DNA from: Neovahlkampfia damariscottae
Lineage: Eukaryota > Heterolobosea > Selenaionea > Neovahlkampfiida > Neovahlkampfiidae
Direction: 5' to 3'
Assembly (NCBI GenBank): GCA_016618085.1
Contig: JABLTG010000046.1
Location: 47,902-111,901 of the forward strand
Length of the DNA stretch: 64,000 nucleotides
Shown: positions 1 through 64,000 of the stretch, one piece after another
Numbering within the stretch: the first letter of the stretch is position 1
How the letters are laid out: the number at the start of each line of letters is the position of its first letter
Program-made: the position numbers and the translations under genes
Notes under the pieces: generated by a model
What the model saw: the letters and a program-made list of their open reading frames with translations, nothing else
What the model was told of the DNA's origin: nothing
Databases searched by the model: none

Positions 1-284
1 CTGTGAACAAACAAGAAAACGAACAAGAGCAACAACAACAACAACAACAACAACAACATAATGATGATTATGGTGACGAACATGATGGATATGGTGACGA
101 AGAACATGACGGATATGGAGACGAAGAACAACAAGAAGATGGATACGGTGAAGAACAACAACAAGAAGAACCACAACAAGAAGAAGAACAACAACAAGAA
201 CAACAACAAGAACAACAAAACGGACAACCAGAAGGAAATGGAGATGGTTATTCAGATGAAGACTATAATGATGATGAATACTAA
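1..284 (+). CDS. 3' end of a Gln-rich acidic protein (5' partial)
   Basis: The reading frame is open from the left edge and ends in TAA at 282-284. The visible 94 or so residues are low complexity: a run of nine Gln, then repeated DGYGDEE/GYGEE units, Gln/Glu tracts, and a C-terminus ending YSDEDYNDDEY. Tails like this are common in nuclear or RNA-associated proteins, but nothing here identifies a family. The true start and any upstream domain lie outside the window. A frame-shifted reading of the same repeat (from 61) is also open, which is expected of CAA/GAA repeats and is not treated as a gene. Confidence 0.55.
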   Translation, partial: VNKQENEQEQQQQQQQQQHNDDYGDEHDGYGDEEHDGYGDEEQQEDGYGEEQQQEEPQQEEEQQQEQQQEQQNGQPEGNGDGYSDEDYNDDEY

Positions 285-479
285 ATATAAAGTCATTTAA
301 ATTTTTGATGTTCTTTTTTCAAATAATTTGGGAAAATTACTTTTTCACACAAGTTTAATCCAATCATTTCATTTTGTCGGTTGAATTATTTTAAGTGATA
401 GTTTTAATGACTAATACTAGAAAAATGTCAAATATTTAATTAAAAATTATTTTGAATGAGGAGAATTCATTGATTTCAA

Positions 480-488
480 CCAATCAAA
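480..488 (+). promoter_or_regulatory. CCAATCAAA element abutting a start codon
   Basis: CCAATCAAA ends directly at the ATG at 489. This is the clearest form of an element found near nearly every start in the window. The role as promoter or initiator is inferred from position and recurrence only. Confidence 0.6.
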
Positions 489-2068
489 ATGATCAAAGAA
501 GTTTTTCAAGAAGCAACAAACTTAGTTGTTGACTTTTCTTTGTATATCATTTTATTTGTTACCATGGGAGTTGCTATATTTTTTGATGTGAAAATATTTC
601 AACAAAAAAGGAATCGAAAATATATACGAAAGAGAATAGTGAATTGGGTTGTACTTTTTTTTATTAAAGGAAGTCAATATATGACTTTAATATCAATAAA
701 TTATTTAGGGTACACATATAAAGGAAGAAGATTTCTTGCAGTTGATGAATTTGAATTTGATATGTTGATAGTTTTAATATTTATTTGTATTAGTTTTTTT
801 TCATTAATTTTTTCACCAATTTTGAATTATTTTAAAATGAGAAGAATATTATCATTTTTTTGTGCTGTTCAATGTCTTTCATCATTTATTTTTGGTACAA
901 TTATTTTAAAGAATCAAAAATCAATTGAAGGACATATTTCAGTTTATATATTTTATTTAATTTCATCAATATCATATGTATGAATTTTTATTAACATATT
1001 AACATAGTTTAAAAGGTTATTAATGAATTAATTTTAATAAAAATAATATCCATTTGGTATACAACAAAAAGAGAAAGAAGTGTTATTGTTGGTATTATTA
1101 TTATTGGTGATTCATTTAAATCATTTTTTGGATGGACAATAAATCAATATCAATTTTCATCTTATTTAGGAGTAACAAGTTTAATTTATACTTGTTCATT
1201 CATTTTATTAATATCAACTTTATTATCTTTTTTTATTCAAATTAAACCAAAATATAAAGATACAATAAAAAAAGAAAATCAAAATGATGGAGAACAAGAA
1301 GAAAATGAACATTTAATTTCAAAAAATGTTTATGAAACAATTAATCAAGATCTGGTATCTAATCATCATTCAACAAATAATTCTAATTTGGATAAATCAA
1401 TTGAAATTGAGAAATTATATTCAAAAAGAATGGAAAACTTAACATTTTTAGATATTTTAATATCAAAAGAATTTTATTTTTTTTTAATTTTATCATTTTT
1501 AATTGGTTTCTTTGGTGATTCATTTTTTTTTTGGTTTTATCATACTATATTTAATGTACAATATAATCATATTATTGATGATCCATTACATATATTTGCA
1601 TTTATTTCTTTAAATATTTCAATTGGATTTTCAACCATTTTATTTTTAATTTTATTTTATTATTTTTATAAAAATTTAATTGAAATTGGTTCCATTTTGA
1701 GTGTATTATTCTTTATATCAACAATAATATTAGTTACTTTACCACATTTAATTTGGGGATTTTGGTTAAAATTTGGATTATTAGGAATTATTAAAATATG
1801 TATTTTAGGTTTAAATTCAATAATTAGATTTTATTCAATTGAAATTGGTGGTATTAAATATTGTATTTATATTATGGGTATTTCTAGATTTTTATTTTAT
1901 TTAGGTGAATCTTTAATGATTTTTATTTTTAATGAATCATTTAAAATGGATCAAAAATTATATTTATTTTGGAGAATTTCATTAGGTTTTGTTTCATTTC
2001 TATTTTTATTTGTATTCATTCTATTAACTATTATTAAAAGAATTGAAAAAAAAATTAAAAATTTATAA
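489..2068 (+). CDS. polytopic membrane protein, family unknown
   Basis: Exons 489-977 and 1016-2068 give 513 residues. The 38-nt intron ends at the AG at 1014-1015. The nearer AG at 1006-1007 would break the frame. The protein is strongly hydrophobic, with about ten predicted membrane segments. A charged cytosolic-type loop rich in Glu/Asn (around 1260-1430) lies between the two halves. The size and two-half layout resemble a transporter such as an MFS or nodulin-like protein, but no diagnostic motif was found, so no function is assigned. Its stop (2066-2068) touches the stop of the convergent CSN1 gene in a shared TTATAA. Confidence 0.8.
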
Positions 2069-3548
2069 ATTTTTTTTAAAATGTCTTGGATCACCACCAT
2101 GACCCATCATACCCATTATACTACTTGATCCACTTGCACCCATTTTCTTTAATGGTTTAACTGTAAAATCATGATTTTTAAGAATATTCATTCTTAGAAG
2201 ATTCTTTTCTGTTTTAGTTTGATAATTTGAACCTAAATTTTGAATGGTTTTGAATGTAACATTTTTTTGATTTGATTGTCTTGCATATAGAATCTTATTA
2301 TGTGAATCAATTCTAGCTGAAATCGATTTATCTTGAATAAGTTTTGCAAGTTCTTTTTCTAATGATTTAACATCTGTACCAAATGTAATTGACATTTTAT
2401 TCATATCAACTGAACTAAATGGTGAAACATATTGACATATTGCTTTTTCTCTAATCATTTTTATAATTTTAGAAACATGTCCACCAAAGAATAGATCAAT
2501 TGAAAGTTCATTCTAAATTAATTTAAAAATATAAATGATAATAATTTACTTCAATTTCATTTAAAGTTTTAAAAAGTGTTGGATATTGACTTTCATGATA
2601 ACTTAATAAAATTTCTTCAACTTTTGGTGTTTTTTCAAGATAGTTTTTAAAATGAGTATCAGAAGCTAACATTTCTCTTAATTCTACTCTATCAAAAGAA
2701 ACAACTGTTAACATTCCTCCAATTGCTGCAATATCTGTGTCAGAAATTACATTGTTATATCCAGTTTCAAGATCATCATGAACAGAAAGAAATTTTAAAG
2801 CTGCTTCTTTATAATTTGAAGAATCTAAATGTGAAAGTCCTGATGCTATTTGTAATTTTGAGTAAATATCCATGCAACTTTTTCTTTCAACATCATCCAA
2901 ACCACCAAAAGCAGATTCAGCTTTTGATACATATTGTGATACCAATGGATAATTACCAGTTTCATAGGCAACTCTTATAATATTTAAACACATTTCAAAA
3001 ACGTGTTTTGGTGAAGTACAATAATCTCTCATTCTCATGTAACATTTAAGAGAATTTGGAAAATCACCTCTTTTGAAATAAAAATTTCCCAATTCATTAT
3101 TTCCAGTCTTTTTATTTTAAGAAATATATTTCTTTTTCTTACACGAATACTATCACGAATCATGTTTGTTCTGTAAGAATTGAGTTCAAGTTCCAATTTA
3201 TCAAGTGTTTTATATGCATCAGCATCCACTGTATTTACCCAAGATTCATCAAAAATTAATCCTAATCCAGTTCTTTTGTTTTTAATTTTTTTTTTTTTCT
3301 TACAAAGTTTCAGTATACTTTTCCCAAATTTCTTTATAAAGAATGGTATTTGTACCAGATTTAATTTCTTTATGAGCTCTTTCTATTAATTTATTTTTTA
3401 ATGAAGGACAACGACTAGCAATGCAAATCATTCTACGAATTTTAGTAAACTCACTGTAATTTTCAAGATAAGAGTCAACATCAAAATCAGTGTTTTCAAA
3501 ACTCACAACAATTTCTGAATTCTTTTCCTTTTTATCTTCAACTTTCAT
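2063..3548 (-). CDS. CSN1: COP9 signalosome subunit 1
   Basis: Four exons (3548-3304, 3272-3143, 3107-2550, 2512-2063) encode 460 residues, close to the usual CSN1 length. CSN1 is a scaffold subunit of the COP9 signalosome, which removes NEDD8 from cullins. Diagnostic stretches are GDFPNSLKCYMRMRDYCTS, VSKAESAFGG, the PCI/winged-helix part reading YVSPFSSVDM, and SARIDSHNKILYAR near the C-terminus. This pattern matches CSN1 (GPS1) rather than its paralogue, proteasome RPN7. All three introns are 32-37 nt. An ATTGGTC element lies about 30 nt upstream of the ATG. A second signalosome gene (CSN9) lies at 17.2 kb. Confidence 0.93.
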
Positions 3549-3690
3549 CTTGTTTCTCTCCCAAAAGTTAAAAATATCTTTATTCGACCAATAGAAATGA
3601 TGTAATTTATTTTTCTATTCATTTTTTCAAATTTTAATAGAAATATTGCTTTTTTTTTTAACAAATACTTTAGATTTTTTTTGATCAATT

Positions 3691-3699
3691 ATTGGTCAA
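3691..3699 (+). promoter_or_regulatory. ATTGGTCAA element abutting the ABCA-like start codon
   Basis: ATTGGTCAA is followed immediately by the ATG at 3700. This is the opposite orientation of the element seen at 480-488. Confidence 0.55.
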
Positions 3700-6311
3700 A
3701 TGTTTTTATTGAAGTTTCTTAAAGATTTACGAATTCTTCTCTATAAAAATTTTTTAATCAAAAGTAGGAATTATTTTCAAACTATTGGTGAAATTTTACT
3801 TCCTTTACAATTGATATTTGTTTTGTGGGCATTCTCTTATGTTTTTCATGACACAAATGAAGGTTGGTTTTATTATTTTTATTCATTTTTTTTTATCCAG
3901 TAAAACATTATCCAAGTGTAAATTCTATATTATGTACACAAAAACCATGTAAAAAGATTGCTATTTTTCCTTCAGAGAATATTTATGCTAAATATTATTC
4001 AACTAAATTTCCAAAAGATATTGTAATTGATTTATTAGAAAATGAAAATACATATTTATCAAAATATAAAGAATATTATTCTGCTATAGAGTTTGGTAAA
4101 TATGATAATATGTACAATGGTTATTCAATTATAAACAAAACTGATCATTCTTTAAATCAAACTAATAATTATGTTGATACATCATTTATAGATTTACAAA
4201 ATATAATATTAAATACATTAAATTCAAAAATTAAAATTGAATTGAATACAAAACAATTTCCATTAAAATCATCCGAATCCATATTCTCAAAATTTAATTT
4301 ATTTATTTATCCAAGTAATTAACTATTTTTAAATGATTAAAATTTATAGTATATTTTGCATTTTCAGCTATTGGTATATCACAAGCACATTTAATAGTAA
4401 TAATAATAATAATAATTAAACTATAAAATATAGTCACTTGTAAATGAAAGAAAGAAACATTTAAAAGGACATTTAAGAATTATGGGTAGTTCAATGATTG
4501 CATATAATATATCTTGGATTATAATATCACTTTTTGAATGTTTTTTAACTTTAATAATAATTTGGTAATTTATTTTTTATCTTATTTTATTTTATTAGTA
4601 TATTCATATTTTTATTAAGAATGATTACTATTACTACTAATTATTTATTATTCATTTTAGTTAATTTCTTTTATTTAATTTCAATGGTATTAATATCACA
4701 TATATTTAGTTTCTTTTTTAAAGAAGAAAAAACTGCTGCAATTTCATTTTCATTTATATTTTCATTATTTATTGCATTTTGGATATTTTCATCATTTATC
4801 ATATTTCCAAACAAAAGTTTACCAATTTGGATTCAATTCTTTTTTAATTTAATTCCAACTATTGGTTTCTCAGAATTTATTTTAAATCTCATTATTTCAG
4901 AAAGACATCAATCTAATTTATTTTTAAATTCAAATTCAAATTATTCAATACCTTTATTTTTATTTAATATTTTAACAAATTGGATTATTTATATTTTAAT
5001 TTCATTTTATTTAGAATTTGTATATCCTGGTTCTGATTTTATTGGAAAATCACCTTTATTTTTTATTTATCCTTCATTTTGGAAATCATTATTTATTAAT
5101 CAAAAAGAAGATGAAATAAATATTGAACAAGAAGAACAAGATGATGATGATGATGATGATTTGAGTTTAGGTTTGAATAATAATGGTTTGAGTTTGAATA
5201 ATGAATTGAATGAACAACAAGATGATTTGAATAGTGAACAAGAAATTGAATTATTAGAAAGTCCAAATAGTGAAATTGAACTTGTCAATAAAGATTTGAA
5301 TGGAATTCATTTAAATGGAATAACTAAAATATTTTCATCAGATGAAAGTATATTTGGATATTGTAAAAAGAATGAAGAGATTGCAGTAGATGATTTATGT
5401 TTAAATATAAAAAAAGGAGAAATATTTGCATTATTAGGTGCAAATGGAGCTGGTAAAAGTACAACATTTAAAATGATATGTGGATTATTAAAACCAACAA
5501 GTGGAAGTATTAAAATTAATAATTTAGATATATTTGAAAATATTGATTTAATTCATTCATTTTTAGGTGTTTGTTCACAAGATGATATATTTTTTGAAAA
5601 ATTAACTGCAAAAGAACATTTAAAAATATTTGGTGAAATAAAAGGAATAAAGAAAAATGAAATTGAAAAAAGAATATTAAATGCATTAAATGAAGTTGGT
5701 TTATTTGAATTTAAAGATCAAATTGTATCAGAATTTAGTGGTGGTATGAAAAGAAAATTATCAATTGCAATTGCATTAATTGGAAATCCAAAATTTATTA
5801 TTTTAGATGAACCAACCACTGGAATGGATCCAAATAGTAGAAGAAATATTTGGAAGATTTTACAAAAATTAAAAAAGAAAATATTAATTTTATTATCAAC
5901 TCATTCAATGGAAGAAGCTGATATTTTAGCAGATAGGTAATACTCTCCACTCCTTTTGTTATTTCTTATTCTTTTTAAAACAGAATTGCAATAATGAAAA
6001 AAGGAAAATTAGAAGTAACAGGTACTTCATTATATTTGAAAGGACATTATGGTATTGGATATTGTTTAACATGTGTTTTAAATAATAATTGTAATATTGA
6101 TGAATTATTTAAATTCATTTTAAATTATATTCCAGAAACAGAAAAGAAAGAAAAAAGAGGAAATGAACAATCATTCATTTTACCTTATTCTAAAGATTAT
6201 TTATTTTCAAATTTTTTAAAGAATTTTAAAATTGAAGAATTGAATGTAGTATCCTATGGTTTATCAATTACAACTTTAGAAGAAGTATTTTTACAAATTA
6301 ATAATTTATAA
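3700..6311 (+). CDS. ABCA-family half transporter
   Basis: Six exons (3700-3862, 3901-4314, 4350-4396, 4434-4564, 4599-5936, 5984-6311) give 806 residues: one membrane domain followed by one nucleotide-binding domain. The N-terminus has a membrane segment and then a large lumenal loop. The motif VNERKKHL before the next membrane block is typical of ABCA transporters, which move lipids. After an Asp-rich linker (seven Asp in a row) come Walker A GANGAGKST, the Q-loop in VCSQDD, signature FSGGMKRKL, Walker B FIILDEPTTGMD and the H-loop STHSMEE. The first intron starts GTTGGT. Exon 3 is only 47 nt. The stop shares a TTATAA with the gene on the other strand. The substrate cannot be inferred. Confidence 0.92.
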
Positions 6312-7237
6312 TTCTGGTGAACCAGGAATTATTAAATCATCAAATTCATCTGTATTAATCATTGGTGATTCTTTAACTAAAACTATTCTTTGTTGATCAA
6401 TATTTTGAATTATTTTTTGTGATTTCAATGATGGTGGTGTTGAAGGATCTAGTTTTTCAATTTTTCTTTTTTTTGAAGATGGTGTTGAATTTATTATTTT
6501 TCTTCTTGTTCTTTTTTTTTCTTTTGATTTTTTTTTAATAATATCAGATTTTGTTGTTTTAAATAAAGAATTCATATTGGTTAATCCAAGTGTAAAATGA
6601 TTCAAATTCTTAATATCAAATGATGAATTAATTTCATTTGCATTTTCTTGTATTTCTTTTTTATTTTTTGTTTCTTTTTCAAATTCAATATTTTCAACTT
6701 TAATTTCAATTTTATTAAAATTTGTTATAAATTCATCTTCTATTTCATTTAAATGATTTTTTAAATCTTCTGGTATTTCAATATCAAGTGAAATATATAT
6801 TTTTAATAATAATTTTGGATATAGTCTACAATTTGGATACAGTTCAAATGTACTCTTCAAAAATTGAATTAATTCAGCAGTTGAATTGTATAAATGAGAT
6901 ACTTCATTGAATAATTCAATTATTTCTTCATATTTATTTTCTACTTTTTCATTATAAAACATGAATCTTAATATAATTTGTATTTGCAACCTGTTTGAAA
7001 AATTAATGATATTTCATCAAACTCAATGATTTTCTGTGTTAAAATATCCTTTCTTTCTTGTTTAAATATTTTTTTATGCATTTCTTTCTGCTCTTTTGAG
7101 GTAAATTTTTTTTTGAGTGGATTATATTTTTCCAGCAATTCTTTCTTTGTTTTTATCAACTTTTTTAAATCCATTTTACCATTTTCAATATTTTCTAATA
7201 ACTCTTTTTGATCTCCTTCTTTCAAAAAATTGAACAT
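6306..7237 (-). CDS. basic, probably nuclear protein, unknown function
   Basis: Two exons (7237-7023, 6990-6306) give 299 residues. They are joined by a 32-nt GTTTGA...CAG intron. Residues 1-140 are predicted helical and rich in Lys/Glu. The C-terminal third is strongly basic (KKKSKEKKRTRRK) and carries several S/T-P sites (STPSSKKRK, DPSTPPS, IPGSPEL). This looks like nuclear localisation plus cyclin-dependent-kinase sites. I do not recognise the family. GATTGG elements lie at 7275-7280, upstream of the ATG. Confidence 0.75.
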
Positions 7238-7293
7238 TACTCAACACAATTGACCGTTTTTGAGAGGGTAGAAATATGATTGGTTAAAAAAAA

Positions 7294-10200
7294 TTAAATG
7301 AAAAGTTTATCAATTGCTTCTGAAATTTTTGCATCTGAACTTGATTTAATTAAGAAATTTCTTGGATAATCAATTAAAAATCCTTCAATATTTTTCAATT
7401 GATGAACATTTTTTGGTTCTAAATATTTTTGATAATCAGTTAAATAGTGTAACTCTGATTCATCTTCAACAGTGTCATGAATTTTAACAAAAACATTTTT
7501 AAATATTTTTGAATTTGAATTTGATATTTTTCTCAATTCATCATCAAATAAAATAGGATCTTCTAAACCATTAAAATTTTCTCTTCCTAAATAATATTGA
7601 TATAAATTCATTCTCATTTCATGAGCAAATTTATTGGCCAAATATTTTTTTCCATTCATTTTAATTTCAATTTTATCTTCATCTTCAATTAAACATGCAA
7701 TTTCAGTATCCCTATTTCCATGTAAACTTCTATCATTTATATTTGCTGAACCAATTAATGCGAATTTATCATCTACAATCATAACTTTTGAATGAACATA
7801 AATCATTTCAGTGATTGGTTTTCCTGTTTTTGGTCTAAAATCAAATGCTCTTAAAGAACCAATATAAATATATTCATTTAAATCAATATTTGGAAATTCT
7901 TGATTTAAAATTTCAAACAATGAATCTTTTCCTCTAAAAATTGATAAAAATTGCCAATAAACAATAATTTTTGTTTGATCAAATGTACCTGTTGTTAATG
8001 GTGCTGCATTTTGTAATGGTAATATTAATACAATTTTAAAAGTTTCTTTTTTTATAATTGCTTTTCTTAATCTTCTCAAAAGTGCTGCTGCAATTCTATT
8101 TTGTGGATTAACTTGATTATCAGATGGTGATGAAATAAAATATTGATTTTCAATATAAATAAAATGTTCTGAATTTTCTATTAAATCTAAATAACATTCA
8201 TAAATTGATTTCTCTGGTGTATCAAGACCAAATGACCATTTAGCAGCAGATCTTAATAATTGAACATTACAATTTTTATAAGGTGATAATTCAAATACTT
8301 CTTTTGGTATTTTATCACATTTTGGTATTAAAGGTTTTAATTTTGTTAATCTAATTGCTAAATTCCATCTTTGAATAAAATTCTTTGAAACATCTCTGGC
8401 AATATTTCCAACAATTAATGCTTGAATATCTTGCCAAGGTAATCTATGTTCATTTTGTCTATCAAAATAATCTTCTAAATTATTTCCAACAGGTTTAGAT
8501 CTAACTAAAAAGGTAAATACATTTCTCTTATTACTCATTGGATTAACATAATCCATTCCAGGGAAATATGTTGAATTAACATCAAATAATGGAAACTTTT
8601 TTGAATTTTCCCATCTATTATAACAAATATCAATACCACCTAAATATGATATATTTTGATCAATTACAACCATTTTCTAAATTATTAGTAATAATAAAAT
8701 ATTAATACTTGATGATGAGACCAAAATGAAAATAAAGTTCCAGTTGGATCTTTAATACATTTTATATTTGAATGTAAACTATTTAATGTATCTTCAACAT
8801 AATCAGATCTTAAATTTGTTAATCCATCAATTCTAGGATCAGCCCAAACTAGTACATATATTTTAACACCTGATTTTGCTCTTTCTAATAATACTTCATC
8901 AAGACCATCACCATATTCATTTCTCTAAAAAAATGATTAAAGAGAAATAAATTGTATACTGATAAAAGATAATGTGGAGATATTCTCCATCCTGTAATAA
9001 ATATTTGTTCTTTTGCATTTTTTAAATTCTTAACAAGATGAGTAAAATAATCACCTCCACCAATAAAATAATTTGTTCCACAATTTTGTTGAATTGGAAA
9101 AGAAGAATTAAATCTAAATCTATTCATTGCTTATTTTTTTTAAAGAATGTAATAACTTACGTGAATTCTTTTGAATACACCAAATCCATAAATTAACTTC
9201 TTCTTCATCTTTTACATAAAATGTTTGATAATAATATGGTTTATTGATGGTAATTGAAAAAGAATAATTTGTTGAAAATAAACTTGAATCATAATATCTT
9301 TTGACTTGTACTTCTTGAAGATTTAATACTCTTGATGGTTCTAATTTTTTAAAATTATTTTCCATTTCTTTTCCTTGATAGAATGAAAGAAATCCATCTT
9401 GAACAAGTGCAATTCTTTTATTTCCTGTTTTACCTGATGTTAATATTCCAGATATTGAAGGTTTTTCATTAATATATTGTATATTTGAATCATTAAAAAC
9501 ATCACCAACCATATCTAAAATATTTTCAACAATTTGATTCAAAATATTAAAAAAACCAAATGAATTTAAAAAGTCTGCATTCTTTTTTCCTCTCATTTTT
9601 AATTCATCAATTGAAAGTATTGAATATCTTGATTTTGTAAATTTAGATTTTAATAAATTCTTTTTTTCTAATAAAAGTTGTAATTTTTGATTATTTTGAC
9701 TTGTTCTCTTTTTTGCTTTTTCATCAAATTCAATAAAATAACTCTTTTTTTTAAAGTTAGTTTCTTCTTCAATTTTATTTTCTTCTTCTTCTTCATCGGT
9801 ATCTGAAAATTCATATTCATCATCAATTGGTCCATCAATAGATTTTACTAATCCATTAAATTCACTCTTGACTTTTATTTTATATTCTTCTTCTTCTTCT
9901 TGTAAAATTGGAATTAAATCTTGTTGATTTGCTCCAAGTGAATCACCAACAGGTACAATATCATCATCATCCATATTTTTATCAAATAACTGTTTTGCAC
10001 AAGATATCATTTCTTTTTTTCTTGATTTTGATTCTTTGTTAATAGTACAAATACTTTCAACAAAATCTTCTAATTCTTTCAATGTAACCTTTTCATTATT
10101 ATTATAATCCAACATTTTACACACAACTAATCATTTAAAAGTATTCAAAAAAATACGTTGTGCTTTTTCTTCTGTTGTTCCTTGGGATGATACAGATAGC

Positions 10201-10606
10201 ATTTCCATATATTTTTGAAAACTAAGTTGTTTTTCATCATTTGAAATAATGTTAATGATATATTTTTGAAGTGTTCTTTTTGATTTTAATTCAGATATTA
10301 TTTTACTTGTTCATTTTTCCAATCTCTTCAAAAGTGATTCTAAAAGCAGAAAAATCTAACCCTGATTCACTTTTAGAATTTGAAAGGATAATATCATATA
10401 TTTTATCAACGACAAGAGGATGAACTTTAGGTTTGAATTAATAATTGTTGTGCTCACTTTTAATTCGAGAATAATCTATTTTCTCTTTTCCAGCTGTGTC
10501 TTTTGCGTATGATATATCAATCTCATTGAACCCTTCACTAAAATATTTGGTTTCATTAAATCTCTTACCTCACAAGATCACTTTCATAAAACTTGTTGTT
10601 GCCCAT
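7294..10606 (-). CDS. phospholipase D with N-terminal EF-hand region and PH domain
   Basis: Eight exons (10606-10569, 10537-10458, 10424-10307, 10275-10157, 10126-9161, 9129-8960, 8924-8709, 8676-7294) encode 1029 residues. The start MGNNKF is a plausible N-myristoylation site. Residues 1-150 resemble a calcineurin-B-like EF-hand module, with one good calcium loop (DYNNNEKVTLKE). An acidic linker and a PH domain follow, ending near residue 435. Then come the PLD core with SPMNRF, HKD motif 1 (HHQKMVVID, split by an intron near residue 569) and HKD motif 2 (VHSKVMIVDD, near 864). PLD hydrolyses phosphatidylcholine to phosphatidic acid. Both HKD motifs are intact, so activity is expected. The membrane-targeting and calcium-binding N-terminus suggests regulation by calcium. 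Confidence 0.93.
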
Positions 10607-10717
10607 AATGAATCAATTTACGTTGGATATTATTGGTTGGTTAAGAAAAAAATAAGAAAAGGAAACTGATGAAAATAATCTGTATTTTATGAAGATATTT
10701 TCTTGAATAATTTAATT

Positions 10718-11300
10718 TCACTTCGTACTGAAATACATTTCTTTGTTCAAAAATGGTAAAATGGCTGAAACCAATCCAGACTCATACAAACTTTGTCTTG
10801 TTAAAATATTCTTTGAAAAATAAGCTACAGCACCTATTTTTCAAAAATGAGTCAAAAAAACTTGAATTACCTCCTGCTTGTTTTGAATTTTTTTGTCCTG
10901 TCAGGTCATCCACAAGTTCACCAAGTTCTGTTCCATTCAATAATTTTTCTCCAATTGAATTTGGCAATTCAAACATTGGAGAACATCCGTAAGCCACTTT
11001 TCCTTCCTTATCTATGATGCAAAAGCAACCTAATTCAAACCATTTTTCATAATACTTGAAAGCACCTCCTTCAATACCTATAAAATAATCACCATTCAGA
11101 TTTTCTTTCTTATTTAATTCAAATAAAGCAGTAGCTCTATTCTTTGCTCCATCAAATGTTTCATCTTGAGTTATAGGTTGATCTGAAACACCACTTTTCA
11201 CTGCAATTCCTTGGCATTCTATGTCTTTAAAATACTTCTCAAAGGCATTCTTTGCGCAGTTTATTTTTACAGGGTTTAAAGAACCAACAATAATTTTCAT
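10718..11300 (-). CDS. YjjX/ITPase-like nucleoside-triphosphatase
   Basis: Two exons (11300-10871, 10833-10718) give 181 residues, the usual length for the YjjX (inosine/xanthosine triphosphatase) family. Matching features are the N-terminal VGSLNPVK, the block SGVSDQP..QDET, GAKNRA, GIEGG and the C-terminal LTRQSLYESGLVSAILPF. Members hydrolyse non-canonical purine triphosphates such as ITP and XTP. I chose the start at 11300 because the family begins there. An in-frame ATG about 25 codons upstream would add a hydrophobic extension. A CCAAT element at 11409 lies in the divergent promoter shared with VPS53. Confidence 0.88.
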
Positions 11301-11455
11301 CTTCCAAAAATTATAATTGGACAGATTTTTTTCAGATTTTTTTGATGATTCAAGTAAAATATATGATATATTATTCATTTTTAATGGAAAATGATAAAAA
11401 TTTGAAACATCCAATCAATTACATTTTTTTTTTTGCTTGAGGTTCCTACAACAGA

Positions 11456-13722
11456 ATGACTGAAGAAACTGTGGAAAGAACTGAAGAACCACCAACAAAT
11501 GAAGATGATATTAAATCAGAAAAGAGTGAAGTTCAGTTCAGTACAAAAGTTGATAAAGCTATTAATGAGTTAATGCCTAACTCTGAAATTTATGATGATC
11601 CTTCTTTTAATGCAATTGATTACATCAATGAAAAATTTCCAACAGGTTTGTTCACATTCACCTTTTAACTTTATAATAGAATCATCACTTCAACATTTAG
11701 GTGTTGAAATTATAACTCTAAAAAATAAAATCAATCAAATTGACAAAGATATTGTTACTGCTGTTAGAAAACAAAGTACAACAGGAAATAAAGCAGAGAA
11801 AGATTTAATAATATCCAAACAAGCAATAAAAGAATTATTTGCAAAAATACAAGGTATTTACACTTTGTCAAATATAAACTTTTTAAAAAGATATAAAACA
11901 TAAAGCAGAACAAAGTGAGAATATGGTTATTGAAATTACAAGAGATATAAAAGCTTTAGATCATGGAAAAAAGAATATTTCAAATACTATTGGAGCTATT
12001 ACTAAATTACAAATGTTAGATAATGTATTAAATCAATTAAAGAATTTGATTGATGAAAAACAATATAATAGAGTATCAGATTTATTAAAAGTATCAATTG
12101 ATTTAGATTTATATTTCAAAAATTATAAAGATATACCAAAAGTTAAAGAATTAAATGAACAATTAAAAAATGTTAAAGAGAAATTAAAATTATTATTATT
12201 AGAAGAATTTAAAAGAATTGAAGATAATTTTGAATTTAGAGACGAAAAATTATATTTTGCTTGTTTATCAGTTGAAGCATTAGGAAATACATTTAAAAAT
12301 GAAATTATAAATCAATTTACAAAATATCAAATTTATAAATATAAAGAAAAATATAATTCAAATTTAAATGATTTAAATGATGTACAACCAAGATTTAATT
12401 GGTTAAGAAATAAATTAAAAGAAATTAAAAATAATTTTAAATCATCAATACCTTCAGATTGGAATTTATCACAAGAATTATCTATTGAATTTATTTTATC
12501 AACCAATGATATTTTTAGAGAAATGTTATCCAATAATAATGATGCATCATCATTTTATAATTCATTAAAAGATTCAATTAGATTTGAAAAAGAATTAACA
12601 GAAAGATTTATTGAAACTAAGAATTATAATTTTAAAGGATTATTATCTAAAACATTTGATGATTTTAAAAGTATTTATTTAAAAGATCAAAATACTTTAA
12701 TGGTCAATAAATTAAATCAATTTTTAAAATTAGAAAAATGGTCTTTAAAATCAAATACAAATTCAGCAGAAGATTTATTTATATTTATAACATCTAGTTT
12801 AGATTCTTGTTTAGTTATAAATACTGGAATTATACTTTTTAATTTAATTAATATTTGGAAAAAGAATATTCATTCATATGGTGATCTTTTATTTGAAAAA
12901 TTACCAAAAGGATCATCAAAACAAGGTCAAAGTAAATCATTTGATATTACATCATTTTTAAATTGGCAACCAAATGAAAATAATAATACAAAATTATCAG
13001 ATAAAGAATTAATGAATGTTTGTTATATTATAAAATTATGTCAATTTTGTCAAAAAACATTAAAAGATTTAACTTCAGTTTTACAACAAAAAATTGATCA
13101 AGATTTTAAAAAAAAAATTAATTTTGATGAAGAAAAAACAAAATTCTCACAAACATTAAGTGCATCTATTCAAGTTTTAGTTTTACATTTATTAGCTAAT
13201 ATTGATGATCAATTTCAACAAATGATTAAAATTAATTGGTCAATTTTTGATCAAGAAGTTCAAGATTCAAATTATATTTTAGATATTATTAAGAAATTTA
13301 ATCAATTATTGAATTCAATTCGTGAAAAATTATCACCTTTTCATTATTCAAAATTTTGTGAAAATTTAACTGTTAAATTCTTTTCTCAATTTTTATTGAC
13401 CATTAAAAAAATTAAAAGAATTACAAATTCAGGTACTCATCAATTATTATATGATGTTGAAATTTTAAAGAAATTTTTTTTATCTTTCACTGAAAATTTT
13501 GAAGAAGAACAAATTTCAATTTATTCAAAAATTGTAAATTCACAAGCATCTAAATCTGAATCTATTTTAAAAGTTGTAATGTCTCCTTCTGATGCTATTT
13601 TAGATTCTTATAAATCTTTAGTTAAAAATAAATCATTGGAAGAATTCACATTATTATTAGAAATGAAAGGTATTCCAAAATCAGAACAAAATCCAATTTT
13701 ATCAAAATTTAATACAAAATAA
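11456..13722 (+). CDS. VPS53: VPS53 subunit of the GARP/EARP tethering complex
   Basis: Three exons (11456-11645, 11680-11853, 11891-13722) give 731 residues. The N-terminus matches VPS53 closely: FNAIDYINEKFPTESSLQ, the block ending AVRKQSTTGNKAEKDL, and EITRDIKALDHGKKN. VPS53 helps tether endosome-derived vesicles at the trans-Golgi (GARP) and at recycling endosomes (EARP). The long C-terminal part is helical and less conserved. The first intron falls inside the conserved FPTE motif and joins it correctly, which supports the splice model. Confidence 0.93.
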
Positions 13723-13803
13723 AAAAGAATTATTTAACTTCTTATAAAAGAATTGTCTCACTTATGATTGGTCAATTCAAAACCTAATTATCTTTATTTT
13801 TAA

Positions 13804-14928
13804 TTATTTATAATTAATATAATCTTTTGAGAAATCAAATCTTGTTAAATTATTAAATACTTCTCTTGATACATTTTCAATTGCATCATTATAAGAAATA
13901 CCTTCTGAAATACCATAAAATATTTCAGGTGAAGATGAGTATAACGAAATTATGAATTTATTTTCTTGTTCCAATTCAATTTCATATTTTGGATAACAAT
14001 TAAATTTATGTGCAAATAAATCTTCAATTTCTTTTTTATAATTAAATTTCTTTTCAAAATTATAATATTTTAAAATTAATGATAAAATTGAATTCTCAAT
14101 AAATTTTAAACTTTTTTTTAATCCTAATTTTAAATAAATATATCCAATCATTCTTAAAAGTGATGTTATTTTAAATTTCTCAATAATATAATTTTCATTT
14201 GATTCTTCAATTATTATTAATTTATCAAAATTTAAATCATTCACAACTTTATTTAAAATTGAATTTAAACTTGTATCCAACATCTCTTTTTTCCATTTAA
14301 TTTCAATATATTCAAAATTTTGTAATAAAAATGAAGAAATAAAAGAATCTAAAATTGATTCTCCTAATAATGATAATCTTTCATCAAAATTATCATATTT
14401 ATTTTCATTTTCAATTTCTTTTTTTTTTTCAATATTTTTAAAATGACTATTTTCTTTATTTTTTTGATTGGATGATTTTATTATTGAACTTGAATGAATA
14501 AAAATAGATTGAAATGTTTTTAAATCACCAATTTCTTCAATATTATGTTTACTTTGAAATTCTTTTAAATTTAAAACTTTTTCTTTTTCTCGATTTTCTA
14601 TTTTTTTTCTAATTTCTTTCAATTTAGAAAATGGATAATTTGGTTTCATAAAATTTTGAAAATTTGAAATAATAATACTCTTTTTCATTTCATCTATTGT
14701 TGAAATGGTTTTTTCTAAATTTGGTTTATTCGTTACATCTAAAATGGAGCCAAGTATTTCAAAGTTTTTTACACTTGGTAATCTTGGTAAATACTTTGGT
14801 GGTTTTAATAATTCTAATTTAGTTTCAATTCTTTTTCTCTTTTTTGAACTTCTTGTAACATAATACACTTTTTGATTCTCTTTCAAAAATTTGAAGTTAC
14901 AATTTTGTGTGACGACTTTTAAGAGCAT
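13804..14928 (-). CDS. RNase III-like protein, probable mitochondrial ribosomal protein mL44
   Basis: Single exon, 374 residues from the ATG at 14928. Nine in-frame codons upstream include the CCAAT element, so the later ATG is preferred. There is an RNase III-like fold: FIHSSS, then the signature region ERLSLLGESILD and IGYIYLKLGLKKSLKFIE. A C-terminal double-stranded RNA-binding-like segment follows (YNDAIENVSREVF). In active RNase III the signature is ERLEFLGDAVLD. Here the second acidic residue is Ser and the Asp is Glu, so catalysis is probably lost. Loss of catalysis plus the basic N-terminus fits mL44/MRPL3 of the mitochondrial ribosome. An inactive Dicer-like relative cannot be excluded. 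Confidence 0.72.
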   Translation of the reverse strand: MLLKVVTQNCNFKFLKENQKVYYVTRSSKKRKRIETKLELLKPPKYLPRLPSVKNFEILGSILDVTNKPNLEKTISTIDEMKKSIIISNFQNFMKPNYPFSKLKEIRKKIENREKEKVLNLKEFQSKHNIEEIGDLKTFQSIFIHSSSIIKSSNQKNKENSHFKNIEKKKEIENENKYDNFDERLSLLGESILDSFISSFLLQNFEYIEIKWKKEMLDTSLNSILNKVVNDLNFDKLIIIEESNENYIIEKFKITSLLRMIGYIYLKLGLKKSLKFIENSILSLILKYYNFEKKFNYKKEIEDLFAHKFNCYPKYEIELEQENKFIISLYSSSPEIFYGISEGISYNDAIENVSREVFNNLTRFDFSKDYINYK

Positions 14929-14939
14929 TGACCAATCAA
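14929..14939 (-). promoter_or_regulatory. TTGATTGGTCA element touching the ATG of the mL44-like gene
   Basis: On the minus strand TTGATTGGTCA runs directly into ATG (14926-14928). It argues that translation starts at this ATG and not at the in-frame ATG nine codons earlier. Confidence 0.55.
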
Positions 14940-14970
14940 AAAGATTTCGTTTCAACCAAAAAATATAATT

Positions 14971-16394
14971 TTATTTTTTAATAAATAATTCATTCAACAT
15001 TTCAAATATTTCATTTTTCAAAAAATCTATCAAAAATTTTGGAGTATGACCATCTAATTCCGATTTACATAATGAAATCAATTTTGGTGGAGATGAAGAT
15101 GATAAACCCATTTGATTCAATACATTCTTTAACATTTTCATTTTTTTTCTAATTTTAAATTCAGAATCAATAAAATATGGTAAATTTGCAGTCATTATAC
15201 AAGTTTGAAGTATTTCATTTCTATCTTCTAATTCAAATAAATTAATCAAAAAATAATGAAATTGAATTTGTTTTTTTCTTCCATCTTCTTCATCATTACA
15301 CCAAAACATTCTTGATATTTTTGAACAATCTTCAAATATTTGTTCATTTTCATTTCTCAAACATGATACTAAATATTTTTCAACAATTTTACCAAAAAAT
15401 GAAATTTCATCATTATTTTTTTTTAAATATTTAAACTCTTCTATTTGTCTTTCATTAAATTTATGAATATTCTTTTTATAACAATAATTTAATAAATTTA
15501 AAGGTGATATTAATGATCTTGATGTTTCCATTCCTGATACTCTTATTGATAATGGATGTAATTCAGGATTTAAAGTTGAAAAGAAATCAAAATCAATATC
15601 TAATAATACTTGTTTTGAATTTAATTTCAAATCTTTTAATTTATCTAATGTAACACAAATCAATTCAATCTAAATTTAGAATATCAAATAATTACTTCTT
15701 TTGAATCAATAAATACTTCATTATGTTGTATTTTATATTCATCTTCTAATAATGCACTAGTTGAATTACATTTTATTTCTCTTTCATTTTTGTTTTTTTT
15801 TTCTCTTTTTATTGTTTTTACTTTTCCAATATGAAACTTATCATATAAATTCAAATCATTATTTATCCAAATTATTCTATTCACTTTATTTACTAGGATA
15901 TATTAGATGTATTATTTTTTGTTACAATAAACCATTGGCATCATAAAATTAGCAATATCTAATTGATATTTCTCAACTAAATGATCAAATGGTAATTTTA
16001 AGTAATCTGATTTTTGAATTGAATTTGGAATATCAATATCCTTTTATATTAAATATATATTATTCTTACTGGATCTATAAAACCTATTTTAATATATCTA
16101 TTTTTTCAAACGTGAGTCAATATGAACAATTGTATATTTTTTATCTCCTAAATATTTAAAATTGTTCAACCAATATTCTAATACATCTGTATGACCATCT
16201 ACAAGGTCTACTTTCAAATTTTTAAAAACAGTTCTTTCAGAGTTCATTGTTGAGCATGTATCAAAATGATCAGTATCAAAATGAAATGTAACTCTTTTAC
16301 ATTGATTGATTAATTTTGTATTCACTGATGAAAATAAAATGAAATAACAAAATAGGAGAGTTTGTAGTGCTTTGGATGAGTTGTAAAAGTTCAT
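14971..16394 (-). CDS. UPF0489 (C5orf22-like) protein
   Basis: Five exons (16394-16112, 16083-16070, 16040-15926, 15892-15696, 15669-14971) give 435 residues. Human C5orf22 is about 440. Conserved features are VDGHTDVL, VHIDSR followed by IDIP, FMMPMVY, RIIWIN and LLDIDFDFFSTLNP. The His/Asp-rich pattern resembles metal-dependent arginase/deacetylase folds, but the biochemical role is not established. Exon 2 is only 14 nt. Joining it restores the conserved HIDS...IP segment. The N-terminus is hydrophobic, which the human protein lacks. It could be a signal or anchor. Confidence 0.87.
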
Positions 16395-16403
16395 TTTGAT
16401 TGG
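16395..16403 (-). promoter_or_regulatory. CCAATCAAA element touching the ATG of the UPF0489 gene
   Basis: Read on the minus strand, CCAATCAAA is followed directly by ATG at 16394. The arrangement is identical to that at 480-489. Confidence 0.6.
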
Positions 16404-16415
16404 ATAAAAAATAAT

Positions 16416-17009
16416 TTATTGAAACTTAGCTTTTTTGGTGAATACTCTTTTCTTTTTACTTTTATTTGATAATCCTGGTTCTTTAAACCTATATTCTTTT
16501 CTTGATTGAAGATAAACAATAAATAAGGCAATGAAACTCAATATCAAAAAAACAAATGAAAAAGTGAAGTTTTCGAATAAATTTGGTTTTGAGAATTCAA
16601 TTTGTTTTTCATTTTTATCATAAAAACAAATGAATTTTGAATAAATTTCATAATTTTTTAATTCTTCCATAACTTCATATTTTTTTTTTTTTGGGATTTT
16701 GTTTATGATGTTTTGTGTTTGTAATTCATGGTTTAAATTGAATTTCACTGTTACGTTTGAAAAGAAACAAGGATATTTTATATCTTTACATTTTGCTTTT
16801 CTTCCTTTTCCAATACACTCTCTTGATTTACAAATATCTTCAAAAATATTAGTTTTTACAACTTCACATTCTTTTTCTTCTAAAGAACGTAGTTTGGTAA
16901 TTTTTGGAAAAGTAATGAAACAAAATAAAAATATGTTGAACAGTAGAACAATCAAAAAGATTACTTTGAAGTTGCTGTCATTCTTCAATGTTTGTTCATC
17001 TTCTTCCAT
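16416..17009 (-). CDS. two-TM protein with Cys-rich loop (BK-channel beta-subunit-like layout)
   Basis: Single exon, 197 residues. It has a short acidic N-terminus, a membrane segment near residues 17-37 (VIFLIVLLFNIFLFCF), a roughly 115-residue loop with six Cys, a second membrane segment near 155-175, and a basic C-terminus. The loop pattern YPCFFSNVTVKF then FICFYDKNEKQ recalls the extracellular loop of KCNMB (BK potassium channel beta) subunits: a YPC followed by V-x-L/F, and later F-x-C-Y-x-D. The similarity is weak and may be topological only. A second gene of the same layout lies at 60.2 kb. The start at 17009 is chosen because CCAAT elements lie just upstream. Confidence 0.75.
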   Translation of the reverse strand: MEEDEQTLKNDSNFKVIFLIVLLFNIFLFCFITFPKITKLRSLEEKECEVVKTNIFEDICKSRECIGKGRKAKCKDIKYPCFFSNVTVKFNLNHELQTQNIINKIPKKKKYEVMEELKNYEIYSKFICFYDKNEKQIEFSKPNLFENFTFSFVFLILSFIALFIVYLQSRKEYRFKEPGLSNKSKKKRVFTKKAKFQ

Positions 17010-17131
17010 TTTGAAAGTGATTGAAAACCAATGAAATTGGACCACAAATTTAGTTTGATTTAATGTTGAATTTCTTCTTGAAGGACAGTTGAAGAAAGAG
17101 GTTGTTGAATAAATCAATCTATTTTTATCGT

Positions 17132-17140
17132 CCAATCAAA
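17132..17140 (+). promoter_or_regulatory. CCAATCAAA element in the divergent promoter of CSN9
   Basis: CCAATCAAA lies 26 nt before the CSN9 ATG at 17167. The other orientation faces the two-TM gene that starts at 17009, whose own side carries CCAATGAAATTGG near 17029. Confidence 0.5.
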
Positions 17141-17166
17141 AGGAAACAAAAAGAAAAAAAAAGAAG

Positions 17167-17365
17167 ATGAGTGATTTTATGGCAGAGCATGAATTTGAAG
17201 AAGACTCGTATCAAGAAGATATATTATCAACAATGAACGAAAAAGAAGTTCAAAAATTCCTAAAAGACAGGTAAAAACTTAACTTGTTTCTAAAATTCAA
17301 GTTTGGTGGACTCTGATTTTTACAATGATTTCAAAGATGTATTTGATGATGAAGATTTGAAATAA
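17167..17365 (+). CDS. CSN9: COP9 signalosome subunit 9 (CSNAP)
   Basis: Two exons (17167-17270, 17302-17365) encode only 55 residues. Human COPS9 has 57. The diagnostic part is the C-terminus SDFYNDFKDVFDDEDLK, which matches the conserved acidic/aromatic tail DFFNDFEDLFDDDD of CSNAP. That tail binds CSN3/CSN5/CSN6 in the assembled signalosome. The N-terminal half is acidic and less conserved. The 31-nt intron is needed to join the halves in frame. Confidence 0.85.
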
Positions 17366-17558
17366 AGCTTAAAGAATTCCTGTAAACCCTTTGAAAAAAT
17401 TCTTTGTTCTGTGTTTGTATTCAAGTTCAACAAAAATATTCAATTTCTTTTTGATGTTCGAGATGCAAAAAACTCTACTTTTCTATTTTGTTTGGTAAAA
17501 TATAACCGTTTCCAAAATTTTTTATTGGTCAAACGAAATTCAAAAATAAGTGTAACTA

Positions 17559-18330
<772 letters not shown>

Positions 18331-18406
18331 TTTTCTGTATAAAATCTTTTTTTATTTCAAATTTAAAATTGAACCCAACTAGTACAACCAATCAAACCGA
18401 AGAATT

Positions 18407-19894
18407 ATGAAAATTGAGGATTATGACAAAACAAGGGAGGAACAAGTAGGTCAACCAATTCAAGTATATAGATTTATTGCAAGAGCAGAAAAAGCAAGAA
18501 TACAAGAAAATGGTATTTGTTGAATATTTCATTAAAATTAATTCAAAGAAAAGAAAAAAGAAAAGTATTATTTATTTTCTCAAGATTTAAATGAAAAATC
18601 AGCAAAAGTATATTATATTTCAACTATTAATGCGTGGAGTGATTATATTTTATCAAAACCAAAACAAGAGCGATCAAGTTATTGTTTGATAACTTCTGAT
18701 CCAATTATTGGTTATATTGATTTAGAATTTTCAAAAGAATTAAATCCAAATAAGAATATATCTAAAATGATTGAGATATTATTTATTCATTTGAAGAAAA
18801 TATGGAAGAAATACTATTCAAATTTAGAAGAATTAAAAGAAGAGGATTTTTTAATACTTACAGCATCAAATGAAAAGAAAGAATCATTTCATATTCATGG
18901 ACCTTTTAATTATGCTTTTAAAGATCAATTTCATTTTAATATATTTTTATATTTAGTGAATCAATCAATGTTAAAAGATGAAAAAGATTCTAAAAATATT
19001 TTGATAAAAATTAATGAAAAAAAAGAAATATCTTTTATTGATTTATCACCTTATAAACATCATTCATCATTAAGAATGTTTAGTTGTTCAAAAATTAATG
19101 ATTATAGACCTTTAATTTTGAGTAATTTAAATAAAATGAAAATTGAAAATGAGAAAGAATTATTTGAATCATCTATAATTCATAATGTTTCAAATAATTT
19201 AAAAATATTAGAATTTAAAGATGAAAAATTAAAAATTGAAATTTTACCAAAAATATTTAAGAAAGAAAAATTTAAAGAAAAAAAAGAATTCAAAAATTTA
19301 TTAACAAATTTTGGAAATGAATCAAATTTTGAATCTTGTTCACATTTTAATGAATTTAAGGATAAAAAAGAAGACTTTAAATTAATTGAAAATATTGATT
19401 ATTTTTATGAATTGATTGTAAAGAATTTAAAATTATCATTTACTATAAGAGAAAAAATGACAGAAAAAACAATAATGATATTGGAAATAAAAGATGATAA
19501 ATTTATTGGAAAACAATATTTTAATCATTATTTAAAGGAAGTATTTCTTCAATCAATAATTGATTATTTTGATATGAAAGAAAATTGTTATTTATTTTCA
19601 TTTCTTCATGGATTTAGAATCATTTGGCCAAATATTAAAATTAATTTATCAGATGGATCAAAAATATTAAAAGATATTTCAATTTTATTGAAAGAAAAAA
19701 TACCAAAATATGATTGGGAGAAATTAATTTCTGATGTTTACTCAAAGAAATTTATATCAGTATTGGGTTCAGAAGAATTTGAGAAAAATAATTCAAAAGT
19801 TCATTTTAGAGGATGTTATGATCACAAATTGGATAGAGTGAATTTTAACAATATCTTGGAAGTTTTAAAAAAAGTTTCTGTTCGAATTGAATAA
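18407..19894 (+). CDS. PRIMPOL: PrimPol-family primase-polymerase
   Basis: Two exons (18407-18512, 18549-19894) give 483 residues. The archaeo-eukaryotic primase (AEP) core is clear: YIDLEF (metal-binding D-x-E, as in human PrimPol YFDLEF), SFHIH (S-x-H) and FKDQFHF, then FIDLSPYKHHSSLRMFSCSK (third metal ligand plus the nucleotide-contact R and K). PrimPol reprimes DNA synthesis beyond lesions. The C-terminal UL52-type zinc finger of PrimPol is not evident. Instead the last 120 residues (HGFRIIWPNI ... ISDVYSKKF ... HFRGCYDHK) resemble a second, degenerate AEP unit. A relative of viral primases is an alternative label. Confidence 0.85.
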
Positions 19895-19902
19895 AGATAT
19901 TT

Positions 19903-20997
19903 TTATTCTCCTGACTTTACAAAATCAACTAAAATTAAAAATTGATCTGATTTCAAGTCAAATAATTTTTCAATTTTCTTTTCAATTTCATTCAAATCCT
20001 TTTTCAAAATTTCATCATTTTCAATCATACTCTTCAATAAAATCAAAACAATAATCATCCAATGTTTTCTTTGTAATGATTTATTTATTGGTCTATTTAA
20101 ATCAAATTTATAAACTAATTCTTTAAATTTTTTTGTTAAGATTTCAACATTTGATATTTTAAATTGATCACAAACTAATTTCAAATGATCAATTAGATAT
20201 GTATCAATTAATTCTAATCTTTCCAATTTATTTTCATCAAAAACTTGAAATAAAGAAGAAAATGAAATATCTTCGTTTTTTGAAAAAAGATATTCTCTTG
20301 TTTCATTTGTAATCCAACGTGTTATTTCATTCCAAATTATACCATATAAACTCAATGTTGGTAATTCAATCTTTTCATCATCAGGTTCAAATACATTAAA
20401 TTCTTCATATTTTTTTTGTTCTTCTTTTGGAATGTATCCTTCAATTGAAATAGGTACATTTTTTATTGGTTCTTCTACTTTTTCTTTCATTTCTTTTTCT
20501 ACTACTTTCATTTTTACAACTCCTTTGTCAACTGTTTTTGAAAATATTTCATCAATATCAAGTTCTGGAAAAATTAATTTTAATAAATCATTCAAATTTC
20601 TAGATTGAGGTGGAGAAACATCTAATGTATTTAATTTATGTATAGTTTTTTCAAAGCATAATTTGGAGCAAAAGGAGTTTTGTAAACTTTTGTCAGTTTC
20701 TTCAATTTTTCCATCTTTGAAATAATATTTTCCTTGATACGTTGTTTGTGGTTTTTTTGAACAAAATTGATTCCCACATTTTCCTTCACAACTCCTCTCA
20801 AATATTACTTCTTTATAATGTTTTGGTAACAAGATTTTTGAAACCAAATTAAAATATTTTTCTGAAACAGAATCATTTTCAATCAAAGAGGATACAATTT
20901 TATTTGTTGCTTCATCAATAATTTTGGACCAAACCATTGCACTTGTGGATGTGTCTATTTTTTTCTCTTTCATGTTGCTTTTCTTTGTGTTGTCCAT
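19903..20997 (-). CDS. RPAP2: RPAP2/RTR1-type RNA polymerase II CTD phosphatase
   Basis: Single exon, 364 residues. Residues 60-125 contain the RTR1 zinc finger: ERSCEGKCGNQFC, then a spacer and SFCSKLCFEK, giving the C-x4-C...C-x3-C arrangement of RPAP2. RPAP2/RTR1 removes Ser5 phosphate from the polymerase II CTD and helps polymerase import. The C-terminal half is helical with no other recognised domain. It ends 8 bp from the convergent PrimPol stop. Confidence 0.87.
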   Translation of the reverse strand: MDNTKKSNMKEKKIDTSTSAMVWSKIIDEATNKIVSSLIENDSVSEKYFNLVSKILLPKHYKEVIFERSCEGKCGNQFCSKKPQTTYQGKYYFKDGKIEETDKSLQNSFCSKLCFEKTIHKLNTLDVSPPQSRNLNDLLKLIFPELDIDEIFSKTVDKGVVKMKVVEKEMKEKVEEPIKNVPISIEGYIPKEEQKKYEEFNVFEPDDEKIELPTLSLYGIIWNEITRWITNETREYLFSKNEDISFSSLFQVFDENKLERLELIDTYLIDHLKLVCDQFKISNVEILTKKFKELVYKFDLNRPINKSLQRKHWMIIVLILLKSMIENDEILKKDLNEIEKKIEKLFDLKSDQFLILVDFVKSGE

Positions 20998-21118
20998 TCA
21001 ATAAATTGTTGTAAATTCTTCAATGATTGGATATTTTAAATCATCACTTCAATTTTGAAATATTTTTTTTTCATTAAAAAAATTTATTTTATTTGTATTA
21101 TTTTTTTGGGTGCGGTTC

Positions 21119-21138
21119 ATTGGTCAAAATGGACCAAT
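21119..21138. promoter_or_regulatory. inverted pair of CCAAT elements upstream of eL39
   Basis: ATTGGTC (21119-21125), a 6-nt spacer, then GACCAAT (21132-21138) form a perfect 7-bp inverted repeat. A third CCAATCAAA follows at 21161-21169. Together they form the richest cluster of the element in the window, in front of a ribosomal protein gene. Confidence 0.6.
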
Positions 21139-21204
21139 CAGCCTTTTAAGTTCTTTTCAACCAATCAAATATTTGTTTCTTTTAACTTTTACTTTGGCAA
21201 AGAC

Positions 21205-21360
21205 ATGGGTTCAATTAAGACAGCACAACTTAAAACTAAATATGCTAAAGCACAAAAAAACAACAGACCAATTCCATATTGGATGCGTCTTAGAACTGGA
21301 AATAAAATCAGATATAACGCTAAAAGAAGACATTGGAAGAGAACAAAATTAAGATTCTAA
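21205..21360 (+). CDS. RPL39: 60S ribosomal protein eL39
   Basis: A single exon encodes 51 residues, the normal size of eL39. It contains the invariant core [18 protein letters not shown] and [12 protein letters not shown]. eL39 lines the exit tunnel of the large ribosomal subunit. The start [10 protein letters not shown] aligns with the usual MxxxKTFRIK, so no upstream coding exon is needed. It is intronless and preceded by three CCAAT elements. Confidence 0.97.
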
Positions 21361-21393
21361 TTGATTTTAAAACAATTTTCCATTAAAACGAAT

Positions 21394-22298
21394 TTAATTT
21401 TCATTTATTTCTTCTTTGTATTTTTTTATTTCTTTCGTCATTTTTGACACAATTTCATCGTCTGAAGCAGTTCTGCTGAAGAATTCAACTAATCTTCCAC
21501 TTGGATCCATAAAGTATTCAAAAATACTGTGGTCAACTTGATAGTCTTCATCTGTGAACGTGAATTCTTTAATTGGACCTTTTTTTTTAAAAAAATTAAC
21601 ACAAAATTTGAAAACCTGAATAGTAAACTCTATACTTTTTTGATGCATGACGGATTTGTTCCGGTGTTCCTTTTGTTTAGTAAAACAAATGGTGATACCT
21701 GTTAATCCAATAAAATTTGGATGATAATCTTTCAAATACTTTTCAATGGCATCTCTGGAGTCTCTTGCAGGGTCACAAGTAATAAAAATTGGTTGCACGT
21801 ATTCTAAAATTTCTTTTGGTAATTTTTTCAAAGCAGAAGTCATTTTATTCAATTCTGTAGGACAGATATCAGGACAAGCAGTAAAACCAAAGTAAACAAA
21901 CATAAATTTACCTCTAAATTCAGTGTCTGTGATCTAAATTTATTAAAATGATTGTTAAAAATCGAACTGGTTTTCCTTTTGAAAAATTATATTCAAACTT
22001 CAAAACTTCAAACCTGTTTTTGTTTCCACAAGTGTAAAAGTTCCACCAACAAGACTTGATCCTTTTGAAGATGTTGATGTGTTTCTAACTTGTTGTTTTT
22101 CAATCCTTTTTTGATCCCAATCCCTTTTTATTTTAAAAATATATTAAGTAGATACCAAAAATATAAACCCGCAAAAACACCAACTAAACTAATATTAGTT
22201 AAAACAAAATAAGGATTTTTGATTGAATAGAAATCAGATTTCTTTGAATATAATCGTTTAAAACTCTTTTTGAAAAATAGTTTTTTGAAGTTGTTCAT
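21394..22298 (-). CDS. SCO1: SCO1/SCO2 copper chaperone for cytochrome c oxidase
   Basis: Six exons (22298-22156, 22123-22014, 21975-21968, 21933-21699, 21669-21616, 21578-21394) give 244 residues. A basic N-terminus, typical of mitochondrial targeting, is followed by one membrane segment (VLTNISLVGVFAGLYFW). The thioredoxin-like domain has YFGFTACPDICP with the CxxxC copper ligands, ITCDPARDS, GTPEQIRHASKKYRVYYS and the third ligand His in YQVDHS. SCO proteins deliver copper to the CuA site of COX2. Exon 3 is only 8 nt and completes TKTGKPITDTEF, which aligns with human THTGERKTDKDY. This is strong support for the micro-exon. Confidence 0.94.
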
Positions 22299-22354
22299 TC
22301 AAAATAAGTATTTGATTGGATGAATCAAATTGAAGTTAATAAAAAAGATGTATT

Positions 22355-25300
22355 TTATTCATTTAAAAAATAAGGAACTAATTCAAATAAGTTTGATATA
22401 ATTCTATGTAATAGTTCATGATCAATAAATTGTGGAGATAATAGTTGAATATCATTGAAGAAATCATCAAAATTTAAGAATTCTTTTTGTTTTTTCAATT
22501 TTAGAATTGAATTTAATTTTAAATCTTTTGACATTGTTTGTATTAATTTACTACCATCAGAATTATCATTATTTTTCTTTTGATTTTTCTTAATCTAAAA
22601 AAAAAGTTAAATTTAATTTTCATTTTTTACAAATAAAATATGACTTAACACTAAATCAATAGATCTACAACCTAATGAAGTAGAAGGTTGTATTTTTGAA
22701 TTTCTCATTTGTTGATCAATTTTTAATTTATTTAATTTTTTTGTAATATTCAAAAAATCATTTGAATAAATACTTCCAAGAAATGATAAATTATATTCAA
22801 ATTTTTCAATTTTATCAAGAATTTGTTGATTTTTTAAATCACATAAATCATTTTCAATAATTTCTAATGCAAATAAATATAAATATAAACAATCAAAATC
22901 TCTTTGATTATTTGGATTAAATTTAATAATATAATCTAGACCAATCAAAATGGATTGAATTTCAGGAATATCAATCATTAATTTTGATAATAAAATAGTT
23001 AATGATAATGCAGACTTTAATATTAAACAATTCTAAAAATAATTAAAAAAAAGAACAAAAATAACATACATCTAATAAAGAAATAAAAAATGTTGAATTA
23101 ACATCATCATATAAGTTTAAAGATTGAATTGCAAATTGTTTTGGATATTCATTTTTTGTATTACTCAAAAATGAAATTAAAGTTAATTCTAAAACTTGAA
23201 TAAAATGAATTGAAGATAATGATGTATTTGAAATTATATTTAAAATTTGAATAGAAATATTTTCATTTGAATGTAAACAAAAATGAAATATTGAATTATT
23301 AACTTTTTCAATAAAATCTTCTCTAATAGTTGGTATATTATCATATTCTCTTTTCAATTCTAATGATAAAATATCAAATGGACTTTCATTTGTATTTGAA
23401 AATTTCAAATTATTTACATTGGATATTAATATAGTTGAATTATTTTCATGATTTGATAAACAAGAAAATAATATTTTATAAATTTCAATTGAATTAAAAT
23501 ATACTTTTAAAATTGGTATTATTGAATGATATATTAAACTAACATGTTGTTTAGTTGTTAAACACCAACATGATTTAATATTATTTTCACTTCGAATTGT
23601 TAAAAATAATATAGATTTAATCTCTTTTAAAAATTGAATAGCAATATATTCATTTTTTAATTCAATTCCAATTTTAGTTAATATCATTGATAATTTATAA
23701 AATGAATCAGATGGATCTTTTTCTAAATGATACGCTTGAAAATATTGTTTAGAAAATTGAATACATCTTACAAGTTAAAATATCAATAAAACAATTTCCA
23801 TCAAATTCTTGATAAAAATCATCAACATTTATCTTTTTTAATAATTGATATTCATTGGTTGAACTTGTAAAATTAAATAAATTTTGAATTATTTTTGGTA
23901 TTGATTCTTCGGAAATTATAAATATCTTTAAAGTCAATTTGAATAATTTACAAATGTAATTTGATTTTAATTCAATTTGATTGGATAAAAAATTCCAATT
24001 TAAATTTGAAAAAATAAAACATACAGTCATTGGATCATCTTTGAATAAATTAATCAATTCATTCAAAAATTTATCATTTAAAATATGAAATTTTGAAATT
24101 GACCAATTTTGATTTTTCATAAAATTACTCAAATTTAATCTGCAATTCTTTTCAATTTTAAATGCGTATGGAAATAATCTATTTAAATATAATTCCCATA
24201 ATCTCTCAATTAAATTTGGGATATTTTTAAATAAAATATTTAAACTTTGTAAAATATAATTAAATGTAGTTGGTTGAACAATGTCCATATTTTTTGATTC
24301 AATTCGAATACTATTGGTATAAAAATTTAAAATGATATTCATTGGTTCAGAATCAATTTTTGAATTCAAAATTAAATTATTCAAAGAAGTATGTTGAATA
24401 ACGGCATGTCCAAATTTTAAACAACACATTAAACTTATATCATTTAAATGAGGCAAATATTCAATTATTAAATTCAACCAATCCAATGATATTTCTGACT
24501 TTACTCTTTCTAATGATATTTTATCCAATAAAATTGAATCTTGCCATAAAAATGTTTTAATTTTTGATTCTTTTGAAATATCAAGTATTAATTTTAAAAA
24601 TGATTTAATTTCGTATGGAAATCCAATTTTTGAACATTTTTTTAAAAATGAAATACCAAATGTATTTGATATTTTTGAATTTGAAAGTGATGATTGTAAA
24701 CATGAAAATAATAATTTGATCTCTTCCCTTTCTTTGTTAAATTTTGATTCAACATTAAATTTTAAATTAATTTCATTTTCTAATATGATATCTAATTTTG
24801 AATCAAAAATTGAATTCAAAACTTTGATTTCATTATTTGAAAAATTTGATAAATCTGATTCACAAAAATTCAAAAATATTTTAAAAAAATCAAAAGTATT
24901 CAATTGTGCAAAGTTTAAAATTGAAAATAATATTGATCGATCAATGTTCCATTTAACATCACTTTGTCTTTTTGCAATTAAATAAGTTGATGATTCAACT
25001 AAAAGTGGATCATTTGAACCAATAATATTCATGGATATTCCAAATTTATTAATTATTCCATTTAAAATTGGAACTGGAATATATTCAGGTATTCTCTTTA
25101 ATTTTAGTATTTTTTCAAATATTTTAAATTGTAAAGATGTATCTAATTCTAAAATGGTTGATATTTTTAAAATTGAATTTGATAACTTTTTCCAAATTAA
25201 ATTCATATAAATACCAATATTAACATCAAGTAATAAAGTTAATATATTCAATAAAATTTCTTTTAATATTAATTTTTGATCATTTGATAATTTAGAAATT

Positions 25301-28300
25301 CCCAAATTTGATATAATGACATCTAATGAAAATATTAAAACTAAAAAAAATTAGAAAAATTATTATTTTTACCACTTAAGGTTGTTGATTGTGCTTTTAA
25401 TGTTTGTTTATAATTTTGTATTTTCATTTCAGAATCATTTAACATTTGTCTTTTTTTTGAGTATAAATATTTTCAAAATAAACTTACTTGTTATTCGGAT
25501 TTGAATAAACTGGTTTAGTATTTGATACTTTTGATTCAACTATACCAAATGGTGTTTGAACATTCACTATTTGATAATCTGGTTTATTTACATAAAGACC
25601 TTTAAGAATATCAAGAATATTTAAATTCTCTTTTACAATATTTGTAATCATTATTGAATAATTTTGAATACAAGAAAATATTTGTTGATAAAGTTCATAT
25701 TTACCATTCAATTTAAAAAATGGATCTAAATACATATTTTTTAAGAATTGATATTTTGCTTGATTTGAAATGAATACTTCATTTGGTACATTCATTCTTA
25801 TTCCTAAACAATCTTTAAAACTAATTATTGATGATAATTTAAAGGATGTATTAGAATGAATTGAGACATTATTTGGTGTCATCATAAATGAAGGTGTCAT
25901 ATTCAAAAATGATTGTGATACTCCATTATTACAAAAACTATTTGATATAGCACCAAATTTTGGTTGAAAAAAAGATTGATTATTCAAAAATGAATGATTT
26001 GATTCATTTAATAATTCATTTGATATCACTTTTTGTTTAATAAAATTTAAATAAAAATCAAAATCTAAAATGATGAAATTGGTTTGAATTTCTTTTTCAT
26101 TCCATGTTGTAAATGAATTAAATAATTGATTTAATTTCTTTGATTTTGATTCAAATAATTTTGATGTTTGAAAGAATAAAATATTGAATTTTTGTTTTAT
26201 TTCAATTGGAATATTTGAATTAGTTTTTGAACAATAAAGAAAATATAATTTAAAAAATAATTCTAAAAATATTAATGAATCTGATATTCTATCTTTTGAA
26301 ATTAAGAATAATGATACTTCCATTGATAAATATAATTGTGATATTTCATTATTATCAATAAATTTATTCATTTCATTTGGTATTTTTAATTTATTAGAGA
26401 GTATCATTAAGTATGGAATCCAAATTAAATTTTGATTTAATTTATCAAATATAGATATTTTATCAATTTTAATATTTAAATAAGTATCTGATATTATATC
26501 TTTAATTGATTTTTGATTCTTAAATTGAATAAAAATAATCTCTTCAAATAATTTTAAAGATAAATCATGATTTTGAATTAACTTTATATTAATAATAATA
26601 ATAATTATATTACTTTTGTTAAAATAAAACATAAAGATGAATTATATCCAATTTCTTCAATAAAACTAATAAATTTGTTTATACCAAATTCATTTAACAT
26701 TTGTTTAACTACCAATTGTAATGGTAAAATATATTCTTTGAGAATATCATTCTTTTTTAATTATTGGTTTAGAATAAATAATGTATCAAACTAATCTAAA
26801 AATAGAAATTAAATCAAAATATCTAAATAATATTGGAATAACAAATATTGATTTTAAATTTGATAATACTTGTATTTTTTCAATTAATTTAAATTTAATT
26901 TCATTTTTCTTGAATATATTCAAACTCTTTTCATAATTTGATATCAAATTATTATTTAAATCTTCTTTTTCTTCTTGTTTACCTGTATATTGTATATTTT
27001 CATAATATTGTTTAAAATAATTACATGAACATAATATCCAAATACTAATAGATTCTTCATCATCATATTTTTGATATTTCTTTAAAAAATTTGAGAAATC
27101 ATTACTCAATGGTACTAAAAATATAAATCATGAATATTTTGAATTACTTGATGTTATTGAATATGATTTTGAATTTATGATTAAATTTTTAAACCAATTT
27201 AAATTCTTTCTTTTTGAATAGCTTATTAAATTTTCAAAAAATATAAATTTCATTTCATCAACATTTTGAATATTCCAATCAATTTTTTGAATCAAAGTTT
27301 TAATAATAGTGTCTTTAACATCTTGAATATCTAACAATTAAGTGTATTAGATGATATATTTCATTTTACATTTATCCTCTGAATTTATTAAATTTAATGG
27401 TTCTTTCATTAAAGTGATGATAAAATTCAAAGTATTAGAAGTTAATTTCATAGTTGATATATTTTGAAGAGATGAAATTAAATTTAAAATTGAATCAATA
27501 ATTTTTGGTTGAGTTTTCATTAAAAAATTAATATTTTTTAAAAATACGTTTAAATATATTTCTAAATTTTGAAAATTAGAATCACATATTTTTGATAATT
27601 CAATGATTGTTTCTCTTCTAATATTTGAAATATGAACTAAATCATTTGTATTTGGTGAACCACTTTTATAAGCGAATGAAAATAAAACGTCAATAAAAAA
27701 TTGAATTTCATTTTGATTTGTTGATTCATTTGAACATTTTAAAATCATTGAACTGAATACTTTTATAACAGGATAATTTGAATTATTTGAAATTAACTTT
27801 AAATTTGAATCAAATTTATATACAAATTCAATAATTTGTCTGAAAGGTATTAAATATGTACAAATATAATTATTCAAATGTTTTAATTTCTCATTTTCAT
27901 TTAAATTTAAATTTGTTATATGAAATATATTATAAATACATGACTTTATATTTGAATTATTCATTAAATTCCATGGATATAAAATTAAAGATGGCGTTAA
28001 AATTAATCGATTTGGCCATTTGGATTTAAAAAATATCTCCAATCCTTTATATCCTAAAGAAGGATATTGTTCAATTAAAATCTGGAAAATAGTAAAAAAA
28101 AAAATAATATGAAATTACTCCATTTAACTTCGTTAACTGTAAAAGTAAACTTAAATGTTGATTATAATTGTAGTTTTCCAATGCAATTGTAAAAGAAGTA
28201 AAAATTATTTTTTCAATTTTCTCTTCAGTTATTGATTCTTTAAATCTTTCGAATGGTATTTGATTTAAAACTAAAATGATATCTTTTTCATTAAAATTTG

Positions 28301-29117
28301 ATGAAAATAAATATTGTAAAATATTTTCGTCGAATACTTCTTGAACAGTTGGCTTTTAAAAAATAAATTAGTTTTATCCTTTTTTGAATTTACTTGAATC
28401 AAGCATGAACAAAAATTAAATGATTTATAAGTATTAAATAAATTCAATAGTTTAACAGTAAAATAATCAGTGGATATAATCTCTTCTTTTTTCGCATCTT
28501 CAAATGATAATAAATCAAATACTTCATTGATGCCTTCAATCGTTTTATTTTCATAAAATGATTTTCCAATGTATAAAATAAAATCTTGAATAGTTGAAGT
28601 TGTCAAAGGTGTTAATGTACAAGGTGGTGATGCTAATTATTTAATTAAAAATAAAATCAAACCATATATTTTTAAAAGAAGTTCTAAAAGTTGTAACTTG
28701 TTTTCTTTTGTTTCAAGCAGATGTTCATTTGATTTTAAAATATAAATCAAATTGTATAAATCATAATTTTCTTCAAAATTTAATGACATTACAACTGATG
28801 GAAAGTAATTTTCTAAATCCTTTTTACTGAAGAATAATTAAATTTTTTTCAATTTTTTACATAAAGTTCAGATTATCATGAGGTGTTTGATTAAATTTTA
28901 TCACAAAATATTGATATTTAAATCTAACTGAAGAACCATCTGATAAAGATATTTCTGAAGGAACAATATTCTCTGTTTGAGTCCAAACTTTGTTTTGAAT
29001 TTGTTTTGCTTGTAGTTCTTTTGTATATTGTACTTTTTCTGATAAAGCAGAACTGTAAGATGAGGAACAAAAAGATATCAGCGCATCCGAGAATGATTCC
29101 AAAGGAAAACTTGGCAT
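22355..29117 (-). CDS. very large helical protein (2098 aa), unidentified
   Basis: Fourteen exons join without a frame break: 29117-28861, 28826-28663, 28632-28394, 28352-28119, 28081-27370, 27330-27148, 27114-26792, 26751-26614, 26581-25488, 25449-25373, 25340-23772, 23734-23070, 23032-22631, 22594-22355. The protein is almost entirely Leu/Ile/Asn/Phe-rich helix without membrane stretches, Cys motifs or nucleotide-binding loops. It looks like an alpha-solenoid of HEAT type. A short charged coil (near residues 1115-1140) separates the two halves. Size and style fit scaffold proteins of nuclear pores, Integrator, Mediator or CCR4-NOT, but I could not match any family, so no name is given. An ATTGGTT element is 22 nt upstream of the ATG. 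Confidence 0.82.
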
Positions 29118-29170
29118 TGAACAAATTGAATGAACCAATGAAAAAAAGACACAAATTTTATAACAATTTT

Positions 29171-29539
29171 TTATTTTTTTTTTTGTGATTTTGAATCTTT
29201 GTCTTTTAAATATTTAATATAAATTGTTAAATCAAACCTGTTTTTGTTAGACTTCTAAAAATTATTCCGTTGACTTTTTCTATGTGTTTTACATCTCCAG
29301 CTTGTTCTGTTGTGAATTTATATAACTAAATTATTAATTTAAATTTCAAAACTAACAATTTTATCGTTTGTTGCTGACATTACAACTTGTCCTGTTGTAT
29401 TTTTATATTTTATTGTATATCTTGTTGAAGAATCTTTCAAAGCAAGAGCTTCAGCACAAGAACTAAATTCTTCCAAACTTTTGCATTGATTATAAACAGT
29501 TGTCTGAACACTTTTTCCTTTCTTTTGATTTTCAGACAT
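29171..29539 (-). CDS. SRP9: signal recognition particle 9 kDa protein
   Basis: Three exons (29539-29357, 29325-29238, 29202-29171) give 100 residues. Human SRP9 has 86. LEEFSSCAEALAL, RYTIKYKNTTG, VVMSATNDKILYKF and TTEQAGDVKHIEKVN align along SRP9 (human WEEFSRAAEKLYL, VLKYRHSDG, VKVTDDLVCLVYK, TDQAQDVKKIEKF). SRP9 pairs with SRP14 to bind the Alu domain of SRP RNA and arrest elongation. The last exon adds a Lys-rich tail. Only 53 bp separate its stop from the next ATG on the same strand, and an ATTGGTC lies about 10 nt before its own ATG. Confidence 0.92.
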
Positions 29540-29644
29540 TGTATTCGTGGACCAATGAATGATCTGGAGGCAAAGTTTAAATTGACCAAATTTCCACCAA
29601 TCAGTTTATTTCAAATTTGTTGACTAACTTCAATAAACTCCTTC

Positions 29645-31536
29645 ATGTCCATCTTAAACACCCAAAAACAAAAGGTGGCTGTTCTTAACGAAGAAATTAA
29701 AAGTTTAAAAGTTGAATATGAAGCCAAAATTCACGAATTGAACAAAAGAATTCATCATTTAATTTTAAAATGTGGTGAATTACAATTTGATAGAACAATG
29801 AAACCATATATAACAAAAATAGGTTATTTTTAAATTATATTTAATATTAAAATAGATGCTGTAAATCAACCAGGAAAAAAACGAAAAAGAGAAGAAAACG
29901 AAGAAAATAGTTTAGGTGGAGAAAATGAATTTAATATGAATTTATTACATGCACTGGATCAAGAAGTTATCAATTTAAAAGAAAAAATTAAAGAAATTGA
30001 ATCGGAAGTGGAAACTAAAAATAAAAATATACAAGAAGGAAAACAAAAACTTGAAGAAGCAGAAGAAAAATTAAAAAAGATTGAAGAAGAATTTGAAAAT
30101 TTCAAGAAATCACCAGTTGCGACAGATTTTGTCGAAAAATTAAAATCAGTTACAGAAGTAAAAGAAAAAATGGAAAGTCAAATTAATAAGTTGAAAAATG
30201 AAAATGAAAAATTAGTTACTGATCATAATCATCAATATTTATTAAAATGTTGTGAAGTTGAAGCACTTGTTAAACAATCTAAACGTTTTCATTCAAAACT
30301 TGAAGAAGTAGAAAAGAATTTGGCTACTCTTCAAAAAGAAAAAGAAAATTTAAAAGTGAAAGAAATTAAAGGAGAAGAAGAAAATATGAATCAAAAAATA
30401 AATGAATATAAAACTAAAATACAAACTTCAGATATCAGAATTGCGGAATTAGAATCAGAAATAAAAATTCTCACTGAAAATATTAAAGTTCAAAATGATA
30501 ATTATCAAAATGAAGTCACAAAACAAAAAGAATCATATGAAAAACAAATTTTAGAAATGAATTTAAAGTTAAAAAACAGTATGGAAAATAAAGAAATATC
30601 TATTCTCAAAACAACAATTGAAAAATTAAATTCTGAAATTACTCAACTTAAACCAAAAGAAGGACAACTTGAAAAAGTAAAGTCAAAATTTGAAGAGTTG
30701 AATAATGATTTTACAAAAATAAAATCAGAAAGAGATGAATTTGAATTAAAATTAATTGAATCCACAAAAGAGATTGATTCACTCAACAAAAAAACATCAC
30801 TTCAAAAAAATTCAATTCCTTTAGAAGAAGTTGAAACATTGAAAAATAAAATAATTGAATTAGGTAATCAGAAGTTTATTAAAAATTAATATTTGAAATA
30901 GAAAAAGTAAATGAAGAAAGTTCAAAGAAGAGAAAAACAAGAGATGAAGAAGTCATTTCACAAACAAAAAAACCAAAATTAGAAAAAATTGTTGTTATAT
31001 TCTCTGGATTCAATGCAAAACAAAAACAATATAAAGAAGATGTGAAAGAAAAATTATCAAAATTTGTTAAAGATTTGAAAGGAACAGTAGCAAGTTCAGA
31101 AGACGACCCTTCAATCACACATGTTGTAGTTCCACCAGGTGTCAGAACTTATAAAGCATTGATTGCTTCATTAAAAAATAAATGGATCATGAGTCCTGCT
31201 TGGGTTGAAAATTCAAAAAAAAAATCAAGTTTTCAAAATGAACGTGATTATGTAAGTTAAATATTCACAACTCATGATCAGGGATTTCAAAGAACTGAAG
31301 AAATATTCAAAAATCAAAAATTTTATTTTACCAAACAATATCAAGAAGCAAAACCTCAATATTTGAAATATGCACAAAAACTGATCAATGAAGATGGAAC
31401 TGGAAGTATTGTTAATTCTATTGAAGAAGCATCTATCATTTTAAAAGATTCAAAGGAAAATATTGAAGGAGAAAAAGAAAATGCAAAGGTTTTTGTTTGG
31501 GAACAATTTATCAATTGGTTAATTCCAAAAAATTAA
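29645..31536 (+). CDS. coiled-coil protein with C-terminal tandem BRCT domains
   Basis: Four exons (29645-29822, 29856-30863, 30902-31251, 31282-31536) give 596 residues. A nuclear-localisation-like KKRKRE occurs near residue 70. A long coiled coil of about 300 residues follows, rich in Glu/Lys heptads. Residues from about 425 form a BRCT-like region: KIVVIFSGF, then THVVVPPG, then KWIMSPAWVEN. A second, weaker BRCT follows across the last intron. BRCT pairs bind phosphopeptides in DNA-damage and cell-cycle proteins. No orthologue was recognised. The stop overlaps by 4 bp the stop of the convergent Sel1 gene. Confidence 0.83.
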
Positions 31537-32969
31537 TTTTTTGAATGAACAACATTCAATAAATGATTAGCATGTTTTTCATCCTTTTCCACACCTATAC
31601 CTTTCAAATACATATCTGCAAGAGCTAAAAGTGCCCCTTTTGATCCAAATGTACCTGCTTGTGTGTAAATCTGTGCCGCTTTTTTTTGATCTAATTTTGT
31701 TCCTCTTCCTGAAAAATACATTGTACCTAGACAATATAGAGCATCTGGATTACCTTGTTCTGCAGATTTTTCATAAAATTCAAATGCCTTTTGAAAATTT
31801 TGTTCTCTTCCTCCTTTTTTGTGATAAAAAAAATCAGCCATCAAATATAATGCACCAGAATGCTTCAATTCAATAGCTTTTTGAAATAATTCCTCAAATT
31901 TACTTTCATCTTTTTCAACACCATCTTCATTTAGATACATCAAAGCTAAATAAAATATGGCACCTGAATGATTTTGTTGTACTGCTGAATTCAAATAAAC
32001 CAAACATTTTTCAATGTCTTTCTCTACATAATTTCCTTGATGATATGAATGACCTAACCAATATTGTGAGGATGCATCACCTTTGTATGCCGCTTCATGA
32101 AAATATTCAAGTGATTTAGCAATATCTTGTGGTATTTCAACAAGTTTATCATCTATTTTTCCTTTTAATCCGTTAAAGTAAACTGTTCCTAAATTAAATA
32201 TAGCATCAACATCACCTAAACTTGCACTTTCTTCTAATAATTCCAAAGACTTGAATATATTTGGTTCAATTCCACCACCTCCATCAATATAATATGTTGA
32301 TAATAGTAATTTAGCTTTTGAATTTTGGTTTTCACTTGATTTTATAAGCCAATTTACTCCTTTTCTTTTATTTTGCATGAACTTTTTTTTAGCAATTGAG
32401 CTTGAAAGCCCTTCTGGTTTAATTTCTTCTTCAATCTTATTCTCTTCATATTTTCTTTTTAATTTAGTTTTTCTGTCAACATAAACAAAACTATTTGTTT
32501 CTTCATCAATCTCAGAAACACTATCATGTTCCTTTGTCAAAATTTCATTTGCTTGACTTTCGTTTACAAAGTCGTACCCTTTTATGTACATTAAACCAAC
32601 AATATATTGTGATTCTGGATCATTTAATTCTGCTGCTGCTAAATAATAACGAAAAGATGTTTCTAAGTCTTGAACTCCGAAATGTTCTCCAGTTGAATAA
32701 AGAAAACCCAAGACCTTTAAAGCTTTAACATTTTTCAATTCAGCACATTTAAATAATGATTTTAAAATTGGATACTTCAATTTTGGATAATTCTGTATAT
32801 TTTCTTCTTTGAATATTTCGGAAGTTTTTTCAAAAATTTCTTCTGAAGAAACATTTGAAAACTCTGAATCAACTAAATTCATGAATTTTTCAACTGTGAC
32901 ATTGGTGGTGAAAAATTTTGGTTTGAAGAGTGATTTTTTATTCTTCAAAAACCTTCCAACTCCAAACAT
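31533..32969 (-). CDS. Sel1-like repeat protein
   Basis: Single exon, 478 residues from the ATG at 32969. This start is preferred over in-frame codons further upstream, because those run through two CCAAT elements. The body carries about eight Sel1/TPR-like repeats of 36 residues. Typical units are DIAKSLEYFHEAAYKGDASS and ALYCLGTMYFSGRGTKLDQK. Such proteins are adaptors in ER quality control (SEL1L), signalling or mitochondria. The basic, hydroxylated N-terminus could be a mitochondrial presequence. An acidic insertion with KRKYEENKIEEE lies near residue 155. Confidence 0.85.
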   Translation of the reverse strand: MFGVGRFLKNKKSLFKPKFFTTNVTVEKFMNLVDSEFSNVSSEEIFEKTSEIFKEENIQNYPKLKYPILKSLFKCAELKNVKALKVLGFLYSTGEHFGVQDLETSFRYYLAAAELNDPESQYIVGLMYIKGYDFVNESQANEILTKEHDSVSEIDEETNSFVYVDRKTKLKRKYEENKIEEEIKPEGLSSSIAKKKFMQNKRKGVNWLIKSSENQNSKAKLLLSTYYIDGGGGIEPNIFKSLELLEESASLGDVDAIFNLGTVYFNGLKGKIDDKLVEIPQDIAKSLEYFHEAAYKGDASSQYWLGHSYHQGNYVEKDIEKCLVYLNSAVQQNHSGAIFYLALMYLNEDGVEKDESKFEELFQKAIELKHSGALYLMADFFYHKKGGREQNFQKAFEFYEKSAEQGNPDALYCLGTMYFSGRGTKLDQKKAAQIYTQAGTFGSKGALLALADMYLKGIGVEKDEKHANHLLNVVHSKN

Positions 32970-33060
32970 TACTATTATTGGATGATTTGATCCAATCGTT
33001 TGGCAAAAACAAAGGCGGGATAATTTATCCAATGAGTTTTATCCACGTCCACAGATCAAA

Positions 33061-34503
33061 ATGAAGGAAGAGGTTGAAAAAAAAAAAAAAGTAAAAATAA
33101 GAAGTAAAACCGTACTTTCAAAAATAGATGAAATATTGTTGGAAAATATAAAGGAACATTATGATTCTTTGACTGACCTTCCAACAGAACAAAAAAGAGA
33201 ATTTCAACATTTTTTATCACAGTTGGGTTTAGAAGTTTTTAAAAATTTAAAATCGAATGTACAAGTAATGACACAGACAGAACTTTCACTTTCTGCTCCA
33301 AATGCTGTTTTGGAACCAGTTGATAATGAATTAAATGAAAAAGTTGATGCTTTGGCTCAACAAGTATCTGCTGTCGCAAAAAGAATTAAAATCTTTCGTA
33401 AACTTTATCCAAAAGAAATAAATGACGAACTTCAAAAACATGAAAATTATGTAAAGGCAATTGAAGATTTAAAAGAATCTTTGGAAGCACCACCACAAGT
33501 TGAAGAAAAACCAAATGTAGATCATTCAGTTGAAATGGAAGAAAGTTTTGATACATTTTCAAGAGTTTTAAGTGAAGCACAAGATTTAGTTGTTGCTATT
33601 CCTGTGACAAACGATAAATTGAATGATTTTTCTCAAGCTTTAGAAATCAAAGCTAACAATCCAATACCAACATCAACAACAAATACATCTTTAGAAACAG
33701 AACTTAAAGATGATTTACCAACACCAACACCTGAAAAAAAGAAAAGAGGAAGACCATTGGGTTGGAGAAAAGCTGATAAAAAAATAACACCAACAAAAGT
33801 AACACCAAAAAAAGAAGTTGAAGACGAACAAATTCCAGTGGAGGAACCAAAAAAGATCGAAAAAAAAGTTGATGAAAAAGTAGTTGAAGTTGAAATGAAA
33901 CCACCTCCACCAAAACTATCAACTACACCCACACCTGAAAAAAAGAAAAGAGGTAGACCATTGGGTTGGAGAAAAGGAGATCCTTATACACCAAAAAAGA
34001 TTGTTGAAGAAAAACCAGTAGAAAAACAAGAAGATAAAATGGAAGAAGAGTCACAAGAAAATCAACAAGATTTTACTGAAGAAAGTCCAAACTCTGAAAC
34101 ATCTTCACCAACAACACCACAAAGTGAAGTTAAAAAAAGAGGAAGAAAAAAAGGTTGGAAAAAAGACATGTCACAAGAATCTTCTCAAGATTCACCAAAA
34201 TCACAAAATTCAAAGAACTCTTTGGATACTTCTCAAGATTTAACACCTTCGAAAATACCCGTACAAACACCAACACCAAAAAAAAGAGGAAGACCTGTTG
34301 GATGGAAAAAAGGTGAACCATATACTCCAAAAACTGAAACAAAAAAAGTAGAAGAGGTAACAATAGAAGAAGAATCTCCAAAATCAAAAAAACAAAAGAC
34401 AACAAAATCGAGTCCAGTTGGAGATAAATCTGAAACTTTAACAACACCACAAAGTGAACCAAAAAAAAGAGGAAGACCAAAAAAAAGTCAAACTCCAAAA
34501 TAA
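33061..34503 (+). CDS. AT-hook protein with N-terminal coiled coil
   Basis: Single exon, 480 residues. The N-terminal 150 residues are helical (IDEILLENIKEHYDSL and then LNEKVDALAQQVSAVAKRI with FRKLYPKEI). That pattern is loosely like the Nsl1/Mis14 subunit of the kinetochore Mis12 complex. The rest is disordered, with five AT-hook cores: KKKRGRPLGWRK twice, KKRGRKKGWKK, KKRGRPVGWKK and KKRGRPKK. They bind the minor groove of AT-rich DNA. Spacers contain TPTPEKK and SQDSPKS kinase-type sites. It diverges from the Sel1 gene across 91 bp containing several CCAAT elements. A nuclear role is very likely. The kinetochore link is speculative. Confidence 0.85.
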   Translation: MKEEVEKKKKVKIRSKTVLSKIDEILLENIKEHYDSLTDLPTEQKREFQHFLSQLGLEVFKNLKSNVQVMTQTELSLSAPNAVLEPVDNELNEKVDALAQQVSAVAKRIKIFRKLYPKEINDELQKHENYVKAIEDLKESLEAPPQVEEKPNVDHSVEMEESFDTFSRVLSEAQDLVVAIPVTNDKLNDFSQALEIKANNPIPTSTTNTSLETELKDDLPTPTPEKKKRGRPLGWRKADKKITPTKVTPKKEVEDEQIPVEEPKKIEKKVDEKVVEVEMKPPPPKLSTTPTPEKKKRGRPLGWRKGDPYTPKKIVEEKPVEKQEDKMEEESQENQQDFTEESPNSETSSPTTPQSEVKKRGRKKGWKKDMSQESSQDSPKSQNSKNSLDTSQDLTPSKIPVQTPTPKKRGRPVGWKKGEPYTPKTETKKVEEVTIEEESPKSKKQKTTKSSPVGDKSETLTTPQSEPKKRGRPKKSQTPK

Positions 34504-34511
34504 AAATTTCT

Positions 34512-35274
34512 TTATCCACAACAAGTTGTCTTTTCATTTACTTTCTTATTTTCTACTTCTTCACCATTTGAAGTTAACATAATTAAATCACCTGTATTTC
34601 GATCTTGTTCTGATTTTTCAACTCTTTCTTTGTGAAATTGTTGAGTAATTTTCAAAAAGGTGTCATCAATATTTTCATCCAATTTTGCAGATACTTCCGC
34701 ATAAATTAAAGTTTGTTCAAGCGCAAAATTTTGAGCCTCTTTCGTTTGAACCTTTCTTTGATTTTCATCTCTTGCTAAATCCAATTTATTACCTACCAAT
34801 GCTAAATGATAAATTATTAATGATTCTATGTTTACCGATACAACATTCTAAAAAATATTGAGAAATCAACAAAAGAAACCTTTCACACAATCTCTTTTTA
34901 AATCTCTCACCCATTGTTGAGCAGTTTTAAAGCTATCATAATCACACAAATCAAAAACAACTAAAGCACAATTTGCATCTCTATAGTACACTTCTCAAAG
35001 TGAGTTATAAATAAAACTAACTAGGAGCCAAAGACTTGTACCTCTCTTGACCTGCTGTATCCCAAATAGATATTTGAATTTTGGTTTTATCTTCCAAAAC
35101 AATCGATTTGGTCAAATAAGAGGCACCCATTGTACTTTCATTATTTTCTCTATATTTTTCTTCAACATATCTCAAGACAACGGAGCTCTTTCCTACTGCA
35201 GCTTGACCTAAGAGTACTAATTTACATGGTTGTTTTTTTGATTTTTTTTCAGGTTGATTCTCCTCTTCCATCAT
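34512..35274 (-). CDS. Rab5/Rab22-like GTPase
   Basis: Four exons (35274-35022, 34990-34880, 34847-34836, 34801-34512) give 221 residues. P-loop GQAAVGKSS, switch [38 protein letters not shown] and EVSAK are all present. The SLAPMYYR stretch is typical of the Rab5 subfamily, which controls early-endosome fusion. Exon 3 is only 12 nt. Including it gives [20 protein letters not shown], the same length as Rab5 (WVKELQRQASPNIVIALAGN). The start at 35274 (MMEEENQ) follows an ATTGGCCAA element. The C-terminus is TTCCG, so prenylation would use the CC pair. Confidence 0.92.
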
Positions 35275-35441
35275 TTTTAACCTTTTTTTGGCCAATAACC
35301 TGTCAAGATTTCAAATTGAACCTAAATTTTTTTTTTGAAAACCTTAGTTTGAAATCTGATATCAAAAATACTACCTTTGTTAACTTGATAAGGCTAATTG
35401 ATATCTGAAATGGATTGTCGAAAGATTTTGATTGGTGGAAG

Positions 35442-37073
35442 ATGAAGAAAAAAAACAACGACGAAATTGAAATACTCTCGTATCTGTGGGTGTTACTGAA
35501 ATTAGGATTTCCAATTTTGATAACTAGAATAGCTACAGCAACAATGGCATTTACAGATAATATATTTTTAGGACATTTAGGTTCAAACGAACTTGCTGCA
35601 AGTTCACTTGGCAATACAATTGTAACTTGTTCTTTTTACACTGTATTAGGATTAACTACGGCTCTTGAAACTTTGATGAGTCAAGCTTATGGTGCAAAAA
35701 ATTATGAAATGATCGGAGTTTTATTGCAAAGATGTGTCATTATTCAATCATTATTTTTTGTTCCTGTCACATTTTTGTTATCTTTTACAGAACCAATTTT
35801 AATTTTTTTCCAACAAGATGTACATATATCTCATTTAACTGGTATTTTAATTTTTTTTTAATTTTTCCGAACAGGTGTTTATGTTCATGTGATGTCAATA
35901 GGTTGGTATCCATTAATATTGACAAGAGTATTGATTCAATATTTAAATTCACAAACTTCAATGCTACCAAGTATGTTTGTTGTTATATTGTCCAATTTTT
36001 TAAATGTAACTTTCTTTAAAAATTCTTAAAAATAGATAATTTTCAATTTTATTTTAGTAAAAGGAACATTCATACCTTATTTCAATGGATTTGGATTTAT
36101 TGGATCACCAATAGCAACTACATTGTCAAGAACGTTTCAATTGTTCTTGATTGTTTCAATTATCTTGATTATGGGTTTACATAAAAAGACTTGGAAAGGT
36201 TTGAATATTTCAAAGGCATTAGATTGGAAAGAATGCAAAGAATTTATGTCAATTGGAATTCCTGGTTCATTGATGAATTGCTTAGAAGTTTGGGGCTTTT
36301 CAGTTTATGCTATTCCAGCAAGTTATATTGGACATAAATATCTTGCAGCTCATTCTGTCATTTTGAATGTTAGTTATATCTCATTTATGTTTCCTTTATC
36401 ATTAAGTTCATCTGCTGGTATTAGAATTGGAAATTTAATTGGATCTGGAAATGCAATTGCTGCAAAAATATCAAGTTATATTGTCATATTAGTTGGATTT
36501 GGTTTGTTATTTCATACATTAATTTTTTCTAGTCATCACTATTTTCATTTCAACTATTTTTTTGACATTTCGTAACTTAATACCTAGAATATATACTGAA
36601 GACGTTGAAGTTGTAAAAATTACCAGTGATGTTCTTGTTGTTTGTGCGGGTTTCAATTTATTTGATGGTGTGCAAGGTGTTTCATCTGGTATTTTAAAAG
36701 GAATTGGAAAACAAAAAATTGGATTAATTTTAAATTTATTAGCTTATTATTTTATTGGATTGCCCTTTGGTTTATTATTCTCATATGCATTTGGTTTGAA
36801 ATTAATTGGACTATGGAGTGGTTTACTTGTTGGTTTATTTTCAAATTCATCTCTGATGTTACTTTACATTTTATTTAAAATTAATTGGGAAAATGTAAGA
36901 TTTCAGTATTCAATTTAAATTTTTAGGAAGTAGAATTAGCAGCCAATAGATTGTCAAAGAAAACTTCAAACGAGAAAAGTAAACAAAATATCAAAATGGA
37001 TGCATTAGAAATTTCACATACAGTAGTGATTGTAGATAACGAAAATGGAAGAGAAATAGAAAATACTGATTAA
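35442..37073 (+). CDS. MATE-family efflux transporter
   Basis: Five exons (35442-35841, 35875-36005, 36036-36501, 36533-36894, 36927-37073) give 501 residues with twelve expected membrane segments. MATE landmarks are FTDNIFLGHLGSNELAA, ALETLMSQAYGAKN, GIPGSLMNCLEVW, the block ending LAAHSVILNVS, and NLIGSGNAIAA. These proteins export organic cations or drugs in exchange for protons or sodium. An ATTGGTGGAAG sits just before the ATG. A short upstream reading frame from 35410 overlaps it. Exon 3 uses the AG at 36035. The more obvious AG at 36057 breaks the frame. Confidence 0.94.
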
Positions 37074-37087
37074 TTTTATACAATCTT

Positions 37088-38045
37088 TTACTCATTAAAT
37101 TTTCTCATCAAAAAATGTTTACATTCTTCATCTAATATTTCAAATAATTTAGATAGAAACATAAAACTTACATGCAACCATTGTGATGGCCGTTCCAATT
37201 GAAACACACAACACAGATGGTGTAATTCCTTTCCAAAATGCATTGTATCCTTCTTCTTTCGCTATTTTTGCAGCTGTATGGAAGAAACCTTTATAAGGTT
37301 CATTCCCTGCTTCAAAATTTTGGTTGGTAACTTGCAATCGAATTCGAATTACATCTAATGGATTAAATACACCAGTTAAAAAACCAGATGTAACTCCTCC
37401 GCATGTTAAATAAACCCAACCTGGTAAATCATCCACTGATTTCTTATTTAACATATTTTTTGCTAAAATTTTTAATTGTTCATATCCAACAAAATAAAAA
37501 GCACTTGTTGGAGCATCACTTAACATATTTAACATATAACCTTTGAATAGTCCATTTTTTAATCCATGATTTTTGTAAATTTTTTTAATACAATCCCAAT
37601 TACCAGTGTATTTTTTTTTTCGATCTTCTTGTTCCATTTGTAAATGTTGTTTCACAATATCACTTGGTGTGTAAATAAAGCTAGAAAAAACATCAGCTGA
37701 TAAACCTGAAATAAAATGTACTATTGGACTATCATCATTTTCAATATGAATCCAATTATTCAAAACTGTTTTTGAAAATTCATATCCAAAAAAATATGCT
37801 GCATGACCAGGAATACTTCCAAGTAAAACAGATGAAAATCCTTTCCATAATGAAGGAATACCTTCATTTTTTACCATTGTTCCAAATTGTTTCAGTAACT
37901 TTGGAGATTGTTTTGTGCTTGCTTGGTCTCTTGTGACAATAACATCCAATGGATGAACAAAAAAATCTGAAAAAATACCAGACCATGCTCCAGCAGCTAT
38001 GTGAATGGCCGACTCTTTGGTCAAATTTTGACCACTGTTAGTCAT
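37088..38045 (-). CDS. mitochondrial carrier (SLC25) protein
   Basis: Two exons (38045-37172, 37131-37088) give 305 residues, standard for the family. The three repeats carry the signature P-x-D/E: HPLDVIVTR, TPSDIVKQHLQ and NPLDVIRIRLQ. The short second exon restores the usual C-terminal Tyr-Glu after TMVA. These carriers exchange metabolites across the inner mitochondrial membrane. The middle repeat TPSDIVKQ resembles S-adenosylmethionine or mitoferrin-type carriers, but the substrate cannot be fixed. An ATTGGTCA lies upstream of the ATG. The gene ends 14 bp from the MATE stop. Confidence 0.93.
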
Positions 38046-38192
38046 AAAAGTGAATGTTAAATTATATGACCAATCAAATTGATTAGAAAATCCACAACAA
38101 ATTTGAAGAAGTGTTATTTGCATGAAAATGGAGATGAAATGATACCAATATGATCGAATTAAACTTTGAAATTGAGTTAGAACTCCTTTTTT

Positions 38193-39525
38193 TTATTGAA
38201 TGTGATTATTTGTTTCATTGAAATATTCAACAGAAATTCTATCTTTAAGATGTTCTATGTGCTCAATTTCCAAATTCCAATCTGTTTGTTTTAACCTTTC
38301 AAAAAATTGATCAAAATTGAATTCATTTTCTCTTTCATTCTTTAAATGTTTCAGTGCATAAAATATTCCCTTCAATACATCATAAGTATTTGCATCTTCA
38401 AAAAAAATAATATTTCCTTTTTTTAAAATCAAAAATTTTTCATTTTGAAATTGATTAATTGAATTCAAAATTTCTTCTTTTGAATTTACAATATTTTTTA
38501 AATTTTCATTCACTTTAATTTTAGATTGATAAAATAATATTTTTTCAATTTTTGAAATGTCTGTTGGTGATAATATTTCATTTGTTTCAAAATAATGTTC
38601 AAATAAAAGTTCTACTTTCTGAAGATTAAATGAATTTATTTCAACGTATGAAACTGCTTTGAATACTGAAAATATTTGAAGTGAATATAAAAATAAAAAT
38701 GCAAAAAGTACAGAATTAATATCATCTATTTGATTGTTATAACTAATTTGAATCATACTTAAAAATGGTGAAATTAAAACTCCAATTGATGTTCCAATTG
38801 TTGAAGCAAGGATAGTCTGTGATGCTGCTTTGCCAGTTACATCTCCTAAATTATCTCTTTTTGCAAAAGATTTGTTCATTGTTACTCTAGATGCTGAAGA
38901 AGAAAGAAATGAAATATTCTTTCCAATATTAGCTATAGATGCCATTATCAAAAAATAATTTGGAAATAAAGTTGTAATAATTTCTAAAATACAAGCAAAT
39001 CCTAACACAATTTCTGAAATTAACCTCCATTTTTTAGGATTTGAATCAAAATTTGTCGATATTTTACTTGCAAAAAGTATTGTTCCTAATTGACCTAAAC
39101 CATCTTTTAGTATCCAATTCATGGCTGCAGCTAATGGTATAGATGCACTACCAACACCTACAGAATATAATAGTGATTTTGTTGCGAGAACTAAAAGAAA
39201 TAGGAGTTCAATAATCAAACATGTTTTTACCTCCACAGATTGAACTACTTGTGTATTGAACAGCTGACCACTTACAATAAATTAAATAATTTTCTTTCAC
39301 TGAATGTGGATATTCTTGTGGCAAAAAATAATGAAAAATATTTTTCATTTTTTGAGAAATTGAAAAAGGTTCAGAATTTTTTTGTAATATTATTCTATTG
39401 TCATTAAATTCATATTTTGATATTTTAGTTTTATCATTGTTTGATTGTGATATTGATTTTATATTTTTTGAATAAGACTGAATGAGTGTGTTTCTTTCAA
39501 CTGGACATTTTCTCAGGCGAAACAT
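38193..39525 (-). CDS. RUS family (DUF647) protein
   Basis: Two exons (39525-39231, 39190-38193) give 430 residues. The RUS core is clear: the LPQEYPHSV start, SSICGVLATKSLLYSVGVG, the block ending MNWILKDGLGQLGTILFAS, and NPKKWRL. RUS proteins (plant ROOT UVB SENSITIVE, human C16orf58/RUSF1) are membrane-associated and of uncertain biochemical role. Plant members are linked to vitamin B6 homeostasis and auxin transport. The splice at 39231/39190 joins SSICG to VLATKS exactly as in the family. CCAATC touches the ATG. Confidence 0.92.
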
Positions 39526-39531
39526 GATTGG
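39526..39531 (-). promoter_or_regulatory. CCAATC touching the RUS start codon
   Basis: On the minus strand CCAATC is followed immediately by ATG at 39525. Confidence 0.5.
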
Positions 39532-39662
39532 ATGTTTTTTTTCCAGTTTGTAGGGAGAATAAATAAGAATGAAATATTTTCTAGAATTTTTAAATCAACT
39601 CCAATTTTTATTCTTTTTTTATGACCAAATTCATTTTGATTGGTCAACTTGTTAATTGTGTG

Positions 39663-42600
39663 ATGTCTGAGAGTGAGAAGAAAGAAGAAAAAACTGAAGA
39701 CAAAGCACAACAAAGCACAACAAACACAGGAGAAATTACTCAAGAAAAAGGAGAAGAAAAACCACCACAGCCTGATGATGAATTAGGTGGAGAGGAGAAT
39801 AAAACAACAAAAGCATTCAAAATTATTAAAAAAGTTGGTGGTGGAGCAGAGGGCGCTGTTTATCTTGCTACTCATCTTAAATCACAAAAAACAGTAGCTA
39901 TTAAAAGTATAAATGTTCGTAACCAACAAGAAGCTGAAAAGTTAGAACAAGAAGTATTTTTCACCATTTTTTTAATTTTTTTTCAGCTTGAATTTTTGAT
40001 TTCACTTCGACATGACCATGTAGTTAAACATTATAATTGGTTTTCAGAGAAAGTTAAAACTTTTAGAGGAGAAGAAACAAGATTTTTTGTCAGTATGGAA
40101 TATTGTGAAAATGGAAGTTTGGAAGGTGATTTATTATTAAGAAAAGAAAAAAATCAAACATATGAACCATCTGTAATTCTTTTTCTTTTTTTTAACTTTT
40201 AAAAGGAACTTTTACCATGGATTTCTCAAATTTGTGAATCCTTTACTTATCTTCATGGTGAAGGTATGATACATCGTGATATAAAAACAGAAAATATTTT
40301 GCTAGCAGGTTAGTTATTATTTAGAAAAATCTAATTTTTTTTTTTTTTTTAGAGGATTATAAAATTGCAAAACTATGTGACTTTGGATTTACAAAAAAAA
40401 CTGAAGCACAACTTACAGGTACAGTATTAGGAACAGTTGTTTATATGGCTCCTGAAATAGTTTCAAACAAGAAATATGATTCTGCTGTTGATTTATGGTC
40501 ACTTGGAATTGTAATTTTACAACTTTTATTGATGATACCTCAAAACAAAGTAGTTGATGTTAGAGTTAAATTAATCAAAGATCCTGATTATGTAAAGAAA
40601 ATTTTAGTAGACTTTGATCCAAAAGTATCTGCTATTTGTGTTTCTTGTCTTAAAATAGATCCTGTTGAAAGACCTACAGCTACTGAAATTATTAATTTTA
40701 TAAAAGATCCAAAAGCAAAAGATTTAGAACATCATGATGAAAATGCAATTGATCTAGAAGATCTTTCAAGAGATGGTACAGATCCATTAGTTGTGTTGGG
40801 TAATAAAAAAGCTCAACAATTTTGGTTTGAGGCACAATTTCAAATTGAAGTTGATTGGGAAGAATTTCGTGATCAATATTTAAAATTTACTGAATGGAAA
40901 AGATTAAATAAAGAACAAGAAAGAGGATTTAAAAGATTACTTTGTTATGAAGGTTCAGATGGAAAGAAAAAGACAAATTGTTATAAAGTTGCAAAAGGAT
41001 TAACAAAAGCAGGATTTCCTTTTAGTCAAAATATACTTGCTTCAATTGAAAGATATTCTGATTTATCAAATGATTTACATTCAAAAGATCGTAAGATTAT
41101 TTGATTTTTAAAATGATTTTAGATGATTATACAGCAGAAATGACACCTGAAGATTATGCAAATGCAAGAGCAGATTATTTAAAAATGATAGCTGATTGTG
41201 ATAGAATATTTGTTGACCCAATTTCACAAGAAACTTTATCTGTAGATCAACATTGTGCACCATTAAAAATTGCAACAGATGAAGAATGGACAGAAATGAT
41301 GAATGTAAGTAGTCATGTTGGTTTTAAAAAAATTAACTTTTTTTAGAATAGTTATGATATGGATTTAGAAGATCAAAAAACGTTACAATTACAAAGATTA
41401 GGACTTTCTTCAGTTCAAAAACCACAACATGATAATGCTATTGAATTTTTAGTTACAACAACAACAAAAAGATTTATTATTCTTGGACCTGCTGCAGCGG
41501 GAAAAACAACTCTTATGAAATTATTAATGTCAAAAGCTGGAACAAAAGCAACAAGAGATTTAAATGCATTAATACCAATTTTTGTTCCAATTACAACATT
41601 ATCAATATTTGAAAAAGATATGGATTTTACATTAAAATGTATTAGATCATCATCACAAAATTTATTAAAACAAGCTGTTAAATATCCTGAAAAGATTGAA
41701 CATTTTCTTATACAAACAATTAGAAATAATAAAGCAATGATGTTATTTGATGGATTAGATGAAGCAGCAACAAATGAAGATAAAATTGAAATTCAACATC
41801 AAATACTATCAATACCACAAAAAAATGGAATAATTGTAACATCAAGAATAAGTGGATTTGAAACAAGTGAAGATGGAATGACATTATTCATGGATTATAA
41901 TCTTGCAAAAGTACAACCATTATCATATGATGTTCAAAAACAAATTGCAAAATCAAGAGGAGTTACAGATGAAAAATTTTTTAAATCATTAGAAGGAAAA
42001 TATAATGAATTAGCTAAAACACCACTTTTATTATCTTTAATGATTTCAGAATTTAAAGAAAGTCAATCACTTCCAAATGTTAGAGCAGATTTATATCAAA
42101 GAGCAATTAATACAATGATTACAATATTTTTTCAAAAGAATTTAAATTTTATTAAAGAATCAAATTCAGAAACAAAAAAAGAAGATTTAATGAAATTTTT
42201 AATGAAACTTGCAGTTGTTTTACATGAAAAAAGAACAAGAGATTTTGAAAATGATTTAATTGAAGAGAATTTATCAGATGATGAATTTATGTGGAAAGTT
42301 TGGAAAGATTTAAAAGTATTAGTTGATGATGGAAAGTTTTCATTAGTCATTTTATTAAATGATAGATATAGATTCTCACATTTATCATTTCAAGAATATT
42401 TTGTTGCTCGAGCATGGTCATCAAAAAATGAAGATAGTAGTATTATTTCAGTTGAATCCAATTTTTTTGGTATAAAATCAGTTAAATTTTCAAAAAAAGT
42501 TAAAGAAATGATTATTGATCCATGGTATAGAGAAACTTTTTTATTATGTGCAGGTGCAATGGAACAATCAGATTTTCTTGCATTTGGAAAACATTTATTA

Positions 42601-44589
42601 TCATTATATAAAAGTCAAGGTGGTCTAATTGATAGTATTGTTTATAATATGATTAAAGAAAGACCTGATGAAGAAAAAGCATCATATACAACTCTTATTA
42701 CAAATTTAAATTCTGAAAAAAAATTATTAAGATTAATGGATGGTTTAATTCATGATAGTGATAACTTAAGAGAAATTGCTGTTTCAAGAATTAAAATGTA
42801 TAAAAAAAAAAGTTCAAAATTGAATAAATTTCTTGTAAAACATCTTTCAGATGATAATAATTATGCAGCTGAATCAATGTCACTTTTAACAATAAAAGGT
42901 GATCAAGAAATGATAAAATTATTATTAGAAGAATTATCTTTAAAAAATGAAATATCAAAAAAAAGATGTTGTTTTGTACTTGGTAATATTACAGAATCTG
43001 GTGATCAAATTGTAATTGATAAACTTATTTCAATTTTAGAAGAACAAGAAGATCAAACAAAACAAAAAGAAATTTTAAGAGAAACTATTATTGCACTTGG
43101 TAAAATAACAAAACATGGTGATAAAAATGTTATAAATGTTTTATTAAAACATATTGGTGATTATCATGTTAGAGATGTTGCTGCAACTGCACTTGGTATC
43201 ATTTCAGAAGAAGGTGATGAAGAAATTATTGAAAAATTAACAAAAATTTCAAATGTTTGTGAAGAAGCTTGTATTGCATTAGGTAAAATTGGAATACCAG
43301 GTGATAGACAAATTATTGATACTTTATTAAAAGCATTAGATTCAAATACATTTGATGAAATTAAAATTATTCAAGCTTTATCAAATATTACAAAAGGTGC
43401 AATGGATGATGAATATGCAACTGAAAAATTATTATCTTTTATTGAAAAAGGTAAAAGACGTTTAGCAACAAGAGCTGCTGCTGCATTAGGAGAAGCAGTT
43501 GAAAAATCAGATAAAATTGTAATCAAAACATTATTAGATTTATGTGATAAAAATACAAATAATAGACCTTTTGTTGCTCTTGCTTTGGGATATTGTTCAA
43601 GAAAAGGTTCAAAAAAAGTAGTTGCAAAATTATTAGAGTTATTATCTGATCAAAATGCACATCATTCTGTTAGAGTTTCTGCTGCAGAATCAATAACAAG
43701 AGTTGCAAGATATAATGATCCAAAAGTTATTTCAGTTCTTGTTCAACGTTTATCAGATACAGAAGAAGTTTGTATCGCAGTTTCGAATACATTAATTGAA
43801 CTTGCAGAAAAAGGAAGTCCAGAAGTTATTGATGCTTTTATTGATTTATTGAAACATCCGGATCCAGGTGTTATTCAAAAAGCAGTTGAAGTTTTAGGTA
43901 AAATTGCAAAATCATATCAAGAAGAAGAAATTGAAACTTTAACACATCACGGAAATGATTTAAAATCAAATTCTTCACCAAATGATTCAAAAAATCATTC
44001 ACCTCAAATTACTACATTATCACCAAGAAAAGCAGTTCCAATTATCACAAAAGAAGAAGCATTAAAACTTAAAATACAAAAAGAATCGAATCAAAAAGTC
44101 ATTAAAGCATTAAAAGAATTAATTGCAAGTGATTCTTCAACAGAAGCTATTAAAGCAGTGAGTGTTGAATCTTTAGGTTTAATTGCTCCTCCAAATGATG
44201 AAGATATTATAACTTTAATGTCTGATCTATTGAGCAATTCAAATTCGGTAATCATTAAAAGACAATGTATTCTTGGTCTTGGAAATATAATGAAATCAAA
44301 ACAAAACGAAAAAACTCTTGAATTACTTTATTCTGTTTTACTTTCAGATTCAGAGACAGAAGATGCATGTGTTGAAACATTGAGTAAAATTGGTGATATG
44401 TCAAAAATGATTGAATTATTTAAAAATGTGAAAGAAGCTAGATCAGTTTTATTTACAGTTATTATTCATTCAATTAGACGTCTTCGTGGTGAAGATCCAA
44501 ATTATCAATTATCAAAAGAACATAGTCATTCCCTTCAAAAAGTTAATTGTCTTGAAAGTGTATTTATTTTAGTAGAACATGCAAGTTAA
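39663..44589 (+). CDS. STAND protein: protein kinase - NACHT ATPase - HEAT repeats
   Basis: Six exons (39663-39953, 39987-40172, 40206-40308, 40353-41090, 41123-41304, 41347-44589) encode 1580 residues. Residues 50-290 form a Ser/Thr kinase with GGGAEGAVY glycine loop, VAIKS Lys, HRDIKTEN (catalytic Asp near 184), CDFG and YMAPE. All catalytic residues are present. A linker of about 200 residues follows, with an EF-hand-like block (FWFEAQFQIEVDWEEF). The NACHT module has P-loop GPAAAGKTTL (near 547), Walker B MMLFDGLDEAAT and sensor VTSR. Residues from about 970 on are HEAT repeats (units such as IIALGKITKHGDKNVINVLL). NACHT STAND proteins are signal switches that oligomerise on ligand sensing. 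Here the output would be a kinase and the HEAT array the sensor. The ligand is unknown. Confidence 0.93.
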
Positions 44590-44662
44590 AATAAAAGTTT
44601 TTTATTTCTCTTTTGTTTCAAAAATTGATATGTTATAATTTAATTTGATTCATTGAAACATT

Positions 44663-46155
44663 TTAATGAGTGAATGTTCGATCTAAAACATCAAGTGCAA
44701 AATCAATATCATCTTCATTTACACACATAGGTGGTGAAAATCTGAATACATTTCCAGTTAAACCTCCTTTTCCACATAATAATCCTAAATCTTTTGTTTT
44801 TTCCATATAATTTTGTAAGTCTTGTGCTGGAAGTGGTTCTTTTGTTTTTTGATCTTTCACTAATTCAATTCCAATCATTAAACCTTTTCCTCTAACTTCA
44901 CCAATGATTGAATGTTTCTTTTGTAAATTTAATAATCCATCTTTGAATCTTTTTCCTTGTTTTAATGTATTTTCTTGCATTCCTTCATCTTCAATAATTT
45001 TCATTACTTCTCTTCCCATTGCAGAACACCAAGGATTACCACCAAAAGTATTAAAATGTAATCTTTGAGATAATTTTTGTGCAATTTCTGGTGTTGTCAC
45101 TACAGCTGCTAATGGAACACCATTTCCAATTCCCTTTGCCATTGTTACAATATCTGGAATCACTCCCTTTTTAAGAAAAGAAATTAAAAAAAAAAATAAA
45201 TTCAAACTTGTGTTTCAAATCCCCAGTAATGAGTTCCAGTTCTTGCAAATCCTGTTTGAACTTCATCAGCAATACAAACACCTCCAGCTTGTCTAACTAA
45301 ATCATAGACTTTTGGTAAATATCCTTGAGGTAATTCAATTGTTCCACCAACACCTTGTACAGTTTCGGCAATGAACCCTGCAACACCACCACTTGTTGAA
45401 CATAAAATTGTATCTTTTATTTGATCAACATATTTGTCAACAGCATTTGAGTCCTCTTTTGTCCATGGACCTTTATATAAATCAGGACAAGTAACTCTTT
45501 GTACATGGTGACCTTGTGGAACTGGATATTTCCATGTTGAAAAAGAAGTCAATCCCATTGCTCCATTACTCTTTTAAAAAATAAATAAAAAAATAAAAAA
45601 TATGTACCATTCCATGATAAGCATTTTTTAAAGCAATTAATTCATTATTTCCACTTGCAAGTCTTGCCAAAAGCATAGCTAAATCTGTTGCTTCAGAACC
45701 AGAATTCACAAAATATACTTGATTCAAATTGCCTGGTAATTTGTCAGATAATTCTTTTGCATAAAGTGTAACTTCAGGATGAAGATAAAGTGTAGTTGCA
45801 TGCATTAATTTTTCTAATTGTTTTTGACCAACTTTTACCAATCTGTCGTGGCAATGCCCAATTGATATTGTAACAATTCCACCTATTCTCAACCGTTGAA
45901 AACAAATAAGGGTTTACCAAGAAAATCAGCATATCTTTTACCATTTTGGTCATAAAGATATTGCATTTTACCGTCTGTTAACATTATAGGTTTCTTGTAT
46001 GAAAGAAGAAGAGCTGGATTCATGTGCTCTTTACGTATTTTCATAAGTTCTTCAAAACTTGGACCTTCGTACTTTGGAGGTACAAAGTCAAATTTTGGCA
46101 TTTCTTTTGCATAATTTCTCACTAATTTTGTGGTGAACCCAACTTTTTTCAACAT
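44663..46155 (-). CDS. AGXT2: alanine-glyoxylate aminotransferase 2, mitochondrial
   Basis: Four exons (46155-45918, 45882-45608, 45570-45208, 45166-44663) give 459 residues. This is a class III PLP aminotransferase, with [35 protein letters not shown] (Lys that binds PLP), FGGNP and a conserved C-terminus. FAETVQG-like [14 protein letters not shown] and YWGFETQGVIPDIV favour AGXT2 over ornithine aminotransferase. AGXT2 makes glycine and pyruvate from glyoxylate and alanine, and also clears dimethylarginine and beta-aminoisobutyrate. The N-terminus [17 protein letters not shown] is a typical mitochondrial presequence. Confidence 0.93.
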
Positions 46156-46292
46156 CTTTTTTTTTAGATTTTTTAAACAAATACAGATGATTGGTTAATT
46201 CTATCAACCGAAAAATAAAAAATTACTCATTTTTTTATCAAAATTATTTGAATTTTATTTTTTAACTCTATTCTCAAATACAAAAAATCAAT

Positions 46293-47288
46293 TTAATTAA
46301 ATCTTATTTTTCCCCCAGACAATAAAAAGTGAATAATCAATAGAATAATTTGAACTAAAAGAAATGAAGATCCCCAAACAATTCCAAAGATGGAAAGATC
46401 ATAATTTTCAATTTTAATGATGTGAGTCAAAATTTGAATTCCAAGTAATAACATTGGAATTGAAATTGCAAAAGGCATTGCACAATAAATTAAAAACCCA
46501 ACAATGTTAGCAAAGAAATCTAATATAGTTGAACTAATCTTGTTGTTATTTTTAATATCATTATGACATTTTTTTAAATTTTTGAGAGAATCCAAAAAGA
46601 AGTATCGCAAAACTAAAACGATTACAATGAGCATAAATAATCCAATGGATGAAAAAATTATAAATTCAATTCCAAATTCTTGAATTAATTTACCATCTAA
46701 AATGAAAGAACATCCAACTATTAATGAAATACAACCTCCAAAATGAATTATTAATGATATTATTTTTGAAGCAAGTAGAGTATAATTTCCATTAAAAATA
46801 AAGAAATCAATCACCATAAAAATTAAGTCTATTCCTAATGATATTGCACCCCATATAATACAAAAAGTATGAACGTCTTTCGCTCGAATGTTATCATCAA
46901 CAACAAGTGCACCTGAGACAAGCATAGCAATTGAAGTTGTAATTGGAACTAAAATATAAAGAAAAAATCCAATAATTTGTTGAATAGTTGTTAATAAATC
47001 TGTTTTAATTCCAATTCTAATATCAATTAGATTTCTTAAAATAATAGTCGAAAAAATTAAATAAAGAAATGAAATTGAAGAAAAAATTAAAAAAGTAATT
47101 CCAAATTCTTGTATTCCTTTTCCACCTTTCATTACTGAACCACCTATTAATAATAAAACAGATAAAAGAGTCAGTATTATAAAATTTGTTAATTTTATAA
47201 CGGGTTTATGGTATTCATCAAAAATCTGTCTTAAACTCTTTCCATCTCTGTTTTTTCCTAAAAGATTTTTAATTTCACTTTCACCCAT
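46293..47288 (-). CDS. eight-TM membrane protein with internal duplication, unknown
   Basis: Single exon, 331 residues, highly hydrophobic with about eight membrane segments in two blocks of four. The blocks are related: GGKGIQEFGITFLIFSSISF in the first half and DGKLIQEFGIEFIIFSSIGL in the second, each preceded by a Gly-rich turn. This indicates an internal duplication. No transport, catalytic or receptor motif is visible, so it is left unnamed. Its ATG is 73 bp from that of the divergent GH13 gene, with ATTGG elements between. Confidence 0.8.
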   Translation of the reverse strand: MGESEIKNLLGKNRDGKSLRQIFDEYHKPVIKLTNFIILTLLSVLLLIGGSVMKGGKGIQEFGITFLIFSSISFLYLIFSTIILRNLIDIRIGIKTDLLTTIQQIIGFFLYILVPITTSIAMLVSGALVVDDNIRAKDVHTFCIIWGAISLGIDLIFMVIDFFIFNGNYTLLASKIISLIIHFGGCISLIVGCSFILDGKLIQEFGIEFIIFSSIGLFMLIVIVLVLRYFFLDSLKNLKKCHNDIKNNNKISSTILDFFANIVGFLIYCAMPFAISIPMLLLGIQILTHIIKIENYDLSIFGIVWGSSFLLVQIILLIIHFLLSGGKIRFN

Positions 47289-47361
47289 GACCCAAACAGC
47301 AATAAAAGTTCCAACTAAAATGATTGGACTATTCTTTCGAAAATTTAATTGGCTTGACTCA

Positions 47362-49097
47362 ATGAAAAAAGTTTGTATTGCTCTTTTGATTTTATTTTCT
47401 CTGTGCTGTTGCTTTACATTTGCAGAAGAAACAGCAGACCACTCATGGTTTCAATCAACAACAATTTATCAAATTTACTTAAAACCTTTCAGCAATGATT
47501 TAAAAGGTCTTCTTCATAGATTACCTTATATTGAACAATTAGGAGTTAAAACTATATGGTTATTACCTATTTTTACTTCAATGAGTGACCATGGATACGA
47601 TACAGGTTTATTTTCTTCTTTTAACTTTTTAGTTGACTATTATGCTGTGCGTGACTATTATGGAACACTTGAAGATTTAAAAATATTTACAAAACAAGCT
47701 AAAAAGAAAGGAATTAGAGTTTTATTAGATTTAGTTGCTAATCATTGTGGTAGTGACCATCCTTGGTTTGCTCATCCAGGTACTTAATTTTCAAATAAGT
47801 TTAATTCTCTGAGTTAGATCCAAAAATTAGAAAAGATCATTGGTTTCCATGGTCAGATCATGATAAACGTTGGGGTTCACCTTGGCCATTCTTTTTAAAA
47901 AAAAATGAAACTAATTCAGTTCAATTTTCAACTTGGAGGAAAGATCCATATGATTATCCAAGAAAATACAAAAAATCTAAAACAAATTATTATTATGGAG
48001 CATTTGATAAACACATGCCAGATTTAAATTATAATGATCCAAAAGCTAGAGAAGAAGTAATCACAGAATTCACCAATATTATGAAATATTGGATTGAAAA
48101 AGCAGGTGTAGCAGGATATAGATGTGATGCTGTAAGATACATGGTTGAAACAGGACCTGGACATAAACAAAGAGATCAACCAGGAACTCATCAAGTTTGG
48201 AAAGAATTTAGAAAAAGACTTCAACAATATGATCCAAAAGCAGTTTTAGTTGCAGAAGCACCAACAGAAACATATGATCAAATGATAAAATATTATGGAA
48301 ATGGAGATGAATTTCATTCTGCATTTCATTTTAAATATCAAGGTGTCTTAATGTGGATCATTAAATCAGGAAGAAGAACAGAAAACTTTTTTAGTGATTT
48401 ACATGCTATTCAAAAAAGATTACCAAAAGGAACACAAGATGTTTTATTTTTAGCAAATCATGATCATTTTACAGGTGATAGAATTGCAACACAATTAAAA
48501 GGAGATGTTGCTAAAATTAAAGCAGCAGGTTCATTATATCTACTTTTATCAGGTGTACCAACAATTTATTATGGTGAAGAAATTGGAATGAAAGGTGGTG
48601 GATCTGATATTGGAATTAGAGGTCCAATGAATTGGAATGAAGTTGATAGACAAATGAATGATAAAAACTCAATTTTGAATCATTATAGAAGAATTTTAAA
48701 ATTAAGAAATACATATAAAGCACTTTCTATTGGAACAGGTGATCATATTCAAACAAATTTTAAAAATCATTGGGATAATTATCATTCAACATTTCCATTC
48801 ATTTCAATAATGAGAAGAACCAATGATGAATCTATTATTATTATTCATGGTTTAAAAGATGATGCAAATGAATTACATTTAAATCTTAAAGGTTATAATA
48901 TTCCTCAAAATTCAAATGTTCATGTTTTAATGGGTAATTATGCAGGTACGGAATATGATAAAATTACAAACCAAAATTCAGGATGGTATAATGTAAAAAA
49001 ACAATTTGCATGGACAACTAAAATTTTATTCATTGGAAATATTGATAAATATAGAGATGGAAGTGGAAAATTCTTAACTTATGAAAACGCAATTTAA
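47362..49097 (+). CDS. secreted GH13 alpha-amylase-family enzyme
   Basis: Two exons (47362-47779, 47818-49097) give 565 residues. The start MKKVCIALLILFSLCCCFTF is a clear signal peptide. The GH13 regions are intact: DLVANHCG (region I), GYRCDAVR with the nucleophile Asp (II), LVAEAP with the acid/base Glu (III) and FLANHDHFTGDR with the third Asp (IV). The fold and QSTTIYQIYLKPFSND near the start resemble alpha-glucosidase, trehalose-synthase or amylase-like enzymes that act on alpha-1,4 or alpha-1,1 glucosides. The exact substrate cannot be read. Secretion fits digestion of food or a lysosomal role. An earlier in-frame start would bury the signal peptide. Confidence 0.92.
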
Positions 49098-49107
49098 AAA
49101 TAAAATT

Positions 49108-49682
49108 TTATTTATTTAATGAATTAACCAATGTATTTGGATCAAATGGTTCAATTCTATGACTATTTTCAGGATTTTGATGTTCAAGATTTAAAAAGTG
49201 ACCAGTTGGCGAATATCTTTTATCTCTTTCTCCAGTGTAATTTATAATATGTTCTCCAATAACTCTACGGTCTTTTTCTTGTGTTGTAATCAATTCTTTT
49301 TCTAAAGGAGGTTCATCACGAATATGATTTAACCACATATGCCATTCTATTTAACTTTTTTAAAAATATTTTTTTTTTTTTTTTACCTGAAGGAATTGCA
49401 GAAGCGTCAAATACTGTATCATTTTTTTGTTTGAACTCAACCCATCTATCACGCACTTACTATTTAATTATATTTTTGTTTACTAAATTCTGTTTCTAAA
49501 GTTGTTGAATAGTAATTATTTCCGAGTGAATCTGTTCCAACTAAAACTTTATCTTTTTTTTCCCACCATGCTTCTCTTTCTCTTCTAAATTTCTTGAATA
49601 AGCCAGAAATTCCTAAATTTTTATCTTTTATGACATTTTGTAAGAGTTTAACATAACCTGATTTTTCAAGAAACGCTTTCAT
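49108..49682 (-). CDS. NDUFA12: complex I subunit NDUFA12
   Basis: Three exons (49682-49484, 49455-49387, 49346-49108) give 168 residues. Conserved parts are LVGTDSLGNNYYST, RDRWVEF, the block ending IPSGEWHMWLNHIRDEPP and the C-terminal INYTGERDKRYSPTGHF. These align with NDUFA12 (B17.2), including the PPEWHRWLH...DDPP block. It is an accessory subunit of mitochondrial complex I. The related assembly factor NDUFAF2 is a less likely label. The 28-nt first intron is resolved by the RDRW alignment. The C-terminus is longer than usual. Confidence 0.9.
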
Positions 49683-49829
49683 TTTTTCTTTTAAAAATTG
49701 ATTTGATTGGTTGGAATTTTTGGGTTTGAAAAAGATGAAAATGAAATTAAAAAAAGTTGAAATTATTGATCAAACGATAAATTTTAAACATATTTTTTTT
49801 ATTTTACAATCTTTCAACTATTATCATTT

Positions 49830-51010
49830 CTAATCTTCATTTTCAGAAATTTGAAGTATATTCTCTTTGATTATCTTAAAAGAACCATCATTATCCAATT
49901 TCAAAGAACTCTTCTGTATTGAATAAGAAGAAGGTGTATTTATTGAATCTAATGACCTACTTTCAAAACTATTATACCTTACAACAGGATTTTGTTGATT
50001 TGCTTCCATCAATTTTTTCAAAAAACCTGATTGATGTTTTGAAAAATCAAATGAATCATCACATGATCTTGGTGAATAACAAGGTGGTGGAGGAGGTATA
50101 ATTTCAGGCACATATGATTCATCTTCATTTAAATTCAATTCGCTTTGAAATTCTTCAGTTCCACCATCATGAAATGAAGATTTAAATGAAAAACCTTCTG
50201 TTTCAATATCTCTGTCAATCAACATTGAATTTGGCATATTTCCAATAGATTCCTTTTCCAGCCTTTTCAAAATTTCATTTTTATCTTTTGTATATTTTCT
50301 CGGTATTCTTTTTGGTTGTTGTGGTGTGGAAAAAATGAAATCAAAATTGGAGTACAAATATAAAATTTGAATGGATTCAACAATAAAGTATTGTTTTGGA
50401 AATAAATAATTCAAAACAGTATCAATACCAATATTTTCAATTTTTTTTTTCAACCTCTTTATGTGATCAATTACTAATTTGATAACTTGTTTATTAACAT
50501 TGGCTATTTTTGAGCAAATTTGTTGAATTGATTTAATTTTTTCATCATCTCTCAATTCTAAATTCACTAAATTCAATCTTTGTTAATCATTTCATGTCAT
50601 CTTACAATTGAGTAACTTCATTTCCAGTGATATTTTTTTATCTATCAAAGGTTCAGATAATTGTTGAAAATAAAGTGAAACTAGACTTGTTACACTGTGA
50701 ACAGATATATTATGAACAGTGACTAAATCAAACTCTTCACCTGATTCAACAAACTTTTTCAAATTTACTATTTGTTCTTTTGTTCCTAATTCTATGTACA
50801 AATTTTTTGTATTTTTAGCTTCAAAAGATTAATTGATGTAAAGTTACCATTGTCCTCAATGAATGAAAAACCAACGGATAAAAATTTAGGTACGTCTTGT
50901 GAATTTGGAGATGATTTTGAAACAGTAGTTCCAAATAGAATGCTCAAACTATCTTGTCCAAAAAATTCATTTTGAAAGTTTGAAGTTTTTTTTGAGTGAG
51001 TATGTCCCAT
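49830..51010 (-). CDS. RhoGAP-domain protein
   Basis: Three exons (51010-50848, 50818-50617, 50577-49830) give 370 residues. The RhoGAP part spans about residues 50-190: a variant arginine-finger loop reading LYIELGTKEQIVNLKKFVESG, then DLVTVHNISVHSVTSLVSLYFQQLSEPLI and a C-terminal helix with NVNKQVIKLVIDHIKRL. RhoGAPs switch off Rho-family GTPases. The catalytic Arg normally found in GIFR is replaced in this model (Tyr-Ile-Glu), so it may be a pseudo-GAP. The tail is disordered, with a proline run (IIPPPPPCYSPR). The start MGHTHS could be myristoylated. It is preferred because upstream codons run through the CCAAT element. Confidence 0.82.
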
Positions 51011-51039
51011 AAAATCGTTTTGCACTTCGGAAATTACCC

Positions 51040-51047
51040 GATTGGTT
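51040..51047. promoter_or_regulatory. single GATTGGTT element in a 45-bp divergent promoter
   Basis: Only 45 bp separate the ATGs of the RhoGAP gene (51010, minus) and the PPR gene (51056, plus). One CCAAT-type element occupies the space and presumably serves both. Confidence 0.55.
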
Positions 51048-51055
51048 GACAAAAA

Positions 51056-52490
51056 ATGTTGAGAAGATTGATATTGAAAAACAGTCGAAAAAGTTTAAAA
51101 AATTATTCATCAGTTGTAAAGAATGACTTTAAAACTGATACCGTCTTTAAAAATGATTCAGAAAATTTGAAAATTTTGACGAAATATTTTTACGAGAATT
51201 TTGAAAAGAAGAATACAACTGAAATTGAGAACATATTTGAAAAGATAAAACTAAACTATTCAAAGAAAGATATTGTTATATCCAAATTTTACAATGAATT
51301 AGCTGAGTATTATTTTAAGAATTATCAATACATAAAATTAAAAAAATTAATGAAAGAAATAATGGAAAATGATAAAATTGATATAAATTCAAAAACTTAT
51401 CAATACTTACTTTCCATTTTTACAAAACAAAAAGAAGAATTTTCTTATTCAAAAATTAAAAAAATATTTGAAAAAATCAAAAGAGAAAACAAATTATCAA
51501 ATAATGTTTACAAGTCAATTATAATATTATATTCAAAAAATAAGTATTTGAATGAAATGATTGAAATATTTAAAGAATATGAAAATTTTAAAAATTTCTT
51601 TCCAGGTATTACTTGAATTTGTTTAATTCATTATAAAAGATCCATTCATTTACAATGAAATGATGAAATGTTATTCTTCTTTAAATTTAATGGATAATGT
51701 TGAAATGTTATTCAATGAAATGAAAAAAAAGAATATAATTATAAATGAACATATATTTCACACTATTTTATTTGGATTTTTTAAAAATAAGAATTATTCA
51801 AAGATTGAAGAATTCTTTGAAAAAATGATACATCTTAAAATTAAACCAAATAACAAAATATATTCAATTATATTATCATCTAGCTTTAAATTTCATTCTT
51901 TTGAAAAATTTGAATTCAATCTTCAAAGAATAAGAAAAATAAAGAAAGAACCATTTGATTCGATCAATTATTCAATTATTATTTTGAATTATTTATCAAT
52001 GGAAGAATTAAATGAAGCATTATCAGTATTTAATGAAATGAAAATATTAAATATTCATCCAAATATTGAAATATTTCAAAATTTTATTCATTATTATTAT
52101 ACACAAAATGATGATAAAAAAATGATTGAATTTTTGAATGAAGCTGAAAATTTAAAATTAAATTTAAATGAAAATATATTTGAAAGGATTATTTTATTTT
52201 ACTGTGAAAATCAAAAATTAGATGAAGCTGAAATTTTATTAAAAAAAATGATTTCATTCAAATTTCCAATTCATCATTCATTGAATCATATTTTAAAAGA
52301 ATATGCAAAATTAGATGATGTTTCAAAGTTGTATAAACTCTATAAACTGTCAAAAAAATACTTTTTCATTCAAATTGATCAAGAAACGTTTGATGTTCTT
52401 TTGACAAAATTTACGAGCATTGAAAATTTTGAAGAAATTCCAAAAGAAGTCTATTTACATTATTTAGAGAAGGAGTTAAGAAGTCTGTGA
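51056..52490 (+). CDS. pentatricopeptide repeat (PPR) protein, probably mitochondrial
   Basis: Two exons (51056-51605, 51640-52490) give 466 residues. The N-terminus MLRRLILKNSRKSLKN looks like a mitochondrial presequence. About nine 35-residue PPR units follow, for example YNEMMKCYSSLNLMDNVEML and INYSIIILNYLSMEELNEAL. PPR arrays bind single-stranded organellar RNA and act in its processing or translation. There is no extra C-terminal enzyme domain. The target RNA is unknown. Confidence 0.9.
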
Positions 52491-52575
52491 AGATATTTCA
52501 TTTTATAATAAATTCTCATTCATTGACTTCAGATTTTTCGTTTAAAAAATCTTCCATTTTCCTCCAATCAAATTA

Positions 52576-54367
52576 ATGAGCCAATCACCTTACACTCAGG
52601 TTTGAGTTTTTTTGATCCAACTAATTGAATTAGTTCTCCTGTGCAGAATATACTGATAGGATTAAGTATGAGTATGAATTTTTACAATCACAATTTTCAA
52701 TCAATAAAATTGAAGTTGAAAAATTGAGGGCTGAAAAAAGAGAACTTGAGTCAACTATCAAAAAATATTATGAAACTTCTTATTTTTTAAATATTCAATT
52801 ACATAAACAATCATTGATTAATGAAAGGTTGGTAGGTTTTACAAAACGAATTATAAATCAAGTAACGAATGAAGAAGAAGTATTTTATTGTTTCTATTTC
52901 TAAACTTCAGAAAAAAAATTTAAATGGAACACTAAATAAAATTGTGAAAGTATCTATTACAGATATTGAAAATCGTATAATAGTAATCACACAATATATT
53001 TTAAACAAAAAAAGAATGATAAAGTTGCTTTTGCTCCGTTCAATTCTGAAATATTTCATGTTGAAGGAAAGAGAAAAAATGTTCAATCATCAGCTGAAGA
53101 AAGGGTTTCAAAACAATCAAAAATTGAGAGTAGTCCTTCATTATTGGATACCAATTCAAAAATAGATACTGAAATTCATCATATTATTGAAATTGAAGAT
53201 GTAGAAGAGATTGAAAAGGAAGAATTGGAAAATAAAATTGAAGAAAATAAAATGGAAGAGAATAAAATAGAAGAAAATGAAATGGAAACAAAAAAAGTAA
53301 ATGAAACAGAGAAAAGTCTTTTATTTCCAGAAAATGAACAAATGATAACAGAAATACCAGATTATGTGGTTGAAATTGGACATAGAAATGAAACAATTCG
53401 TCATAAGGTCATTCCAATGACATCTGAAAAAAAATATGAAACTGAAATTAAATTTACAAATGAGAGTAAAAGACCAAAGAAAGCTACTTTCTTTCATGAA
53501 TTTCCACATAAAAAGAGTGTTTCTTCTGTTTCATTCAATAAAGATGAAAGTAGATTTTTTACTGCAACAAAAGGAGGTATACATATCTGGAATTTGAATA
53601 AATTATCATACAGACCAATAACAAATTTCAACTGTATAAATGAGGGATACATTAGGTCATGTATACTTTCACATGATGAAAAAATACTTTTAACTTGTGG
53701 AGAAACACCTGATATCACTTTATGGGATATTCAAACAAGTACACCAAAAATTTTGAAGACAATGAAAACTCATGCACCTTATCACTATTCAGCAGTTCTT
53801 CAAAATGATTCAAAACATTGTTTTACTTCAATGTCAGATGGAAAAATTGCATTTTGGGATTTAAATGCTGGTAAAGTTATTTACACATTGTCAGGTCATA
53901 CAGAAAGTGTTAGTTCAGTTAAATTATGTGATGATTATCGTGTTTTATCAGCAAGTTTAGACAAAACTGTCAGGTTGTGGGATTGTAGAATGAGAAAAGA
54001 TATAGAGGTTCTTGAATTTAATTCACCAATATTCACATTTGATTTCTGTCAACGTACTGCAATTGGAGCAGTTGGAATGGAAAATTCATACATTTCTGTA
54101 TTTGATATCAATAATTTTGGAACCACTTTTAACTTTGAAAATCACACAAAAGGTGTTCTATCTTTGAAATTTTCAAATGACGGAAATTGGTTTTGTTCTG
54201 GTGGTAAAGATAGAAATGTAATGATTTTTAAAGCACCTTTTGGTCCAAATATTTCTAAACAACTTGAGTCTAATTCAATTTTATCTGTTGATGCATCACC
54301 GGGTGGCAATTTTGTTGGAAGTGGATCATGGGAAAACAAGGCAACAATATATAAAATGGAATATTAA
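52576..54367 (+). CDS. Groucho/TLE-type WD40 corepressor
   Basis: Four exons (52576-52599, 52634-52879, 52911-52982, 53015-54367) give 564 residues. The N-terminal Q-domain coiled coil aligns with animal Groucho/TLE: DRIKYEYEFLQSQF, EKLRAEKRELE, KKYYETSYFLNIQLHKQ (TLE: DRIKEEFNFLQAQY, EKLASEKTEMQ, YEMSYGLNIEMHKQ). An acidic, Glu/Asn/Lys-rich middle follows. The C-terminus is a seven-bladed WD40 propeller with units such as SVKLCDDYRVLSASLDKTVR. Groucho proteins tetramerise through the Q domain and repress transcription through DNA-bound factors. The first exon is 24 nt. Choosing the AG at 52633 restores the conserved SPYTQF start. Confidence 0.88.
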
Positions 54368-54403
54368 AAATAAAAATTTGAAATAAAACAATTTGTATTT
54401 TTT

Positions 54404-55215
54404 TTATAAACTATCAATAATTGTGTTTCTAAGTTCATTCACAATCTTTGTTGGTTGTGAATCTTTCAAATTGAAGATACTTTCAACAACAGAAATTTCG
54501 GTTGTAGTTGTTTTCATTCCACAAAATGCAGCCCAATCATTAACAACCAAACCAGCTGATATTGAAGAAGAACCTCTATTTATTGTTCCTGCAACAATTG
54601 GTACCTGTAATAATTGACTTAATTTATCTTGTTCTTTGGTTGGTGTTTTTGGATGAACCTTTGAAAAAAAAAATGAGTACAATTTTAAAGCATTTCTTAC
54701 GATTCCTCCTTGATTGTTAAAAACTGAATAACTTCCAACAAGTGGATTTCCAGCAATTTCTGAACGAAAAACTTCAACTCCTAATGTATCTTGAACAATT
54801 TCTACTGTATTTTTATCCATGTCTTTGTGAACAAGTGCAACGTGATCATTACAACTTATACAGTTACCTAAAGCGGATAAACGTTCTTCTACTCTGACTA
54901 CTTTAACTTCATCTGGAAGTGAGTTACGAATATGTAATAACTCTTGGTCAGTTGTTGTTGAAGGAACAACTAAACCATTTTTATTTCCTGCTACCAAAGT
55001 TCCAATAATTCTACATCCGTTAATTGTTGTATATACACATGGAATATGATCAGAAAGTTCACTTTCAAATACTGAAAAAAAATTTGATTGATTTCCGAGA
55101 CCTACAAGACAGTAAGCATTTGTTAATACTGAGAAAACTCCTATTTCAGAGCTATTTTCGAAATTTAATCCTTTAAAATTTGGTAAGAAATTATTTCTTT
55201 TTTACTAGTCGCCAT
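54404..55215 (-). CDS. EIF6: translation initiation factor 6
   Basis: Three exons (55215-55206, 55170-54701, 54658-54404) give 244 residues; eIF6 is normally 245. The sequence follows the family throughout: [84 protein letters not shown] and [10 protein letters not shown]. eIF6 binds the 60S subunit, prevents premature joining and is required for 60S biogenesis. The first coding exon is only 10 nt (MAT plus one base), yet it completes the conserved MA-x-R start. Confidence 0.97.
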
Positions 55216-55405
55216 GTGTTGTTTTTGTTGTGTTTTTAAAAAAGAACGAAACAAGCTATTTTTATTGGTCAATTAAATAAGTCTCAATTTTGAAATTGAT
55301 TTTCAAAAGATTATTTATTTATTTAACAAATTTTTAAATTTCTTTTGAATCCAAAATTTATTTGAATCAATCTTAAAAATTATTGGACAACTTTACATTT
55401 TTTGA

Positions 55406-56589
55406 ATGTTGACGAAAAAATTTTGCGACTCATTTTTACGAACCAAAAATAAAAATTTGATTACTTTTACTCAAAGAAATTTAAAATTTGTGAAGAGAGT
55501 AATTGATAACAAAACAAATGAAGAAATAAATCCAAAATTTGAAAAAGGAGAAACTGACGTACAAGTATTTGATTTAAGTGGAGCAGATATAACGGAAGAT
55601 TCATTGAGATTGGATGTTATACAAACAGCAGGTAAAAATAAAAACTAAAAAAACTCAATTCAGTTTAAGTGGATAAACTTTCAAAGAAACAAGAACTTTT
55701 AATTAAAAATGTTGATAAATTATCTGAAATAGTTTCAATGATGTCAACTTCAATTGAAATTATTACTGAATCACAAATGAATTCAAAAGTCCATAGCATT
55801 TTAAAGAATCATAATTTATTAAAAGAACGAACAAATCCATTTTTAAAAATAAATTCAATGAAAAGTCTTGAAGATTATTTGATCAGTTTTGTTCAAAATA
55901 TTGGTGTTACAGGTGCTCAAGAAGTTATTAAAAAATCTTTAAATTCACAAAAATTTGTTGATATTTTTGGAGAAAAAAGAAATTATGAAAATTCAATTGA
56001 ATCTGGACCAAATTGGATAACAGGACCTTTAAATGTAAATAAACAAGGAAGAATTAGAAATTTCTTAAGTGGAGAAGTTACAATTATTGGAAATAATGAA
56101 TCAATTATTAGATCTATTCATAGAGCAATTAGAATACCAACATTATTGAGAAGATATACATCAAAAATCTTTCAAACTTTAAATAAATCAAGTTTAATTG
56201 AAGAAAGTTTAAATGGATTAGAAAATGGTTTAATATTTTTGATTATTGGTTCATCAAAAAATAATTCATTACCAAATGATTGTTTTAATAGAGTTATAAC
56301 TCCTTTTGAATTAAATTCAATTTCAGAGAGTTTAATTGATAATTTAGAAGGTGAAGTTTATATTCCAAATGATAATGAAATTTTAAATTTTAATGTATCT
56401 GATACATTTCATGATTCTTTTGGAAGTTGGAATCTATTTTTAGAATCTGAATTTAATCAAAAAACTTTAAAAGAATTAGATTTAAATGAAGAAGAAAATC
56501 AAATTTTTGTTTTATCATTATTATTAAAATCTTTATCAAAACATAATTTTAAATTATTCATTGGAACATGTACTAATGATTTGAATTAA
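55406..56589 (+). CDS. probable mitochondrial protein, unknown function
   Basis: Two exons (55406-55631, 55670-56589) give 381 residues. The intron ends at the second AG (55668-55669). The nearer AG at 55662-55663 leads straight into a stop. The N-terminus MLTKKFCDSFLRTKNKNLI is basic and hydroxylated, like a mitochondrial presequence. The middle is helical. The C-terminal half is mixed alpha/beta with GPNWITGPLNVNKQGR and LENGLIFLIIGSSKNN. No recognised domain. An ATTGGACAA element lies about 20 nt before the ATG. Confidence 0.75.
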
Positions 56590-56616
56590 TGATTTGAAAA
56601 AGAATAAATATTTTTT

Positions 56617-58262
56617 TTAAAAATAATTCCAAAATTCATCTGGTTCTTCATTTTCATTTATAATTTTCATAATATAAAATTCATTCTTATTTTTTTCTTC
56701 TAAGAATTGTTTACCTAATTTCAATAAATCATCTTCATATTCAGATAATTCTCCTTTCCAAATATAAATTAAATTTAATTCATCAATTAATAAAATAAAT
56801 ACTCCATCTGAATCTAAATCATCTTTATCAAAAATACCATAATCATCAAAATAATCATCATCAAAATTAAATAATTTAGCTTTGATTTTTGGTATTTTTA
56901 TTTCTTCTTCTTTTTCTTGTTTTTTAAATTTTTCATAATCTTTTGATTTTTCTAAAAATATTAATTCTGGATAAATATCATTATTTGTATTTGATGAAAA
57001 ATTAATTTTTAATTCCAATAAAGATGATTGAAATTCTTTTGTTTCAAATGATTCATTGATAATTTCGAATTCAAATTCACACATTCCAAGACCATGTTGA
57101 ATAGTTTTTATAAAATATTTTGATTCTTCATCAATAAATGTATATTCATTTGATTTCTTTCCTTTCCATAAAAATATCTTTAAATTTTCATTAATCAAAA
57201 TAAAATTTGTTCTTGAATCTAAAATTGAACTTTCACATAATAGAGGTCCAACTTGAAAATGTGATCTTCCATAATATGAATTTAAAGGTGATATTCTAAA
57301 TAAAATACTTCCTCTTTTTTTTAAATAATCTTCCCATTTCATTAATTGAACTAAAAAACCAGGATTTGGTGAACTAACTGGTCTAATAGTTTTTAAATTT
57401 TCATATAACTTTTTAAATCCAATTTTTTCTTTCCAAATTAAATAAGATAAAACAAATGTTGAACTTCTAGATATTCCTTGAACACAATGTACATAAACTT
57501 TCCCTCCATTTGAAATTGCTTGTTCAATGAAATAAACAGCTTCAAAAAATAGACCAATCATTCCTTGATTTCCTCCATCATATAAATTCATGCTTTTATA
57601 TTTGAAATTATCTTTAAAATATTCTTCACATGTTATTTTTGCACAATTTAAAACACTTTTTTTTTTTTTAATTTTTCTTTTTCTTACTGTGTTATTCCAT
57701 TTGATAATAATGTTTCTTTATCTCTAGCTATCATATCTGAACCTAAAAATAAATTATCTCTAACTTTTGAACATATTTTTAAATATTTTCTTATCAGTGC
57801 TGCATCTGTACATTTTACTAATTCTTCTTCTTCTTCTTCAATTGAATCTTCAAATTCAATATGATTCTCTTCCATTATGTCAAGACGAGAAAGTGAATCC
57901 ATTACTTTATGTATTCCTATTAATTTTCTATCACTTCTTGGCGTTCTAGGTGGAGTTGAGTTTGGAGTTTTTGGTGTTCTTCTCGGACTATCAACAGTTC
58001 TTCTTTTGAGTAGATGAAACTTTAAACCAGAAAAGGAAGGTGAATCAGATCTAGGTGTTCCTGGTAATGAATTTGATGGTGAGTCAATTTCTTGAGGCGT
58101 CCTTGGTGTTCTAGGTGTTTTTCTTCTTGGACTATTTTCAAAAGATGATTTTCTTTTGACTGATGTTATTTTACATGATTCTGGTGAAAATGTTGGAGCT
58201 CTGAGCTTTGGTATCAATAATTTATCAGAATTAATGTTCAACTTGAATTTAGGTGATTCCAT
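56617..58262 (-). CDS. dual-specificity phosphatase with gelsolin-like domains (MKP1-type)
   Basis: Two exons (58262-57688, 57655-56617) give 537 residues. Residues 1-120 are disordered and basic with many S/T-P sites (PRRKTPRTPRTP, NSTPPRTPRS). The phosphatase domain (about 160-320) starts KVRDNLFLGSDMIARD and has the active-site loop HCVQGISRSS (H-C-x5-R-S). Two gelsolin/villin-like segments follow, with FLWKGKKS and IYIWKGELSEYEDD. A DSP joined to gelsolin repeats is the arrangement of plant MAP kinase phosphatase MKP1. Expected role: dephosphorylation of MAP kinases, perhaps actin-linked. The splice restores the conserved NGITHVLNCA. Confidence 0.9.
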
Positions 58263-58542
58263 GTTGTCGCTTTTGATTGTAGTTTTCTATTGGTCAGATT
58301 TTACTTCTAATGATTTATTTTCTACTGATTAAAAAAATGATCTCAGAAAAAATTTTATAATTCAAAATGCTTCATTCGGTTGGGTTTCAATTTTATCAAT
58401 GTGCCAATGAAATCGCTTTTCTGATGTGGTCAATCATTTCAATGAATGACTCATTGGATTGTGATTGGAATTTTTTCTTTAATTTTTTTTTTTAGGAAAA
58501 TCAATTTCTTACAACATTCCTGACTCTATTTATTGGACAAAA

Positions 58543-60188
58543 ATGTTTTCCAGTGAACTAACTCAACTACTTCAAGCAAAAAATTTAAAAACCATAACAC
58601 TTCATCGTAAGAAATAACAAAAATTGTTAAGTGTTCAGAAACACCAAATAGAGGAGAATGGAAATATATTAGAGATATTATAAACAAAAATCCAGTTACC
58701 TATTTAAATCTCGGTTGTAAACTGAAAATAAAAAACTAAAAAGAAAAAGATCTTGAAATTGATTCAGATGGATGCTCAAACTTATCTTTTATTTTAAAAT
58801 CAAATCAATCTATTCAAAATTTAAATTTAGAAAGTTTATTCCGAAAAAAAAACATTAATTTTAAAAAGTGAATGAAATTGAAGACAGAGGATGTAAATAT
58901 ATATGTGAATCTTTAAAAAATGATAACATTTTAAAAATACTGAATCTATCATGTAATATCAATTCATTTAATTTCAATTAGCTTGTGGGATTGAATATAA
59001 AGGATTTGAATATATTTCATCAATGCTAATTCAAAATAAAACTATTGATACACTAAATATTGGTCGTAAATAATTTTAATTTCATTTAAAAAGAATATAG
59101 ATAATTCAATTTCATTAAATAGTTGTAAAATGATTTGTTCAGCACTCTTAAAGAATAATACACTAAAAACATTAGATCTCTCTTGTAAAATTAATATTTC
59201 ATAACATTTTTATAATAGGGTGTTCAATTAATTCATTTGGATGTTTGGTATTATGTCTAACATTAACAAAACAAAAATCATTAAAAATATTGAACCTATC
59301 AAGTAAATCAATTCATTGAATAATAAATATAGAAAATAACTTTACTATTGATTCATTTGATCATTTATCAACTATGTTATCATACAATGATACTTTGGTT
59401 GAATTATGTTTAGCAAGTAAATATTAACTTATTTCATAACCTACTTAAAAATAAGATAATAATATAAACTTTGAAAAATGTGAAAGATTAGTGAATAATT
59501 TGAAGAAAAATAAAGGAATAACTAAATTAGATCTTTCATGTAATTCATTTTATATTTTAAATCTCAAAAAGATAATTTATTAAATGCTGAATGTTGTAAA
59601 TGTATATTTAAACAATTAATAGAGAATAAAACAATCAAACATTTAAATTTAGAAGGTAACACTTTCTTTTTCTAAAATTGAAGAAAATTTCATTCAAAAT
59701 GAAGGATGTGAATATATATCAAAATATATTTCAAGTCAAAAATCATTAACTTCTTTGAATCTTAAAAGTAATTCATTATTTGTATTTAATGATAAAAATA
59801 GAAAATGAAATTAGTGATTATGGTATTAAAGTATTATGTGAAGAATTGAAATTCAATAATACTTTGAATACATTAATATTGAGATGTTTTTGATGTTTTA
59901 TATTTTTCTTATTCTCTTTTTAGATAATGATATTCAAAACGAGGGATGCACACATATTTGTGAATTATTGAGATTTAATTTAACATTGAAATATATAAAT
60001 ATAAAGAGTAACTTTTAAGAAATATATTCATTGCTTTTACTAAAGAGAATTTAATATCAATTGATAAAGAATTGATATTTCTTCGAATATTGAAAGAGAA
60101 TTCAAATTATTTATTGAAAATTGATCATTTTCCAATGATTAAAAAAATATTTAAAAAGCTGAATGATATTAATTTTAAATCAAAATAA
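58543..60188 (+). CDS. leucine-rich repeat protein (RI type), one repeat per 84-nt exon
   Basis: Fourteen exons give 402 residues. Exons 3-13 are each exactly 84 nt (58750-58833, 58869-58952, 58982-59065, 59101-59184, 59219-59302, 59333-59416, 59456-59539, 59572-59655, 59684-59767, 59802-59885, 59924-60007). Exon 1 is 58543-58606, exon 2 58639-58716, exon 14 60046-60188. All introns are phase 1. Each 84-nt exon encodes one 28-residue ribonuclease-inhibitor-type repeat, with a pattern like INFEKCERLVNNLKKNKGI then TKLDLS. The intron always falls just after the LxLS. The protein is a short solenoid with no other domain, so a binding role is likely. ATTGGACA sits 6 nt before the ATG. Without splicing the region has no long frame, so it is easily missed. 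Confidence 0.88.
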
Positions 60189-60235
60189 AAAATTTTAATC
60201 AATTTTGGTTGTTCAAACTTGATGTTGATTGGTTG

Positions 60236-60893
60236 ATGAAGCAGAAGATTGAAAAGAGTGTAGAAAGTTTATTCAGTCCAAAAAAAGGATTTCAAATGTG
60301 TTTAACCATTGCTTGTGTAATTATATTTTTTGGTGAAATTCTTGTTTTGATTTTTCAATTACAGTCTTTGATTCCTTTAGTAACAAATAGAGTACTATTT
60401 ACTAACAATACTCATAGTATCAATTTTATCAATCTTTATCTCCTTCAAAATGTGATATACATTCATATAAAACAATAGATTATTATTGTGAAATTCATGA
60501 ATGTTCTTTGATATTGTTCAATGTAACTCAACAAATTCATTTCAATTCAAATCAAACAAAAGTTCAAAAAGAAATTAAAATTCCAACAGAAAAATCAAAT
60601 TTGATTAATATATTAAAAAGATATGAAATTGGAAAAATAGTTGAATGTTATTATGATCCTTCAGTAAAATCAAAAGTAATGTTTGAAAGACCAAGGTAAT
60701 TCCAATGATTTATTTTTAAATATTTTTCAGTTTATGGTTTCATATTTTACTCACTGGAGTTATAGTTATGTGTATTTTATTTTGTTTTTGTAGTCCAATT
60801 CCAATATTATTTTGTTGCGCAAAATTAGGAAATCCAAAATTTTTAGAATCTTATGAAAAGTATAACTTGAAATTGAATGAATATATTCTATAA
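60236..60893 (+). CDS. second two-TM protein with Cys-containing loop
   Basis: Three exons (60236-60379, 60418-60695, 60731-60893) give 194 residues. The first intron contains TACTAAC, a perfect branch-point consensus. Layout: short basic N-terminus, membrane segment (CLTIACVIIFFGEILVLIF), a loop of about 105 residues with four or five Cys (CDIHSYK, YYCEIHEC, VECYYDPS), a second membrane segment (ILLTGVIVMCILFCFC) and a short C-terminus. Length and topology match the gene at 16.4-17.0 kb, and both have a Cys-Tyr-x-Asp before the second segment, as in BK-channel beta subunits. Function unknown. The ATG follows GATTGGTTG. Confidence 0.78.
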
Positions 60894-60943
60894 AATGTAT
60901 ATATAGTATCAATAAAAAGAGAATGGTTTTAATTAAAATTATT

Positions 60944-62191
60944 TTATTTTTTTGAAACATTCATAAAATAATTGGTATGTCTTTTAAATCTTGCTACAAC
61001 AAATTCCATTGTATCTTCCATTTTTTCAGGTGTAATTTTTAATTCTTCAAATCCTCTGACATTTTCTGGAACAATATCATCTTGAAGAAGTCTTGTTGCC
61101 AAATCTCTGGTCCAAATTGGTTTCCAAGTAAATTCATTAACATATCCAGCAATTTGTGCAATTGGTTTCATCATTGGCATTGGATAATAAGGTTCATCAA
61201 TTAAATCTGCAATTGTTTTCATTATTTCATAGAGTTTATATTTTTTTGGTCCTCCTAAATAAAAGGTTTTACCTTGAAAATTGAGAAATGGATCACTTAA
61301 ACATGCTGTAATTGAACGAGCAACGTCACCAACAAAAACTGGTTGAATTAAACTTCTAGCTCTGTCAACCATAGGTACACCTTTTAATGAAAAACGAGAA
61401 TTAATTTTTTGTTTTTTTTTTTTACCAGGAGCAATACGAATACATCTTGCATAAAATTGTAAAAATTTATCCTCCATTCCAAATACTGTTGTTGGTCTTA
61501 AAATTGTTGCACTTGGATAATGTTTTCTGACAACTTTTTCTCCTTGCGCTTTTGTTTTAAGATAAACAGAAGAGCTTTGTTCATCAGCGCCATTAATAGA
61601 TACATGAAATAATCTTTCAACGCCAGTTTCAGCACATGCCTTTATTTTTAGAAATTACTTTTTTTTTTTTTTACTCTCGCTATAGATTCAGCAAATTTGA
61701 CATTTGCAAGTTCCATAGTATCACCGTATTTATCAAAGTCTCTTCCTGCTGCGTTAACAACAATGTTGGATCTTGAACAAATATCTTTTAATGTTTCAAA
61801 ATAATCTGAGTGGAATCTCATTGGAACAATTTGACCAATATCACCCATAATTTGATGTTCTCTTATTGCCATTTCATCTTTTCTCCAAGGAACGATAACT
61901 TGATAACCTTTTTTTGCTGGAGAAAGTTTTTTAATTTTTTTTTTTTTTTTTACCCAAGTCCGCACAGATATATTTTCCTACAAAACCTGTTGCTCCAAAA
62001 ACTGTTGCCACTCTGAAGTTTGTGTGAGGATTATGTGGATTTGGTAAATAGTCTTCTTCTGGGTCAAAGTTGGTCAAGTCTTGTCTAGCATAAAAACGGT
62101 TCTAAATAATTGTTAGTATGAAATGACTGACCTGTTGTGAGAGAAATCCTTTTTTTATTTTCAACAACTTTGTTGTTTTCTTCACAAACAT
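60944..62191 (-). CDS. NDUFA9: complex I subunit NDUFA9
   Basis: Five exons (62191-62132, 62101-61954, 61916-61675, 61639-61426, 61380-60944) give 366 residues. The N-terminus MFVKKTTKLLKIKKGFLSQ is a mitochondrial presequence. The Rossmann fold has VATVFGATGFVG, then QVIVPWR, MGDIGQIV, NIVVNAAGRDFD, ILRPTTVFGMEDKFL and PVFVGDVAR. NDUFA9 is an atypical short-chain dehydrogenase-like accessory subunit of complex I that binds NADPH and sits near the ubiquinone site. The second exon completes RFYARQDLTNFDP before the Rossmann start. Confidence 0.95.
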
Positions 62192-62260
62192 TTTCAAGCA
62201 GAAGTTGATTGGCTGAAAATTATTAAACAAATAAAAAGTTTTGAAAGAAATCAAAATTTA

Positions 62261-63181
<921 letters not shown>

Positions 63182-63814
63182 CTATTTTTCTTCTTCAATC
63201 ATTTTTTGAATAAAAGGTGCAAAATGTCCTTTGTATTTTTCTCTAATTTCTGGTATTTTCCAATCATTACAAGTAACATAAGTCCGACAATTTTTTGCAC
63301 CACAAAGACATTTTTCAATCGTTGTGTCATACGTTTCACTAGTTGCATAGTCATAAGTAATTTCTTCACCTGCTTGTATATCACGTATTGCAGTGAAAAG
63401 TCCTTCACCTTCATACCAATTATTTGGATCACAAGAGTGATTACTGAACATAGAGTTAGTTTTATATTGATATTTACCAATATACACTATAATCTTTTTC
63501 AACATCTTTCACTCCTCTCATTCTATCGGGTGCGATTTGATATGAATATTGAAAACGATATTCTTGTTCTTCTTTTGGTAACTTTTCAGCATCTGGAATA
63601 TCAAAATCATCTCGGTTATCAGCTATATTTAACATAATTAGTTTTAACTCTTTTTTTTACTTTTAACGTCTCTCCAACAAATTTCACCCTCTTTTATTGA
63701 TTCTTCAGCAAATAAACCATAGAACTCTTTGTTTGGAATTAACTTCCTTTTTATTTTTCTATTCAAAGAAAAATATCCTCCTTCTCCAAATTTAACTGTC
63801 TCTTTTTCTTCCAT
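63182..63814 (-). CDS. short SET-domain protein
   Basis: Three exons (63814-63661, 63622-63478, 63443-63182) give 186 residues. The SET core is visible: VYCNHSCDPNNWYEGEGLFT (NHSC plus xPN motif, cofactor pocket), IQAGEEITYDY and a post-SET-like Cys cluster CLCGAKNCR. SET proteins methylate lysines on histones or other proteins using S-adenosylmethionine. Both key motifs (NHSC and the YDY Tyr) are present, so activity is plausible. The protein has no extra targeting domain. A CCAATCAAA element lies upstream near 63842. Confidence 0.88.
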
Positions 63815-64000
63815 GTGTCAACGTGAAAAAAAGTTGGAATTTGATTGGATCTAGTACTGATTTTTCTATTTCCTCCAGTGATTGGGTTTAACTTGTTTAA
63901 ACAACGTATTTAACTTTCAAACGTTAAATAACACAATTTTTCTATTGCACAAATTTATAATGTTTGTTGACTTCATGAATTACTATGTTTAAAATAAAAT
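63815..64000. other. right edge, promoter-like non-coding sequence
   Basis: No coding region is supported in the last 186 bp. It contains GATTGG elements near 63843 and 63880 and the start-proximal features of the SET gene. It may also be the promoter of a plus-strand gene beyond the edge. An ATG at 63985 opens a frame too short to judge. Confidence 0.4.

What the first reader, a model, noticed from the sequence alone, without database searches (positions are those of the whole stretch)
58543..60188. LRR gene built from eleven identical-length 84-nt exons, one repeat each
Exons 3-13 are each exactly 84 nt, all bounded by phase-1 introns of 28-39 nt, and each encodes one 28-residue RI-type LRR. 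This is a strict one-exon-one-repeat module, as if the gene grew by duplication of an exon-plus-intron unit. Vertebrate RI/NLR genes use related but mostly two-repeat exons. The arrangement would let repeats be added, lost or skipped without frame damage, so it could generate variable recognition surfaces.
Basis: partly seen in the sequence, partly recalled or inferred. Interest (0 to 1): 0.85.

Follow-up and report, generated by a model that had tools for sequence, protein, structure and literature searches.

The report
One-repeat-per-exon LRR gene, family-wide
A small gene of an unnamed AT-rich eukaryote is cut by tiny introns so that each exon encodes exactly one leucine-rich repeat, and the same cut site recurs in nearly a third of the related gene loci examined, which points to an old duplicated exon-plus-intron building block rather than to something that is varying today.

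Summary
The locus reads as a 14-exon gene (1209-nt CDS, 402 aa). Exons 3-13 are each exactly 84 nt; all 13 introns are GT-AG, phase 1 and 28-39 nt long. The product is an RNase-inhibitor-type LRR solenoid. Shuffles of the locus give a chain of at most 2 such exons; the locus gives 11.

New here: the pattern belongs to a gene family. In 52 RI-LRR loci of the host assembly, 81 of 107 called introns lie at one site, phase 1 in the codon just before N of LxxLxLxxN; with random artificial introns it was 3 of 305. 16 of 52 loci have at least one. Of 62 exons between two such introns, 51 are exact multiples of 84. No AG target marks the site, so descent from one exon+intron unit with later intron loss is the best reading.

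'Variable recognition surfaces' are not supported: repeats are old (at most 58% nt identity here), every single-intron retention gives an early stop, and 16 of 78 skip joins create a stop. Precedents exist in human NOD/NLRC, Tetrahymena and brown-algal genes; those whose phase I saw or deduced are phase 2, which suggests an independent origin.

The parts
58543..60188 (+). whole gene, 14 exons, 402-aa RI-type LRR protein
58543..58606 (+). exon 1 (64 nt), N-terminal partial repeat
58607..58638 (+). intron 1, 32 nt, phase 1
58639..58716 (+). exon 2 (78 nt; 75 if the upstream GT is used), one 26-aa repeat
58717..58749 (+). intron 2, 33 nt, phase 1
58750..58833 (+). exon 3, 84 nt, one LRR
58834..58868 (+). 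intron 3, 35 nt, phase 1 (donor GTTTAT)
58869..58952 (+). exon 4, 84 nt, one LRR
58953..58981 (+). intron 4, 29 nt, phase 1
58982..59065 (+). exon 5, 84 nt, one LRR
59066..59100 (+). intron 5, 35 nt, phase 1
59101..59184 (+). exon 6, 84 nt, one LRR
59185..59218 (+). intron 6, 34 nt, phase 1
59219..59302 (+). exon 7, 84 nt, one LRR
59303..59332 (+). intron 7, 30 nt, phase 1
59333..59416 (+). exon 8, 84 nt, one LRR
59417..59455 (+). intron 8, 39 nt, phase 1
59456..59539 (+). exon 9, 84 nt, one LRR
59540..59571 (+). intron 9, 32 nt, phase 1
59572..59655 (+). exon 10, 84 nt, one LRR
59656..59683 (+). intron 10, 28 nt, phase 1
59684..59767 (+). exon 11, 84 nt, one LRR
59768..59801 (+). intron 11, 34 nt, phase 1
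59802..59885 (+). exon 12, 84 nt, one LRR
59886..59923 (+). intron 12, 38 nt, phase 1 (donor GTTTTT)
59924..60007 (+). exon 13, 84 nt, one LRR
60008..60045 (+). intron 13, 38 nt, phase 1
60046..60188 (+). exon 14 (143 nt), last partial repeat, C-terminal tail and stop

Best explanation
The locus is an intact spliced gene for a small protein made almost only of RI-type leucine-rich repeats, most likely a cytosolic horseshoe that binds one or a few partner proteins. Its regular exons are inherited. An ancestral 28-residue repeat carried an intron after base 1 of the codon just before N in LxxLxLxxN; that 84-nt exon plus intron was copied in tandem and between genes to found part of the RI-LRR family of this genome, and introns were later lost in some members. 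The focal gene has kept every intron. Shown: the reading structure, the register, the family-wide site. Inferred: splicing, order of gain and loss, cytosolic place and binding role. The array shows no sign of turnover now.
For: Only LRR models in Pfam at E<=0.01 (LRR_6 2.7e-23, LRR_1); the six best solved relatives are ribonuclease inhibitors, best 1.4e-30. 81 of 107 introns called in 52 RI-LRR loci lie at one of 84 possible places (70 of 96 without the focal gene; 80 of 97 among introns of 50 nt or less). Method control: artificial introns (letters of real paralog introns) put at random places in 9 intronless paralogs, 3 rounds each; of 305 that fell inside the called spans 281 were recovered exactly, and 3 of the 305 introns called were at the site. 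51 of 62 exons between two site introns are exact multiples of 84 (41 x 84, 7 x 168, 2 x 252, 1 x 336) and 62 of 62 are multiples of 3, as expected of exact intron absence in a register fixed by the unit. AG before the site: 14 of 81 with intron, 70 of 408 without, Fisher p = 1: no target signature for repeated insertion. Repeats are slightly more alike within than between genes at variable positions (0.145 against 0.133; 0 of 2000 label permutations as high, 34 loci).
Against: Introns of the focal gene are no more alike than introns of other genes (mean longest shared word 6.42; 429 of 500 random sets of 13 reach it), so shared descent is not seen in the intron letters; one word, TTCAT, is in 8 of 13 focal and 9 of 69 other introns (p 5e-4, but chosen after looking). 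Two exon-flank positions differ between junctions with and without intron (p 0.0017 at +1, 0.034 at -3, uncorrected). 36 of 52 loci have no site intron, so that the ancestor had it is not proven. 11 of 62 exons between site introns are not multiples of 84. No RNA, no second species, organism unnamed.
Confidence: 0.72

Rival explanations
1. Parallel intron gain: an intronless repeat array received introns one after another at the same place in each repeat, because something in the repeat's DNA or chromatin attracts insertion.
For: 36 of 52 RI-LRR loci lack the site intron and many matches lie in long open frames; intron letters show no clear common ancestry; two flank positions differ between filled and empty junctions.
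Against: No AG or AG-G target signature (14 of 81 against 70 of 408; 6 of 81 against 29 of 408); 80 of 97 introns of 50 nt or less on 1 of 84 places.
Confidence: 0.12
2. An active diversity generator: repeats are added, lost or skipped now, to vary a recognition surface.
For: Exons 2-13 are symmetric 1-1 and multiples of 3; 9 of 12 single-exon skips stay open. In brown-algal ROCO genes LRR exons are reported to be shuffled and alternatively spliced (PMC11378527, passages).
Against: No unit pair above 58% nt identity in this gene or above 69% among 217 repeats of 34 loci; best-scoring paralog match 32% identical; 16 of 78 skip joins give a stop; 13 of 13 single-intron retentions give an early stop; tiny introns, and exon skipping reported rarer outside animals (PMC6335736, passages).
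Confidence: 0.06
3. A decaying pseudogene or unspliced relic.
For: No transcript evidence; two donors are GTTT rather than GTA (introns 3 and 12) and the end of exon 2 is ambiguous.
Against: Fourteen exons open in one frame with coding-like codon usage only in that frame; splice ends like those of other introns called in the window; 10 of 82 listed site introns begin GTTT.
Confidence: 0.05

Closest known systems
Human NOD/NLRC genes (RI-type LRR exons)
   Same: RI-type repeats of 28 aa, in most of these genes one repeat per exon, exon border reported at one exact position within the beta-sheet (PMC6642158, section 6).
   Different: Those carry a NACHT domain (recalled); none in the focal protein. 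NOD2 intron 8 follows c.2798 (PMC8432186, passages), i.e. phase 2 by arithmetic for that one intron, against phase 1 here. Introns here are 28-39 nt.
Tetrahymena 90-bp-exon LRR genes
   Same: Protist LRR genes with long arrays of equal exons and one intron phase, explained by copying of an exon-intron unit (PMC6564038: abstract, outline, passages, sections 23 and 25).
   Different: 90 bp and phase 2; thousands of genes; young units alike at nucleotide level, with introns of about 257 bp in T. thermophila. Here 84 nt, phase 1, 16 of 52 loci, old units, tiny introns.
Brown-algal LRR-ROCO genes
   Same: Individual LRRs each in a separate exon of uniform phase (PMC11378527, passages).
   Different: 72 bp, phase 2, 23-aa repeats, ROC-COR GTPase; shuffled and alternatively spliced according to that paper.
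Vertebrate RNase inhibitor (RNH1) and NLRP genes
   Same: RI-type repeats; RNase inhibitors are the best solved-structure match.
   Different: NLRP3 LRR exons are 171 bp with two repeats; the same for RNH1 is recalled, not seen in a call.

Membership tests
RI-type LRR protein | tandem repeats of about 28 aa with LxxLxLxxN and a helical second half (definition recalled) | tested here: met
   11 ungapped 28-aa repeats, LRR_6 2.7e-23, RNase inhibitors first in the PDB search
one-repeat-per-exon LRR array (general kind) | successive exons of one length, same intron phase on both sides, one repeat each | tested here: met
one-repeat-per-exon LRR array (general kind) | splicing seen in RNA | not testable with these tools
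   no RNA data held
NOD/NLRC receptors | NACHT domain joined to the LRRs (recalled) | tested here: not met
   Pfam finds only LRR models in the focal protein
NOD/NLRC receptors | one 28-aa LRR per exon (84 nt) | tested here: met
   definition from PMC6642158
NOD/NLRC receptors | phase 2 introns (deduced for NOD2 intron 8 only) | tested here: not met
   phase 1 here; NOD2 from PMC8432186 passages
Tetrahymena 90-bp exon LRR genes | exactly 90-bp exons | tested here: not met
   84 nt
Tetrahymena 90-bp exon LRR genes | phase 2 introns | tested here: not met
   phase 1
Tetrahymena 90-bp exon LRR genes | intragenic repeat units detectable at nucleotide level (group II/III) | tested here: not met
   highest identity 58% in the focal gene, 69% in 217 repeats of 34 loci
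Brown-algal LRR-ROCO | ROC-COR domains and 72-bp phase-2 exons | tested here: not met
   (only LRR models)

The most novel reading that the evidence does not exclude
A further, independent invention of the modular LRR gene in an unplaced eukaryote lineage: one founding 84-nt exon plus tiny phase-1 intron gave rise to a dispersed family, whose members now form a graded series from all introns kept (focal gene) to none, a natural record of how exon-modular repeat genes are built and then lose their modularity.
Probability: 0.5. Interest if true: 0.55.

Novelty: new member of a known kind. Interest (0 to 1): 0.42.

Why it matters
LRR exon arrays in vertebrates, Tetrahymena and brown algae have been read as raw material for new recognition specificities or isoforms. 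A case with a different phase, tiny introns and no recent turnover shows that the architecture can be an old relic and does not by itself mean an active generator of diversity. The mosaic of filled and empty sites in 16 loci would let intron loss against gain be tested with one related genome.

Tried and rejected
Intron letters as proof of unit duplication: shared-word tests within 11 genes were mostly at shuffle level. For the focal gene, 24 of 500 shuffles reached the observed number of pairs sharing 9 or more letters, but random sets of 13 introns from other genes did so in 313 of 500. In L047 the longest shared word (13) was reached by 8 of 500 shuffles, in L041 the mean by 36 of 500; with 11 genes and three measures each this was not taken as proof. 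The TTCAT excess was picked after looking.

Selection on intron retention: of 80 site introns of 50 nt or less, 20 are multiples of 3 and 5 could be retained without a stop (shuffle mean 7.6; 82 of 500 shuffles at or below 5): no significant depletion.

Organism: not identified; no eukaryote collection is held. ARAGORN found no tRNA in the window. Domain matches (mitochondrial carrier, Vps53, DSP with gelsolin) and introns say only that it is a eukaryote.

NLR link: NACHT is sparse in the assembly (6 matches at E<=0.01, 3 over the cut-off; the search is not specific, it rings in 14 of 14 control genomes and is over the cut-off in 3). The one in the window is joined to HEAT repeats, not LRRs. 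No link to the focal gene was found.

Literature: searches listed no phase-1 84-nt LRR exon array in a protist that I could recognise from titles, abstracts and the passages I opened; that is a limit of those searches, not proof of absence. One search served only for the NOD2 exon border. Zambounis 2012 and Street 2006 were seen only as cited in the papers opened.

Limits of the family count: loci come from a protein search at E<=0.01 (103 of 106 candidates scored) plus one further LRR_6 place. Genes split into 28-aa exons match weakly, so array genes are probably undercounted. Only the best array per locus and strand was scored; L037 (C240) and L047 (C290) each hold a second cluster that was not scored apart. 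Stretches were short for many loci (3-4 kb), so arrays may be cut. Some called introns are doubtful (one site call of 63 nt in L041; six off-site calls in L067; other long off-site calls).

Full report
What is there. The stretch 58543-60188 (+) reads as a gene of 14 exons. Exon 1 is 64 nt, exon 2 is 78 nt (or 75), exons 3-13 are 84 nt each and exon 14 is 143 nt with the stop. The 13 introns are 28-39 nt, GT-AG, phase 1. The CDS is 1209 nt and the protein 402 aa. Pfam gives LRR_6 (2.7e-23) and weakly LRR_1. The six best solved relatives are ribonuclease inhibitors. The eleven full repeats have the consensus xNxIxxxGCxxIxxxLxxNxTLxxLNLx, which is the RI type (recalled).

Is it more than chance? 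Openness and GT-AG alone leave 328 chains, five of them with eleven 84-nt exons. I therefore wrote a cyclic 28-position LRR profile that may insert GT-AG introns of 20-90 nt at any place and phase. Trained on the focal repeats it finds the same model, apart from the ill-fitting first two exons. Remade from 96 repeats of other loci, which had been collected with the first profile, it still calls introns 2-12 and the ten 84-nt exons between them. Shuffled versions of the locus reach a chain of two at most in 200 trials; the locus reaches 12, of which 11 are exons 3-13. Codon usage is coding-like only in the spliced frame (+58 against -84 and -76 bits). Introns of 25-45 nt with the same ends occur elsewhere in the window: 17 GT-AG calls against 3, 4 and 3 with mock ends; phases 9, 7 and 1 for phase 0, 1 and 2. 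So the splice signals are ordinary and phase 1 is not the rule for the introns called there.

The family. The window lies in an assembly of 20.4 Mb and 307 contigs. A protein search gave 93 matches. Those outside the focal gene, with one more place, come to 51 places; with the focal gene 52 loci were scored. 16 of 52 have at least one intron at exactly the focal site, 14 have three or more, 24 have no called intron at all. Of 107 introns called, 81 lie at the site; without the focal gene 70 of 96. The site is after base 1 of the codon before N in LxxLxLxxN. Between two site introns, 51 of 62 exons are exact multiples of 84 (41 of them 84 nt, 31 of these outside the focal gene) and all 62 are multiples of 3. 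Twenty of the loci were fetched first mostly because their frames looked broken, which favours genes with introns but not the place of the introns; 18 others were added later so that all 51 places were covered, and none of these 18 has a site intron. A control with random artificial introns in 9 intronless paralogs recovered 281 of 305 exactly and called 3 of 305 at the site, so the method does not make the site.

How it arose. Two readings compete. Either an exon+intron unit was copied, or introns entered the same place again and again. The bases around the site show no AG target (14 of 81 with, 70 of 408 without intron, p = 1), though two flank positions differ mildly. About 80 hits on one of 84 places without a target are hard to explain by insertion, so unit descent with later loss is preferred. 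Against it, intron letters carry no clear kinship. That is not surprising for AT-rich introns of about 30 nt whose exons are only about 50% identical, but it means the point rests on position alone.

Is it varying now? I find no sign. The most similar pair among 217 full-length repeats of 34 loci is 69% identical in DNA, in the focal gene 58%. The best-scoring paralog match of the protein is 32% identical. All 13 single-intron retentions give an early stop, and 9 of 12 single-exon skips stay open. 16 of 78 possible skip joins give a stop at the split codon. Outside animals exon skipping is reported to be rarer, and to go with longer flanking introns (PMC6335736, passages). A static binding protein is the better guess; its partner is unknown.

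What is known. PMC6642158 (section 6 read) reports that NLRP genes have two-repeat exons (171 bp in NLRP3) but most NOD and NLRC genes have one 28-aa LRR per exon, with borders at one exact position. [quoted passage not shown] PMC11378527 (passages) describes brown-algal LRR-ROCO genes with 72-bp phase-2 exons and says that gonadotrophin-receptor introns are phase 2 too. NOD2 intron 8 after c.2798 (PMC8432186, passages) is phase 2 by arithmetic. PMC3995336 (passages) notes that exons frequently span multiples of whole repeat units. The present case shares the kind and differs in phase, intron size and apparent age. It is best filed as a new, probably independent member of a known kind.

Noticed in passing
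41359-44589 (+): Long frame of 1076 aa with NACHT (4.7e-8) and HEAT repeats, an NLR-like build without LRRs; best NACHT match of the assembly.
   Followed up: partly
L038 (G000:C198:54500-60500), 903-2396: Protein kinase domain (3.1e-35) with a Sel1 repeat just upstream of an LRR array with one site intron; whether one gene is not tested.
   Followed up: partly
L040 (G000:C194:3500-10500): By eye, a B-box-like zinc-binding stretch before an LRR array in which site introns occur in only some repeats; no domain search made.
   Followed up: no
L014 655-1950 and L030 2670-3782 (-): PH domain (1.4e-8 and 1.3e-6) followed by RI-type LRRs in one open frame.
   Followed up: partly
62261-63043 (-): Polyubiquitin frame with three head-to-tail ubiquitin units (seen).
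   Followed up: no
56617-57591 (-): Dual-specificity phosphatase with gelsolin repeat, upstream of the LRR gene on the other strand.
   Followed up: no
focal introns, 58607-60045: TTCAT occurs in 8 of 13 focal introns and 9 of 69 introns of other LRR genes; unexplained, found after looking.
   Followed up: partly
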